The notes under the pieces were generated by a model. That model was not told where the DNA came from and ran no database searches. It saw nothing but the letters and a program-made list of their open reading frames with translations. Of a stretch of DNA of 64,000 nt, positions 1 to 64,000 are shown piece after piece. Every line of letters starts with the position of its first letter. Within the stretch, counting starts at the first letter, position 1. A program made the position numbers and the translations under genes. The DNA is taken from assembly GCA_944322945.1 (NCBI GenBank), contig CALUQN010000008.1:1-64000 (forward strand), read 5' to 3'. This DNA comes from Candidatus Gastranaerophilales bacterium (GTDB taxonomy: Bacteria; Cyanobacteriota; Vampirovibrionia; Gastranaerophilales; Gastranaerophilaceae).

Positions 1-986
1 TTCTTTTCGATTACTTTTTCCACTGCATCCATTTCAGTCTGGATGGCGTTTTGTTCAGTATCCAATTGTTTCAAGCGCAATTCAAGGTTTTTATCTTCAG
101 CTTGAGTAATCTCGATTTTAGCGTTGATTTCTTGGATTGTTTGGTCATACAAATATTTGTCATATTCGTATTGGTTCATTGCATCGTCATATTTTTCCTG
201 ATCGGTTACTGTTGTTGTTGTCAGGGCGTATTTAACTGTTGTGCCGTCTTCTTGCGGTAAGGCTATTGATATATATCGTCCTGTTGAATCCTGTTCAACT
301 TTGCAGCCTTCAAGGGCTTTGACTTCTTCTACATTTTTGTCTGTGCCCATTGTATAACAGTTTATATTGGCTATTGATCGGCCGGTATCTGTTTCATATT
401 TCGTTGCATCCTCTACTTCACTTGCTTTGTAGAAGTATGGTATATATGCTCCTGATGTTGAGTTTTGAACGTATCTTACATACCATTCAGCATTCGCATC
501 GCCGTATTTTTCGTTCAACGCGTCAAGGTAGGCTTGTTCTTCGCGTTTCAAACCCGCAAGATCATCCACTGTTGACAAATATGGATCATCGTCAGGATTT
601 GCAGTGTCGCCAAGTTTTCTCAACGGGGTATCGCCTACATAGTATGCGCCGCCATCGTTAGTGATAATACTTGTTGCTGCTGATACTGCTGCAAAGTCAT
701 CGTTCCATTCGCGGAGGTAGCTGACTGTATATTCGCCGTTGCCGGTCGCTACCAATGATGTGATGGTGTTTGTCAATGCGCCGTCGTTGAACGTATACAC
801 TGTCTTTGTATAATCTTCGACTGACGGTGCCACCGGTACGCTCATTCCTAACAACTGATTGTAGTAGTTTGCGGATTGGTTAGACAATGTTGTTCTTTGT
901 TGGTTAATCTGCTGACCTTCAAATTCAACGTTAGTCTTTCTCGCTGTCAGTCCTAAAAATCTTGCTTGTGATGCTGCCATTCCCAT
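1..986 (-). CDS. Hypothetical protein with conserved MGMAASQ head, 3' end beyond the window
   Basis: Open reading of about 328 codons that starts at 986 and runs off the window at base 1, so its C-terminus is missing. The start ATG has AGGGA nine bases upstream; a second in-frame ATG follows two codons later. The first ~45 residues (MGMAASQARFLGLTARK, then a Gln/Asn-rich stretch) look like a constant head I associate from memory with gut Gastranaerophilales proteins. After it come a Thr/Ser/Tyr-rich middle and, near the window edge, a charged heptad-like region (IQEINAKIEITQAEDK) that looks coiled-coil. No signal peptide or membrane segment is visible. Function unknown; a filament or surface structural role is only a guess. 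Confidence 0.8.
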   Translation of the reverse strand, partial: MGMAASQARFLGLTARKTNVEFEGQQINQQRTTLSNQSANYYNQLLGMSVPVAPSVEDYTKTVYTFNDGALTNTITSLVATGNGEYTVSYLREWNDDFAAVSAATSIITNDGGAYYVGDTPLRKLGDTANPDDDPYLSTVDDLAGLKREEQAYLDALNEKYGDANAEWYVRYVQNSTSGAYIPYFYKASEVEDATKYETDTGRSIANINCYTMGTDKNVEEVKALEGCKVEQDSTGRYISIALPQEDGTTVKYALTTTTVTDQEKYDDAMNQYEYDKYLYDQTIQEINAKIEITQAEDKNLELRLKQLDTEQNAIQTEMDAVEKVIEK

Positions 987-1098
987 AAGGCTTAGTCCCT
1001 TTCGTTGTTTCGTAACTTAGTACTCATGTTTTCGGCATTTTTTGTTGAAAACTTTAATTTTTGATACTCTTTTGTTAAGTTTTTGTTACAATTATAAT

Positions 1099-1122
1099 AA
1101 AATTTTAACCACGAAAACGTGG
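1099..1122 (-). terminator. Possible weak terminator after the 156-residue gene
   Basis: On the minus strand a CCACG-TTTT-CGTGG hairpin overlaps the stop codon of the 1105-1575 gene and is followed by TTAAAATTTT. The stem is short (5 bp) and the T run is broken by A residues, so termination is plausible but not strong. Confidence 0.35.
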
Positions 1123-1575
1123 CGAAAGATAAGCCAGGATTGCTCCTCCGACCTCTTCATTAGGATCAAAGCATGATGGCTGCGGATTTATAGAATTTTG
1201 GATTAACATACTCACTAAAGGACCAAAGGCATCAGGAATTTGTGTTTTTCTGTAAATTCCGGCTAAAAATGTCTGGATGTTTGGTGATTTTGTTTTATTA
1301 AAACGGGAAAGTGCCGGGTACATTTTGTCTACACCTGTTGTCCCGTTGTCAATCATTCTGTCTAATATATACAAAGTTTCTGTTATCTGATCTTCATTAT
1401 TTGAATGTAAAAGGACGTCATTGAGGTACGGAAGGGCATTTTCTTTTTGCTTTATAAAGCAGTCGACTTTGTTTTGGTCAAACAGGCAGTAATTTCTCTG
1501 CGGCGTCGGCTGCTGCACAGGCGTATTATTATAATTATATATATATGTATTATTTGTAACAGGTTTAACGTTCAT
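1105..1575 (-). CDS. Hypothetical helical protein (156 aa)
   Basis: Small soluble protein of unknown function. The N-terminus (MNVKPVTNN then a Tyr/Asn/Gln/Pro-rich linker) matches the start style of other unknown proteins in this window. From about residue 30 it is helical, with a HEAT/ARM-like spacing (YLNDVLLHSNNEDQ...ETLYILDRMIDNG), which may mean a protein-binding solenoid. No signal peptide or membrane segment. Its start lies 12 bases after the stop of the 500-residue gene and has an AAGGG ribosome site, so it is the last gene of a three-gene minus-strand operon (3778 to 1105). Confidence 0.8.
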   Translation of the reverse strand: MNVKPVTNNTYIYNYNNTPVQQPTPQRNYCLFDQNKVDCFIKQKENALPYLNDVLLHSNNEDQITETLYILDRMIDNGTTGVDKMYPALSRFNKTKSPNIQTFLAGIYRKTQIPDAFGPLVSMLIQNSINPQPSCFDPNEEVGGAILAYLSPRFRG

Positions 1576-1587
1576 ACTAAATCCCTT

Positions 1588-3090
1588 TTATGAATATACA
1601 AACGGCGCGCCGTTCTTGATTTCAAATAATATATTATCAGCCATAACCTTCAATTCTTCTTTTGGTTTAGCGTTATCGACCTGTTTGTAAAACTCTTTCA
1701 TCAAGGGTTGGATTGAGGCATCTTTTTTTGCTTTGAAGTTTCTTAAATCAGTTGATACAAGTCGTTGCTGCAAATCAGCTTCCGTTTCGGCATTAATTTT
1801 TTTGACCTGAACGTCTTTGATTGCTTCGCCGGCAAGCTTTCCGCTGTAGCCGATGGCTGTCAGTCCTGTTATACCGAAGAAAAGCTGTTTGAAGTACGGA
1901 TTTTTGGTGTCCAGAAGGTAGTTATAGAAAAATGCCCTGTAGTCATCGACGTGTGAGTAAAAAGTCGGTTTCGGGGTACCGTCTCCGCCGACGGCACTGT
2001 CGACTTTGGTCGTTGATGTTCTTAATTTATTGAGAATATAGTCTGTGAACTCTTGTTTTTCTTCCGGCGCAGCTTTTAGTTTTTTCAACGCTTCTTTTAC
2101 CTCTGTATCAGATGCGTTAATCCAGTCAAAGAGTTTTGTGAGGGTATTTTTATCGTTTTCAGCGGTTTCTTTTGTTGATGCACTAATAATTTTATCTATG
2201 GCTTCTTTTGTTGTCTTTACATTTTGTTCAATGCCGGCTTTGCCTTTGGTTAAATTTTTCAGTGCGACAAACCCGAGCCCTACAATTGAGGCAAAAGTTG
2301 CGCCTCCAAGGAGAAAATAATTTATATTAGCAGGTTTGTTTTCTTTAGCGGGTTGTTGAATTCTCTGCTTAAACGAAATTTCTCCGCGTACTTTTTTCCC
2401 GAAGTTTGTCAGAACCGGTTCGTGGTCATCAGATATATATTTGGAGAATTCAGCAGCTTTTTCTGACATCATGCTGCGTATAATCTGAATTTTACCGGAG
2501 AAGGACTGTGTTTCAATATCAATAAGTTTTTCCTGCAGATTTTTTTGGATGTCAGCTTCACGTTTTTTAACCCAGACATCGCGGAATCCTTCAAGGAAGG
2601 TTTTACCCATAAACGCCATTGCAGTAAGCGCAAGTACACCGGTTCCGGCCAGAATGGTCTTTTTATTGGTGCATTTTATCATGTGGTAAAGCGCCTGATG
2701 CGTTTCTTCATTCAGGGCACAGTTTCTGGTTAAGTCAGGCAGTTTTTTTAGTTCATCAATATGCTGATTGTTTGAAATATTTTTGCTTATAAACGCTGTA
2801 AGCGCAGTTATTCCGCCCATAACTCCGACTGCAATGGCGCTTATCGGCACCAGGCTTTTTTCTCCGGAATTGTTTCGTTCGTATAATTTATCCGGCATCT
2901 CAACGTTTTTGGATATTACAAGCGAATCATAAGTATCATTAAGATTACAGTCAGCGGCGTTTGCACTGTCTTTTACAAAGGAGTTTACGACAACACCTTC
3001 CTTTGTCTGGTTTTTATTCTTCTTCTGGGTAGAGGTTAGATAACGCTGCTGCCTTTGGGCTTCAACGTCGTTAAACTGTATGTTATTCAT
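1588..3090 (-). CDS. Hypothetical multi-pass membrane protein (500 aa)
   Basis: Unknown function. The N-terminus (MNNIQFNDVEAQRQQR) is polar and Gln/Asn/Lys-rich. Four hydrophobic segments are visible: about residues 82-102 (ISAIAVGVMGGITALTAF), 142-165 (ILAGTGVLALTAMAFMG), 252-275 (NYFLLGGATFASIVGLGF) and 405-425 (LFFGITGLTAIGYSG). Each is Gly/Ala/Thr-rich, and each is followed by a charged helical stretch, so the protein looks like repeated hairpin-plus-coil units. The gene overlaps the upstream 231-residue gene by 8 bases and precedes the 156-residue gene by 12, which suggests coupled translation and a shared complex. The Gly-rich segments resemble those in the proteins at 3964, 18904 and 26473. 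Confidence 0.82.
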   Translation of the reverse strand: MNNIQFNDVEAQRQQRYLTSTQKKNKNQTKEGVVVNSFVKDSANAADCNLNDTYDSLVISKNVEMPDKLYERNNSGEKSLVPISAIAVGVMGGITALTAFISKNISNNQHIDELKKLPDLTRNCALNEETHQALYHMIKCTNKKTILAGTGVLALTAMAFMGKTFLEGFRDVWVKKREADIQKNLQEKLIDIETQSFSGKIQIIRSMMSEKAAEFSKYISDDHEPVLTNFGKKVRGEISFKQRIQQPAKENKPANINYFLLGGATFASIVGLGFVALKNLTKGKAGIEQNVKTTKEAIDKIISASTKETAENDKNTLTKLFDWINASDTEVKEALKKLKAAPEEKQEFTDYILNKLRTSTTKVDSAVGGDGTPKPTFYSHVDDYRAFFYNYLLDTKNPYFKQLFFGITGLTAIGYSGKLAGEAIKDVQVKKINAETEADLQQRLVSTDLRNFKAKKDASIQPLMKEFYKQVDNAKPKEELKVMADNILFEIKNGAPFVYS

Positions 3091-3778
3091 CTTTTTCCAA
3101 ATCCTTTTCTGTTCCGGTTAATTTTTTATACAGGTTATGTATAAAAGTTTTAAGTTCAAATGCCTTCTTTGCTTCATCAATTTTTTTGTCGTCGTTGTCA
3201 GCGTCCAGCGGCTGGAATATGGCAAACAGTGATTTCACTTTCTTCTTAAAATCATTAAAAGTTTCTGAGATTTTTTTTGAGATTGCAGCCTTGACTTCGC
3301 CGTAAACCGCCGCAAGTTTATCAGAAATATCCGCCAATTTTTGTCCTATATTCTGCGCAAAATTACCGATTGCAGCCGGAATACTTTTCAATAAGTTCAC
3401 TGTCCCCATTATCAGTGTGTTAATCACAAAATTGGCAGGTTTTGCAATTATCGCCGGCGTATTTTTTGTAAAAAACTGTGCCAGTTCTGACATTCTTTGA
3501 TGGGCAGCTGCCATTGAGTTTTGAAAAGCAACAGCCTGCTGTGCAAAATTTTGTGCATCCTGCGCGCGGGCTTCTTTTGCCTGCTGCTGCGCCTTTAAAA
3601 ATGCTCCGATTGCGGCACACTCGTTCCAGCTCATTTCGCCGGGCTTTGCGGAAAAATCCGCCTTTCGCATTCCTCCGCCACCGCCCATCCCGTTACATAT
3701 CGGGCAGGCACCCGGCGGTAATCCGTGCGGACAGGTGCCTATTCTTGCACTATTTGCTTGTCTTGCCGCTAATTGCAT
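3083..3778 (-). CDS. Hypothetical protein with CPHG...CPIC motif (231 aa)
   Basis: First gene of the three-gene operon. The ATG at 3778 is chosen because GAGGA sits eight bases upstream; a GTG at 3814 would add 12 residues but has no ribosome site. Residues 16-28 read CPHGLPPGACPIC, a C-x-H-x6-C-x2-C cluster that could bind zinc, followed by a short Gly run. Next come a helical Ala/Gln-rich region, a hydrophobic amphipathic stretch (about 95-130: ANFVINTLIMGTVNLL), and a Lys-rich coiled region to the C-terminus. No signal peptide. The stop overlaps the next gene by 8 bases. Function unknown; the motif is one I recall from proteins of this lineage. Confidence 0.78.
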   Translation of the reverse strand: MQLAARQANSARIGTCPHGLPPGACPICNGMGGGGGMRKADFSAKPGEMSWNECAAIGAFLKAQQQAKEARAQDAQNFAQQAVAFQNSMAAAHQRMSELAQFFTKNTPAIIAKPANFVINTLIMGTVNLLKSIPAAIGNFAQNIGQKLADISDKLAAVYGEVKAAISKKISETFNDFKKKVKSLFAIFQPLDADNDDKKIDEAKKAFELKTFIHNLYKKLTGTEKDLEKDE

Positions 3779-3963
3779 TAAAAAATCCTCGCATGATTTT
3801 CCAGCAGAGGACACTAAAGAAATTTATAAACACTTCCAATCTGAGCGTGGAAAATGTTCTTTTTTCTTGAGTGTTCCGGCTTTTACGGCTGCGCCAGCAG
3901 CTGGAGATATTCACTCCATTTCCTCTATAAAAATCCTATGATAATAACAGACACATGTCAATT

Positions 3964-4998
3964 TTATTCAGGGTCTTTGTTAACATTTCTATACCCTATA
4001 CCAGCCCTGTACCCCGAAACAAAATACATAAGAGGAAGAGCCGGCTCTATCCATTTGAATCCGGACAGTACACCGGCTGTTGCTATGTCATCCGCATGCA
4101 GCGCTATATCAGTTAATTCAGGCTTTCTCTCATCGTATAGTTTTTGGTCAGTCTTTTGCCCGAATAGCGGATTTATAATTTTTTTACTCAAATAATTTGC
4201 TATATAACTGCCGCCGACAATGCCGGTTGCTGTTATACCGGCAAGTATTGTACACAATTTCTGTACAGGCTGCAGCGGCTTAATTATCTTTGCTTTGGAT
4301 AACTGTTCAGCACAGTACAAGGCCGCCCCGGCTCCAACATTGCACAAAAATATATTCGCAAAGTACTGATAAAATCCTTCTTTAATCTTGTCGGCGGTTT
4401 TTCTTTTACTGCCGGTTCCTGTAACAGCATCTGCCGCAAGTCCTCCGGCAATTCCGCCAAGTACAGGTACAGCACCTAAAAGTGAAAGCCGTTTTATCTC
4501 ACCGAAGATTTCTCCGGAATTTAAATTTTCTTTATCCGGCAAAATCACTTTAAACAAAGCTTCTCTCTTGTCATCAGCCGGAAGCTTTGTTGATAGTGTT
4601 TCAATGTCTTTGCAAGACAAATAGGTTGTCTTTGACTTGTTCAAAATTGACAAGAGGTTGTCATCGAGCGGCTTTTTGTTTGAAATGAAATGATTTACTG
4701 CTTCTGTTTGTTTTTGTAGGAGTTTATCAACAGGTGTGTATTCCATTAACCCTTTGATAATTTTTTTGCCGCCTATTGCCAAACCTCTTGCTCCGACAAG
4801 GGATGCGGTAACCGTACTTGAAATGATGATGGCATTTTTTATCCCCTGCCTAAATCTGTTTTCTTTGCGGGAGGGCTTAAACGTATCATATAACCCGAAT
4901 GCTGCGCCTGTTCCTATCAAAACTCGGGGCATCTTTTGCTGTAACTTGTTTAATATTATCGGTTGATCTACAAATTTTGCTATTGTTTGGATTTGCAT
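3964..4998 (-). CDS. Hypothetical Gly-rich membrane protein (344 aa)
   Basis: Unknown function. Hydrophobic, Gly-rich stretches lie at about residues 25-42 (RVLIGTGAAFGLYDTF), 57-78 (AIIISSTVTASLVGARGLAIGG), 172-192 (LLGAVPVLGGIAGGLAADAV), 215-235 (IFLCNVGAGAALYCA) and 248-270 (LCTILAGITATGIVGGSYIA). It has no cleavable signal peptide. The overall look is that of helices packed through small residues, as in pore- or vesicle-associated membrane proteins, but no family is recognised. It is separated by about 185 bases from the operon downstream and has its own start with a weak AAAGAG site. Confidence 0.78.
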   Translation of the reverse strand: MQIQTIAKFVDQPIILNKLQQKMPRVLIGTGAAFGLYDTFKPSRKENRFRQGIKNAIIISSTVTASLVGARGLAIGGKKIIKGLMEYTPVDKLLQKQTEAVNHFISNKKPLDDNLLSILNKSKTTYLSCKDIETLSTKLPADDKREALFKVILPDKENLNSGEIFGEIKRLSLLGAVPVLGGIAGGLAADAVTGTGSKRKTADKIKEGFYQYFANIFLCNVGAGAALYCAEQLSKAKIIKPLQPVQKLCTILAGITATGIVGGSYIANYLSKKIINPLFGQKTDQKLYDERKPELTDIALHADDIATAGVLSGFKWIEPALPLMYFVSGYRAGIGYRNVNKDPE

Positions 4999-5080
4999 GT
5001 TTGTACTCTTTAATTTGTTAGGCTAGACTAACAATAAACGAAAAAAAACTCTTTGTCAAGCAGAGTTTTGCACGGAGATT

Positions 5081-5110
5081 TTGCACATGCCGTCTTTTTT
5101 AATGTATAAT
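5081..5110 (+). promoter_or_regulatory. Sigma70-type promoter for the DUF475/glycosyltransferase pair
   Basis: TTGCAC (5081-5086), an 18-base spacer and TATAAT (5105-5110) lie just upstream of the AGGAGAGGAG ribosome site at 5121-5130. Expected transcript start is near 5117. Confidence 0.65.
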
Positions 5111-5137
5111 AAAAACATCAAGGAGAGGAGAATAACA

Positions 5138-6208
5138 ATGCTGCACTACTTTTTAGGGTCATATATAGTAGCAATAGCCGGTTTTGTCGGCGCATATTTC
5201 TGGGGCGAGCACGCTCATGCCGGGACGGGGCTTGCGTGTGTGTTTATTGCACTCGTTTTGAGTATTCTTGAGATAAGCTTGTCGTTTGATAATGCTGTCG
5301 TCAATGCAATGAAGCTTGAGCACATGTCTGACAAGTGGCGACACAGATTTTTAACCTGGGGGATTGCTATTGCTGTTTTCGGGATGAGATTTTTGTTCCC
5401 GATTTTAGTTGTCGCTATTTTTGCAAAAGTCGGCATTGTTGAAGTTACAAGAATGGCTTTGACGGATGTAGACAAATACGCTGGGTATCTTCACGCTACA
5501 CACGCCCCGATTGTCACATTCGGCGGAATATTCCTGATGATGTTGTTTTTGCATTATTTCTTCAATCACGAAAAAGATGTTCACTGGATAAGATATGTTG
5601 AAGCGCCGCTATCCCATCTTGATCACATAAAAGGGATTGAAATAGTTATTGCGCTTTTTGCGATTATCGCAACACAAAATTTCGTTCCCGCAGAGGTTAA
5701 AGTATCTGTGATGATTTCCGGAATAGCCGGTATTATCACATATTTGATGATTGACGGGTTTACCCATTATCTGGAAAAACATGAGGAAATGCGTATGGCG
5801 CAATGTGTTAATTCAGGCGCCAAATGTACTGGGCTTATCAGTTTTCTTTATCTTGAGCTGATTGATGCTTCATTTTCACTGGATGGTGTTTTGGGTGCCT
5901 TTGCATTGAGTAAAGACGTTATAATTATTACTATAGGTCTGGCAATCGGTGCTATGTTTGTCCGTTCTCTCACGATTATGCTTGTCGAAAAGAAAACATT
6001 GGCAAAGTTTATCTATCTTGAACACGGTGCACATTGGGCTATCGGGGCTTTATCCATATTGATGCTGGTCTCAACCGTTGAAGAAATTCCTGAAGTTGTA
6101 ACCGGCGGCATCGGACTTGGTTTTATAGTTGCGGCATTTATTTCTTCAATTGTTCACAATAGAAAAATGTCAAGATTAATCGCAGACGGTGAGGACAAAA
6201 ATGCTTAA
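5138..6208 (+). CDS. DUF475 / TerC-like integral membrane protein (356 aa)
   Basis: Multi-span inner-membrane protein of the DUF475 family, distantly related to TerC/YkoY transporters linked to metal-ion efflux. The visible signature is ISLSFDNAVVNA near residue 43 and its partner SFSLDGVLGAFALS in the second half; acidic residues in paired SxDN/SLDG motifs are typical of the TerC fold. About nine hydrophobic helices can be traced, e.g. the first ~20 residues, 88-110 and 152-168. The start is ATG 5138, after a strong AGGAGAGGAG site. An upstream ATG at 5081 lies inside the promoter and is not credible. It overlaps the following glycosyltransferase by 8 bases. The transported ion cannot be told from sequence. 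Confidence 0.88.
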   Translation: MLHYFLGSYIVAIAGFVGAYFWGEHAHAGTGLACVFIALVLSILEISLSFDNAVVNAMKLEHMSDKWRHRFLTWGIAIAVFGMRFLFPILVVAIFAKVGIVEVTRMALTDVDKYAGYLHATHAPIVTFGGIFLMMLFLHYFFNHEKDVHWIRYVEAPLSHLDHIKGIEIVIALFAIIATQNFVPAEVKVSVMISGIAGIITYLMIDGFTHYLEKHEEMRMAQCVNSGAKCTGLISFLYLELIDASFSLDGVLGAFALSKDVIIITIGLAIGAMFVRSLTIMLVEKKTLAKFIYLEHGAHWAIGALSILMLVSTVEEIPEVVTGGIGLGFIVAAFISSIVHNRKMSRLIADGEDKNA

Positions 6209-7064
6209 TCTCCCGCTTGTAAGTTTTGTCGTAACCTCTTACAACTACGAAAAATATATCCTGAAAACTCTTGAAAGTATCAAAAATCAATCTTACAAAA
6301 ATTTTGAAATTCTGATTGTGGATGATGCGTCAAGCGATAACTCCCGCAAAATCTGCGAAAAGTTTATTGCAGAAAATCAGGATTTGAAAATAACTCTCTT
6401 TGCTAATGAAAAAAATCAGGGGCAGATGGCTGCAATGATGAGAGGGCTGAAAGAATCTAACGGGCAATTTGTGAGCTTTGTAGATTCTGATGATATTCTT
6501 ATGCCTGATTTTGCAAAAATTCATATCCAAACTCACCTCAAAACAAGCGTTGCAATGACATCTTGCGCAATTATTGAAATAGGTGAGGATGATGAAGTAC
6601 ATACCTTTAATTCTATAGCCTCACCTGCTTGTGAAAATATTGAAGACTTATTGAACGTAGAAAAAAATGATTTTAAAATTGTCAAAGCACGTTTCGGCGG
6701 CTGGCACTGGTCGCCAAATAGTTCTGCAATGTACAGAAAAGCATCAATTGAGCTTCTGCTTGATTACAAAAATACTGCGAAATGGAAAATTTGTCCTGAT
6801 AAATTTATCATGAACTTTGCTCATCTGATAGGCGGAAGTGCCGTGATAAATGCTCCTCTCACAGCGTACAGACGTCATTCAGCTAATGCCGGAAATTGTT
6901 CTCTTGTGACGGGCTGCAAAAAGCTGCACTCCGACAAAACTACTTTAATAAATATAAATAATAATATTAAAATCAGACCGGAAATGATTAAATTCCTATT
7001 CCAGGAGAAAAACAAACTCGGGCTGCGTAATGTTTTCAAATTGTCTCTGCTTTGTATAATATAA
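6201..7064 (+). CDS. Family 2 glycosyltransferase (287 aa)
   Basis: GT-A fold glycosyltransferase that would move a sugar from a nucleotide-sugar donor to a glycan or lipid acceptor in the cytoplasm. Visible motifs: VSFVVTSYN at residues 7-15, the nucleotide-binding ILIVDDASSDNS near residue 40, and the metal-binding FVDSDD near residue 95. A WHWSPNSSAMYRK segment lies in the acceptor half. There is no membrane helix. The start ATG 6201 overlaps the end of the DUF475 gene (ATGCTTAA), so the two are co-translated. Donor and acceptor are unknown. Confidence 0.88.
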   Translation: MLNLPLVSFVVTSYNYEKYILKTLESIKNQSYKNFEILIVDDASSDNSRKICEKFIAENQDLKITLFANEKNQGQMAAMMRGLKESNGQFVSFVDSDDILMPDFAKIHIQTHLKTSVAMTSCAIIEIGEDDEVHTFNSIASPACENIEDLLNVEKNDFKIVKARFGGWHWSPNSSAMYRKASIELLLDYKNTAKWKICPDKFIMNFAHLIGGSAVINAPLTAYRRHSANAGNCSLVTGCKKLHSDKTTLININNNIKIRPEMIKFLFQEKNKLGLRNVFKLSLLCII

Positions 7065-7068
7065 AAAT

Positions 7069-7093
7069 CAGCCGCTTATGTGTTAGGCGGCTG
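7069..7093 (+). terminator. Hairpin terminator after the glycosyltransferase
   Basis: CAGCCGC (7069-7075) and GCGGCTG (7087-7093) form a perfect 7-bp stem with an 11-base loop five bases after the stop codon. The following T-rich stretch is interrupted, so strength is uncertain. Confidence 0.5.
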
Positions 7094-7123
7094 TTGTATG
7101 TATGTAATTTGTGGAGGTATTTA

Positions 7124-7642
7124 TTATGCGAAAATATTTGTTTTTTCCTGAGATTGATTATTTTCTTTTTTAGCGTTGCCGCCCATCAGTAATTCACCGT
7201 TGTAGAAAGGATTTGAACCTCTTTTATCTTTGTTTGTAGCGAGGCTGATGATGCTGTTGAATTTTGGAGTTTCTTTGACTTTAACTTCTGCGGGTGCTTC
7301 ATTAACAGCTACTGTCATCTTTCCTTCAACTGCTTTTTGAACATTTGTTGCTGATTGTGCAGCCTGTGAGTTTAAAAATGCTATTGATTGAAGTGCATTC
7401 TGGCTGAGCTGGATTTGAAGCCCTGAGTTGTTCATTGCAATCTGACGTGCAACGTTATTGTCAACTTTGCCGTTGTAAAGGTCTAAACCCATATCAACAG
7501 CTCTGAACATTGTATTGACGCTTTGTGTGTTGCTGTAGTTATTCTTTTCAGCAGCACGTCTGAGGATTTCTTGTGATACCTCTTTCAATACTGATGTATC
7601 AAGACCTGTTTTATAATGCTGTGTAGTAACATTCAATGCCAT
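7124..7642 (-). CDS. Hypothetical helical protein (172 aa)
   Basis: Unknown function; soluble, no signal peptide. The first ~125 residues are helical and Asn/Gln/Ala-rich (LKEVSQEILRRAAEKNNY; ARQIAMNNSGLQIQLSQNALQSIAFLNSQAAQ). The last ~45 are disordered and polar (NAKKENNQSQEKTNIFA). The start has an AAGGG site about nine bases upstream. It stands alone, diverging from the 155-residue gene at 7820. Confidence 0.75.
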   Translation of the reverse strand: MALNVTTQHYKTGLDTSVLKEVSQEILRRAAEKNNYSNTQSVNTMFRAVDMGLDLYNGKVDNNVARQIAMNNSGLQIQLSQNALQSIAFLNSQAAQSATNVQKAVEGKMTVAVNEAPAEVKVKETPKFNSIISLATNKDKRGSNPFYNGELLMGGNAKKENNQSQEKTNIFA

Positions 7643-7819
7643 ATTGATTTATCCCTTTAAAAACTTTTCCTTATACTATTTATTTCGGCATTTTTACCTG
7701 TTTTCTTTAATATTTTAGGTCTATTTGTTACATAACTTTACAAAACATGTGTAAAAAGGCAATTTTTTTATTGAAAAAACGTTTTTATATATACAAAGTA
7801 TATAACGAGAGTATAAACT

Positions 7820-8287
7820 ATGGGCTTATTTAGCAGCTGGAGCAGTACTTTCAATACATTAGGACATCTGAATAATGCATTGGGTACGTTCAACAATTAC
7901 ATGGATATGAAAAGCATGGGCGCGACAACCGGTCAGGCGTTAACAAACTCTGCGGCAAACGGCTTGGTCGGAGCGGCACGTGTTGAAGTTGCCAGTGACC
8001 GATTTGACAGGACAGGCAGTTTGAGCGGTCATTTTGTAAATACAATGGCAGGTTACGGAAACACAGCTTCAAATATTAACGGCACAATCGGATTGTTGTT
8101 GACCGAACCGTCTACATATCGCGGAATGTTTGGCTGCTGCAATAATTTCTTTGTTGGCGGTCCTGCGATGTTTGCACCACCTCCACCAATGTTTGGCACA
8201 ATGTGTACACCTACGTTTGCGGGTCCTGTTGTGTCAACATTCGGACCTATGCCGGCACCTTACGGCGGCTTTGGATTCTGGTGTTAG
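7820..8287 (+). CDS. Hypothetical protein with Gly/Pro/Phe/Met-rich tail (155 aa)
   Basis: Unknown function. The N-terminal two thirds are polar, Gly/Asn/Thr/Ala-rich, with no signal peptide (MGLFSSWSSTFNTLGHLNN). The last ~50 residues are very unusual: a Cys pair (GCCNNFF), then Pro/Phe/Met/Gly-rich sequence ending in GGFGFWC. A weak GAGAG site lies about eight bases before the ATG. The gene ends three bases from the end of the convergent solute-binding gene. The composition suggests a structural or self-associating protein, but that is a guess. Confidence 0.72.
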   Translation: MGLFSSWSSTFNTLGHLNNALGTFNNYMDMKSMGATTGQALTNSAANGLVGAARVEVASDRFDRTGSLSGHFVNTMAGYGNTASNINGTIGLLLTEPSTYRGMFGCCNNFFVGGPAMFAPPPPMFGTMCTPTFAGPVVSTFGPMPAPYGGFGFWC

Positions 8288-8290
8288 GGT

Positions 8291-9595
8291 TTAATAATTA
8301 TCATTTAATGTTCTAAGTTTTTCGGCGGCACTGTCCAGAATGGTCTGTGTCGCTGATTTATTCAGGAGAATTTGCTGAACTGCTGTGTTTACAATTGTAT
8401 TAATTTCTTTTTGATTACGCTGCGTCAGCATAACAGGAGTAATTTTTTTTAGCTGTTTTGCACTTATTACACGGGCTTTTGACATCAGATCATCGTCGTC
8501 ATATTTTTTGTAAAAATCATTTTGAAGGGCTTTTTGATTTACGGCAAGAACATTTGTAAGCTTTCCGAGTTCAAGCTGGTTTTCTTCGTTTGTCAAAAAC
8601 AGAATGAATAAAAGCGCTTCATTTTTATATTGTGCCTTTTGGGGTATAACAAAATTCATCAAAGAAAAGTCATTTTGTCCCAAGTCACCTGTCAATTGCG
8701 GTGCAACATCTGTCCAGGTGTATGTTGTCGGCGCATTTTCTTTAATCATGGTGAGGAAGTTTGCACCGGCTTGAAATAATACAACATTTTCCGACATATA
8801 TTTTTCAAGTGCTTCCCGGTGTGTTTGGGTAACGGATTCTTTTGGAATTAAATTTTTTGCATAAAGCGTTTTGAACATTTCAAACACTTCAACTGATTTT
8901 GGCGAATTGATATTTTGTGTTGTGACGCCGTACTTATTCAGAATTTTAAGCATGGTGTCATTTTCTGTTATATTAGGGAGAAAAACATAGGAGTTTGTAA
9001 CTAAATTTATTTTACCTGCGATATTTGCCGCTTCATTAAAGGTTTTCGGGACTTGCACACCGGATTCCTCCAAAAGCCTTTTGTTGTAAATGGTTACGGC
9101 TGATGTTGCATACCATGGAAGAGAGTATAACTTGCCGTTATATTTTAGAGCTTCAAGAATATCATGGTTAAATTGTCCGGCATTTTCCTCAGGGATTTCC
9201 CATAGAGCGCCTTTTTGCGCAAGCAGAGCCGTGAAATCCGGATTGAGATTAACTACATCAGGGGTTTTGTTACTAAGTACAGAAGCAAGCGTTCGTTTTT
9301 CGCCTTCCGAAAAAGGCACGTCAATCCAATTTATCTTTATTGACGGATTTTGCGTTTCAAATTCTTTTATAACCTTGTTCATATACGGTGCAAAATCGCT
9401 CATCTGGAGTGTCCAGAATGTTACTTCAATCTGTTCTTTTTTAGAATTTTCAGCAATAGAGACATCTTGCGGCTTGTCAGTTCTGCTTTCGGACAGACCT
9501 GATACGGCTTTGTTTAGTGCAAACCAGCCGTAAGCCATTATTATGAGCAATGAAATAGAAGCAATAAAAATATTTTTTACAAATTGACCATGCAC
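8291..9595 (-). CDS. Extracellular solute-binding protein, family 1 (ABC-type)
   Basis: Periplasmic binding-protein fold of the MalE/UgpB type (SBP_bac_1), expected to deliver a sugar-like solute to an ABC importer. Residues 8-25 form a hydrophobic N-terminal segment (IFIASISLLIIMAYGWFAL) without a lipobox Cys or an obvious cleavage site, so it may be membrane-anchored. The body shows typical features: VTFWTLQ after the linker, FETQNPSIKINWIDVPF, PDVVNLNP, LYSLPWYATSAVTIYNKRLLEE. The start is GTG 9595 with GGGGA nine bases upstream. No permease or ATPase gene is adjacent, so the partner transporter must lie elsewhere. The ligand is unknown. Confidence 0.85.
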   Translation of the reverse strand: MHGQFVKNIFIASISLLIIMAYGWFALNKAVSGLSESRTDKPQDVSIAENSKKEQIEVTFWTLQMSDFAPYMNKVIKEFETQNPSIKINWIDVPFSEGEKRTLASVLSNKTPDVVNLNPDFTALLAQKGALWEIPEENAGQFNHDILEALKYNGKLYSLPWYATSAVTIYNKRLLEESGVQVPKTFNEAANIAGKINLVTNSYVFLPNITENDTMLKILNKYGVTTQNINSPKSVEVFEMFKTLYAKNLIPKESVTQTHREALEKYMSENVVLFQAGANFLTMIKENAPTTYTWTDVAPQLTGDLGQNDFSLMNFVIPQKAQYKNEALLFILFLTNEENQLELGKLTNVLAVNQKALQNDFYKKYDDDDLMSKARVISAKQLKKITPVMLTQRNQKEINTIVNTAVQQILLNKSATQTILDSAAEKLRTLNDNY

Positions 9596-9623
9596 GATAA
9601 AATTCCCCGATATTTAGTACTTA

Positions 9624-9632
9624 TGTTACAAT
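9624..9632 (+). promoter_or_regulatory. Extended -10 element 6 nt before the rarA start codon
   Basis: TGT-TACAAT (9624-9632) is followed by six bases and then the ATG of rarA; no Shine-Dalgarno is present. The geometry predicts a transcript that begins at the start codon (leaderless). Confidence 0.5.
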
Positions 9633-9638
9633 TATACT

Positions 9639-10871
9639 ATGAATAATCTTTTTACGGAATTGGAAAATCAAAATAAGCAGGTGCCGCTGGCTGAAATTCT
9701 ACGCCCTAAAACTATTGAGGAATTTTTAGGGCAGAGTAATGTAATTTCGCCCAATAGCCCGATTTTGAATTTGTTAAAGACTAACCGGCTGTTTTCAATG
9801 ATATTCTGGGGGACTCCAGGGTGCGGAAAGACTACTCTTGCAAGACTAATTGCAACTAAAACAAGCGCAAATTTTATTGAAATATCCGCTGTGACCTCAG
9901 GCGTAAAAGAGATTAAAGAGGCTGTCGAAAGTGCCAAAATGGCATTAAGAAGCGGCGTAAAAACAATTTTGTTTATTGATGAAATTCACAGATATTCGAA
10001 AACACAGCAGGATGCGCTCCTGCCGCACCTTGAAAACGGAACGTTATTTTTGATAGGTTCAACAACGGAAAATCCGTCATTTCAGGTTGTACCTGCGCTT
10101 TTATCCAGAGTTCAGGTTGTAAGGCTCAATTCCATTGATGATACAAGTATGGAAACCATTATCAAAAAAGGGTTTGCATATCTTGCAAAAAATTATCTGC
10201 CGATGGACTGCGAAAGCGGTGCTATAGATTTTATTGTAAATTTGGCGCGCGGTGATGCACGATACGCACTTAATGTTGTTGAAAATGCGTATTTTGCAAG
10301 TGATTTAAAAGATAACCGCCGCAATCTTACGGTCAAAATCATTGAAGAGATTTGTCAGAAGCGCAACACAAGATATTCACAGCAGGAACATTACGACTGC
10401 GCGTCCGCATTCCAGAAGAGTTTGAGAGGAAGCGACCCTGATGCGGCGGTTTATTATCTGGCAAAAATGATTGCAGCCGGTGAAGATCCGAGATTTATAG
10501 CCAGAAGATTGATTACCTGCGCAGCTGAAGATGTCGGAAACGCAGACCCTAATGCTCTTAATTTAGCGGTAAATGCCTATAAAGCGGTTGAACTTTTAGG
10601 ACTTCCTGAAGGACGAATTCCGCTTGCTCAAGCTGTAATTTACGTTGCCCGAGCACCAAAATCAAATGAAACAATATGCGCAATTGATGCCGCACTTGCA
10701 GATATTTCCTCAGGTAAAGATTACCCTCCGCCGATGCACCTCAGGGATGCTCATTACAAAGATGCTGAAAAGTACGGGTTTGGTATAGGGTATGTCTATT
10801 CGCACAGCGCGCCTGATGTGTATCAGCAGTTTCTTCCGGATGAACTTGCGGGTAAAAAGTATACCCGCTAA
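9639..10871 (+). CDS. rarA: Replication-associated recombination protein A (AAA+ ATPase)
   Basis: RarA/MgsA, an AAA+ clamp-loader-like ATPase acting at stalled replication forks. Walker A is GTPGCGKTT (residues 58-66) and Walker B ILFIDEIHR (D114, E115). An arginine-finger region follows (SRVQVVRL), then the C-terminal tetramerisation part with the family-typical RGSDPDAAVYYLAKM, GEDPRFIARRL and AAEDVGNADP. Its 410 residues are near the usual length. No ribosome site precedes the ATG; a -10-like element lies six bases upstream (see 9624). It diverges from the solute-binding gene and ends about 200 bases before the next operon. Confidence 0.95.
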   Translation: MNNLFTELENQNKQVPLAEILRPKTIEEFLGQSNVISPNSPILNLLKTNRLFSMIFWGTPGCGKTTLARLIATKTSANFIEISAVTSGVKEIKEAVESAKMALRSGVKTILFIDEIHRYSKTQQDALLPHLENGTLFLIGSTTENPSFQVVPALLSRVQVVRLNSIDDTSMETIIKKGFAYLAKNYLPMDCESGAIDFIVNLARGDARYALNVVENAYFASDLKDNRRNLTVKIIEEICQKRNTRYSQQEHYDCASAFQKSLRGSDPDAAVYYLAKMIAAGEDPRFIARRLITCAAEDVGNADPNALNLAVNAYKAVELLGLPEGRIPLAQAVIYVARAPKSNETICAIDAALADISSGKDYPPPMHLRDAHYKDAEKYGFGIGYVYSHSAPDVYQQFLPDELAGKKYTR

Positions 10872-10937
10872 ATTTGTTTGTTTTTATAAAAATATAAACT
10901 TTTATTACAATGATTTTATAAAATATCGTAAAAAATG

Positions 10938-10966
10938 TTGCAAAGTATTTGAATTTATGTTAAAAT
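10938..10966 (+). promoter_or_regulatory. Sigma70-type promoter for the RGG-like protein/rimM/trmD operon
   Basis: TTGCAA (10938-10943), a 17-base spacer and TAAAAT (10961-10966). Expected start near 10973, leaving an AT-rich 5' leader of about 105 bases before the ATG at 11079. No riboswitch-like structure was recognised in the leader. Confidence 0.6.
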
Positions 10967-11078
10967 GTATATATAAATAGTATTATTGAATTGAATTGAT
11001 TTTATTAAATAGTGGGAATCAGAGATTAAAAAATATTTTTGTTGTTATGAATTTTATTACAATTAAGAGGCTTTTAAT

Positions 11079-12140
11079 ATGTATGTAAACAAATGTACCA
11101 AGTGCGGTCGCGAATTTGAAACTAAAAACCCCAAAAGAGTAATCTGTCCGGATTGTCTGTATCCTGATAAAAAAATGATGATATCGGCTCCAAGCGGTGA
11201 AGGCGGAGATGCTCAAAGTGCGGATTCACAAGCTGCACCGCAGCCGTTAAGAGGATATAGCACGGAAGAACAACCTCAATTCTACAGCAGTTATTCAAGC
11301 GGCGGTGATTCTAACAGAGGCTCATACAGTGCCGGCGGCTACGGTAATAACAGACCGCAGCGTCAGTACAACAATGATGGGTACAGGAGAGATAACCGTC
11401 AGGGCGGATATAACCGCGGCGGTTACAACAATAACAGATATAACAATCAAAACCGCGACAATCGTCAAGGCGGCTATAACAGAGGCGGTTATGGAAACAA
11501 CCGTACTCAGGGCGGATTTAATAAAGGGGGCGGACGTTTTAATAATAATCGTCCAAATAAGTCTCAAAACAACCGCTTTGGTGGAAAACGTCCAGGAAAA
11601 AGCAGAGGTCCGAAACAGCTTTTAGTAAGTAAGGAGCAATTAGAACAAATTGAAAAGCTCTATAAGGCGATGCTTCCGCTGCCTAACCCTGATTGTCATG
11701 AAGTTATCGGTGAAAAAATCGGTCTTGAACCGAGAAAAGTATTCTTCGGAATCAACCTTATAAGACAGAAGATGATGCTTCCGAAATTACCGTTCCCGAA
11801 ACGTAAATTGGCTATCTCACCGGATCAGCTCTTTGCTATCAAAAATCTTTACGAGCCGCTCTTGCCGCTTCCGCCTATCGGATGCCATAAAATTATCGCA
11901 GCACAGCTCAAGATGGATGAATGGCGTGTTCACGTGGGTATCGGCTTAATCCGTTCGCAAATGGGCTTGCAGCGTTGGAATCAGGATAGAGATGACGCGC
12001 CGGCAGAATTTAAAAAAGTCGCACAAGAGTCAAAAGCTGAAGATGCTCCACAGCCTGCAGAAACAGAAGCTACTGCGGAAGAAAAGCCTAAGCGAGGTAG
12101 AAAAGCTAAAAAAGCTGATGAAGAATCTCAGGAATCATGA
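11079..12140 (+). CDS. Zinc-finger, RGG/YNNR low-complexity protein with tandem helical repeats
   Basis: Probable RNA-binding protein of unknown function. The N-terminus carries a four-Cys zinc ribbon (C6, C9, C23, C26: CTKCG...CPDC). Residues ~70-180 are low complexity, rich in Gly, Asn, Arg, Tyr and Gln, with repeated NNRQGGYNRGGY units like eukaryotic RGG boxes. Two related ~55-residue repeats follow, each with LY..xLPLP, a C-H pair and a GI.LIR end (KLYKAMLPLPNPDCHEVIG and NLYEPLLPLPPIGCHKIIA). The C-terminus is a Lys/Glu/Ala tail. AGAGG precedes the ATG. The stop overlaps the rimM start (ATGA), so it is co-translated with the ribosome-assembly and tRNA-methylation genes, which supports a job in RNA or ribosome biology. 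Confidence 0.82.
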   Translation: MYVNKCTKCGREFETKNPKRVICPDCLYPDKKMMISAPSGEGGDAQSADSQAAPQPLRGYSTEEQPQFYSSYSSGGDSNRGSYSAGGYGNNRPQRQYNNDGYRRDNRQGGYNRGGYNNNRYNNQNRDNRQGGYNRGGYGNNRTQGGFNKGGGRFNNNRPNKSQNNRFGGKRPGKSRGPKQLLVSKEQLEQIEKLYKAMLPLPNPDCHEVIGEKIGLEPRKVFFGINLIRQKMMLPKLPFPKRKLAISPDQLFAIKNLYEPLLPLPPIGCHKIIAAQLKMDEWRVHVGIGLIRSQMGLQRWNQDRDDAPAEFKKVAQESKAEDAPQPAETEATAEEKPKRGRKAKKADEESQES

Positions 12141-12652
12141 CAAAATTCATTTCTGTCGGTAAAATTCTAAATTTCCATGGGATTCAAGGGGAAGCAAAAG
12201 TCGGGTATTCGAAAAATCAATATGATTTTTTCAGCTCTTTAAATCAAGTTTTTGTTCTTGTTAACAACGAATACACTCCGTTGAAGATTAAATCGTGCAG
12301 ACAAAACAAGTCGTTTGCTATTGTAAAATTTGAGGGTATAAATTCTATAAACGAGCTTATGCCGTATAAAAATTCACTGCTTTTTGTCCCGGAAGACGTT
12401 ATCCGGGAAGCGCTGGATGAAGATGAATTTTTGATTGATGAACTTGTCGGGCTTTCTGTTTATGACGAAAGCGACAAAAAAATCGGGTTTATAATAGGTG
12501 TGTCAAACAACGGAGCTACAGACCTATTGTCAGTCAAAACAAAATCAAACAAGATTTCGCTTGTACCATTTGTAAAAGCAATTGTCCCTAAGGTCAGTAT
12601 AAAAGATAAAAAAGTTGTGGTAAACAATATTGAGGGATTAATAGAAGAATGA
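12137..12652 (+). CDS. rimM: 16S rRNA processing protein RimM
   Basis: Assembly factor for the 30S subunit head; it binds ribosomal protein S19. The N-terminal RimM barrel begins FISVGKILNFHGIQGEAKV, and the PRC-barrel half carries DELVGLSVYDESDKKIGFIIGV and VPFVKAIVPKVSIKDKKVVV. At 171 residues it is the normal length. It overlaps the preceding gene and trmD by four bases each (ATGA), a tight translational coupling. The rimM-trmD pair is classical, but rpsP, usually just upstream, is replaced here by the zinc-finger/RGG-like gene. Confidence 0.95.
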   Translation: MTKFISVGKILNFHGIQGEAKVGYSKNQYDFFSSLNQVFVLVNNEYTPLKIKSCRQNKSFAIVKFEGINSINELMPYKNSLLFVPEDVIREALDEDEFLIDELVGLSVYDESDKKIGFIIGVSNNGATDLLSVKTKSNKISLVPFVKAIVPKVSIKDKKVVVNNIEGLIEE

Positions 12653-13359
12653 TTTTTGACGTAATGACATTATTCCCTGAAATGATAGAACAGGCGTGCA
12701 ATTACAGCATTTTGAAACGCGCATTGGAAAATGATATTATAACGGTAAAAACAACCAATCCGAGAGATTTTACCCTGGATAAACACAAAAAAGTAGACGA
12801 CACACCCTATGGCGGCGGGGCGGGAATGGTTTTGATGCCTCAGCCCTATGTTGATGCGTACAATTCTATAGAAAAGCTTGAAAAATCTGTCACAATAATG
12901 CTTTCCCCGCAGGGTGAACCTTTGACAGACGGGATTGTGAATGAACTTGCGAAATACGAACAAATTGTTATGTTATGCGGACACTATGAGGGATTTGATG
13001 AAAGAATCCGCGAAATTATAAAGCCCCGTGAAATATCCATCGGGGATTTTGTTTTGACAGGCGGGGAACTTCCTGCACTATGCGTTATAGACGCAGTCAG
13101 CAGAAAAATTGAGGGCACTTTAGGTAAAATTGAATCAGCAAACGATGACAGTTTTGCTGACGGTTTGCTAGAGTATCCGCAGTACACAAAGCCCAGAGAA
13201 TTTATGGGGCTTAAAGTTCCGGAAGTCCTTTTGAATGGAAACCACAAGGATATTGCGGAATTTCGCCAAAACTGCAGAGTTGAAAGAACAAAAGTAAAAC
13301 GCCCTGACTTATACGAAAAATATATGGAGTTCAACAAAAGAGTTAATAAAAAAGGTTAA
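12649..13359 (+). CDS. trmD: tRNA (guanine-N1)-methyltransferase TrmD
   Basis: Makes m1G37 in tRNAs from S-adenosylmethionine, preventing frameshifts. The SPOUT knot motifs are all visible: DDTPYGGGAGMV, LCGHYEGFDERI, ISIGDFVLTGGELPA and LEYPQYTKP, with a C-terminal tRNA-binding helix region. At 236 residues the length is normal. It starts inside the rimM stop codon. rplS does not follow; the operon ends at a weak hairpin. Confidence 0.97.
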   Translation: MIFDVMTLFPEMIEQACNYSILKRALENDIITVKTTNPRDFTLDKHKKVDDTPYGGGAGMVLMPQPYVDAYNSIEKLEKSVTIMLSPQGEPLTDGIVNELAKYEQIVMLCGHYEGFDERIREIIKPREISIGDFVLTGGELPALCVIDAVSRKIEGTLGKIESANDDSFADGLLEYPQYTKPREFMGLKVPEVLLNGNHKDIAEFRQNCRVERTKVKRPDLYEKYMEFNKRVNKKG

Positions 13360-13376
13360 TTTTTATTAACTTTTTA
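13346..13376 (+). terminator. AT-rich hairpin terminator after trmD
   Basis: AAAAAGG-TTAA and TTAAC-TTTTT pair across a short loop right at the trmD stop codon, ending in a T run. One bulged G; all-AT stem, so moderate to weak. Confidence 0.4.
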
Positions 13377-13440
13377 ATAAAAATTGTCAATTTTATTTTT
13401 GACGTGACTTGTTAGAATAGTAACCGGAGGCTCGTACAAA

Positions 13441-13713
13441 GTGCAAATAAATCGTGTAAGTTCATATACCCCAAACTTCCAAGCCAGATATCAGATAGAC
13501 ACATCCTCGGCAGAATCCCGCACACAGGTGTTTACACTCGGAATGCTGATGAGTAATTTCTGGATTGATAATGCCCGCTATACTTTCACCAGAATCCGTG
13601 ACACAAATGTTTTTGATACTGTTGAAATTAATACCAAAGATAACCGCGGACATATTATTGAAACTATTCTGAAAAACGCAAATATAAAATTCAAAAAATT
13701 AAGCGATTACTAG
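13441..13713 (+). CDS. Small hypothetical protein with N-terminal PNFQA box (90 aa)
   Basis: Unknown function. It starts with GTG 13441, with GGAGG ten bases upstream. The N-terminus MQINRVSSYTPNFQARY carries the short start-box plus F-x-A motif also seen in the proteins at 26473, 28905, 37284 and 53903. The remainder is a small alpha/beta-like domain (FTRIRDTNVFDTVEINTKD...IIETILKNANIKFKKL). No signal peptide or membrane helix. It ends four bases into the convergent mnmG gene. Confidence 0.72.
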   Translation: MQINRVSSYTPNFQARYQIDTSSAESRTQVFTLGMLMSNFWIDNARYTFTRIRDTNVFDTVEINTKDNRGHIIETILKNANIKFKKLSDY

Positions 13714-15602
13714 GAAAGTACTTTCCTTGCAATTTCATTGCGTTCCAAAAGCACCATTAACACTGAAATATCAGCCGGTTTAACCCCGCCTATTCTGGCA
13801 GCTTGCGCAAGTGTCTTAGGTCTGATTTTGTTTAACTTTTCTTTTGTTTCTGATGAAATATGGTCAAGTTTCATATAATCAATATCATCCGGAATTTTAA
13901 ATTTGTCGAGTTTGCCGGACTGTTCTACCTGGAATTCTTGACGTTTGAGGTATCCGTCGTATTTAATCAGAACTTCAACCTGTTCGTAGACATCACGCGG
14001 AATATTCAAAGAATTTGTTTCGGAGTCAACTTCTTTTAGAATTTTATAAGAAACATTCGGGCGTTTGAGTATTTCGCCAAGTTTCATCCCGCGTTCAATA
14101 TGCTCGCCGTATTTTGCAAGAACTGCATTAACCTCATCAGTTGCAGGCAGTTTTGTTTCCATCAATCTTTGTTTTTCTTTTTCGATTAACTCTTGTTTAT
14201 CTTTAAATATTTGATACTGCGTATCATCAATCAAGCCAATCTTGTGACCGGTCGGGGTCAGTCTTGTATCAGCATTATCCTGCCGCAGCAGCAGGCGGTA
14301 TTCAGAGCGGGATGTCAGCATTCTGTAGGGGTCATCAATATCTTTTGTAACCAAATCATCAATCAGTGTTCCGATATAGGAAGAACTTCTTGAAAGCTCC
14401 AGCATTTCGGAGTTATTCATATAATTATAAGCGTTAATACCAGCAATCAAACCTTGGGCGGCAGCTTCCTCATAGCCGCTGGTGCCGTTAATCTGACCGC
14501 CGAAGAACAGCCCCTTAATCTGTTTTGACATCAGCGAATGCAGAGTTTGAACAGCCGGAACATAATCATATTCAACGGCATAAGCAGGTTTTATGATATG
14601 AGCGTGCTCAAGCCCGGGCATCGTGCGGAGCATTTGAGTGTAAACATCAGCAGGCAGGCTGGAGGAAAATCCCTGAATATAGACTTCATACGTTCCTAAG
14701 CCTTCCGGTTCTATAAAAATATGATGAGAAGGATTTTCGCTGAATCTTACAACCTTATCTTCAATAGACGGGCAGTAACGCGGTCCGACACCGTGGATTA
14801 AGCCTCTGTACATCGGTGATTTATCGAGGTTTGCCCGTATAATTTTGTGTGTTTCTTCGGTTGTCCTTGTAAGATAACACGGATATTGCGGTCTTATAGG
14901 ACGATTAGGTTTGAATGAATAAAAGTTTAATTCTTCATCACCCGGCTGAATTGTCATTTTAGAATAATCAATTGTGCGTTTATCAACACGGCAGGGGGTG
15001 CCGGTTTTTAATTTTTTTGTTTGGACTCCCAGTTTATGAAGAGAATCAGAAAGCCCGCAGGCGGCTTTTTCACCCAGCCTGCCTGCGCTGTAAGAACGTA
15101 ATCCGACAAATATTCTGCCTTCCAGTGATGTACCGGTTGTAAGAATTACGGTTCTTGCGGAATACTCAATGCCGAATTCATCGACAGCACCTGTGATTTC
15201 TCCGTTTTCAGCTTTTAATTCAGTTATACAGCATTGTTTCAGATAAATATTATCTGTATTTTCGATAATATTACGCATATAATCCATATACTGTTTTTTG
15301 TCGGATTGTGCACGCAGCGCGCGAACAGCAGGTCCTTTTGAGGAGTTTAACATTTTCATTTGAATATAAGTTGCGTCGGCAGCTTCTCCCATAACCCCGC
15401 CGAGCGCGTCAATTTCTCTGACAAGGGTTGATTTTGCAGGGCCGCCGATTGCCGGATTGCACGGCATCAGCGCAATGTTATCAACATTAAGTGTGCACAA
15501 AAGCACCTTTGCACCCAGTCTTGCGCAGGCAATCGCAGCCTCGCACCCAGCGTGGCCTGCTCCGACTACTATACAATCAAATTTGTTGTTCACATAATCC
15601 AT
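13710..15602 (-). CDS. mnmG: tRNA 5-carboxymethylaminomethyl-uridine modification protein MnmG (GidA)
   Basis: FAD-dependent subunit of MnmE-MnmG, which modifies U34 of tRNAs. The N-terminal dinucleotide fold is GAGHAGCEAA (residues 15-24), followed by MPCNPAIGGPAKSTLVREID, then GTSLEGRIFVG, the GTPCR motif and the late YEEAAAQGLIAGINA flavin motif. 630 residues, normal. The start is ATG 15602; there is no Shine-Dalgarno, but a TATAAT ends six bases upstream, matching the proB promoter layout on the other strand. The 3' end overlaps the 90-residue gene tail-to-tail. Confidence 0.97.
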   Translation of the reverse strand: MDYVNNKFDCIVVGAGHAGCEAAIACARLGAKVLLCTLNVDNIALMPCNPAIGGPAKSTLVREIDALGGVMGEAADATYIQMKMLNSSKGPAVRALRAQSDKKQYMDYMRNIIENTDNIYLKQCCITELKAENGEITGAVDEFGIEYSARTVILTTGTSLEGRIFVGLRSYSAGRLGEKAACGLSDSLHKLGVQTKKLKTGTPCRVDKRTIDYSKMTIQPGDEELNFYSFKPNRPIRPQYPCYLTRTTEETHKIIRANLDKSPMYRGLIHGVGPRYCPSIEDKVVRFSENPSHHIFIEPEGLGTYEVYIQGFSSSLPADVYTQMLRTMPGLEHAHIIKPAYAVEYDYVPAVQTLHSLMSKQIKGLFFGGQINGTSGYEEAAAQGLIAGINAYNYMNNSEMLELSRSSSYIGTLIDDLVTKDIDDPYRMLTSRSEYRLLLRQDNADTRLTPTGHKIGLIDDTQYQIFKDKQELIEKEKQRLMETKLPATDEVNAVLAKYGEHIERGMKLGEILKRPNVSYKILKEVDSETNSLNIPRDVYEQVEVLIKYDGYLKRQEFQVEQSGKLDKFKIPDDIDYMKLDHISSETKEKLNKIRPKTLAQAARIGGVKPADISVLMVLLERNEIARKVLS

Positions 15603-15608
15603 AATTTT

Positions 15609-15614
15609 ATTATA
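15609..15614 (-). promoter_or_regulatory. -10 element 6 nt before the mnmG start codon
   Basis: TATAAT on the minus strand, followed by AAAATT and then the mnmG ATG. No ribosome site lies between, so a leaderless mRNA is predicted. Confidence 0.5.
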
Positions 15615-15655
15615 TTACAAAGGAATTTTTACTGTACATTTGTCTTTGCTGTTTA

Positions 15656-15664
15656 TGTTATAAT
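15656..15664 (+). promoter_or_regulatory. Extended -10 element 6 nt before the proB start codon
   Basis: TGT-TATAAT is followed by CAAATT and then the proB ATG at 15671. No Shine-Dalgarno is present. Same spacing as at mnmG and rarA. Confidence 0.55.
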
Positions 15665-15670
15665 CAAATT

Positions 15671-16810
15671 ATGGATAGGAAAACTTTTACAGACGTTAAA
15701 CGTATTGTCATAAAATTAGGAACAAATGTAATCAGAGCCGATGACGGCTCTATGTCGCTTCCAAGGATATTTTCATTTATTGAAAATATATCAGCACTTG
15801 TTAAAGCGGGAAAAGAGGTCATCGTCATAACATCCGGCGCAGTCGGTATGGGAAAAAAGAAATTAGGTCTTGAAAGCACAACCGGTACCGCGCTCAAACA
15901 GGCGTGTGCTGCAATCGGGCAGTCAAAACTTATGGCGATTTACGAAAGCGGATTTGATTCCTACGGGCTTGTTGCCGCACAAATTCTTTTGACAGAAGAC
16001 GATTTTTCTATCAGAACTCGCTACCTGAGCCTTAGAACAACAATGAACAAACTCCTGGAACTCGGTGTAACACCGATTATCAACCAGAATGACACAGTAT
16101 CAACCATTGAAATAGCACCGCGCTATGCGGATATGCAGGTTTGTTTTTCTGATAATGACAAGCTTTCTGCACTTGTGGCAAGCGAGCTGGATGCGGATTT
16201 ACTGATAATCCTCTCGGATGTTGACGGACTTTACGACAAAAATCCAAAGGAAAATCCTGATGCAAAAATTATTAACAAGGTAGATGAAGTCACTGAAGAA
16301 ATTCTTGCACTCGGTTCCGGCGCATCAGAAGGCGGCAGGGGCGGTATGATTACAAAACTGAAAGCAGCCCAGATGGTTACAAGATACGGCGGAAGAGTTC
16401 TCATTGCAAACGGAAAAGTTCCTTATATAATCAAAAAAATCTTTGACGGAGAGGAATACGGCACAATGTTTCTGCCGCAGCACGAATCACTCTCAGATAA
16501 AAAACGATGGATTGGCTATGCGACAAATATTATCGGAAAAATTGTCGTCAATGACGGGGCTAAAAAAGCACTCCTCAATCAAAAAAGTCTTCTTCCGATT
16601 GGCGTTGTCGGTGTAGTTAACGAGTTTAACAAAGGTGATGTTGTTTCCATCGTTGATGAAAACGGAGGAGAATTTGCCCGCGGAATAGTAAATTACAGTT
16701 CGGAATCCTGCAAAAAAGTGAGCGGCGCCCACTCTGACGATTTACTCAAAATCCTCGGGTTCAAAAATTATGACGCTATTATTACCCGCGATAATATTAC
16801 GGTGCTCTAG
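15671..16810 (+). CDS. proB: Glutamate 5-kinase
   Basis: First step of proline synthesis: ATP-dependent phosphorylation of glutamate. Amino-acid-kinase domain with IVIKLGTNVI (residues ~11-20), VIVITSGAVGMGKKKLGL, INQNDTVS and LSDVDGLYDKNP. A C-terminal PUA domain follows from about residue 280 (GIVGVVNEF-like GDVVSIVD). At 379 residues this is the full ProB-PUA form. It starts leaderless-style after an extended -10, diverges from mnmG by 68 bases and is followed by proA after 13 bases. Confidence 0.97.
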   Translation: MDRKTFTDVKRIVIKLGTNVIRADDGSMSLPRIFSFIENISALVKAGKEVIVITSGAVGMGKKKLGLESTTGTALKQACAAIGQSKLMAIYESGFDSYGLVAAQILLTEDDFSIRTRYLSLRTTMNKLLELGVTPIINQNDTVSTIEIAPRYADMQVCFSDNDKLSALVASELDADLLIILSDVDGLYDKNPKENPDAKIINKVDEVTEEILALGSGASEGGRGGMITKLKAAQMVTRYGGRVLIANGKVPYIIKKIFDGEEYGTMFLPQHESLSDKKRWIGYATNIIGKIVVNDGAKKALLNQKSLLPIGVVGVVNEFNKGDVVSIVDENGGEFARGIVNYSSESCKKVSGAHSDDLLKILGFKNYDAIITRDNITVL

Positions 16811-16823
16811 GGGAGGTTGTTTT

Positions 16824-18074
16824 ATGGAATTTGTAGAAATAGCAAAAAAAGCTAAAGAAGCGGCATTGCAGATTGCTGATTTGAGTACGGAAATAAAAAA
16901 TCAGGCGCTCAATGCTGTAGCTGATAATATTGAAGCCAACAAAGACAAGATATTTGAGGCGAACAAAAAAGATTTGTCAGAAGCAGAAAAACTTGTTGAA
17001 ACAGGCGAACTCAATAAATCAACATTCAACCGCCTCAAACTCGACGAAAATAAAATGCGCGATATGATTCAAGGAATACGAGACATAGTAAAACTTGAGG
17101 ATCCGGTTAATAAAAAACTTTTGGTAAGAGAACTTGATGATGGTTTGACTCTGTACAAAATTTCCTGCCCCATTGGAGTTCTCGGGATAATTTTTGAAGC
17201 AAGACCGGATGTCATTGCACAAATTTCAGCACTTGCCATAAAATCCGCAAACGCTGTTATTCTCAAAGGCGGCAAAGAATCAGTCAATACTAATAAAACA
17301 ATTCTTTCTGTTATTAATGCGGCACTTGACAGTCTTAACGGTTTCCCGAAAAATGTTATCTCACAGGTGTTTACACGCGATGATGTCGCTGAAATGCTCA
17401 AGTGCGACAAATATATAAACCTTATTATACCTCGCGGCGGCAACAGTCTTGTTAAATTCATCAAGTCAAACACAAGCATCCCTGTCCTAGGACACGCTGA
17501 CGGTATCTGCCATATTTTTGTAGATGAAAGTGCTCCGCTTGACATGGCTCAAAAAATTGTAACTGATGCCAAAACACAATACCCGAGCGCATGTAATTCC
17601 GTTGAAACGCTTTTAATCCATAAAAATTTCCCGCATACAAAAGAACTTATGGCGTCACTTGAACTTGCTGATATTAAATTAATTGCAAATCCTGATAGCT
17701 GGGCGCATGAATACGGCGATAAAGTTCTTGCATATAAATTTGTTGATAATATTGATGAAGCAATTAACCATATAAACACATACGGCTCCGGTCACACTGA
17801 CAGTATAATAACGAAAAATACAGAAAATGCTGAAAAATTTATGAATAAAGTGGATTCAGCCGGAGTGTATTTTAATGCTTCAACGCGTTTTGCGGACGGC
17901 TTCCGCTACGGGTTCGGTGCAGAAGTTGGGATTTCCACAAACAAAACTCACGCCCGCGGTCCTGTCGGTCTTGAAGGGCTTACTATATATAAATATAAGC
18001 TTATCGGTGACGGTCATATCGTGACTGATTACGCAAACGGAACAAAACAGTTCCACCACAAAGATTTAACATAA
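16824..18074 (+). CDS. proA: Gamma-glutamyl phosphate reductase
   Basis: Second step of proline synthesis: NADPH reduction of glutamyl-5-phosphate to the semialdehyde. ALDH-fold with IGVLGIIFEARPDVIAQ, ANAVILKGGKE, IPRGGNSLVKFI, the catalytic-Cys region AKTQYPSACNSVETLL, and GFGAEVGISTNKTHARGPVGLEGL. 416 residues. The start is ATG 16824, with a strong GGGGAGG site; the longer reading from 16770 would lie inside proB. Co-transcribed with proB and tyrA. Confidence 0.97.
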   Translation: MEFVEIAKKAKEAALQIADLSTEIKNQALNAVADNIEANKDKIFEANKKDLSEAEKLVETGELNKSTFNRLKLDENKMRDMIQGIRDIVKLEDPVNKKLLVRELDDGLTLYKISCPIGVLGIIFEARPDVIAQISALAIKSANAVILKGGKESVNTNKTILSVINAALDSLNGFPKNVISQVFTRDDVAEMLKCDKYINLIIPRGGNSLVKFIKSNTSIPVLGHADGICHIFVDESAPLDMAQKIVTDAKTQYPSACNSVETLLIHKNFPHTKELMASLELADIKLIANPDSWAHEYGDKVLAYKFVDNIDEAINHINTYGSGHTDSIITKNTENAEKFMNKVDSAGVYFNASTRFADGFRYGFGAEVGISTNKTHARGPVGLEGLTIYKYKLIGDGHIVTDYANGTKQFHHKDLT

Positions 18075-18083
18075 GGAGAAATT

Positions 18084-18839
18084 ATGAAAATAGGAGTTGT
18101 CGGTTTAGGGCTGATTGGCGGGTCAATTTTTAAAGACTTAAAAGCTCTTGGGTATAACGTAATCGGGGTCTCAAAGTCACAAAAAGGCGAAAATATTTTT
18201 GACTCGTACTCTGCACTGAAAGACTGCAACATGGTTTTTGTATGCAGCGCAATGAACAAAACCCTTCAAGTTCTTGACGACCTTGAAGCAATACTCTCCT
18301 CAGATACTGTTGTGACTGATGTGTGCAGCCTAAAAAAATTTGTATGCACAAAAAATCGACCTTACAGATTTGTACCCTCACACCCTATGGCTGGTACAGA
18401 ACACAAAGGATTTGAAAACTCTTTTGAAGGCTTATTTAAAGGTGCAAAATGGGTCGTAACACCATGCTTTGGAGAAAGTCAAGAGCTCATTGATATTATC
18501 AGACAGCTGGGGGCAACTCCTGTTATCACAACACCCGATAAACATGACGAGGCTGCTGCGATGATTTCGCACATGCCAATGGTAATAGCTCAGGCGCTTT
18601 TTCTTGCCGCAAGTGATAACCCGCTTGCTCTTGAAATTGCCTCAAGCGGTTTCCGCGATATGACGCGTCTTGCGCTGTCTAATGAAGAAATGGCCTGTGA
18701 TATGGTTAACATGAACTGCGCAAATATTGAACACTCCATTTTAAAACTTTACAAAGCTGTAGGCGAACTCACTAACGGCAATTATCCGCAAATCATCCAT
18801 GAGATTAAAACAAAACGCGCCCGGATGTATACAAAATAA
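18084..18839 (+). CDS. tyrA: Prephenate dehydrogenase
   Basis: Oxidative decarboxylation step of tyrosine synthesis. NAD(P)-binding GLGLIGGSIFKDL is at residues 7-19; the SHPMAGTEHKGF segment holds the catalytic His. The dimer half shows ISHMPMVIAQAL and SGFRDMTRLALSN. At 251 residues it has the core only, without a chorismate-mutase or ACT domain. AAGGAG precedes the ATG nine bases after proA, making proB-proA-tyrA one operon. Arogenate preference cannot be excluded. Confidence 0.93.
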   Translation: MKIGVVGLGLIGGSIFKDLKALGYNVIGVSKSQKGENIFDSYSALKDCNMVFVCSAMNKTLQVLDDLEAILSSDTVVTDVCSLKKFVCTKNRPYRFVPSHPMAGTEHKGFENSFEGLFKGAKWVVTPCFGESQELIDIIRQLGATPVITTPDKHDEAAAMISHMPMVIAQALFLAASDNPLALEIASSGFRDMTRLALSNEEMACDMVNMNCANIEHSILKLYKAVGELTNGNYPQIIHEIKTKRARMYTK

Positions 18840-18903
18840 AAAACAACCCGAAAAAAATTTACGAGTTGTATAAATTGTATCATCATAACGTTTTTTGTTT
18901 AAA

Positions 18904-19428
18904 TTATTCTATGTTAGTGTTTTTAAAAGCATTGTAAATAGCGCCGGCGACAAATCCTGCTATTGCTCCCGGAACTACAAATGCCGCTGTCGGACGTTTA
19001 CACTTAATCATTTTGTGGAAACTGCCTGTGATGTTTTTGGCTACAGCTTTTGATTGTTCATTAACGTTTTTAATAATACCTCTGAACTCTTCTGCAATAG
19101 CCGCGGCATTCTCTTCGCCCGAATTTGCTAAACTTACAGCCAATTTTTCGGCATTTTTAAAGTTTTTCTCATCAATCATTTTGATGAACGTATCATGTGC
19201 CGGTGTTCTCTCTTCCAATCCTTTTAATTTCGCTACCATATTTTTGTTGGTATCTTTGCGGGAAGCATTAATAATGGCACGATACGGAATGTCTTTTAAT
19301 TCTTCAGTTGTCAAAGGAATAACCTGTTTTGCGATGTAACCTGTTACACCGCCTGTAACGGTAGCTTTCAATACACTTGAAAATGTACCGTTTCTCTGTC
19401 CGTCATTTTGTACTGCTTTTACTGTCAT
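18904..19428 (-). CDS. Hypothetical protein with two Gly-rich hydrophobic segments (174 aa)
   Basis: Unknown function. It begins MTVKAVQND, like the 678-residue protein (MSVKAITPS). Hydrophobic stretches lie at about 22-40 (KATVTGGVTGYIAKQVIPL) and 148-168 (AAFVVPGAIAGFVAGAIY), the second with small-residue (glycine-zipper-like) spacing. The middle is charged and helical. No cleavable signal. A weak ribosome site precedes ATG 19428. It lies convergent with tyrA; 65 bases between them show only a poor hairpin. Confidence 0.75.
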   Translation of the reverse strand: MTVKAVQNDGQRNGTFSSVLKATVTGGVTGYIAKQVIPLTTEELKDIPYRAIINASRKDTNKNMVAKLKGLEERTPAHDTFIKMIDEKNFKNAEKLAVSLANSGEENAAAIAEEFRGIIKNVNEQSKAVAKNITGSFHKMIKCKRPTAAFVVPGAIAGFVAGAIYNAFKNTNIE

Positions 19429-19617
19429 AGCTAATAAACCCTTACTTAACTACTACCATACTCTTAATATCAACGGGAAGTTACGTCGGTTTGCTTATAC
19501 TATTTAAAGTACAGCATTCTTACAGCTTCCTTTCCATTAATATAGCAGATTTACACTTAAATATTTTAACAGATGCTAAAACTGAGTAATTAAATCCTTT
19601 GCCAGTATAACACACAC

Positions 19618-20655
19618 TTATTTTTTTGTCAATACTTTTATTAAATTCAATGCGAACATAACAAGAACGATTATACAGATTGCGACTATATAAATTTTGA
19701 TGGTTCCATGCCCTGAGAGGAGAGCTGCAAGCCCCCCGGCAATAATCGCGACTGAAGTCAGGATAAACACTGTTTTCTTTTGTGAAAAACCGGCGTGCAG
19801 AAGTTTGTGGTGAATATGCTCGGCATCAGCAACGAACGGGGATTTACCTTTGGAAATTCTTCTAAGAGAAGAAAATGTTATATCCATAATCGGCACAGCC
19901 AGTACTACAAACGGCAATAAAATCGCAATTGTAGCTGTTTTCATGACACCTGTGATAGATATTGCAGCCAGCAAAAATCCTGAAAATAAAGCGCCGCTGT
20001 CACCCATAAATATTTTTGCAGGGTTAAAGTTGTATGTCAAAAATGCAAGCATTGCACCTGCTAAAATAAATCCGATAAGAGCACTAATCGGGCTTGACGG
20101 AGACATGGTAACCGCAATGATGGCAAGGGTTATGGCATTCACAGTCACAACAGACCCCGCCAGACCGTCTACACCGTCGATAAAATTCACGGCATTACTT
20201 ATCCCGACTATCCACAATAAAGTAATCGGATAAGACCAGAACCCCAAATCTATGCCGCCGAAAAACGGGATTGAATTGATTTTTACACCCAGAAGAAACA
20301 CAAGAGTTGCAATTGCAATTTGAATAAACAATTTGAACTTGGCATTAAGGTTGTAAATATCGTCGACCAGTCCGAGAAGAAACATCAGAGAACTGCCCAA
20401 AAGTATTCCGGATAACAGGCTGCCGTATGGATAGTAGCTCAAGAACACAAGACACAAAAATGTCAGCATTGTGCTAAGCCAAATAGCAACACCGCCGATG
20501 CGGGAAACAGGTTTTGTGTGGATTTTTCGTTCTCCGGGTAAATCAACAAGCCCCTCTTTCCGTGAAAAATCGATTACCATAGGTACAATGAATACACCAA
20601 TGATGTAAGCAATGATTGTTCCTATTACGTGAGCATGTGTTAACTTGATTAAAAT
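19618..20655 (-). CDS. WecA/TagO/MraY-family sugar-phosphate transferase with probable AUU start
   Basis: Integral membrane enzyme that attaches a HexNAc-1-phosphate to undecaprenyl phosphate, starting surface-polysaccharide or O-antigen-type synthesis. Family motifs: GERKIHTKPVSRIGG, GLVDDIYNLNAKFK, NAVNFIDGVDGLAG, FMGDSGALFSGF and EHIHHKLLHAGFSQKK. The first in-frame ATG (20580) would delete the conserved first helix and has no ribosome site. Extending upstream gives ITHAHVIG-like sequence and the helix TIIAYIIGVFIVPMVIDFSRK, and an ATT at 20655 has GAGG exactly eight bases before it. The gene starts 15 bases after glyA. Exact sugar specificity is not known. Confidence 0.85.
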   Translation of the reverse strand: MLIKLTHAHVIGTIIAYIIGVFIVPMVIDFSRKEGLVDLPGERKIHTKPVSRIGGVAIWLSTMLTFLCLVFLSYYPYGSLLSGILLGSSLMFLLGLVDDIYNLNAKFKLFIQIAIATLVFLLGVKINSIPFFGGIDLGFWSYPITLLWIVGISNAVNFIDGVDGLAGSVVTVNAITLAIIAVTMSPSSPISALIGFILAGAMLAFLTYNFNPAKIFMGDSGALFSGFLLAAISITGVMKTATIAILLPFVVLAVPIMDITFSSLRRISKGKSPFVADAEHIHHKLLHAGFSQKKTVFILTSVAIIAGGLAALLSGHGTIKIYIVAICIIVLVMFALNLIKVLTKK

Positions 20656-20670
20656 TGTCCTGTCCTCATC

Positions 20671-21909
20671 TTAGCTGTAAAGCGGGTATTTTTTGCAGAG
20701 TTTAAGAGAACGTTCTCTCAAATTCTTTAAGCCCAATTCATTATCTGATGAAAATACTGCAGATGCAATAATTTTTGCAACTTCAGTCATATCATCTTCT
20801 TTGAAGCCTCTTGTTGTCACAGCCGGTGTGCCGAGACGGATTCCGCTTGTAACAAACGGACTTTGCGGATCGTTCGGAACAGTATTTTTGTTTGCTGTAA
20901 TTCCGACGCGTTCAAGAACATTAGCCATATCTTTTCCTGTTTTGCCGGTTCTTCTTAAATCAAGGGTCATCAAGTGGTTTTCGGTCATTCCGCCGACGAT
21001 ATCCATGCCTTCATCCATCAAACCTTGCGCGAGTGCTTTTGCATTTTTCACAATCTGTTCGGCATAGGTTTTGAATTCTGGTTTAGAAGCTTCCAGAAGT
21101 GCAACAGCTTTACCTGCAATAATATGTTCCAAAGGCCCGCCCTGCATGCCCGGAAATACTGCTTTATCTATCCCTTGAGCATGTTCATTTGAGCACATAA
21201 TAATTCCGCCTCTCGGGCCTCTCAATGATTTGTGGGTTGTAGTTGTCACAAAATGTGCATAAGGTGCCGGTGATGGGTGCACCCCTGCCGCAACAAGCCC
21301 TGCAATATGCGCAATATCCGCAAGCAGATATGCTCCGACTTCATCTGCGATTTCTCTGAACTTTTTAAAATCAATAATTTTTGAATAATTGCTGCCTCCG
21401 CAGATAATAAGTTTGGGGCGGTGTTCTTTTGCTTTCGCAAGAACGTCATCGTAGTCAATACATCCGTTGTCATCCACACCGTAACTTTTTACGTCAAAAT
21501 ACAATCCTGAAAAGTTAACAGGTGAACCGTGTGAGAGGTGTCCGCCGTTTGACAAATCCATGCCAAGAACTCTGTCTCCCGGTTTCATTGTATACATAAA
21601 TACTGCCATATTTGCCTGTGCACCACTATGCGGCTGAACATTTGCATGCTCCATCCCGAAAAGTTCGCAGGCTCTTTTTTGAGCTATCTCTTCTATTACG
21701 TCAATATGTTCACATCCGTTATAAAAACGTTTGTGCGGTTTGCCTTCCGCATATTTGTTTGTCAGCACGCTGCCGCATGCCTCCATTACCGCCATTGATG
21801 TGCAGTTTTCACTCGCGATAAGTTCTATGGTATTCTGTTGTCTTTCAAGCTCAAGTTCTATCTGTTCCGCTACTATAGGATCAACTTTTTTTAAATGTTC
21901 TAAATGCAT
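20671..21909 (-). CDS. glyA: Serine hydroxymethyltransferase
   Basis: PLP enzyme that converts serine and tetrahydrofolate to glycine and methylene-THF, feeding one-carbon metabolism (including TrmFO, encoded in this window). Seen: [56 protein letters not shown], and the PLP lysine in [14 protein letters not shown]. 412 residues from ATG 21909, which has GGGAGGGG/AAGGA upstream; an ATG at 21927 sits too close to its AAGGA. The WecA-like gene follows in an operon. It diverges from gatA. Confidence 0.97.
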
Positions 21910-22056
21910 GTCCTTCGCCCCTCCCATTCCTTTTTGAAAATTATTATAAGATAAAAAGAAAAAGTGGGCAACGGTGCAAATATCAAGTTTGTCCTATTCA
22001 CATTTTATTTTTTTGTCATATAATTTTTTTATAAGAATTAGCTTTAAGGAGAAAAT

Positions 22057-23520
22057 ATGAACGAGCTTTTAAGAAAATCCGCGGCTGAACAGAGTAAAGC
22101 CTTAAAAAATAAAGAAATATCCGCAGTTGAATTGACGACTGCAGCATTTGAAAGAATTGCAGAAGTTGATGAAAAACTCGGCGCTTTCAATTCTTTGACA
22201 AAAGAAACAGCACTGGAAACTGCTAAAAAAGTTGACGAAAAAATCTCAAAAGGCGAAGAATTACCTTTGCTTGCAGGTGTTCCGCTGGCACTGAAAGATA
22301 ATATGAATTTAATAGGCTCCAAAACAACCGCCTCCAGCAAAATTCTGGAAAACTTTGTTTCACCTTTCAACGCAACCGTAACCGAAAAATTATTGAATAA
22401 TCTGGTTCCGATTGTCGGAAAAGCTAACTTAGACGAATTTGCAATGGGGTCTTCAAACGAAAACTCAGCGTTCAAAAAAGTTCATAATCCATGGGACTTA
22501 AAGAAAGTTCCTGGCGGTTCATCAGGCGGTTCAGCAGCAAGCGTTGCAGCCTGCGAAGCGGCTCTGGCTCTCGGGTCTGACACAGGTGGTTCTATCAGAC
22601 TTCCTGCTTCTTTCTGCGGGATTGTCGGGATGAAACCGACTTACGGAAGAGTTTCACGCTACGGTTTGATTGCGTTTGCCTCTTCTCTTGACCAGATTGG
22701 TCCGTTTGCAAGAACTGTTGAAGACGCGGCTAACCTTTTGGAAGTTATCTCCGGACATGACCCGAAAGATTCTACATCTTTAAATCTTCCGGTTGAACAT
22801 TATGCCGCAGATTTGAACAACAGTCTCAAAGGTAAAAAAATCGGTGTTATTAAAGACCTGATGACCGAAGGTCTGGAAGAAGACGTTGAAAAAGCTATTC
22901 AAAATGCTATTGATACTTATAAATCTCTTGGCGCGGAAGTCGTTGAAATTTCTCTGCCGCACCTCAAATACTCTATAGGGATTTATTACATACTGGCAAC
23001 AGCTGAATGCTCTTCAAACCTCGCTAGATTTGACGGTGTAAAATACGGTTACAGAACGCCGGATGCTAAAAACCTCATGGAAATGTACACAAAAACCCGC
23101 GCGGAAGGTTTCGGACCTGAAGTTAAGCGCCGTATAATGCTCGGTACTTATGCCCTGTCATCTGGGTACTACGACGCATACTACAAAAAAGCGCAGCAGA
23201 TGAGAGCTTTGGTTACAAAAGACTTTAAGGAAGCATTCCAAAAAGTTGACGCTCTAATCTCTCCAACCTGTCCGAATACCGCATTTGAACTCGGCGCAAA
23301 ATCTTCTGATCCGCTTCAAATGTATTTGACGGATATCGCAACTATTTCCGCAAACCTTGCAGGAATTCCGGGAATGAGTATCCCTGCCGGTTTTGATAAA
23401 TCAGGTATGCCGATTGGTCTGCAAATTCTTGCGCCGCAGCTGCAAGAAAAAGCTCTCTTCAATGTGGCTTACCAGTTTGAACAATCGCACGATTATTACA
23501 AAAAACTTGCTGATATATAA
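22057..23520 (+). CDS. gatA: Asp/Glu-tRNA amidotransferase subunit A
   Basis: Amidase subunit of GatCAB, releasing ammonia from glutamine to convert Glu-tRNA(Gln) (and possibly Asp-tRNA(Asn)). The amidase triad is visible: K80 in LALKDN, S155 in GGSSGGS and S179 in [24 protein letters not shown] lies near the C-terminus. 487 residues, full length. AAGGAG precedes the ATG. gatB and gatC are not adjacent. A strong terminator follows. Confidence 0.97.
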
Positions 23521-23524
23521 CACT

Positions 23525-23556
23525 AAAAAAGAGGCTTTATTTAAAGCCTCTTTTTT
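23525..23556 (+). terminator. Strong bidirectional terminator after gatA
   Basis: AAAAAAGAGGCTTT and AAAGCCTCTTTTTT form a long stem with a small loop five bases after the gatA stop, ending in T6. On the minus strand it equally ends the 195-residue membrane-protein gene. Confidence 0.9.
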
Positions 23557-23567
23557 CTTTTTAAATC

Positions 23568-24155
23568 TTATCTCTGCAAAGCAAATATCAAAAGCGCTAT
23601 AAATAACAGCAGCAAGAATAACGGAAATTTTCTGGTCAGACTCCCGTCATAATTTTCATCAAATTTTAAGCTGATTTCCTTGTACTTTTGCAGTTCTTTA
23701 ATTATTCCTAATAATGCGCTCTTTCTCTGAATATTTATTGAAATATACCCGCCGTTTTTATTGCCGATTAAAAGTTCACTGTTAACCGAAATCAGTGCGA
23801 TAAAAGAATCCAGCATCGTTGATGATATATAATTCGGTTTGAATAATCTTAAATAAACATACGAGATTTCATCAAACCGTATAGGCTGGCTGTCATCAAT
23901 CGTCAAAAGCCTCTCATCCTCATCAATTGTAATAGTCTCATGCCCGCCGATATCAAGTTCATCTTTTGCCGGTTTTAACAAAAACTTCACGGCTATCAGC
24001 CCTATCAGCGCTATTGCCGGAATATATTTCGGGAAATTATAAAATATCACAAGCTCTAAAGTTATTACAAGTAAAGCTGACATGATAAAATACATATATG
24101 ATATATTAAACAAAAAACTGCTATTTAACTGCAATTTAAAAACTTTTTTATTCAC
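23568..24155 (-). CDS. Hypothetical membrane protein (195 aa)
   Basis: Unknown function. Two adjacent helices near the N-terminus (about 15-38 and 43-62: YFIMSALLVITLELVIFY, IPAIALIGLIAVKFLL) and one at the C-terminus (FPLFLLLLFIALLIFAL) flank a cytoplasmic-type beta-rich domain (ETITIDEDERLLTID...DEISYVYLRLF). This layout resembles bacterial PH-like membrane proteins, but I cannot confirm that. The start is GTG 24155, with GGGAG six bases upstream. Confidence 0.75.
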   Translation of the reverse strand: MNKKVFKLQLNSSFLFNISYMYFIMSALLVITLELVIFYNFPKYIPAIALIGLIAVKFLLKPAKDELDIGGHETITIDEDERLLTIDDSQPIRFDEISYVYLRLFKPNYISSTMLDSFIALISVNSELLIGNKNGGYISINIQRKSALLGIIKELQKYKEISLKFDENYDGSLTRKFPLFLLLLFIALLIFALQR

Positions 24156-24217
24156 CAAAATCTCCCAAAGTTTACAGTTAATTATAGTTTGATAACAAAA
24201 AATTATAATCCTATAAA

Positions 24218-24248
24218 AAAAGGATATGCAAATTTTGCATATCCTTTT
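24218..24248 (-). terminator. Terminator after dnaK
   Basis: AAAAGGATATGCA and TGCATATCCTTTT form a 13-bp perfect stem; on the minus strand a run of seven T follows. Lies 22 bases after the dnaK stop. Confidence 0.88.
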
Positions 24249-24269
24249 AGATTATTGGTGAATCGGTTA

Positions 24270-26412
<2,143 letters not shown>

Positions 26413-26451
26413 CCAAAACGAGCCGTTAATTATTTTACCGGCTCGTTTTGG
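26413..26451 (-). terminator. Hairpin terminator after the 678-residue gene
   Basis: CCAAAACGAGCC and GGCTCGTTTTGG form a perfect 12-bp stem 21 bases after the stop of the 26473-28509 gene. T run short, embedded in the stem. Confidence 0.65.
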
Positions 26452-26472
26452 TTATAGACAATAAAATTTATA

Positions 26473-28509
26473 TTATAAATTGTTCAAAAAACCCTGCATT
26501 GATGGTTGTTTGTTTACATCAGCCGCGGCTGTTACAGTTTGAACCTGTGCAGCGGAAGGGTTAATCGGAGGCTGCGGTTTGTTTGCTTCTGCTGCAGCGG
26601 CAGCTTCTTTTGCAAGTCTTTCAGAACGTTCTTTTGTCATCTTTGTACACTGATGTGATATCCACATCATAAACAGAGGAACAAGCGCGAAGGTTGAAAG
26701 TGCATCAAATACGCTATTAAGAAGTTTAGCCCTGCCGAGAAGTTTATTCCCTTTAACATTATCAAGAATTTTGTAAATTTCTTTGAGGTCAGTACTTTCG
26801 GCGCCGTTTTTGACTGCTGTTTTAATTTCATCAACTGTAGCCTGTTTGAGAGATTTTCCGCCGAGCAAGTTTTCAAAATGCTGTTTTAAGTTTTTATCAA
26901 TAGAGAATGCTTTTCTTACGTCGCCTTTATTATTTTGGATATAATCAATCATGCCAAGAATACCTTCTTTAGAGGCACTCGGATTAGAATATTTTGCTTC
27001 CAACTGTCTTGACGTCAAGTTGCTGATATCACTGTTAGCTGAGAAGTATTGCCATATTTTACCAGGCATAGAGCGTTTTTCGTAACCTTCGTCACGTACT
27101 TGAAGTGCAATACCTGACATTTTTGTGAACGCTTGAGAGAACACTCTTGACAGTGCTTTGGCTCCGAATAATATTGCAAGGAAGCTGGTTATATCACGGA
27201 AAAGAATTTCGCCGCGTTCAAAATTGCTTTTTGCATCAATATATCTCGGAGGCAAACAGAATCCAAACAACGCAAAAGCCATTGCATTTGCTGGCATTGC
27301 AGCGTTATCAAATTCAAAGTTTTTCAGAAAGTTGCCTAATTTGTCGCTGCTCAAAACTTTTTTACCTAATGCTGACTGCCAGCCGCCGAATGATACTTGT
27401 TTTCCGTCTGTAGACGGTTTTGTTTCTTGTGCTGCTTGTGCAGTTTGAGTTTCTTTTGCCGCATCAGTTTTCGCACCGTCCTCCGGAGTTTCGGTTGTAT
27501 TTTCTGCTGCAGTACCGACAAGACCCGGGTCATGCTTTAAACCGAGGTTATATATTTTCGGTATCAATATAAATCCGGCTGCGACAGCGCCCCACATGCT
27601 TAAATTCGTCGCTACTCTTGTCCCTGTACGTTTCAGGTTAAAATTGCTGATTAATTTTTCTGCTGCTTCCGGTGTTTTTTCTTTCAGATTTTTTTCGGTA
27701 TAAGTAAATGCGTCATGTGTATAATCTGAAAGGGTTGATAATATTTTCTTGATACCTCTTGTCAGATTTTTGTCATCAGCTTTTAGAACCGCAACGGTGT
27801 CGTCTTCCATAACTCCGTTATGCAATTTTCTTGTATTGATGAAATCTTCTTTTAAGTTGTTAACGAGAACCTTGCGGACTTTATTACTTGAAGTATCATC
27901 AATATCAAGCAGTTGTTTAGCATAAGATGCGGCTTTTTCTTTAATGACATCAGCCTTTAATGAACCGTCAGTAGAATTTGTCAGAAGGTTTTCAAATATT
28001 TGTGTATAAAAATCGCATTTGTTAAGAGTTTTGTTTTGCGACAATGTATCTTTTGTGTATCTTGAAAATTCACTGCCATATCCGTTAATCAAATCTACAG
28101 GAACATTGTTTGCTTTTCCTAATTTTTTAATGCCGCTAATCATCGCAAGCGGAATAAAGTAGGCACTAGGACCGCTTAATAGTTCACGGAGTGCTTCACG
28201 GCGTGCAAATTCCCAGTTGCATCCGCGTTTTTCACCTGTTTTAGGGTCTATACTTCCTCTGCCTCGCAGTAAACCTGTACCGATACGCGGGGCAACCATG
28301 CCAAGTCCGTCCTGTATGATAAATGATGTAATAAATCCACCGGATTCAATCCAATCCATTAAGCTCACAACACCAGAGGATAAGTTCCCGAATGATGGTT
28401 GTGCACCTATGGCATGACTTTTGGGTATATTATTTGTTTTCGCTTCGGAAGTTTGATTGTTTTTATATTGAACCCTGTTCAATGATGGAGTTATTGCTTT
28501 TACTGACAT
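26473..28509 (-). CDS. Large hypothetical membrane protein with N-terminal PSFG box (678 aa)
   Basis: Unknown function. The first ~45 residues are Asn/Ser/Thr-rich and end in QPSFGNLSSG, the F-x-[A/G] box shared with several proteins here. A hydrophobic stretch follows near 60-75 (FITSFIIQDGLGMVAPRIG), then a region with WEFARREALRELLSGPSAYFIPLAMISG. Further membrane-like helices lie near 300-325, 425-445 and 610-628. The C-terminal tail is Ala/Pro/Gln-rich (EAAAAAEANKPQPP). No cleavable signal peptide. It stands alone between two hairpins. Confidence 0.8.
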   Translation of the reverse strand: MSVKAITPSLNRVQYKNNQTSEAKTNNIPKSHAIGAQPSFGNLSSGVVSLMDWIESGGFITSFIIQDGLGMVAPRIGTGLLRGRGSIDPKTGEKRGCNWEFARREALRELLSGPSAYFIPLAMISGIKKLGKANNVPVDLINGYGSEFSRYTKDTLSQNKTLNKCDFYTQIFENLLTNSTDGSLKADVIKEKAASYAKQLLDIDDTSSNKVRKVLVNNLKEDFINTRKLHNGVMEDDTVAVLKADDKNLTRGIKKILSTLSDYTHDAFTYTEKNLKEKTPEAAEKLISNFNLKRTGTRVATNLSMWGAVAAGFILIPKIYNLGLKHDPGLVGTAAENTTETPEDGAKTDAAKETQTAQAAQETKPSTDGKQVSFGGWQSALGKKVLSSDKLGNFLKNFEFDNAAMPANAMAFALFGFCLPPRYIDAKSNFERGEILFRDITSFLAILFGAKALSRVFSQAFTKMSGIALQVRDEGYEKRSMPGKIWQYFSANSDISNLTSRQLEAKYSNPSASKEGILGMIDYIQNNKGDVRKAFSIDKNLKQHFENLLGGKSLKQATVDEIKTAVKNGAESTDLKEIYKILDNVKGNKLLGRAKLLNSVFDALSTFALVPLFMMWISHQCTKMTKERSERLAKEAAAAAEANKPQPPINPSAAQVQTVTAAADVNKQPSMQGFLNNL

Positions 28510-28821
28510 TTCCCTACTTTATATTTTCATATCTACTACACTACACATAAATTAAAAACGTTCAATCAAATTTATTGCTTATTCTTCGGATAGTATTAAT
28601 AAATTTTTACAAATAAGATATTTGATTTCATGAACAAGTGTATTTATTATACTTAATGCAAGTTATTTTTTCAAGTTTTTTACTACAATTATAATATATC
28701 CCTGAAACATTTCTTAATAATATACTGCAAAACAGCACTGTTGCCGGTCATTTTAATCATGAAGTATTGTTTGATAATAATTGAAGATTACAGCAGGTGT
28801 CTTATGTTGATAAACTGACGT
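28510..28821. other. Intergenic stretch, nothing recognised
   Basis: About 310 AT-rich bases. It must hold the promoter of the 678-residue gene, but no -35/-10 pair stands out and no gene or structured RNA was seen. Confidence 0.4.
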
Positions 28822-28861
28822 TAAAAACTCCGGTATTTTATATAAAATACCGGAGTTTTTT
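28822..28861 (-). terminator. Strong palindromic terminator after the M16 peptidase gene
   Basis: AAAAACTCCGGTATTTTA and its exact complement form a near-perfect 18-bp stem that works on both strands; a T run follows on the minus strand. It lies 44 bases past the 28905 stop. Confidence 0.85.
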
Positions 28862-28904
28862 AGTCTGTGCACCTTTTTCATTGGGAAAATCGAAAGGTAA
28901 ATTA

Positions 28905-31730
28905 TTATGCACACAGACTATCAAGGAACTCTTTATTAAAATCTAATGTGTTTTGAGTTGCGAGTATTGAGTAAGTCGGTTTATTGTTGAAAATATATTT
29001 TGCAGCATTTCTTATATCATCAACTGTGATTTCGTCAATCATTTTTAATTTTTGATTTAATTGGTCAACACCGTTTGTGTCTTCTATTCCGCTGATAATT
29101 GCGCTGGTTTTACCAGATTGGGATTCTTTTAAACATAAAATGTCATCTTTTAATTGAAGTTTTGCATTTTTAAGTTCTTCGTCTGTTACATTTTCTGTTA
29201 AAAGTTTTTGAATATGCTCATTAAATCCGTTGATAGACTTTTGGATATTATCAAAACTTGTAGTTCCGGCTTCTTTGTCTTCGGTTGTTGTGCCAATACA
29301 GAGATTGAATGTGCCTATATTATTGTTAGAGCGGTAATTACTTCCTACCCAGTATGCGAGTTTTTTATCTTCCCTGAGGTCGGAAAATAGTCTTGATGAA
29401 CTTCCGCCGCCAAGTATTTCACAGAGGAGGTCTATTGTCAAATCGTCTTTCATATTGTTGTTTATTTTAAATTTAAAACATTCAACAATTTCAGCCATAT
29501 TTTTGTTATGGGTTTCTGTTAGGACTTTTGTTTCGTTTATCGGTTCAAATATATCTTTGAATATTATTTTGTGTTTTTGAGCATTTGGATATTGTGAAAC
29601 GGCTTCTAAAACAGTATTTTTCAAACCGGCATTTTTATCAAACGGTGCTGAAATGACAGCTGTACCTATACCTTTTTCGAGAATTTCTTTATGAACTTTT
29701 TTGACATCATCCAGCGTAACAGAATCCAGAGAGTCCAAAATTTCGCTGCTTGTTACACCCATCGGCAAATTTTTATAGATTTCTTTATCCAGCTTGTCAT
29801 AAGGAGTTTTCTCACGGATTGAAATATCCGAGCGGATGCGGGATTTTGCTTTATTCAGAGTTTCCTCTGTAATTCTGGGGGAGGATAAAACTTCCGAAAA
29901 AGATTTGAGTGCTGCCGGCAAATCTTCCGCATAGCAATCACCGTCTACAAGAATACCGCCATAGTAAGATTTGATATCCATAGCGGTTCCGTTCAAATCC
30001 AAAATTTCTTCAAAATCGCCTTTTTCAAGCTGACTTGTACCTTCTTGCAGCATGTCATTAAGAATGAATAAGGTCGCTGCTTTTTGTGGCGTCATGTTTT
30101 CTATCAAAAGATGGACTTCAAAATCAGCTTTTGGTGAATCAGTATTATTCAACGCAACACGATAGTTGTTATCAAGACTGTAATGCGTTATTTTATTTGT
30201 ATCAATTATGTTGTTTTTTTCCTTTGCTGTTGTTGCCCCGGTAAAAGACACAGACTTTTGGTAATTATTTTCGATACTGGACTTGTCTGCGGATGCCGGG
30301 TGTAGAACAGTTATTGCAGTTTTGTTCAGGTTAAGATATTTTTGCACTGTATTAACAATATCCTGCGGGGTCATCTCTTCAACTATTTTTTCATAGTCTT
30401 TGAGATAATCTGGTGAGTTATTTAATACTGCACTGCCTATCATACCGTTAATTGCTGCAGAATATTGGTATCTTTGAGCTTGATTTTTTAGCATTTGTTT
30501 TTTTACAATAGTCATTTCCTTTTCGCTCGGCGGATTTATCGCGAGTGATTGAACACCGCTATAAATAGTTTTTAGAATATTTTCGGAATTATCTTCAGTG
30601 CCGGAAGCTTTGAATAATACAACGCTCGGCGAATCCGGAGTTGTTCCCAGACGTTCTTGTGAAATAAACAAGTCTGAATTATATTTTTCTAACTCTTTAT
30701 TAACACGTGATTTAGCCGTTCTGCTTAAAATTCTTGCTGCGGCATTCAGGTATATGTCGTCTTTTATTGAATCATTTCTTGGCCCCTGAAACGCCATAAC
30801 AATGTCAGTTGCTGTAGCTTTATCAGAGATAATATCTTCCCGAACGGTTTTATTTATTGGCGTTAATTTTTCATGTAATCTTGACTGTGACGGCTGGCGT
30901 GTTGAGGTAAAATATTTTGAAACAAGTTTCATTGTTTCATCAGGATCAACCTCGCCTGTGATTACTGTCACCATATTGGCAGGATAATAATTGTTATTAA
31001 AATAGTTTACTATATCTTCTCGGGTAATGTTGTTTATATTATTGGTTGTTCCGGCAATTAAGTCTTGGGATGTTGTTTCAATTTGAAACAGATTTTTTAT
31101 GGAATTATTGATTGCAAGATTATCAGTGTACCCCATGTACATATTTATTTCCTGATTAACCACCTGTTTTTCTTTTTCAAGTTTGTCTATCAGAAAAAGC
31201 GGCGAATCAATCATTGAAGACTGAACTTGCAGTTGTTTTTCAAGATTTTTATCGTTGATAATATTGGATGCTATAAAGTAATCCGTAACTGAAAAACTGG
31301 TAGAAGCATTCATGCCTGCGCCCATTTCGTTTACGATTTTGAAAGCTTCACCGGCTTCAAGCCCATCTGAGCCGTTAAAAAGATTATGTTCAATCAGGTG
31401 GCTGATTCCGCGCTGTTTATCCGGCTCATTCAGCGAACCTGTATTTACATAAGTTTTTACAACGGTTTTTCCTTCTTTAGGAAAAATAATAACGCGCTGC
31501 CCGTTAGCAAGTTTGTATTGTTTTGCAAATTTATCCATACCAATATTTAAGTCATCAAGCTTTTGATAAGGCATAGGCTTTTTGACTTTATAATCCGGTG
31601 TTATCGTCATTTGAGGCTCCGTAACAGTTTGTTGAGACTGTAATGCGGTTGTCCCTTGAAATTTCACATTTTTATTGTTATTAACCTGTTCGGATTCAAT
31701 ATTCGGGGTAATCGGATTTATTCTTAGCAC
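28905..31730 (-). CDS. M16 family zinc metallopeptidase with N-terminal KFQG tag (941 aa)
   Basis: Two-half inverzincin like bacterial processing/pitrilysin-type proteases. The inverted zinc motif is H111-L-I-E114-H115 with E194 (NQEINMY) as the likely third ligand. The inactive second half holds the substrate-site segment GGGSSSRLFSDLREDKKLAYWVGS. Both halves together are the normal size for a one-chain M16. It lacks a usual signal peptide; instead the first 40 residues are MLRINPITPN, then Asn-rich, then VKFQG (F24, G26), the lineage tag. The start is GTG 31730, with AAAGGA nine bases upstream. It lies alone, 75 bases from purA. Substrates unknown. Confidence 0.92.
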   Translation of the reverse strand: MLRINPITPNIESEQVNNNKNVKFQGTTALQSQQTVTEPQMTITPDYKVKKPMPYQKLDDLNIGMDKFAKQYKLANGQRVIIFPKEGKTVVKTYVNTGSLNEPDKQRGISHLIEHNLFNGSDGLEAGEAFKIVNEMGAGMNASTSFSVTDYFIASNIINDKNLEKQLQVQSSMIDSPLFLIDKLEKEKQVVNQEINMYMGYTDNLAINNSIKNLFQIETTSQDLIAGTTNNINNITREDIVNYFNNNYYPANMVTVITGEVDPDETMKLVSKYFTSTRQPSQSRLHEKLTPINKTVREDIISDKATATDIVMAFQGPRNDSIKDDIYLNAAARILSRTAKSRVNKELEKYNSDLFISQERLGTTPDSPSVVLFKASGTEDNSENILKTIYSGVQSLAINPPSEKEMTIVKKQMLKNQAQRYQYSAAINGMIGSAVLNNSPDYLKDYEKIVEEMTPQDIVNTVQKYLNLNKTAITVLHPASADKSSIENNYQKSVSFTGATTAKEKNNIIDTNKITHYSLDNNYRVALNNTDSPKADFEVHLLIENMTPQKAATLFILNDMLQEGTSQLEKGDFEEILDLNGTAMDIKSYYGGILVDGDCYAEDLPAALKSFSEVLSSPRITEETLNKAKSRIRSDISIREKTPYDKLDKEIYKNLPMGVTSSEILDSLDSVTLDDVKKVHKEILEKGIGTAVISAPFDKNAGLKNTVLEAVSQYPNAQKHKIIFKDIFEPINETKVLTETHNKNMAEIVECFKFKINNNMKDDLTIDLLCEILGGGSSSRLFSDLREDKKLAYWVGSNYRSNNNIGTFNLCIGTTTEDKEAGTTSFDNIQKSINGFNEHIQKLLTENVTDEELKNAKLQLKDDILCLKESQSGKTSAIISGIEDTNGVDQLNQKLKMIDEITVDDIRNAAKYIFNNKPTYSILATQNTLDFNKEFLDSLCA

Positions 31731-31804
31731 GAAGTTTTTTCCTTTCTACCTTATAATTATTTAAAACCCGTGTACTAAAAAAATTGTTATTTTGTAAAGA
31801 ATGT

Positions 31805-33085
31805 TTAATTTTTGAAAATTGTCTGTTCGCGGTCAGGACCAACACTGACAATAGATATCGGAACTTCAAAAATTTCTTCCAGCCGTGCAAGATATTTTTT
31901 GCAATTTTCCGGCAAATCTTCATATTTTCTTATTCCGGAGATATCAGTTTTCCAGCCGGCATGGGTTTCGTAGACCGGTTCTAGATATTTGTGCATATAA
32001 ACATCTGTCGGGTATGTATTGTAAACTTTGCCGTCACGTGTATCTTTGTAGGCAACACAGACTTTAATTTCGTCAAATTCATCAAAGACATCTATTTTAG
32101 TGAGTGCCATAGAGGTTAAACCGCCGACAAGTACGCCGTATTTTGCAATAACAGCGTCAAACCAGCCTGTTCTGCGCGGTCTGCCTGTTGTTGTACCGAA
32201 TTCATGACCGATATTTCTGATTTTGTCACCTGTTTCGTCTTTCAATTCAGTAACAAACGGACCTTCGCCAACGCGGGTGACATAAGCTTTTGAAACGCCT
32301 ATAACCTCATCAATAACAGTCGGTCCGTATCCGCTGCCTGTACATGCGCCGCCGCCTATCGGGTTTGAACTTGTAACAAAAGGATATGTGCCGTAATCAA
32401 CGTCAAGCATTACCCCTTGCGCACCTTCAAACAGGATATTCTTTCCCTTTTTGGAAGAGTGCAAAAGTTCCTGCCAGTCAAAGCAGACATAAGGCTTGAA
32501 TATTTGCGCATATTTCTCGCAAAGTGCGATTATACATTCTTTGGTATAAGGCTGCAAACCATAAACTTTTTCAAGAGTTTTATTTTTGAGAGGTAGAATT
32601 ACGTCGAGTTTTTCGCTGAGAGCTTCCGGCGAATAAAGATCTTCTATCTTCAGTCCCATACGTGCAGCTTTATCAGTATAAGTCGGTCCGATACCTTTTT
32701 TAGTAGTGCCGATTTTCCCTTTTGTAGCTGTATCTTCGGAATATCCGTCAACTTCTATATGATAAGGCATAGTGATTGATGCAAGCGGTGAAATTTTCAG
32801 ATTTTTAACATCAATTCCCTGTTCAATGAGTTCATTGACTTCTCTTTCAAAAGTTTCAGGGTGAATTACAGTACCTGCGCCGATGAAACAAATTTTTCCT
32901 TCATACAAAATCCCTGACGGTATCAGGTGGAATTTGTAGGTTTTATTATCTGCAACGACAGTGTGTCCTGCGTTACAGCCGCCTTGATAGCGGATGATTA
33001 AATCTGCATCTTTTGCCAGTAAATCAGTAATTTTAGCTTTTCCTTCATCGCCCCATTGCGCGCCGACTACTACAATATTTGACAT
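31805..33085 (-). CDS. purA: Adenylosuccinate synthetase
   Basis: GTP-dependent ligation of aspartate to IMP, the first step to AMP. Seen: VVVGAQWGDEGKAKITDLLA (the usual GDEGKGK reads GDEGKAK), YQGGCNAGHTVV, GTTKKGIGPTYTDKAAR, and TTGRPRRTGWFD. 426 residues, normal. AGAGAGG precedes the ATG. It follows etfA by about 70 bases and may share its transcript. Confidence 0.97.
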   Translation of the reverse strand: MSNIVVVGAQWGDEGKAKITDLLAKDADLIIRYQGGCNAGHTVVADNKTYKFHLIPSGILYEGKICFIGAGTVIHPETFEREVNELIEQGIDVKNLKISPLASITMPYHIEVDGYSEDTATKGKIGTTKKGIGPTYTDKAARMGLKIEDLYSPEALSEKLDVILPLKNKTLEKVYGLQPYTKECIIALCEKYAQIFKPYVCFDWQELLHSSKKGKNILFEGAQGVMLDVDYGTYPFVTSSNPIGGGACTGSGYGPTVIDEVIGVSKAYVTRVGEGPFVTELKDETGDKIRNIGHEFGTTTGRPRRTGWFDAVIAKYGVLVGGLTSMALTKIDVFDEFDEIKVCVAYKDTRDGKVYNTYPTDVYMHKYLEPVYETHAGWKTDISGIRKYEDLPENCKKYLARLEEIFEVPISIVSVGPDREQTIFKN

Positions 33086-33155
33086 AATATCCTCTCTGTT
33101 TTTTTGCTTTTTACTGATTTATTTTAGCACAGAAAAATTTTATGGTAAATTGAGG

Positions 33156-34169
33156 TTAAATTTTATTTTTTTTAATCATTTCAATAAGTTCCGGTAAAAT
33201 TTCAAAAACGTCACCTGCAATTGCAATATCCGCGATGTCAAAAATTGGCGCATTTTTATCAGTGTTTATTGCTATAATTTTGTCCGAATCTTTCATCCCG
33301 ACAGTATGCTGTAGTGCTCCGGAAATTCCGCAGGCAATATAGATTTTCGGAGTAACTGTTTTACCGGTTTGTCCAATTTGCATTTCGTGGCTGGCAAGCC
33401 CCATCTCTACCGCGACACGGCTTGCACCGACTTTTGCATTCAAAAGTGATGCAAATTCTTTAAGCAATTCAAAACCCATCAAATCTTTCATCCCGCGTCC
33501 GCCGGCGACGATAATTTCAGCATCCTCAAGTGCACTGTCTTCCTTTTCCGGATTTTTCAGAAAATCAATAAGTGTGACTTTCTTTTCTAAATTATCTATA
33601 TCCGGCTTTTTATTTATGAATTTTGTATCTTTTTTGATGAATTCTTTTAACGGCTTGAAAACTTTCGGGCGAACCGTTGCCATCTGTGGCTGATTTTTGC
33701 ACAGAATTGTTGCCATCAGCTGACCTCCAAAAGTCGGACGGGTTGCGGCAAGCTGCCCTTTTTCGTTTATATCTAATTCAATACAGTCAGCAGTCAACCC
33801 TGTACCGAGCGCTGAAGAAATCCGCGGAGCTAAATCCCTTCCTTGAGTTGTCGCACCTATGATAAAGATTTCCGGATCTATTTCTTTCACCAGATCAACC
33901 GCAATTTTTGAGTAGTATTCTGTTGAGTAATCCTTTAACCTTTCATCTTCTGCTACGTAAACCGTGTCAATATTATTTTCGGTAAAACCTTCTTTAAACT
34001 CTTTGACAAGATTATGGGCACCTATAAGGAGCGCATAAATCGGCGCGTTATCAAGTTTTTGGGATAATTCGTTAGCTTTAGCCGCAAGTTCAAAAAATAC
34101 AGGATGAACATATTGCCCGTCAGAATTGTACCTGGTTAATTCAGCGTATAAAAGAATCCCTCTACTCAT
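33156..34169 (-). CDS. etfA: Electron transfer flavoprotein, alpha subunit
   Basis: Binds FAD and pairs with EtfB to carry electrons between dehydrogenases and acceptors. The FAD-binding C-terminal domain is clear: VGASRVAVEMG, HEMQIGQTGKTVTPKIYIACGISGALQHTVGM, and INTDKNAPIFDIADIAIAGD. 337 residues. The start is ATG 34169 (GGAG nine bases upstream); TTG 34175 is too close. The ATG overlaps the etfB stop by 8 bases. No acyl-CoA dehydrogenase is adjacent; the near neighbours are the four-Cys protein and an NfnA-like reductase. Confidence 0.95.
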   Translation of the reverse strand: MSRGILLYAELTRYNSDGQYVHPVFFELAAKANELSQKLDNAPIYALLIGAHNLVKEFKEGFTENNIDTVYVAEDERLKDYSTEYYSKIAVDLVKEIDPEIFIIGATTQGRDLAPRISSALGTGLTADCIELDINEKGQLAATRPTFGGQLMATILCKNQPQMATVRPKVFKPLKEFIKKDTKFINKKPDIDNLEKKVTLIDFLKNPEKEDSALEDAEIIVAGGRGMKDLMGFELLKEFASLLNAKVGASRVAVEMGLASHEMQIGQTGKTVTPKIYIACGISGALQHTVGMKDSDKIIAINTDKNAPIFDIADIAIAGDVFEILPELIEMIKKNKI

Positions 34170-34959
34170 TGTCAAACGCTCCTAATTCTTGAAGTTTGTT
34201 GTATAAAAACAGAACCTGACTTTCAGGCGATGCCTCTGTCGGCGGCAGGTTACGGTGTTTTGCAACAGGTCTGAAAGCTTTGCTCACGTATGTCGGGGAA
34301 CCTTTTAAGCCGGCGCGTTCCGGAGGGAGACCGATATCATCTAAAGTAAGCGTTTGGATTTCAGCATTTCTTGCATTGATAATCCCGTTAATCTTTGCAC
34401 GGGTCGGGTCTTCATCTTTTTTCAGAACGCACAAAAGCACAGGCAGTTCCGCAGTAAGTTTTTCAATGCCGTCTTCTACCTCACGGGTTACGGTAACAAT
34501 ATCTTCATTTACACTTTCAATATCTTTGACATAAGTCACTTGGGGGATATCCAGCATATTTGCTATAGTCGGACCGGTTTGAGCAGTGTCGCCGTCAATG
34601 GCAAACTGACCGCAGATAATTATATCAAAATCCGGAAGGGCTTTTTTTATAGCTGCGGCAATGGTAGAACCTGTTGCGTAGGTATCAGCTGCAGCAAATT
34701 TTCTGTCAGATATCAGATAAGCTCTATCAGCACCAACAGCGAGAGCTTTTCTCAAAATATCTTCAGCCTGCGCCGGCCCCATAGTGAAAACAGATAATTC
34801 CGCATCAGTTTCATGTTTGATTTTCAAACCTGCCTCAATCGCGTAAACATCGTAAGGGTTAAGTATACTTTCAACCCCGTCACGCTTGATTGTATTGTGT
34901 TCTGTCCACTGAATATCGGTTGTATCAGGAACCTGTTTTATACATATTGCAATCTTCAT
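34162..34959 (-). CDS. etfB: Electron transfer flavoprotein, beta subunit
   Basis: AMP- or FAD-binding partner of EtfA. Seen: IAICIKQVPDTTDIQW, LNPYDVYAIEAGLKIK, the ADTYATGSTIAAAI loop, and the GQFAIDGDTAQTGPTIANML signature. Whether it is of the bifurcating type cannot be decided from these motifs alone. 265 residues. It starts 10 bases after the four-Cys gene. Confidence 0.95.
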   Translation of the reverse strand: MKIAICIKQVPDTTDIQWTEHNTIKRDGVESILNPYDVYAIEAGLKIKHETDAELSVFTMGPAQAEDILRKALAVGADRAYLISDRKFAAADTYATGSTIAAAIKKALPDFDIIICGQFAIDGDTAQTGPTIANMLDIPQVTYVKDIESVNEDIVTVTREVEDGIEKLTAELPVLLCVLKKDEDPTRAKINGIINARNAEIQTLTLDDIGLPPERAGLKGSPTYVSKAFRPVAKHRNLPPTEASPESQVLFLYNKLQELGAFDNE

Positions 34960-34969
34960 GATTTAATTT

Positions 34970-35158
34970 TTAACCTGCTTTTTTTGCTGATGCTTGTTTA
35001 GAATTTGCATTGATAAGTGCATTATACCCGAGAAGATACATTGAACATTTTTTTACATTTGCTATGTACCAGGCGCATCTTTCCTGCGTGCAGACCATAT
35101 CAACATTTGCAGCGACGCTCATCAGCGGGCAGAACGGAATATCTTTTTGTATAGCCAT
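34970..35158 (-). CDS. Four-cysteine mini-protein (62 aa)
   Basis: Unknown function. Cysteines 10, 23, 28 and 38 (CPLMS, MVCTQERCAWY, KCSMYLL) follow C-x12-C-x4-C-x9-C, which fits a metal or Fe-S site. The C-terminus is Lys/Ala-rich. AAGGAG precedes the ATG. It sits between the NfnA-like reductase (10 bases) and etfB (10 bases), so a role in the same electron-transfer chain is likely but inferred from position only. Confidence 0.75.
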   Translation of the reverse strand: MAIQKDIPFCPLMSVAANVDMVCTQERCAWYIANVKKCSMYLLGYNALINANSKQASAKKAG

Positions 35159-35168
35159 ATAATCTCCT

Positions 35169-36017
35169 TTATTTTTCTAACGCTTGTGCTTGTTTTATAA
35201 GATTGCAATTTGCATCGCGTGTTCTTTCCTGATCTTTATATATACGAGTTCTATTTATAACTTCGTCAAAATCAATTTTGTGAGCATCAAAATCAGGGCC
35301 GTCAACACATGCAAATTTAACTTCGCCGCCTACAGTAAGTCTGCAAGCTCCGCACATACCCGTGCCGTCTACCATAATCGGATTCATGCTTGCTTCTGTA
35401 TAAATTCCTTTATCACGGGTCAAATCAGCCACCGCTCTCATCATAGGCATAGGACCGACGGCGATTGCATAATCAATTTTTTCCTGCCCCATTAAACGTT
35501 CAAGAACCTGTGTCACAAAACCTTTTTCTCCCATAGTACCGTCATCGGTTGTGATAAACAATTCTGTGCAGGCATCTTTCATCTTATCTGCCCAGAAAAT
35601 TAAATCTTTGTTCCGTGCACCCATAATCATGTAAACTTTGTTGCCTGCTTCTTTGAAAGCTTTTGCAATTAAATAGCATGGAGCAGCACCGTAACCGCCT
35701 GCAAGACAAACAACTGTTCCGTATTTTTTGATATGGGTAGGCTGACCGAGAGGTCCGACGATATCGTGAACTTCTTCTCCGACATTCAAGGCTGCAAGCT
35801 GCTTTGTCGAAAATCCTACAGCCATAAATACAAGGGTTAATTCGCCTTTTTCTCTGTCGATATCGGCAATTGTCAGCGGAACGCGTTCGCTGTTTTCAGT
35901 TGCTCTGAATATTATGAACTGCCCGGCTTTAGCGTTTCTTACAACATAAGGCGCCTCTATTTTTATTTCATATTGGTTTGGACAAATTTCTTTTTTAGCT
36001 AAAATTTTATATCCCAT
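35169..36017 (-). CDS. NfnA/SudB-like ferredoxin-NADP reductase subunit
   Basis: Small FAD/Fe-S subunit of the NADH-dependent ferredoxin:NADP oxidoreductase type (also called sulfide dehydrogenase beta). FAD-binding region with RVPLTIADIDREKGELTL; nucleotide-binding VCLAGGYGAAPCYLIAKAF; and a C-terminal [2Fe-2S] site, GTGMCGACRLTVGGEVKFAC followed by VDGPDFDAHKIDF. 282 residues, the usual size. First gene of the cluster with the mini-protein and etfBA; the expected large partner (NfnB-like) is at 60891, not beside it. Confidence 0.92.
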   Translation of the reverse strand: MGYKILAKKEICPNQYEIKIEAPYVVRNAKAGQFIIFRATENSERVPLTIADIDREKGELTLVFMAVGFSTKQLAALNVGEEVHDIVGPLGQPTHIKKYGTVVCLAGGYGAAPCYLIAKAFKEAGNKVYMIMGARNKDLIFWADKMKDACTELFITTDDGTMGEKGFVTQVLERLMGQEKIDYAIAVGPMPMMRAVADLTRDKGIYTEASMNPIMVDGTGMCGACRLTVGGEVKFACVDGPDFDAHKIDFDEVINRTRIYKDQERTRDANCNLIKQAQALEK

Positions 36018-36107
36018 TTTTCTCTCCTACAAATAATTATAATGAAATTATACTATAAAAAATGAAAAGATGGGATTTGTTAACAATTCATAACCACCCT
36101 GGCAGTA

Positions 36108-37157
36108 TTATTCCAGAACTTCGTAAGAATAGGCAGGTCTTTCGTGTAATTTTTCTTCAATTTGTTTGAAAGTTAAGAGTCCCTGTGTTGCGCCGAATTC
36201 AGAAACAACGCCTGCCGAATTAACTGAAGCGTACATCAATGAGCGTCCTATATCCAGTTTTGTTTTGCCAAGTGCTGCGCAGAATGTGGAAGCAAAAGCA
36301 TCTCCGGCGCCTAGTGTTGAGATAACCGGCCCATCATATACAGGGCAGAAATAATAATGTTCGCCGTCATAGGCGTAAGCCCCGTGGCTTCCGTCAGTGA
36401 TTACAATAATTTGTGTATCGCCAACTTTCAATTTGTTAAATATTGATTTTAAGTCCGGATGAATTTTTTCTTCAGAAAACTTTTCAGTTCTGGTATCCGG
36501 ACGGATGTGGATACCTGTAGCCATTGAGGCTTCGTCACGATTCATTACAACGATTTCAGCACTTTCCAGGATTTTTTTGATGTAATTAAATCCGCGTTTA
36601 ATACTTGAAGTTCCGGCGTTGAAGCAAACAAAAACATTGTTTTCATCCGCAAATTTTACAATATCATCAAGAATTTTTGTGCTGTCTCCGTTCATTGGAG
36701 CTATGTAGAGAAATTTAGCTTTCTTGATAGCGTCAAAATTGATGTCGGATTTTTTGATAAGAGCATTAGCGCCGCGGTGTGCAAGAACTGTTCTGTCGCC
36801 CTGGAAACTTGTTAAAATTATGGAAAAACCTGTGCTGACATTCGGGTCTTGAATAATATTTGATGTATCAATATTTTTTTTATCTTCAAATGATTTCAAT
36901 ATACCTTTAGAATAAATATCGTCTCCGATTTTACAAATAACACTTGTTTTAAATCCGAGGTTAGCAAAATTTACCGCAGTATTAACACCGCCGCCCCCGA
37001 CTTGAGAATCAAAATCAGTAATTTCAACTTTTGCACCATACGGATAGCTCATAAATTCTGATTTTTTGTTTTTAGTGCAAACTGAAACTATATTGGCATC
37101 ATCGCTTTCAACAAAAACATCCATTGTTGCGCTGCCTATTGTTATAATATTGAACAT
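36108..37157 (-). CDS. PfkB-family carbohydrate/nucleoside kinase
   Basis: ATP-dependent kinase of the ribokinase/adenosine-kinase family. N-terminal IITIGSATMDVFVES, the substrate-side GGGGVNTAVNFANLGF, and the C-terminal anion hole and catalytic base STLGAGDAFASTFCAAL are visible. 349 residues. GAGG lies eight bases before the ATG. Substrate (ribose, adenosine or another sugar) cannot be told; the gene is separate from the reductase cluster by about 90 bases. Confidence 0.92.
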   Translation of the reverse strand: MFNIITIGSATMDVFVESDDANIVSVCTKNKKSEFMSYPYGAKVEITDFDSQVGGGGVNTAVNFANLGFKTSVICKIGDDIYSKGILKSFEDKKNIDTSNIIQDPNVSTGFSIILTSFQGDRTVLAHRGANALIKKSDINFDAIKKAKFLYIAPMNGDSTKILDDIVKFADENNVFVCFNAGTSSIKRGFNYIKKILESAEIVVMNRDEASMATGIHIRPDTRTEKFSEEKIHPDLKSIFNKLKVGDTQIIVITDGSHGAYAYDGEHYYFCPVYDGPVISTLGAGDAFASTFCAALGKTKLDIGRSLMYASVNSAGVVSEFGATQGLLTFKQIEEKLHERPAYSYEVLE

Positions 37158-37283
37158 TCTTAATCCTCACAAATAATTTTAACTTTATGTAAAGTTTATC
37201 ATAAAAAACAGGGCGATGCTAGCAAAAAAATTTTATTTTTGTTTTAAAATATACACCCCGGACTAAAAAAGGAAAAATAAAGC

Positions 37284-39509
37284 ATGAGAATAGAGAAAAC
37301 AAATATACAATTTACCCAACCACAAATTTACAACATCAGAAAAAACAGCACACAAAATAATCAGGCAACAAATACTATAAAAGACTTTACACCGCCGTAT
37401 TACCGCGATTTTAATATAACATTCGGAGCACGGCTTTTCAGGACGCCTGCAAACTTTTTTGAGCAGGATTTCAACAGAAACGGCATGCCGGACACTATGA
37501 AAAACTACCTGTTTGATGATTACGACGACCGTCAGAATATTCCGCCCTCACAAATGATGAAAATAGTTTTCGGTGATGTTAAGGATGCCGATTCACTTGA
37601 GCAAGTGAAAGAACTTTATCCGGACGAAAAACTATTTGCAGACTTAAAAGACACCACGAATATAAAATCACGCACAGGCGTCCTTGCTGAGATAGAGCTT
37701 ATGAAACAGGAAAATAAATCTCTCTTCAAAAACGGACAGGACAATTTGGGGCTGTATATTCTTAAAAAGATTTATACAGAAGGAAAAACTCTGAAAGAAA
37801 TTAACAAGGATTTTGAAAAAGATATATCCGTACATTATAAAGGTCTGAGTCCGATTGATTACAGAACACTTTCAGCTTTCGGGATAAAATATCCGAACAC
37901 TGCATTCTGGAACTCATTTATCGCAACACGTGAAGATTTTCCGTACGAATACAAGCCGAGGAAAGCCGTCGAATCAAGAATTAGACCGGAAATTAAAGCT
38001 CAAGAGAAGAAACAAACTTCAACTCCAAAAGTCAAAAAGAAATTTGACGATGTAAAAGATTGGGAAATTGATAAACTCACAGATGCAGTACTCAGCGGCA
38101 AGGGAAATCTTGAAGAAACAAAAAAACAGCTTAGAAAACGCAATATAAAAGATGGCGTAAAAGACACCTTTGTCACTAAATATCTGGGAGAAATCAACAC
38201 TGTAGTCCTTGAAAAAGTACACGCCTCAGAAGAGATGATAGACTTTTGGGAAAATTACGAAGACCTCACAGCCTCACAAAAAACAAAACTTGAAGACTAC
38301 TGGAATAGTGATCCGCAAATAAGAAACCAGCGTTCACAAGCAATGAAAGATACCATAAAATTATTTATGGATGCTTACGGCGTTGACGGAAACAACGAAG
38401 AGTTCAAGGAACTGCTGGATTACGCGCACTCGATAAAACCGGCAAGAATAGCACGTCAAAAAGAACACGACATATTGCAGGCTGAATATGAAAAATTATT
38501 TGCAGAGCTTTCACTGCCGGAAGAAAATGTATTGGCAGACGGCGTTAATACACCAGAAAGCAGCAAATCTCCCGAAGAAATTTTGAGAGAACTTGCAGTC
38601 AAAAACGGTGCTAAAGTTTATGAATTTGAAGCACCTGACGGGCAAAAGTATACATTTGTTATGAAAGTTGATGAAGAATTTTCCAAAATACTGCGAAACG
38701 AAGTAAAACTACTCCCCAGAAATTTTCAGAACAGATATCTGAATTTTATGCTGAAATCCCCGCTGGCAACCGAAGAGTATAAAGAGGCAGTTGTGTTTGC
38801 AGCACAGGCACCTGATTTTGTACAGGAAAAATTAATGCCGGCAGAAGAGTACAGAAATATTTCAAAGAAAATAAACAGACAGTTTGACGAAGCATATCCG
38901 CAGGTAATGAGAGCAAATGATCAGGCTCTTGCGGAACGTTTGTTATCATCTCTGCCTGACAAATACGCAGGACTTTTACTGCTTGATACTAATAAGCTTA
39001 TGACTTTTGCAGCAGAAACTCTCCATATAGATAATTGGTCACAGGATGACAGGACTATCCTTGAAAAAGACTATGCAAACTATATGCAGCCTATACAAAA
39101 TACCAGAGAAGCACAGGCAATATACCGTGAACTTGTATCATTTTTGGAAAGAATGGACAGCGTAAAAGAGCTTCCGTTTGATGATACATATCTGGCAGAT
39201 GTTGTCAAACTTCTTGCTGCGAACCTGAAATCTCATCCAAATATAAAATCACAACTGCTCAAAGATATGAGGGATACAAGATTTGTTGAATCTTACGGTG
39301 GTACTTCCAGACTTTTGCTCAAAGATGATGTTCCGCAGGCTCTAAAGGATTTAAAATGCGCTGTTATGATGGAAGATCTGCTTGGCAATCATGCAAATAT
39401 CATGTCCTGTGCGCTTGCTTATGATTTGCATAATATCAAAACGTACATAAAAAACCCTGAACTGCAAAATGTTCTTATAGAAAAATATCTCAGAATTAAA
39501 ATGGCATAA
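37284..39509 (+). CDS. Hypothetical protein with N-terminal ITFGA box (741 aa)
   Basis: Unknown function. The N-terminus is MRIEKTNIQFTQ, then Asn/Gln-rich, then FNITFGARLFRTPANFFEQ (F48, A50), the tag shared with the M16 and cysteine-peptidase-like proteins. The body is soluble, charged and mainly helical, e.g. NKDFEKDISVHYKGLS and KVKKKFDDVKDWEIDKL. No membrane helices and no known fold recognised. AAGGA precedes the ATG and a TAAAAT-like -10 lies near 37244. I recall similar proteins from the same lineage, but with no known role. Confidence 0.8.
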   Translation: MRIEKTNIQFTQPQIYNIRKNSTQNNQATNTIKDFTPPYYRDFNITFGARLFRTPANFFEQDFNRNGMPDTMKNYLFDDYDDRQNIPPSQMMKIVFGDVKDADSLEQVKELYPDEKLFADLKDTTNIKSRTGVLAEIELMKQENKSLFKNGQDNLGLYILKKIYTEGKTLKEINKDFEKDISVHYKGLSPIDYRTLSAFGIKYPNTAFWNSFIATREDFPYEYKPRKAVESRIRPEIKAQEKKQTSTPKVKKKFDDVKDWEIDKLTDAVLSGKGNLEETKKQLRKRNIKDGVKDTFVTKYLGEINTVVLEKVHASEEMIDFWENYEDLTASQKTKLEDYWNSDPQIRNQRSQAMKDTIKLFMDAYGVDGNNEEFKELLDYAHSIKPARIARQKEHDILQAEYEKLFAELSLPEENVLADGVNTPESSKSPEEILRELAVKNGAKVYEFEAPDGQKYTFVMKVDEEFSKILRNEVKLLPRNFQNRYLNFMLKSPLATEEYKEAVVFAAQAPDFVQEKLMPAEEYRNISKKINRQFDEAYPQVMRANDQALAERLLSSLPDKYAGLLLLDTNKLMTFAAETLHIDNWSQDDRTILEKDYANYMQPIQNTREAQAIYRELVSFLERMDSVKELPFDDTYLADVVKLLAANLKSHPNIKSQLLKDMRDTRFVESYGGTSRLLLKDDVPQALKDLKCAVMMEDLLGNHANIMSCALAYDLHNIKTYIKNPELQNVLIEKYLRIKMA

Positions 39510-39636
39510 AATTTTGCAGAGGCAAAAAATGTAAAGAATATAAAATTGAATCAGCAACCCTAAACAAAGTTTTATTTTATAGCCAAATGTGCCATCGGAA
39601 AACGTTCTTAAATGTGATTGAGGTGATTACGTTTGC

Positions 39637-42600
39637 TTATTTGATATTTTGTTTTGAGAGTGCCATAGTCTGCTCCGGCGGTAATTTTTTTATAACGGTT
39701 TGTACTTTTGAAGGATTGTAATTATTGTGTCCGAGAGCCCATCTAAAGCCGAATGAGAGAGCAACGCCGTTTCTGCCGCCGTTTCTAATCATTGTTTGGA
39801 AATAACCTGTTAAAGAGTCTTTCCAAGTTCTTTGTACGCCGATACCATATTCAACATAGGGTCTAATGCTCATAGATGGAAGTACAATGTTATTTGCTGC
39901 AAATTTTGTATCATTCATAATGTTCCAAACCATACCGGCGAAAGCATACGGCTGCCAGCCATTTTCAAGGTTAGCTGCAAATTTAATATTAGGATGAATT
40001 TGCAGCGTGTGCAGCGGGTCGCTGTTAATGCCGACACCTGCTGCATTTGTATAATCAAATGTATTTACAAATGTATAAGACATCAGCATTGATGGCTGGA
40101 GAATATATTTACCGTTTTTAAATTCAAAGTTATAACCGGTTTTAGAAGCCACGCCTGACATAAGCATAGCAAAAGTTTCATTTCCGTACATAGTGCTGGA
40201 ATCACCTACACTGGCGCCGGCAGAAGCAGTAAGTGCAGTGAAGAAGTTATCTTTGTAGAATGTTTGCGTAGCCCCTAATACTCCGCCGTTTTGGTTAGTA
40301 GAAACACCGGAAAAATCTTGATAAGAACCGTTATATCCGACGTACGCCGTTGTTACTGTACCCCAGCCGTTTTTGAGATTAATATACTCGCTGTCACCGC
40401 CTACAAGTGAACCGTAAGAAATAACATCAACAGATGGACCGTTGCTTAAACCTATATTTTCAAAGTTTGCATATGGCTGGAACCAGATTCCGCTGTCTTT
40501 CATTGCAGATTGTACAGGAGAACCGGCTGTTCCAACAATAGCATATCTGTCAGCCAGATGCGCAGAAAGTCTTTGTGCTGACGGCAGCATAGAGAAATAA
40601 TCAGAGTGTTTGAATGCGTAGTTGAAGGTTTCGTTCATTGCCGCAAAACCACCGGCTTGCGCCGCAACAGGACTTGCCAGTACCGCAGGGTTAAACGCAT
40701 CCGGTGATGAAGGCGAAGCTCCGCCGCCCCTTGTGAATACAAAATATCCTAAATCATCTCTGTTTTCGTACTCAAGAGAGTATTTGTATATAGGTGCGAA
40801 TGCCGTTATCTGAGTATCTTTGGATAATTCTTCCGGTCCGACGTATTTTACGTTATCTTTAAATCCTGCGTATGCAAACGGAATTTCTACCTTCTGAGCC
40901 GTTGTGTCAGATATCAGATTAAGCTTGTCAACGTTAATAAACGCGTCGGCATTAGCAATAACAGTATTTTCCGGAAGTCTGTCCATAATTTCGTTTTTAA
41001 GGTCTACATCAGCGTTTAAGTTGAAGCTGCCGTTAATAGTGACGGATTTTGCAATTTGTTCCTGTACTACACCGTTAACCAGGTTTAAAGTTCCTGAATC
41101 TATCAGGAAATTACTGGTTGCAAAATGGTTATTGCCGGAAAGATTCAACGTGACATTATCCATTTTGACATCTGAATTTTTAATCTGATTAGACAGATAA
41201 ACTTCGCCGGAGGTGTCACCGGTTATGGAAACACTGTAGCCGTTATCACCGTTAATTTTATCGTTAATATAAGTTTTTCCGTTGTTAACCGTATTCAACG
41301 TAAGTTTTGAGCCGGTCAAATAGACAGCTTCGTCATCATTGGCGGTTTTGTTGCCTTTTATGACGGTATTACCGTTATCAGCAGTAAGAGTTACATCCGA
41401 TGCCGAATAAATTGCTGCGCCGTGTGAACCTGCAGCCTTGTTATCGACAAGGTTTGTGTTTGTCAGGGTAATTTGAGCGTCTTTGTCAGTCGAATTAATA
41501 ACAGAACCTTGTTCGCTCTGGGCATTTTTAAGTTCGGTATTAGAAATATTCAGTTCAACGCCGCTGCCTGTTTCAAAACCAGAATAGTTATTAAAATCTA
41601 TAGTTGATTTTCTTTCGCCGTTTCCTGACTGTACGCCGTTAACAGAAAGAGAGCCTTCTGCTGTTTTACCGATGTTATCGCTGACGTCATATTCATTGCT
41701 GGCGGCATCAAAATTAAACTGACGTTCTTCATCTGTTTTAAATTGGTTAACAAGTGCAAGGGTATCCCCCATGCTTACAGAATCTTCGCTTTCACGGAAG
41801 GTTACGTTTGTAATTCCGATACTGTCATTGGTTGTGTTTGTAGTGGTGAGTCCGAGTTTGCCGTAGTAGTTAACTATAGAATCTTTTGCAAAGTATTTGT
41901 CGTCCCAGTTGTTAATTGCCTTGATGTCAGTATTTGCGATTACGTGGGTTGTTTTTATAAGATATTCCGTGTTATTCAAATCCTGTTCAAGTTGTTTTGA
42001 TATAGCCAGTTGAATAGCGTCAGACGGCGCGTCAAGGATTTGGATTTTGTAGTCCTCAGGATTTTCAGGAATATCATCAAGATTAATAGAGCCGAGAATA
42101 TTCAAGTTATCAAGGGTTAATCTGCCCTGTGAATTTTCGCCAACGATGAATTTATCTGCTGTTTTTGCTGACAAGTCAATGTCAATAGAGAACAATCCTT
42201 CATTAATCATTTTGCCGATATGATAATCCGATGTCTGTCCGTCGTTTGTGGAAATTGAAGCATCGTTCATATCGAGAGTACCATCAATACCGGCGCCTTT
42301 AGCGAGAGTTAAGTTTTTATTTGCCGTAGTAGTACCGTCACCGGTAATGACTTTTTCAAGAGTTCCGTCAAGAACCAAGTCAGCTTCATTGTTGACAGAG
42401 CCTGTAATATTTTCTGCGGAAGTTGTTAATTTACCGGATTGGACGTCAACGTTGTTATCAATCAAAGCGTTGTTAACGACTTCTCCTTTAATATTTGTAG
42501 TACCGCCGCCGGTGATATTATAAGCTAAATTGCCGCCGGTAAAGTTAATTACCCCGTCATTTGCAACATCGGAAGAAATAGACTCTACTGCAGTCGTGAC

Positions 42601-45600
42601 AACGCCGTCAATCCCTATAGCAAGAGCGCTTTGGATATAACTATTGTCATTAATTGTAAGGCTGCCATTTTCAACATTAATATCAGCTTGTTCAATACGA
42701 GAATTGTTGGTGAGCAGCACATCTGCGCCGCCTGTAATGTTAGTAATACCGGAACCTTTAATACCGCTGTTTAAAACGACTTTGCCGCCGGTCATGTTGA
42801 TATTGCCGTCGTTGTTAATGGCTGTAAGGTTGTTGGAAGCCGCAATAGTGACGTTGTTAAGATTTGCGGCGGCGTCTTTATCCGTAATATTAATCAAGGC
42901 GCCATCAGCAAAGTTGAGGTTTTGGAATTTAACATTTGATATATTTAAAGTTGTGTTATTGTTGTCGAGAACAAAGCCTGTAAAGCTGTTCAAATCAATA
43001 GTTGAAATATTGCCCTTATTGTCAGCAGCACCGGCGACAGAGAATGTACCTTGTGCTGTGGAGCCGATATTATCCGAAAGTTCGTAAGTTTGGTCAGCAT
43101 TTGTTGTTGTAAAACTTCTGTCAGCTTTATCAAGCTGATTTACAAGCATTAAGGTATCGCCCTGACTTTCCTCTTCAGAGGATAGGTTAACAGTAATTTC
43201 ATTGAGTTTAAGGCTGTCATTTTTAGTAACCAGTGAATGGAGTTCAAGTCTGCCTCTGATTTCGTTATTTTGATAAGTAATATTATATAAATCATCCCAT
43301 TTGCTGTGAGCGTTTATATCATCAGTATTAAGCAGAATTTTTTCATAGCCTAGAACAACGTCGCTGACTTCAAGCTGTGATGCGAGAGTTTCTGACAAAG
43401 CGAGCTGGGTATTGCTGTTTGGAGACTTAATGATTTGGACAATGTAAGAGTCATCTTTATCAACACCTTCAAGGCTGCCGGTCATATTAAACGCAGAGAG
43501 TACAATTGTTCCGCTTGAATTTTCGCCGACAGTAATGGTATCGGCTTTTTGTTGACTGAGGTCTATATCCAGAGCATAAGAAGCATCTGCGGTAGTATTT
43601 AATTCATTAATATTATAATTATCAAGAGAGCCGTTATTGAGATTAATGCTGCCGCCTGTGACGTTAAGAGTTGTATTGCTGTCGGCGAAAGTATTTTCGG
43701 CAAATGTCAGGTTACCTTTAGATAAAGTGGCATCAGCATTAATTACAGAGCCGTTGATAACAGTATTGTGGTTGCCGTCGATTGTCAGGTCGAATTTTTC
43801 ATCGCCTGTAATATTCCCGTCGATAACCGCGTCTTTAAGATGAACAGTACCAGAGGCATCCGTGACGTGTATAATTTCATCTGTGCCGGTTAATCTTGTA
43901 CTGTCGATTGAGATGTCTGAATTTTCACCTACTTCAAATCCTTGATGTTTGTTAAAGTTAATAGTGGATATATTGCTGCCTGAATTTGTTCCAAAAATTT
44001 CAAAGCCGCCGGCAGCGATTTTGCCGATGTCATCCGTAACCTGATAAACTTCGGAGGCATTGTTTGAAGAGAATGTTTTTCCGTCGATATTTTCAGCCTG
44101 CGCAACGAGTTTGAGGGTATCGCCTAAAGTTTCCAGTATGGTTGTAGTGTTTTCCCAGACTTCGTTGATTTTAAAATTAATACTGTCATTGAGTGTATCT
44201 TTGGTTACAAGTGTTAAACTGCTTTCCAAAGAGCCTTTTCTTTCTCTGCTGTAGTAGATATGAGAGAAGGAAGTATTTTCTTGGATTTCGTCTTTTTCGA
44301 TGCGGGAAATATCGCGGAAAGAAAGGTTTTTCAAATTATCGGCGAGCGCGAGTTGGATACTGTCATCAGCCGCCTTGAGAATTTGTAGTGTAAAATCATT
44401 AGATTCGCCGAGTTCGTTAAAGTAATTTATATCATTGATAGTAATGACGCCTTTAGAGCCGCTTCCGACAGAAATAGTGTCAGATGTTGCGTCAGCGAGA
44501 TTAATATCGAGAATATATTTAGTATCAGCGCCGGAGTTGAGATTTGAGAAGATGTAATTTTCACCGGTAGTATTGTTTGCGAGGGTGATTGTTCCGGCTT
44601 CAGCAGTGAGCGAGCTGGCGTTTTGGAAAGTATTTTGTGCCATAGAGAGCGTTCCTGCCTTGAGATTGACGTTTGCGCCCTCAATTGTTCCTGTGAAATC
44701 TGCGTTGCCGTTGATATTAATATTTTGAGCGTTGTTTGCGTAAATATTACCGTCTATTTGGACGTTATTGAGATTAACCTCTGCAGTTTGATTAACAATA
44801 TTAATAACGGTGTTATCTTTAGCGTTGGTGAGTTTTGTGTCCGTAATATTCAGAGCGCTGTCATTTGTAAGGTTGAATGCTTTTTTGCCGTTGAAATCTA
44901 TGGTTGAGATTGATTCAGTACCGTTAAGTCCGGTGATATTGAGCGTGCCTGCAGCGACATCAGAGATATCAGCTGATGTGATGTAGTTTGAATTATTGTC
45001 AAAGACGAAATTTCTGACCTGGTTCAGCGTAGATTTTGCGATTAAGTCAAGCCCGTCAAATGTTTGATCAATGAGGTATTTGATACTGTCATTGGTAGTA
45101 TCGGTTGTAGTGAGGGCGAAACCTTCATTCTGGTGGTAGATAACGTTATTATAAACAGTATCGCCGAGGTTTGCTACGAGATCAGTTTGGGTGTTGATAT
45201 TTTCGCTGAGTGCGAGTTGAAGAGCGTCATCCTTTGCGTGAATGATTTGGATGGTTTTATTTTCATCGGAAGTGCCGAGGACGTTAAGCCCGTCGATTAC
45301 GACAGTACCGGTGGAGCCGGCGCCGACAGTAAAGTTATCAGCTGTGGAGTTTTCCAGATCAAAGTCGATTTTGTATTTGGCACTAGCAGCAGATGTGAGT
45401 TTGTTGAAGTCGTAGTCAAAAGCTGCGTTGTTAGAGGTATCAATGTTGACTTTGTCAGCGGTGACTTTCATATTGTCAATTTGGTTGAATATTTTGATAG
45501 TGCCGGAACTGTCGCCAGTGAGGACAGCGGTTTGTGTGCCGTTGTCACCTCTTATAATATCGTGCATTTCTATAGTGCCGCCGGTATTTGCGTCAAGAGT

Positions 45601-48600
45601 GAGGGTAATATTGTAAGAATCAATATAGATAGCTTCATACTCTTTGGTGCTTTCGTCTCCGTTATTAATTTTGTAATTGCCTTTGAATATAGATTCACCG
45701 CCATCTTTAGCAATGATTGAAAGCTTATTTAAACTATCATAATATATGGCACCGCCATGAGTGGCTGAGGATTTACCGTCAACATAGTTGTTGATAAAGC
45801 TGGAATTCACAATACCATTGGAGAATTTAGCAGTAGAGAACGTAGCAAGAGCTCCGCCTCTTGCTACGTCTTTTGAAAGTGCATAGTTATTTTCAAAAGT
45901 TACGTTTTCAAAGTTTTCTATTGTTACGGCACTTCGAAAATTGATAGCACCGCCATGGGACTCCCCGCTAGCTTCGGAGTAGTTGTTGGTGAAAGTTACA
46001 TCTTCAAAGTTTTTGATGCTAGTTTTCTCTGCTCGCAAAACCGAGCCACCGACATCTGTAATTCCTTTGGCATAATTATTTTCAAAAGTTACTCCTTCAA
46101 AGTTATCAATTTTACTGTCATAAAAGAATAATGTACCTCCATATACAAAGTTACCCTCTGCATGGTTACCGGTAAAACGAGAATTAGTAAAGTCGGATAT
46201 AGAACCATTAGCATATACAATACCACCGCCGCCGCCAAGGGTAGAGGTATTATTTGATTTTACATAGTTATTTTCAAATACAAGATTGTCTATTTTGTCT
46301 ATAATCGCAGAGCCGGTTATAGATAATGCAGCACCTCCCACACTAGTAGAAGTTGTTTCTATATAATTCCCTTTAAATACAGAATCCGTTAAACTTTCAA
46401 TAGAACCGCCGTTTTTATGAAGTCCTGCACCTTCGCTGAGGCTTCCTCCTTTGATATAGTTACCGTCAAATGTGAGGTTTGACATTTGACCAATGGTTCC
46501 GGTTAAATATACCGCGCCGCCTCGTATAGCATTATTGGCACTAGCGTCAATAAAGTTGCCGGTGAAGGTTGAATCAGTGATGGAGTCGATTGATGAGGTT
46601 GAATACAATGCTCCGCCATGTTTATCTCCGGCAGTTGAATTTGTTGCCTGAATGCCATTCCCGGTAAAGGTCAAGCCGGACAGAGATTGCGCCTTTCCTG
46701 CTGATAAGGATATAGCGCCGCCATAGGCTTTTTGGTTGTATGTATCACTAAGAACTCTGTTATTAATAAATTCTGTATTAGTGATATCCCCTACGTCCGC
46801 CGTTTCAACTCGTAGTGCACCTCCATGAATGACTGCGGTATTCCCATTAAAAGCAGAGTCATAGATATTAATGACGGACGGGTTGTCAGAGAGAGATATC
46901 GCGCCACCGCCAGTTGATGCATGGTTGTTGTTGAATGTGGTATTCCGTAGTTCTTTTAGACTTCCGAGTTCTAGCATAATAGCGCCGCCCAAACCTCTAT
47001 AATTGCTATTGTCTGTATTTGCCGAGTTATTTTCAAAGAGGGAATCTTTGATTACATCAATTACGCAATTAGAGGTTAAACGTATAGCGCCGCCGTAGGC
47101 ATTTGTTTCGCCGGTTGCGGAATTCCCGATGAATTTTGAATTTTCAATATTTTTGATGTGTGCGCTGTTTGAAAGGTGTAGAGCGCCTTCTGCCGAGCCC
47201 ATTATGGATGTTGAAGTATTGTTTTTAAACACAGAATCTTTTATATTTGCGATGTAGGCGTTTGCTCCTGACAGGCGGAGCGCGGCAGCATTTGCTTGCC
47301 CTGTAGAATTGTTCAGGGTTACGGTGTTGTTTTCAAATACGCTGTTGATAATTCCGCCTTCTCCTGTCAATTCTGAACCTATAGTGCCATCGCTTACTAC
47401 AATGGCGGCACCGCGTGCTGATGGGGTGAAATTCAGCGAATCTGTGTTTGTTAATATTGTTGAGTTGTTTTTAAACTCTGAATTAATAATCTGTGAGATG
47501 GTTCCTTTTTCAATATGAATAACACTTGTATTGCTGTCATCAGTGCCTTTAAATGAAGCGGTGTTGTCAATGAATGACACATTTTCCAGTCCTCCGGACA
47601 CGCGACCTTCCTCATCAATTGTTCCGATTGAGTTAGTGGCATTTGTAGACTTGATGAAGAAATCGCTCGTATTTTTAATAGTTACATTGGAGAGATTCAT
47701 TGTAGTGCCGGCATTTACAAGATTAAAGCCTGAAGCACCGGACATATCAATAGTTGACTTAGCTCCGGATTCATCATCAGCAACGCCTAATATGTTCAAA
47801 TTGCCGGACGGTGTATAGCCCAGATCTTTGATTTCCGGCGAGTGTTCTATTCCGATTTCACTCGGAACTTTGTAGATGTCGTTTGCAGTTCTGAAACGGA
47901 AGAATTTTTCTTCTCCGCCGCTGTTATACTGATTCCATGCTTTTAAAAGGTTTCCGTCTTCCGATTGTTCGCTATCCCAGTTTGTAATGACATCTGTGAA
48001 CTGAATACTGTCGTTTTTAGATTCAGTTTGCGCTAGCTCAATTTTACCGGTTACATTTCCTGTCTGATAGATGTGTTTGTATACGTCGTCAAACCAGACA
48101 TCAGCATCAATGTCACCATCATAGCGCTCTTTAAGCATCGCTTTGTTGAATATACCGTCGCCGACAATTTGGAGCTGCGCGCCTGTGCCGCCGGCAAGAA
48201 TTTGTATTGGAGCGTAATCAGTCAGTACATCAGGCGCTGGTGTGGCTGTTATGTTAAGCTCACTTGCTGTGACCTTGAAAATAGCATCTGAAAGCGGGTC
48301 GGTCAGGTTGATTTTGTCAGCTTTTAACGTTTGAAGGTTTACGTTGAAGCTGAAATCGCCTTCCCCTGTTGCTTTGTTGACATCGTAAGTTCTGATAACA
48401 GCATTTGCCGGATTTTCCGGTCTGTCAGTGATTAATAATCCATTGTTCAGATTAAGTGTGCCGTCAATAGATGAGGTTGAACTGCTTAATTGAAGAGCAC
48501 CATTAATATAAGTTGTGCCGTTGCCTGCAATATTCTTTTTCAAATCGCCTGAAAGATACAAAGAACCGTTGTTAATCACATTATTTTTTAGCAGTGATAT

Positions 48601-51600
48601 GTTTGATGTAAGTTTTCCGCCTGCATTAACAACAACCTTATTATTAATATATTTCAATGTCGTGACATCCCCGGCAATAGTGACAGTTCTGTCATTGGAG
48701 GCACCTTTTATATCATAGTTAATCGTCCCGTCACCGAGGATTAAGTTAGAGCCGGTATTCATAGTAACAGACGAAGACTGTATATCATCAGCGTCAATTG
48801 TGAGGGTTGCGCGGTCGTATAACTGTAGGTTTGTTGTTGAGATTATTGCCTCTGATATTACGCTTGAATCTGTCTGAATTCGGGTCGTACCATTGCCGCT
48901 CACGGAGTTTGTGATAGTTCCGCCGGTGAAGGTGACTGTACCTGTGGATTCTGTCCTGACCGCGCTGTCTCCGATGTCATCTGCATCGGTAATTAATGTA
49001 CCTTTGATATCTATACCGCCTGCTACATCAATAAGTCCTTCGTTTGTCGTAGTGTTGCTGTATATAGACACTCTGCCGTCGCCTGTTACGTTTTGTTTAA
49101 AGGTGTATTTAGATTCAAATTGTAATGTTCCGCCTTTATCTACATAAACGTCATCCTGAATATCCCCGCCTGTTTTGACGGCAAATGTCGCCCCGTTGCG
49201 TATTTTAATATCCTGAGCTATTACAGCCTGAAGATATGAAGTTCCGTTTGCAAATTCTATATACCCGCTGCCTGTTATCGGATTTTTGACGTATTGATTT
49301 GAGATAGTGCCGCCGCCGGTAGTAATTGAGATGACGCCGTCGTTAACTACTTTTGCTGCACGAATAGAATTTGCGCTTACACTCGTCTTTAATACAGCAC
49401 CTTCAATTATATTCAAAACTTCAGACTGGATATATGACTTCATATCTACATCTCCGAGGATATTAACTTCCCCGCCGATTATATAGCGTCCCGAATTCAT
49501 AGTTCCGCCGCTGAGGTTGATAGTGCCGTTGTTTTGCATGTTGGCTGACCAGTTGAGGAAACCTGCATTGTCTGTTGAAACAGAGGCGCCTTCTGCTATA
49601 GACCATTTGCCTGAAATGTTTGCATCAATATTGACATCTCCGGTGACGTTTGTTTGCGCGTTGATGCCGTTTTGGGTCACGGTTCCGCCTGTCAGAATAA
49701 GTGTGGCATTGTTGTTTTGCGTGGTAATACTGCTTGACAGAAGATTGTCTGCGTTTGTCGTGAGAGTTCCGCCGTCTTTAATATTAATGTTGGAAGATAA
49801 TACAGCATTGTTTATAACATCCCCGATTATATTAAGAGAGCCTTCCCCGTCGCCGCAAGTGGATATATCATAGTTTAACGCGCCTGTACCAAGGTTGAGA
49901 GCTGCATAGGTGTTCCCAATGTTAACCTTAGAATGCAGGTTGTCCGCATTTATCTTTAATGTTCCTGATAATATCTCAACCAAATCAGCGGTCAATATGC
50001 TCTCATTGCCAAGAGTCAATGTCGGTCCTGAACCTTGACTTTGACCGGAAAGAGTAACTGTTTTCGCAGTAATGTCGCCGGAATCCAGTGTTATAGCACC
50101 GCCGACAACGTTTCCGAAAGTTATTGTATCCTGTATGATAGAGGCGCCGTTAGTCAGGTTGAGCGTAACGTTATTGCCCGTTGAGAAAGCACCTGTTCCG
50201 ATTATGCTTGTGTTGGTATTAACCTCGGAATTATCAGTAATAGTGAGCATTCCTTTGTTCACTATCCCGTTTGCGGCTTCTGAATTTATGTTAACATTTC
50301 CTGACAGTGTGCCATTTGCGTCCGCAGAAGATATATTCAGTACGGCACCATCTGTCTGCGCCGTGTTGGTAATATTTACATCTTTATATGTAAGCGTTCC
50401 GCCCTGAACCTCAAGCAGACTGTGTCCGCCCGCATCAATAGTTGACATCTTGCCGTTTTTGGTATCTCTTACGCCGGCAACTGTGTATGAGCCATCCGTC
50501 ATTACCCCGCCGTCAGCTGTCAAGGTGTAGACATCGTCCGCACTTCCTGCAGTAAAACTCCTCGTACCTGTCAACTGTTCCGCAAGTATTCGCAGCGTGT
50601 CCCCCATTGATTCCGTCAAAATTTCATCAGTGGATGTCCCTGTATAGTATTCAATACTGTCTGCCGTTGTTCTGTCTTTATCGGTTATGGCTGTACGAAT
50701 ATACTCATCTATATAATCCTGATATGTGTGGCTTTCGTACTCATCGCTCCAATTTGACGCCGCTTTTACCTCGTCATTAATAACATAAGCTTCCCCGTCT
50801 TCCACACGGCTGGTAAACTCTTGTAACAACTCATCTGTCAAACCGATAGAAATAGTGTTCGGCGACTTCAATATCTGTATTATCTTTGAACCTTCAGTAG
50901 GTGCTTTCCCGAGGACGTTAATGCTGTCTATATAAATAATTCCGCTTGAACCTTCGCCAAGCGTCAGAGTGTCTGCCGTTCCGTCAGCAAAGTTCGCATC
51001 AATGCTGAAAGTCGCACCTTGTCCTGCGGTTAACGACAAAAAGTCATAGTTTGTATTTGTCCCGTCTGCAAAATCAATGTTCGCACCGGATAAAGCTTCT
51101 ATTTCTGCGTTTAAAATCTGGTTGTAAATAGAAATCTTTCCGCTGCCGTCACCGGTAAACAGCACATTATAACCCTCGACACCGTTTATGATATCATTCA
51201 TCAAAATCTGTCCGCCGCCGCGTGTTTCAAGGGTTAAGGTCGCTCTGTCCGAGGATACATATATCGCCTGGTTTTCTTTTTTACCGTTGTTTATGATATA
51301 GTTGCCGGTAAATTCTGTCAACTTGCCGTCTGTCGCGGATATCTTCAGGCTTGAATCTGTATAAATTGCACCGCCAAGGGCTTGACTGCTATCTGATGAT
51401 GCGTAGTTATCCGTGAATATGCTGTTGTTAATGTTTTCAATAAGGTTATAATTATAAATCGCGCCGCCTAGTGCATCTCCGCTGCCCGATGATATGTAGT
51501 TGCCCTCAAAAATGCTGTCTTTTATAATTGTTATTTCGCCATTGCCGTTATATATAACACCGCCTAAAACATCTCCGGAACCTGACACTCCGTAGTTGCC

Positions 51601-52583
51601 GATAAACATTGACGAATCAATTGCATTTATTTTCCCGTCATTTGCAAGAACTGCACCTTCAATAATGCTTGTCTCGCCGATAACACTGTTTGATAGAAAA
51701 TCTGACGAGAGTTTGCCCAGTACGCCTGCCTCTGCAACTTCAAGCATACCGCCGTTTACTGTCGCTGAATCCGTCCGGACTGCGTTTGCTATAAATTCCG
51801 AGGTAATGTTATTTATATTTGACAAATCTTTTATAAAAGCGCCGTATACTGTTTTGTTATTAGTGACAACATCTATGTTGTTTCCAATGAAGCTTGACGT
51901 GATATTCTTGATTGTTCCGCCGACTTCGGAAATTATGGCAGAATATCTGTAGTTGTCATCGTTCGTAACTTCAATGGAATTTCCTTTGAATATGCTTGAT
52001 ATGTTGTCTATGGTTCCGCGTGCGGATATTATATTTTTGATATCCTGCTCAACGTAAATTTCATTTATTTGAGCAAGAGTTTCGCCCATACCGTTTTGTA
52101 TAGGTGCTATAGCACTGTCAGGGTTGTATTTCAACGTTAATGCCGCATCAGCTGCGTTTTCTGTCTCAACGAGTTTTACTCCATTTTCATCCTTTGCCCA
52201 CTTGTAATATTTTTCAGCTGTACCTTCTCCGTAAACAGGTTGTTTAAACCCTATTTCATAATAATGTACATTAGCATCAACAGTATTAGGATTGTAAATT
52301 TTAATTACATTAGGAGCTAAATTTTCGGTATCAGCAGGCTGAATTTCAACGAGCGTATATTCGCTTGCCGGATATACGCTTTGTGTATCCGGAATCAATG
52401 TCCCTGCATTATGAAGTTTATCTAAAATCGGAGCAGGCGCGTTGCTTTCACTTGCGAATGCTGCTGATGGTATTGTTAAAGCTATACATCCGGCAAAAAG
52501 CGCTGTCAGTAAGGGTTTTGCCCCCCCCCCCTAATGGCGGAATTGCTCTCGTTGTGCAGTTTTTTATTTAGTGTACCTGACAT
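39637..52583 (-). CDS. Giant type V autotransporter adhesin, frameshifted at a poly-G tract (OFF state)
   Basis: Outer-membrane autotransporter, 4315 residues when in frame. ATG 52583 reads MSGTLNKKLHNESNSAIR, then meets 11 G and stops after GGGQNPY. With 12 (or 9) G the reading passes into GGGAKPLLTALFAGCIAL and TIPSAAFA, a signal peptide with an AFA/SE cleavage site, and on to the rest without a stop. As the sequence stands, only a TTG at 52398, after the signal peptide, could open the long frame. The passenger holds Chlamydia Pmp-like GGAI/FxxN repeats (about 52060-51290 and 47650-45700) and six diverged modules with STI[DN] cores. The C-terminal barrel (about 40640-39637) ends GVALSFGFRWALG plus a 30-residue tail. 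Confidence 0.9.
52521..52531. repeat. Homopolymer C11/G11 in the autotransporter signal-peptide region
   Basis: Eleven C on the plus strand (G on the coding strand), 53 bases after the start codon begins. Tracts of this kind change length by slipped-strand pairing and switch genes ON and OFF. Confidence 0.85.
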
Positions 52584-52647
52584 TTAAAACGGCTCTTTTT
52601 CTTCAGCTTCCATAATACGAATATAAAATTTATTCATTCATGTCTGT

Positions 52648-52676
52648 ATCATATCATAGAATTTGTATAATTTCAA
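52648..52676 (-). promoter_or_regulatory. Sigma70-type promoter of the autotransporter gene
   Basis: On the minus strand TTGAAA (52676-52671), a 17-base spacer and TATGAT (52653-52648). Start expected near 52641, giving a 5' leader of about 58 bases to the ATG at 52583. This supports the upstream start and thus the frameshift reading. Confidence 0.65.
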
Positions 52677-52812
52677 TATGTAAAGTGCATTATTCAGTGG
52701 ATAGAAAGGATGAATAATTCAGCATCGGAAAGCAAGTTACACAATACTGCTGATTGACCTACAAGTTTCATTGGCTGACTTGAGACATACTGACAAGATT
52801 TTATTTTGACCG

Positions 52813-53811
52813 TTATTTTTTCGATTTAATTTCTTCTACAATGTCTGCTATTTCTGTTGAAACATCCTTTTTTGATGTGATTTGTCTGGCAACGTGCTCT
52901 GCAAATTCTGATTTTTTGAACTCGTGCAGACCTTTCTCTTTAAACAATTCTTCCAAAAGCTTTGCCATAGGAATATTTTGTTTCAGTGTTTCAAGTTCAA
53001 TTTGCGAAAAGTTTTTAAAGTCATCATTCAGAGTCCGCTGCACTAACTCCGGAGGCAGCAAATCTTCAAACTCACCGCTTTTGAGCAAATGTATTTTGTC
53101 AAATTCCCGCAGTTTTGGTTTTATCTCTTCCAGATTTGACTCCGCGTCTTTATCTAACAGTATATAAACAGGCAGCTTCAATGTCTCATACAATTTGTAG
53201 AATAATTTTACGACCTGATTTTTGCCGCCGGCCGATATCAGATATGTTCCGGTTTTGTCAAAATCATACCCGCACAACCTTGCAAATACCGGCAGCAAAA
53301 TTTCTTCTGTTATCCCTTCCGTAATTATTACACGTTCTATCGGATATAGCTGCGATTTTTCACTTCTTACCAGAGTTATATCAGCCTCTGTTGACAATGA
53401 TTTAAGCCATTGTAAATTCTTTGGGATGTCAGTTTTAAATAACTTTATCAGCGCGTCATAATTTATTCTGTTTTTTAAAAGCTCTTGAGTGTTTGTATCT
53501 AATAAAAAAATACTGTTTTCATAATCATACAAACGCTGATTAATCAAAAAATTATCAGTCAGGTTAAAGCCTAGCTGTACAAGCGAGTAATTTATTATTT
53601 CCTCGGCATAATCCCGTAATTCAATATAAGAAACGTTATCTAGCTCTCTTTTTTTGAATTTAGGCTGGATTAGATTATTACTCAAAATATCCTTGAAAAC
53701 TCTGGTGTATTTAGTTTCGGGATGTTTAAACCGGGTAAGCCTGTCAGCTGAAATTATCAGCTGTTCTTCGCTCATTGGTTTAATTTTTAGACTTTTCGAT
53801 ACATTATCCAT
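52813..53811 (-). CDS. TOPRIM-domain (OLD-nuclease-like) protein without an ATPase
   Basis: Probable nuclease or nucleic-acid enzyme. The C-terminal half shows a TOPRIM fold: acidic motif ERVIITEGITEEILLPVFARL and the metal-binding LPVYILLDKDAES, like OLD-family proteins, but the N-terminal ABC ATPase of OLD is absent. The first ~160 residues are helical and unknown (LRDYAEEIINYSLVQLGFN). 332 residues. No ribosome site; TGT-TACAAA lies seven bases before the ATG. It diverges from the cysteine-peptidase-like gene. It could be a stand-alone relative, or a partner of a separate ATPase not seen here. Confidence 0.78.
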   Translation of the reverse strand: MDNVSKSLKIKPMSEEQLIISADRLTRFKHPETKYTRVFKDILSNNLIQPKFKKRELDNVSYIELRDYAEEIINYSLVQLGFNLTDNFLINQRLYDYENSIFLLDTNTQELLKNRINYDALIKLFKTDIPKNLQWLKSLSTEADITLVRSEKSQLYPIERVIITEGITEEILLPVFARLCGYDFDKTGTYLISAGGKNQVVKLFYKLYETLKLPVYILLDKDAESNLEEIKPKLREFDKIHLLKSGEFEDLLPPELVQRTLNDDFKNFSQIELETLKQNIPMAKLLEELFKEKGLHEFKKSEFAEHVARQITSKKDVSTEIADIVEEIKSKK

Positions 53812-53902
53812 TTTATTGTTTGTAACAATTTTTATAATTACTGTGACTTTATAGCAACTTTTTATTTTATGTTGTTTTTTATATAATAGTGGAGTGGAAA
53901 TA

Positions 53903-55294
53903 GTGAATTCTAAAATTTCAAACTATCAACATTATAATTATAACACAAGTGTTTGCATGCCGAATTCAGATATTAACACAAAAAAGCATGGAACTAATGG
54001 GACTAACTTTAATTTTACTTCCAATCCGGCAGCGGACTCTTTACCAAAAAATATTTCTGCGGCGCCGAATTTCAGAGCGGAATTTGTTTCGCAGGATGAA
54101 CAAAAGAAATATACTACCCTTTTGAATATGACAGATAAAAATACAAGAAAAAATCTTGAAATGCTTTTCAAAAGCGGTGTTTTGCTGAATTCAAATTCCA
54201 ACGATGCTTCATCCGTCTTAGATAATTTATACAAAATAGCAACAACAGAACGCGCCAGCGGTTTGAGCAATTTAGGGCTTTTAAGCGACACTATCAACAC
54301 TCTTGCAAATCCGTTTATTATCACCCAGCAGTTTGGCGACGTGCCGGATGAATACCGAGACAAAGCCCTAAAAGCATATTGCGCAGGCAGTGAAACAAAC
54401 TTGATAAAACAAGCACTTGCGGAACAAGAAATTGATGTCCCGCACTCGGGAACCTGTGTTGCGTCAAGTATTGAATTCAATCTCGCAAAAGAAATGCCGG
54501 CGGAATTTACCAGATTTGTAGAAGGGCTTTCTTCCCCTAAAGTTTCCGTGGATAAAACAATCAAACTCAAAAACCTTGCGGATAATACACTTGATGCAAT
54601 CTGGCTTTTGAACGCGTTTGAAGTGCCGTTTGAAGCAAATGATTTTAACGAAGCAAAACTGACATTTGCGCCTGACAAAAATGCACTATTAAGAGCTCAA
54701 ATTCAAACCACTCACAGAGACCCGCTTGAGCGTTCTCCTATTGATGTTCTTATGCAGTCAACTCTGATGCAGATAGGTTCACAGCAGTCTTATAACACAC
54801 TTTCAGACAAGCGTGCCGGTAAATTCAACCAGAATGACAAAGGGCTCATTGAATTTGAAAAAACATTCACTGAATCCGTTGTCGAAGATAAAAATAAACT
54901 TTCCATCACTTATCAAAAAGTTGATGAAAATGCGCGGCTTGTCGGGTATGAAACAGACTTCAACACTATGAAAAAACATATTCTGGAAGCTCTGAACATG
55001 GGCGAAAATGTTATTATCGGCTACACGCAGGTCGACCCGAATAACGTCATCATAAACGGTCACGAGATTACAATCATTGGTACAAAACAAAATAAAGACG
55101 GAACAATTAACTTTATCTGTAATGACACTGATGATAATATTTCAAAACCGATAGAGTATAATGAAAAATTTCTTCTCCCCAAAATACACCACGCGGCATT
55201 GCCGGAGGCGGTTCTAAGAGATGATATAGATATGGTGGAAAATTGGGTTGAAGGGTTAAATAGCTACAATGATATGAAAAGGCAAGCCGCGTAG
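53903..55294 (+). CDS. Probable papain/C39-like cysteine peptidase with PNFRA tag
   Basis: Unknown family, but catalytic-type residues are in order: Cys185 (HSGTCVASSIEF), His387 (INGHEITIIG) and Asp408 (FICNDTDDN), as in papain/C39-like folds. The N-terminus is Asn-rich and ends in AAPNFRAEF (F57, A59), the lineage F-x-A tag; no ordinary signal peptide. The start is GTG 53903 because GGAG ends eight bases upstream; GTG 53894 has its site overlapping. 463 residues. A hairpin overlaps its 3' end, and the metallophosphatase gene follows on the same strand. It could be a secreted enzyme acting on peptide bonds or cell-wall links; not shown. Confidence 0.68.
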   Translation: MNSKISNYQHYNYNTSVCMPNSDINTKKHGTNGTNFNFTSNPAADSLPKNISAAPNFRAEFVSQDEQKKYTTLLNMTDKNTRKNLEMLFKSGVLLNSNSNDASSVLDNLYKIATTERASGLSNLGLLSDTINTLANPFIITQQFGDVPDEYRDKALKAYCAGSETNLIKQALAEQEIDVPHSGTCVASSIEFNLAKEMPAEFTRFVEGLSSPKVSVDKTIKLKNLADNTLDAIWLLNAFEVPFEANDFNEAKLTFAPDKNALLRAQIQTTHRDPLERSPIDVLMQSTLMQIGSQQSYNTLSDKRAGKFNQNDKGLIEFEKTFTESVVEDKNKLSITYQKVDENARLVGYETDFNTMKKHILEALNMGENVIIGYTQVDPNNVIINGHEITIIGTKQNKDGTINFICNDTDDNISKPIEYNEKFLLPKIHHAALPEAVLRDDIDMVENWVEGLNSYNDMKRQAA

Positions 55295-55304
55295 GACTTG
55301 CCTT
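55279..55304 (+). terminator. Hairpin at the end of the cysteine-peptidase-like gene
   Basis: AAGGCAAG and CTTGCCTT form an 8-bp stem spanning the stop codon, followed by ATTTATTGT. Short, AT-rich tail; moderate strength. Confidence 0.55.
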
Positions 55305-55402
55305 ATTTATTGTAAAAATTACTTAACAAAAACATAAAAAATGGTAAGAAAAAATATTCACAAGTTTTAGTAACAATGAAAATATGGTAGAAGGTAAGAT
55401 TA

Positions 55403-57058
55403 ATGATAAATTCAGTAAATCAAAGCGTATATAGCCATTTTAACTCGCTGCCGCAGTATTCGGCACAGAATAAAACAAACAAAAGTCCGGTTTGGGCTAA
55501 CTTCAAAATCAATCGTCAACTGACAGACAACCTTAACAACAATACAACAAAAGCAAGTATTTTTTATATAAACGATGTTCACGGACAAAACATAAGAATG
55601 GAGAGACTGCTCACGGCTGTTCAGCAATTTGATTCATTTACGCCGTCAGGGCAGGTGGACAAAATGAAATTTGCCTCCGGTGATATTATGCTCGGTGAAG
55701 ATATCAAGCACCTTATGGTCGGGAACAAATTTTTAAATCTCGGCGGGTTTATGGCAAATGTACTCGGCAACCATGAGTGCGATGAACCAACACCTGAATT
55801 TGTCAATATTATCAAAGATAAAACCTACAGACTTCTCGGGTTAAATCTTAACCCGAATAAAGATAACCCTCTTCACGGGATTATAGAAAAATCATATATA
55901 CAGGAAGTTAACGGCAACAAATACGGTATAATAGGTTTAGTTCCGCCGGATTTGGCAGATCACGTAAAAATTCAAGACCACCTGCCGGCACTCAATATAG
56001 AAACTGACTTCAACAAAGCAATACCGGAATTGCAAAAAGAAGTTGATAAACTGCAAGCTCAGGGTATAAATAAAATTATATTACTTTCTCACTCCGGCTA
56101 CAGGCATGATGTTCAAATAGCAAAATCTGTAAACGGCATAGATATAATTCTTGGCGCCCACACTCATAACCTGCTAAACGGTATTGAAAAAGATGTCAAC
56201 CTCTTTACTTCCAAAACAGGCGAACCTATTATCATAACACAAGCCGGCCGCGACGGTAAAAACTTCGGCATATTGAATGTCGAATTTGACAAAGACGGTG
56301 TGATAACAAAAGCACAAAATAACATAGGCAACACTGACGCGTACAGCCGAAATCTTGTTGCAAGAAATATATTTGAAAAAATCTTAGGCAAACCCGAACG
56401 GGTCGGATTTATAAAATCGGTTGAAAAATATCCGCAAGATGCCTACGGTTCAGAAAATGCCCATTGCGACTTTATTGTTGACGCCCTGAGAAAAGAACTT
56501 GGCACGGATATTGCAGTAATGAATTCCGGCAACATACGCGGTCAATTTGAGCAAGGCGGAATTGATACAAGAGATTTGGCAATAATTTCACCATTTGCCA
56601 ACAAAGTTGCGGTTGTAGAAGCCTCTGAAGCCGAACTTGTAAACGCTATAAAAAACAGAGTCAAAGCCTCAATGTCCTCAAAATCACACAGACCCGGAAT
56701 TGTGCAGGTATCAGGATTAAAATATACATTTACGAAATCAGGAGAATTGCTGTCAATGACATTTGTAGACAAAGACGGCAAAGAAACTCCGATTGACATT
56801 AATAACCCGAGAACTGACAAAATGTACACGGTAGCTTCGGATGACTACTGTATAAACAGTCCGGAAATGGGGCTTGGACTGCCGCACAGGTATGAAAAAG
56901 CTCTTCAAAAATTTGACCACGACAAAGATATAGTAGTGGGGAATTACATCAAACACGAAAACAAACCAATGGAAGTTAAAGCAGACGGACGAATTCAGGT
57001 AATAGACGACACCTCTGCGGAGGAAAAAACGTCAGAAGAAACAAAAGCCGCTGCATAG
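55403..57058 (+). CDS. 5'-nucleotidase/UshA-like metallophosphatase (551 aa)
   Basis: Calcineurin-type phosphoesterase plus 5'-nucleotidase C-terminal domain. Metal-site motifs: D58-x-H60-G (YINDVHGQ), G-D94 (ASGDIMLG), G-N123-H124-E (LGNHECDE), LLSHSGYRHD and GAHTHNL. The C-domain shows HCDFIVDALRKEL and VMNSGNIRGQFE. Such enzymes hydrolyse nucleotides outside the cytoplasm, but there is no signal peptide; residues 1-45 are Asn/Ser/Gln-rich with WANFK (F34), a weak form of the F-x-A tag. AAGG precedes the ATG by nine bases. The tail is Glu/Thr/Ala-rich. Confidence 0.9.
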   Translation: MINSVNQSVYSHFNSLPQYSAQNKTNKSPVWANFKINRQLTDNLNNNTTKASIFYINDVHGQNIRMERLLTAVQQFDSFTPSGQVDKMKFASGDIMLGEDIKHLMVGNKFLNLGGFMANVLGNHECDEPTPEFVNIIKDKTYRLLGLNLNPNKDNPLHGIIEKSYIQEVNGNKYGIIGLVPPDLADHVKIQDHLPALNIETDFNKAIPELQKEVDKLQAQGINKIILLSHSGYRHDVQIAKSVNGIDIILGAHTHNLLNGIEKDVNLFTSKTGEPIIITQAGRDGKNFGILNVEFDKDGVITKAQNNIGNTDAYSRNLVARNIFEKILGKPERVGFIKSVEKYPQDAYGSENAHCDFIVDALRKELGTDIAVMNSGNIRGQFEQGGIDTRDLAIISPFANKVAVVEASEAELVNAIKNRVKASMSSKSHRPGIVQVSGLKYTFTKSGELLSMTFVDKDGKETPIDINNPRTDKMYTVASDDYCINSPEMGLGLPHRYEKALQKFDHDKDIVVGNYIKHENKPMEVKADGRIQVIDDTSAEEKTSEETKAAA

Positions 57059-57074
57059 CAAACATAATGTTTGC
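57058..57074. repeat. Repeat C palindrome, copy 1 (of 4)
   Basis: GCAAACATAATGTTTGC, a 7-bp stem overlapping the end of the metallophosphatase gene. Other copies at 57275-57291, 58111-58127 (GTAACG centre) and 58333-58349. Confidence 0.7.
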
Positions 57075-57171
57075 ATCAATAGTAGTGAGTAGGGAATAGA
57101 GCATTCCATTAAGTAACTAAGTGATTGAGTGATTTACATTATTATATTCCTCCCCTCTCCTACTAAGATTG

Positions 57172-57245
57172 AAAAGCTCTTACGGGCGTACTAAAAGCCG
57201 CCTGTTAAAAGTCTTTCAAAATTTCTTGAACATCTTCAAAAGGCG
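57172..57245. repeat. Repeat D, copy 1
   Basis: About 75-base element; core TTACGGGCGTA, then TTTCTTGAA and an AAAGGCG end. Diverged second copy at 58007-58081. Confidence 0.65.
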
Positions 57246-57298
57246 GTATTTTAGTTTGTGGAAATAATGTTGATGCAAACATCATGTTTGCAGTTTAT

Positions 57299-57320
57299 GT
57301 AGGTCAGGCAATGCCTGACA
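57299..57320. repeat. Repeat B palindrome, copy 1 (of 3)
   Basis: TGTAGGTCAGGCAATGCC followed by TGACA. Other copies at 58172-58197 (full palindrome ending GACCTAC) and 58373-58394 (one base changed). Confidence 0.7.
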
Positions 57321-57758
57321 GAGTTATAGGGTGGGCAAAGCGAACGCGTGCCCACCAGTCGACTATATATATTCTTTAAGGGCTGTCATTCTGAGCGTTA
57401 GCGAAGAATCTCAATTAAAAAAGAGATTCTTCACCCCTGAAATGTCTCCTGCGGTTGTCCGTCCCCTCACCCGGCACTATGTGCCACCCTGTCTTGGATT
57501 TGCTTCACGCTCACGGAGACTCACCTGTAAGCCCTGCGGGCTTAGCTGGCTCGTTCCGTTCGCTACCCGGACTATCGTCCGTCCGCAAATCCGCTCTCCA
57601 AATCGGGAGAGGGTGAAAATGTCCTATCGTCTTCAAAGCGACTTAATCCGCTCTACCTCTTTCCCTCGCCCCTATGGGGAGAGGGAGAAGCCGCGCGAAA
57701 CGCTAGTGAGCTACGGATTCGGGTGAGGGGGTGTCAATAATTAACAGGAGAGGGGGTC

Positions 57759-57888
57759 TGTCACCCTGAATTTATTTCAGGGTCTTAGCTTGTGAAGTGC
57801 TGGTAAGATTTTCCGCACGGCAAGATCCTGAACAGCTCGAAAATCACGTTTTCAAAAAAAACGGATTTTCTACGCTTTCAGGATGACA
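57759..57888. repeat. Repeat A, copy 1: MITE-like element with terminal inverted repeats
   Basis: 130-base element beginning TGTCACCCTGAA and ending TTCAGGATGACA, inverted copies of each other with one mismatch. Inside are CCCTGAA..TTCAGGG and AAGATCCTGAACAGCT. Too short to code; copy 2 is at 58204. Confidence 0.7.
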
Positions 57889-58006
57889 TTAAGACCTCAC
57901 CCCTGCCCTAAGGGAGACACCCCCACCCAGCCTCCCCCGTCAAGGGGGAGGAGTTAGTAATAGCCGGCAAATCCGCTCTCCTAATTTAGGAGAGGGAAGA
58001 ATATTA

Positions 58007-58081
58007 AAAAGCTTTTACGGGCGTAATAAAAGCTGGATTTTCAAAGACTTTTAAAGTTTCTTGAATATCTCCGAAAGGCGA
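58007..58081. repeat. Repeat D, copy 2
   Basis: Shares TTACGGGCGTA, TTTCTTGAA and the AAAGGCG end with 57172-57245, with scattered differences. Confidence 0.65.
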
Positions 58082-58203
58082 CTTTTTGAAAGATGAATAG
58101 TCCTATTGATGCAAACGTAACGTTTGCACCCCACCCTAGCCCTCCCCGACCTGGGGAGGGTACAAAGTTTATGTAGGTCAGGCAATGCCTGACCTACTTA
58201 TTG

Positions 58204-58332
58204 TCACCCTGAATTTATTTCAGGGTCTTAGCTTGTGAAGTGCTGGCAAGATTTCCCGCACGGCAAGATCCTGAACAGCTTGAAAATCTCGTTTTTCAAA
58301 AAAAACGGATTTTCTACGCTTTCAGGATGACA
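58204..58332. repeat. Repeat A, copy 2
   Basis: Nearly identical to 57761-57888 over 128 bases (a few changes, e.g. GGCAAG for GGTAAG). Directly followed by a C palindrome. Confidence 0.72.
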
Positions 58333-58581
58333 GCAAACATAATGTTTGCATCATTATTCTTTACACAGTTTCTGTAGGTCAGGCATTGCCTGACATTAAG
58401 ACCTCACCCCCAACCCCTCTCCTGAACCAGGAGAGGGGACAATTAAAAAATGTAAATCACTTAATCACCTGAGCACTTGAGAACCTGATCACTTAGTCAC
58501 CTGGTCTCTTAATGCAAAGGTCTATTCTCTTATCGCTCAATCACCATTCACTTACAATTCACCCCATAATGCTGTGACCCA

Positions 58582-59910
58582 CTAACCACTAATTTTGCCG
58601 GAAATGTTATCGTTTATGTATTCAAGTGAACGCTTTGCGATAAGTTCGGCTTTGAGTTTTTTGTTTTTACGCTCTTTTTTAGGGAGTTCAACCGGCTCTA
58701 CTATCCCCCAGTTAGAATTTATCGGCTGAAATTTTTCGTGTTGTTCATCTGTGATGTATCTTGACAAAGCTCCTAGCATAGTTGTCTTTGGCAGTTGCAA
58801 CAGCGGGTTACCTTTTATGTAATTTGCCATATTTATTCCAGCAAGCAGTCCGGAGGCTATTGATTCCGTGTATCCTTCCGTTCCTGTAAGCTGTCCTGCA
58901 AAAAACAGGTTTTCGCGTGTTCTTGCTTGTAGTGTGCAGTTAATGAGTTTTGGTGAGTTTATGAATGTATTTCTGTGCATTACTCCGTATCTTACAATGT
59001 TGGCGTGTTCAAGCCCGGGAATTGATTGTACAAGTTCTTTTTGACTACCCCATTTGAGGTTCGTCTGAAATCCTACAAGGTTAAAAAGAGTTTTGGCTGA
59101 ATTATCCTGTCTTAGCTGAACAACTGCATAATTTTCCTCGCCTGTTCGCTTGTCAATCAGTCCTACAGGTTTCATCGGTCCAAATCTCAAGGTGTCAACT
59201 CCGCGTGATGCTAAAACTTCTACCGGAAGGCAGCTTTCAAAAAATTTTGCTCCTTTTTCAAATGTTTTAAGCTCTATCCGAGGCGCATTTATAAGTATAT
59301 TATAAAATTTTTCGTACTGCTCTTTGTTCATAGGACAGTTGATGTATGAGGCTTCTCCCTTGTCATAGCGGCTTGCCCAGAATGCGATGTCAAAGTTTAT
59401 GCTGTCCTTTTCAATAATAGGTGCAATTGCATCAAAAAAATATAGGTAATCGCTTTCAGTAAATTCTCTGATAGACGCTGCAAGTGCATCACTGGTCAGC
59501 GGACCGGATGCTATAATTACATTGCCGTCAGGAATTGAGGTAACCTCTTCTCGTATTAGATTGATGTTATCATTGCTTTCAATAAGCTCCGTTACTTTTT
59601 CCGAAAAACCTTCTCTGTCAATGGCTAGCGCATTCCCTGCAGGAACCCGTGTTTCATAGGCAATTTTGATAAGTTCTCCGCCTAGAAGTTCCATTTCTCG
59701 TTTTAATAGCCCGCTGGCATTTGTCGTATCATAAGAGCCAAGGCTGTTTGAACATACAAATTCAGCTAACTTTTCTGTGGTATGAGCTCCGGTCGTTTTT
59801 TGCGGTCTCATTTCATAGAGGTTGACCTTTATCCCTCGTTTTGCAAGTTGTATTGCAGCCTCGCTTCCTGCAAGTCCGGCTCCTATTATGCTTACTTCCT
59901 TTGTTTCCAT
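58582..59910 (-). CDS. trmFO: Methylenetetrahydrofolate-tRNA-(uracil-5-)-methyltransferase TrmFO
   Basis: FAD- and folate-dependent enzyme that makes m5U54 in tRNAs, using the folate pool fed by GlyA. FAD motif VSIIGAGLAGSEAAIQLA at the N-terminus, then MRPQKTTGAHTT, VCSNSLGSY, ASGLLKREM, VPAGNALAIDRE, and FAGQLTGTEGYTESIASG. 442 residues. ATG 59910 is used (METKEV); TTG 59928 would add six residues. No proper ribosome site; an extended -10 (TGG-TATTTT) ends six bases before the ATG. Confidence 0.96.
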   Translation of the reverse strand: METKEVSIIGAGLAGSEAAIQLAKRGIKVNLYEMRPQKTTGAHTTEKLAEFVCSNSLGSYDTTNASGLLKREMELLGGELIKIAYETRVPAGNALAIDREGFSEKVTELIESNDNINLIREEVTSIPDGNVIIASGPLTSDALAASIREFTESDYLYFFDAIAPIIEKDSINFDIAFWASRYDKGEASYINCPMNKEQYEKFYNILINAPRIELKTFEKGAKFFESCLPVEVLASRGVDTLRFGPMKPVGLIDKRTGEENYAVVQLRQDNSAKTLFNLVGFQTNLKWGSQKELVQSIPGLEHANIVRYGVMHRNTFINSPKLINCTLQARTRENLFFAGQLTGTEGYTESIASGLLAGINMANYIKGNPLLQLPKTTMLGALSRYITDEQHEKFQPINSNWGIVEPVELPKKERKNKKLKAELIAKRSLEYINDNISGKISG

Positions 59911-59916
59911 ACCTCT

Positions 59917-59925
59917 AAAATACCA
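59917..59925 (-). promoter_or_regulatory. Extended -10 element 6 nt before the trmFO start codon
   Basis: TGG-TATTTT on the minus strand, then AGAGGT and ATG. The AGAGG is only one base from the ATG, too close to act as a ribosome site, so a leaderless start is likely. Confidence 0.4.
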
Positions 59926-60010
59926 CAAATATATAAACCAGGCGATCGAGTGTTATATTTAATTGTTGTATGTAAACTTGCACCAGGCGGATTAACATTG
60001 AATACAGTTT

Positions 60011-60907
60011 TTAGAGGTACGCTTCTTCAAGCATCTTAATTTCAAATTCAGTTCCAGCCGGGAAGTAAACTTTGCCGCCTTTTGAAAATATTGCAAAAAG
60101 CGGAGAACCGACCATATTTACACCATAAACCACAACTCCTGATACAACTGTTATCGGGGTTAGAATAACCAGGATACCGAGATTTGACAGTTTGTTTGTC
60201 CAGCGCATCATTGTGTTGAAAAATGTTCTGCCGGGCTTCATTGATTTAACCATTCCGTCTATATATCCGCGTTCGCCTTTTATATTATCAAAAAATATTT
60301 TTTTGTCGTTAGCTTTTGTAATTTTTGCATCAATGTGAGTAGTTCCTCCGTTATAAGTCACGCTATCCACCATCATTACAAGTAACCCGCCGTTGCCGGT
60401 AATCTGCGGGTTGTGCGTTTCAACTATTTCTCCGTGGAATACAGTGCCGGCAGGTATAACAAATCCGCTTCTTTTAAGGGGAGTATTTGCGCTCAGTGCA
60501 AACGAAATTCTTGCGCCTTCACGTGTAGCGGAAGATACAGCCTGCTGTGAACGTACTGTGAATTTTTGCCCGCGTCGTACTTTTATTCCGTTTTTCTTTT
60601 TGTATTCACCTGTTTTTACCGGATATTTTTGAAATCCTGCAGATTGGCTTTGCGAGGTTTGAGAACCTGCAGGCAGGGATTTGGGCGGCGTTGTGGAAGT
60701 CTGACTGCCGGCATTGGTTCCTGATGTACCAGCGGATGTGCCGTTAATTTTGGGCAGCGGCGGAAGAGCTTCGTCTTCAAGTTTGGATGGGTTATAATTC
60801 TTTCTTATTTCCTCATCCACAGACAAATCAAGCTCCAGCGCGAGTACCGGAGTGCTCAAAAATATCAGCGAGAATATAATTGATAATATTTTATTTAAGA
60901 AGTTCAT
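60011..60907 (-). CDS. Exported protein with VirB10/TrbI-like beta domain (298 aa)
   Basis: Signal peptide at residues 1-24 (KILSIIFSLIFLSTPVLAL). Residues ~50-95 are a Ser/Thr/Gly/Gln/Pro linker. The rest contains SANTPLKRSGFVIPAGTVFHG and GNGGLLVMMVDSVTYNGG, a pattern reminiscent of the outer-membrane VirB10/TrbI/TraB beta-barrel domain, followed by a hydrophobic helix near 235-258 (LGILVILTPITVVSGVVVYG) and a conserved-looking end, GKVYFPAGTEFEIKML. The ATG overlaps the end of the NfnB-like gene by 17 bases. No other secretion-system gene is near; the role is unknown. Confidence 0.72.
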   Translation of the reverse strand: MNFLNKILSIIFSLIFLSTPVLALELDLSVDEEIRKNYNPSKLEDEALPPLPKINGTSAGTSGTNAGSQTSTTPPKSLPAGSQTSQSQSAGFQKYPVKTGEYKKKNGIKVRRGQKFTVRSQQAVSSATREGARISFALSANTPLKRSGFVIPAGTVFHGEIVETHNPQITGNGGLLVMMVDSVTYNGGTTHIDAKITKANDKKIFFDNIKGERGYIDGMVKSMKPGRTFFNTMMRWTNKLSNLGILVILTPITVVSGVVVYGVNMVGSPLFAIFSKGGKVYFPAGTEFEIKMLEEAYL

Positions 60908-62261
60908 TTATAGCTTTAGCCGCCTTTTTGCCGGCACCCATTGCGTTAATTGCGTTAGATTCCCCAACAGGTGCAACATCGCCGCCGGCGTAGACTGTCG
61001 GGATAGAAGTTGCACGGTTTTCAGCATCAACAACAATGTAGCCGCGTTTATCAGTTTCCAAATCCAAGCCGTCAGCTTCTGCAGAACGCTGGATAATCGG
61101 ATTTGGTCCGGTGCCCAATGCTACTATAACTGTATCAAGGTCGATGGTTTCTGTTTTGCCTGTAGGAACAGGTTTACGTCTGCCGGAGTCATCCGGTTCG
61201 CCAAGCTCCATTACTTCAAGCTCTACAGATTTTACATAACCGTTTTCACCGAGAATTTCTTTCGGTGCGTACAAAAATTTGAAAATTACACCCTCTTCTT
61301 TTGCGTGGCGGATTTCTTCCAATCTCGCAGGCAGTTCTTTTTCCGTACGTCTGTAAATTATGTAAACTTCTTCAAAACCGACGCGGACAGCAGTTCTTGC
61401 AGCATCCATCGCAACATTGCCGCCTCCGAATACAGCAACTTTCTTACCTACTCTGAGCGGTGTCGGACTATCAGGCTGCCCTGCGTGCATAAGGTTTACT
61501 CTTGTTAAAAACTCGTTAGCAGAAAATACTCCGTTAAGGTTTTCTCCGGGTACGTGAAGCATTTTGGGTAATCCTGCTCCTGAACAGATAAATATTGCGT
61601 CAAAACCGTCTTCTTTTAATTGTTTGAGGGTAATAGATTTTCCGACAATAACGTTTGTTCTGAATTCAACTCCCATAGCTTTGAGGTTGTCGATTTCTCT
61701 ATCCAGAACAACTCTTGGTAGTCTGAATGGCGGAATTCCATAGCGCAGAACACCGCCGAGTTCATGCAGAGCTTCAAAGACAACAACTTCGTGTCCGGCT
61801 TTGCGTAAATCGGCAGCTGCTGTAATTCCGGCACAGCCTGAGCCGACTATTGCAACTCTTTTACCGGATGGTTTAATTTCAGGCATTTCAGCTTTTGTGT
61901 TGTCTCCGACATATCTTTCAAGCGCCCCTATTGCAACAGGGAGCCCCTTAATCCCCAGTACGCAGTTTCCTTCGCATTGTCTTTCCTGCGGGCAAACACG
62001 ACCGCATACAGAAGGCAGCATACTTGTTTCACGTATTATATCACCGGCTTTTTCAAGATTACCTTCTTTTATTGCTGATATAAATTGCGGAATTTGAATA
62101 TTAACTGGACAACCTTGTACGCATCTTGGATTTTTGCAGTTAAGGCATCTTGAAGCTTCAAGATTTACCTGTTCTTCTGTTAAGTTACTCTCGACCGGAT
62201 TAAAGTTTGAGCGGCGCTGAATTTTGTCCTGCTCTTGAACGTGTTGTCTTTCTACTACCAT
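60891..62261 (-). CDS. NfnB/GltD-like NADPH flavoprotein (456 aa)
   Basis: FAD/Fe-S oxidoreductase of the glutamate-synthase small-subunit type, also used as the large Nfn subunit with an NfnA partner. N-terminal Cys clusters CLNCKNPRCVQGCPVNI and CGRVCPQERQCEGNCV bind Fe-S. FAD site VAIVGSGCAGITAAADLRKAG, a second nucleotide site VAVFGGGNVAMDAARTA, and the end motif VYAGGDVAPVGESNAINAMGAGKKAA. AAGGGGAT lies seven bases before the ATG. No glutamate-synthase large subunit is adjacent; the matching NfnA-like subunit is at 35169. Confidence 0.92.
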   Translation of the reverse strand: MVVERQHVQEQDKIQRRSNFNPVESNLTEEQVNLEASRCLNCKNPRCVQGCPVNIQIPQFISAIKEGNLEKAGDIIRETSMLPSVCGRVCPQERQCEGNCVLGIKGLPVAIGALERYVGDNTKAEMPEIKPSGKRVAIVGSGCAGITAAADLRKAGHEVVVFEALHELGGVLRYGIPPFRLPRVVLDREIDNLKAMGVEFRTNVIVGKSITLKQLKEDGFDAIFICSGAGLPKMLHVPGENLNGVFSANEFLTRVNLMHAGQPDSPTPLRVGKKVAVFGGGNVAMDAARTAVRVGFEEVYIIYRRTEKELPARLEEIRHAKEEGVIFKFLYAPKEILGENGYVKSVELEVMELGEPDDSGRRKPVPTGKTETIDLDTVIVALGTGPNPIIQRSAEADGLDLETDKRGYIVVDAENRATSIPTVYAGGDVAPVGESNAINAMGAGKKAAKAINELLK

Positions 62262-62388
62262 TTTTATATCCCCTTTGAATGTTCATTTATATAGTTTTTA
62301 CTTATAATATGTTACTCAAAAAAAGTGCTTTGTGCAAGAAAGTTAATAATTAATTGCAAATAAAGCATGCTTGTTTTTAAATTAGAAT

Positions 62389-64000
62389 ATGGATACACTG
62401 GCTAAAACTCTAAGATGTTTAGAATTTGATAAGGTACGAGAAAAACTTGCAGGCTTTGCAAAATTTCAGCAAAGTCGTGAGATGTGTCTTAGTGCACCGA
62501 TTTATACGGATTTTGAAGAAATAAAGTCTGCGCTGAGATTTACACGTGAAGCAAAATACATCCTTGATAATGCAATGGAAGTGCCGATTGAATTTATTGC
62601 TGATATTGAGGAAATTCAAAAAAATGTTATAGGAACATATCTTACGGAAGAAGAACTCGTTGATATTGCAAAAACGCTGCGTTCATCCCGTGTTACTAAA
62701 AAATTCCTTGCTGAAAATCTTGATTCAGGCACCAGGCTTCATCAGATTTCACGCGATTTAATTTATGACAAAATGCTTGAAGATAAAATCTTTTCAACAT
62801 TTGATGAAGCGCTTAATATCCGGCAGGACGCAACGCCGGAACTTTTCGGACTGTATTCTTCTCTGAAAGATACAGAGAAAAATCTTAAACAACGAGTCGC
62901 TGACATGCTAAATTCTCCTGATTTCACCAAACATCTTCAGGATAATATATATACAACCCGTGAGGACAGAATTGTTTTTCAGGTTATGGCATCATCCAAA
63001 AGTAAGGTGCCGGGGATTGTCCACGACGTTTCCGCGACCAGCAGGACATTTTTTATTGAACCGGAACAAATTGTGCCCCTTAATAATAAAATCAGAGAAT
63101 TAAAATCTAAAATTCACGTAGAATGTGTCAAAATTCTTTCTGATTTAACCCGTGAAATAAAAGGTAAAATTGTTGAAATTAAACTAAGCGAGAGTCTGCT
63201 TGCTCAAATTGATTTTCATTTTGCAAAAGCCCGCTATGCCGTGAAACTTCACGCGGTAGAGCCGGAGCTGACAGATGACAAAATTCTTGAAATTGAAAAT
63301 ATGAAACATCCGCTCTTAATCGGAACGGTTGAACATGTTGTGCCGAATAATTTTTCTATTGGCAGAGATTACAAATCTGTTGTTATTACCGGTTCCAACA
63401 CCGGCGGCAAAACTGTTGCCATAAAAACAATAGGACTGTTTTTGCTTATGACAAAAGCAGGTTTATATCTGCCGTGTACAGCTGCAAAAATTCATCCGTT
63501 TAAACAGGTATTTGCAGATATCGGTGATGAGCAGAATATTTTGCAAAACCTTTCAACATTTTCTTCCCATATGACGACTCTGATTGATATTCTGCATAAA
63601 AGCGATGCCGATTCGTTTGTTATACTTGATGAAATTTGTGCAGGAACTGACCCCTTAGAGGGGGCAGTTTTGGCTGAATGTATTCTTGAAAAATTTGCAT
63701 CAAAAGCGGTTGTTTCGACCGTCACAACGCACTACGGAGAACTTAAATCATTAGAATATGTAAATCCGTATTTCAAAAACGCATCAGTTGAATTTGATAC
63801 ATCTACGCTGTGTCCGACGTATAAATTATTGATAGGCATTCCCGGGCTCAGTAACGCTGTTTCTATTTCATCAAATCTTGGACTTGACAGGGATATTATT
63901 GAAAAAGCAAAAAGTATTATAATATCTCAAAAAGACCCGTCTATAGTAGTTGTCGAAAAACTACAGGAAACTCAACAAAAATTATCACAGAATCTCGAAG
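62389..64000 (+). CDS. mutS2: Endonuclease MutS2, 3' end beyond the window
   Basis: MutS-family ATPase acting on collided ribosomes or DNA recombination (MutS2/RqcU). N-terminal core MDTLAKTLRCLEFDKVREKL, a middle DRIVFQVMASSKSKVPGIVHD segment, Walker A GSNTGGKTVAIKT, and Walker B/signature VILDEICAGTDPLEGAVLA. The Smr nuclease end would lie past base 64000. No ribosome site; TTAAAT six bases before the ATG could serve as -10. It diverges from the NfnB-like gene. Confidence 0.93.
   Translation, partial: MDTLAKTLRCLEFDKVREKLAGFAKFQQSREMCLSAPIYTDFEEIKSALRFTREAKYILDNAMEVPIEFIADIEEIQKNVIGTYLTEEELVDIAKTLRSSRVTKKFLAENLDSGTRLHQISRDLIYDKMLEDKIFSTFDEALNIRQDATPELFGLYSSLKDTEKNLKQRVADMLNSPDFTKHLQDNIYTTREDRIVFQVMASSKSKVPGIVHDVSATSRTFFIEPEQIVPLNNKIRELKSKIHVECVKILSDLTREIKGKIVEIKLSESLLAQIDFHFAKARYAVKLHAVEPELTDDKILEIENMKHPLLIGTVEHVVPNNFSIGRDYKSVVITGSNTGGKTVAIKTIGLFLLMTKAGLYLPCTAAKIHPFKQVFADIGDEQNILQNLSTFSSHMTTLIDILHKSDADSFVILDEICAGTDPLEGAVLAECILEKFASKAVVSTVTTHYGELKSLEYVNPYFKNASVEFDTSTLCPTYKLLIGIPGLSNAVSISSNLGLDRDIIEKAKSIIISQKDPSIVVVEKLQETQQKLSQNLE

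Follow-up and report, generated by a model that had tools for sequence, protein, structure and literature searches.

The window (the whole stretch of DNA analysed here, 64 kb in length) encodes on its minus strand a body frame that is intact and open for 4293 codons, down to position 39637, and is preceded by a short leader and a run of 11 G. The locus comprises the following features, in the direction of transcription.

52648..52676, minus strand: promoter-like TTGAAA-17-TATGAT, a consensus match only
52584..52613, minus strand: nine-codon frame MEAEEKEPF-stop, with ATG at 52613 and TAA directly before ATG 52583, in the same frame
52532..52583, minus strand: leader opening with ATG, 17 codons plus one base, without a good Shine-Dalgarno sequence
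52521..52531, minus strand: G11 tract, proposed to act as the switch; at 12 or 9 G, leader and body would be joined
52506..52508, minus strand: TGA that closes the leader frame at the present (putatively OFF) length, by sequence reading
52453..52518, minus strand: signal peptide KPLLTALFAGCIALTIPSAAFA in the body frame, with no start codon before it; homologous signal peptides occur in paralogs and orthologs
40645..52452, minus strand: passenger, a long repetitive extracellular region without a Pfam match
39637..40644, minus strand: C-terminal autotransporter beta-barrel with the C-terminal tail and stop, identified by TIGR01414, predicted structure and Foldseek

This layout is read directly from the sequence. 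The 17 codons that begin with ATG 52583 (MSGTLNKKLHNESNSAI) are followed by the 11 G, past which the leader frame reads R-G-G-G-Q-N-P-Y-stop, the stop being eight codons on. The leader and body frames are fused if the tract consists of 12 G or 9 G, so that the assembled length of 11 G is out of frame; with 12 G, the fused protein has 4315 residues. Every other run of G or C in the window is 6 or shorter. An internal start in the body frame was considered and rejected: a TAG abuts the tract, there is no ATG, GTG or TTG ahead of the signal peptide, and the first such codon in this frame is TTG 52398. The first-pass annotation, made from the sequence alone, had reported the ATG, the 17 codons, the 11 G and the stop eight codons on, all of which held exactly; its further claims, namely a long open frame that opens with a signal peptide but lacks an ATG, the joining of the two frames by one additional G or the loss of two, and a protein of 4315 residues (in the 12-G joined form), held as well. 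The promoter that it had placed upstream is present as a sequence pair at 52676-52648. It had not mentioned the missing Shine-Dalgarno sequence or the adjoining nine-codon frame. The start at ATG 52583 is weak in this respect, unlike those of most other loci of the poly-G leader set described below, and the ATGGAA of the nine-codon frame matches the putative start of an ortholog (L155); the start codon at this locus is inferred from the sequence alone. The gene directly upstream of the leader (52813-53811) encodes an OLD-like TOPRIM domain protein (PF20469, 2.4e-14); proteins of this class are often linked to phage defence.

A Pfam scan of the full-length body protein gave no match, and the barrel was found only when this region was scanned alone. 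The TIGR01414 profile (autotransporter barrel) matches the last 335 residues at 1.3e-9, and the AlphaFold model of the C-terminal domain, built on an 18-sequence alignment, is a barrel with pLDDT of 78. A Foldseek search started with the predicted barrel identifies EspP, AIDA-I and BrkA as the best solved relatives, and also matches the NalP barrel (1uyn, 5.8e-13). The protein is thus confirmed as an autotransporter, as the first-pass annotation had called it, with a true barrel at the C-terminal end of the body, and it meets the classical (type Va) criterion of a C-terminal 12-strand translocator barrel, with the fold predicted by a model. The other criterion of this type, a signal peptide and a long passenger on one chain, is also met, the body frame having been read by eye without a signal-peptide predictor. 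The genome from which the window comes contains 12 copies of the autotransporter barrel domain, and the named relatives are from Candidatus Gastranaerophilales metagenome assemblies. Barrels 43-44% identical to that of the window are found in L081 and L082, from assemblies labelled Alphaproteobacteria and proteobacterium, for which gene transfer or misbinning are possible explanations.

The same genome (G000, 2.12 Mb) contains 15 distinct G runs of at least 9, 10 runs of at least 10 and 7 runs of at least 11, compared to 1.5, 0.30 and 0.06, respectively, under first-order expectations scaled from the window; a chance origin is rejected on the counts for the two longer classes. Six of these runs, including that of the window, lie between a short leader and the signal peptide of an autotransporter. 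The other tracts of interest in this genome are listed below by contig.

C2: leader, 10 G and autotransporter signal peptide
C5: leader, 11 G and autotransporter signal peptide
C17: leader, 10 G and autotransporter signal peptide
C21: leader, 11 G and autotransporter signal peptide, in frame
C26: leader, 9 G and autotransporter signal peptide
C31: leader-tract unit with 13 G before a prepilin
C26: leader-tract unit with 13 G before an acyltransferase (Acyl_transf_3, 6e-20)
C18: tract of 11 G inside an AlgX-like gene, with the frame open throughout
G000:C17:14872-14883 (L037): tract of 12 G at the 3' end of a family 2 glycosyltransferase gene; the other frame runs on for 67 codons

The tract in the glycosyltransferase gene might possibly switch the C-terminus of the protein rather than its expression. 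Other runs of 9-10 G (an RNase P RNA-like sequence at C1:703 and interspersed repeats on C15, C29 and at C1:216 kb) are outside leaders and were judged unrelated. One autotransporter paralog (C15:36.7 kb) has no tract, and its leader, MYKKPKNLDKSAFSV (NLDKSAF), continues in frame into the signal peptide; the tract-bearing copy on C21 reads MYKTSKNLDKSAFLT-GGGG. Given that the tractless paralog carries the same leader fused in frame, the leader is coding and forms part of the protein. Two autotransporters of this genome (L057 and L058) look damaged, the one on C11 by an in-frame TAG shortly behind the signal peptide and the one on C16 by a mid-gene frame break.

The adhesin is also encoded by two relatives, in which the first 731 residues are 68% identical and the bodies are open and intact. 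In one of these (L155, genome G384), the tract consists of 12 G compared to 11 G in the window; read from an upstream ATG (MEKLDSK...), it is in frame, but a second ATG, preceded by a strong Shine-Dalgarno sequence, puts it out of frame; a TTGAAA-16-TATAAT pair upstream is the counterpart of the promoter-like element of the window. In the other, the contig begins at the tract. Among the further autotransporters of relatives, those with 9 G are in frame (L066, L068 and L076), and of those with 11 G one is in frame (L069) and two are out of frame (L070 and L072). The first-pass annotation had interpreted the tract as a poly-G switch at the signal peptide, to be refuted if all relatives had 12 or 9 G or lacked a tract. 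The interpretation is supported, in that five further autotransporters of the same genome share the layout, as do relatives, with in-frame and out-of-frame lengths mixed; the refuting observation was not made, the lengths ranging from 9 to 17 G and falling into all three frame classes. The genus is represented by four genomes, one per species, so that no second strain of the species of the window could be compared.

The distribution of such units was assessed by counting the pattern AGGA-spacer-ATG-leader-G9, with the reversed pattern as the control, in a phylum-wide set that includes 130 genomes of the family and 162 other genomes of the phylum for comparison. In the family, the pattern has 2070 matches versus 97 for the control; it is present in 78 of the 130 genomes, 49 of which have at least 10 matches, with a maximum of 94 per genome. 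In the rest of the phylum, it is nearly absent (at most 3 matches in each genome). Some loci were counted twice where two AGGA motifs fit; an order-wide sample of 383 genomes, with counts inflated by tract length, agrees with the family count. Both the recurrence of the unit and its restriction to this lineage are directly observed. Among the bodies sampled behind the tracts, prepilins predominate, followed by autotransporters, acyltransferases, FkbM methyltransferases and other surface-glycan enzymes. The prepilin methylation motif PF07963 was detected in 15 of 41 sampled bodies, and many more show FTLAEVLITLGIIGVV by motif; in one genome (G036), 57 of the 59 poly-G leader loci are prepilins by the same kind of evidence. 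The single locus seen in the first-pass annotation belongs to a family-wide set of such putative switches, most of which precede prepilins.

Tract lengths differ between close homologs. Comparison of paralogs within a genome that are about 90% or more identical over flanks of 60 bp upstream and 60 or 100 bp downstream reveals tracts of 12, 9 and 11 G in G179, 10 and 9 in G108, 12 and 10 in G033, 13 and 12 in G047, and 10 and 12 in G036; in two other near-identical pairs, the lengths are equal. With G036 left aside, 73 loci divide into 21 that are in frame, 29 that need one additional G and 23 that need two, i.e., about one third each, in keeping with a tract length that is random with regard to frame; the count was automatic, and a few of its start assignments, including that of L155, are doubtful. 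In G036 (L167-L206), 49 of the 59 tracts are exactly 10 G, each one G short of frame, and the 6 loci that are in frame all have 11 G; among 10-G loci of other genomes, 13 of 15 likewise need one additional G. The uniformity in G036 is unexplained: either most prepilins are kept OFF with few ON, or slippage is at equilibrium at 10 G. Contigs often end at or near poly-G leaders (C17, C34 and C39 of G042; C23, C31 and C41 of G014; C10 and C17 of G036; L156), and one tract of G047 (C5:156-217) contains an N. Such breaks would be expected if reads disagree on the length or if the leaders are repeated, and are no more than suggestive.

Three criteria for phase variation by simple sequence repeats are fulfilled at this locus and its homologs: there is a long 5' homopolymer beyond chance expectation, a change in its length restores or breaks an intact frame, and homologs with conserved flanks differ in length. 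Variation of the length within a clonal population or species, and expression that follows it, are predictions. We consider it highly probable that the locus is a translational phase-variation switch that operates by slipped-strand mispairing at the poly-G tract, an inference made without reads, a second strain or expression data. Under this hypothesis, the ribosome would start at the short leader and read through the tract, and replication slippage would alter the number of G, placing leader and body in frame at about one third of the lengths (12 or 9, with 11 being OFF); slippage in cells and the expression states are both inferred. In the ON state, the leader and the polyglycine would lengthen the signal peptide at its front and be removed on export, and the mature adhesin would be unaffected by the number of glycines because the leader is cut off. 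The same may apply to prepilins: as inferred from known processing, in both prepilins and autotransporters the tract is upstream of the cleavage site, so that the mature protein would be the same at any glycine number. Confining the switch to a segment that is removed from the protein would be a tidy solution to the problem of a hypermutable sequence within a gene. The same leader-polyG unit, placed before autotransporters, many prepilins and surface-glycan enzymes, would constitute a family-wide set in Gastranaerophilales with a putative role in surface variation directed against phage, host or competitors; this role is inferred. There is no support for the idea that the long tracts result from a loss of mismatch repair: full-length MutS1 was found in 14 of 15 genomes tested, and MutL likewise in 14 of 15, the genome of the window having both. 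Given that these proteins are present, slippage should be slowed, and any hypermutability occurs despite mismatch repair. The presence of mismatch repair is one of the points that count against the switch, along with the lack of a clear Shine-Dalgarno sequence at this locus, the two possible ATGs of L155, only one of which is in frame, and the uniformity of G036, which exceeds the expectation for free slippage.

Three alternative explanations deserve attention. Under programmed slippage, the tract would be constant, and RNA polymerase or the ribosome would slip to yield a fixed minority of full-length protein, which would make the tract a dosage device rather than a heritable switch. This possibility is retained mainly because of the uniformity in G036, where 49 of 59 loci share the same length and frame, and the similar bias of 10-G loci elsewhere. 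It appears very unlikely, however, given that lengths vary from 9 to 17 across loci in three frame classes, that in-frame copies exist and that near-identical paralogs differ by 1-3 G; moreover, the switching tracts of Campylobacter likewise cluster at a single length (9 G, 53%; 10 G, 26%; PMC6321876).

An error of sequencing or assembly, with a true tract of 12 or 9 G, an intact gene and no switching, would be in line with the error-prone nature of homopolymers, the several contigs that end at or near tracts and the tract that holds an N. Nevertheless, it would leave unexplained the tracts at corresponding positions in hundreds of genes, their near absence elsewhere in the phylum and the systematic out-of-frame lengths, and a length off by one would still leave the tract itself; we regard this explanation as most improbable. 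Even less plausible is decay, i.e., that the gene is a dying pseudogene that lost its start through a frameshift. The weak start signals, the stop just upstream of the leader and the two damaged autotransporters of the same genome could be cited in its favor, but the 4293-codon body is intact, the bodies of the orthologs are open too, and the frameshift would have occurred exactly in a tract that is common to paralogs and relatives.

Poly-G phase variation has been studied mainly in pathogens. The putative slipped-strand switch resembles the poly-G/C systems of Campylobacter, Helicobacter and Neisseria in having a 5' G homopolymer, about 9-13 long, in surface genes, with ON/OFF control by frame shift and a repertoire rich in surface functions. 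The differences are that Gastranaerophilales are an uncultured lineage of a different phylum, that the tract is housed in a short leader of its own, ahead of the export signal, and that MutS1 and MutL are present in the Gastranaerophilales genome. With respect to scale, a Gastranaerophilales genome has up to 94 pattern matches; strains of Campylobacter have 5-81 phase-variable genes each (PMC6321876), and in Neisseria meningitidis variation is seen in 115 genes (PMC5084427). The scale is thus in the top range, and the focus on prepilins is unusual. NalP and AutA of Neisseria are phase-variable type V autotransporters that carry a simple repeat early in the coding sequence. The protein of the window is similar in both respects but has about 4300 residues, with the tract before the core of the signal peptide, and its likeness to NalP is shown in the barrel fold only. 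In the gonococcus, pilin variation comes mainly from gene conversion with silent cassettes as donors; the outcome, variable surface pili, would be alike, whereas Gastranaerophilales have dozens of separate prepilin genes, each with its own poly-G leader.

The first-pass annotation had stated that slipped-strand phase variation of surface proteins is known in other bacteria and would be new at the signal peptide of such an adhesin in this lineage. The mechanism, slipped-strand ON/OFF switching, is indeed already known; the novelty lies in the lineage, in the scale and in the repeated use before dozens of prepilins. A search of the open-access literature, with subscription papers mostly outside its scope, returned nothing on the subject for this lineage, whether under phase variation, homopolymers, autotransporters or pilins, so that novelty in the lineage holds within the literature searched. 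If the hypothesis is correct, random surface switching would be a major part of how a commensal gut lineage lives, on a scale comparable to or above that of Campylobacter, and would probably be directed against phages, host immunity or rivals; mixed tract lengths would be expected at poly-G leader loci in existing gut metagenomes. In a bolder reading, dozens of prepilin paralogs per cell would be one G away from expression with few ON at once, these genes would form one of the largest, perhaps the largest, phase-variable surface gene sets known for a single mechanism, and replication slippage alone would generate combinatorial pilus variation in a gut lineage that is not known as a pathogen and has kept mismatch repair. 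We consider this bolder reading somewhat less likely than not.

In adhesin and prepilin genes, peptides such as SPLAGEVRWG, LTPNPSPKGRGE or CHPELVSGS seem to derive from interspersed palindromic repeats inserted in frame (L033:2010-2400, L114-L142), which are reminiscent of the Rickettsia palindromic elements.
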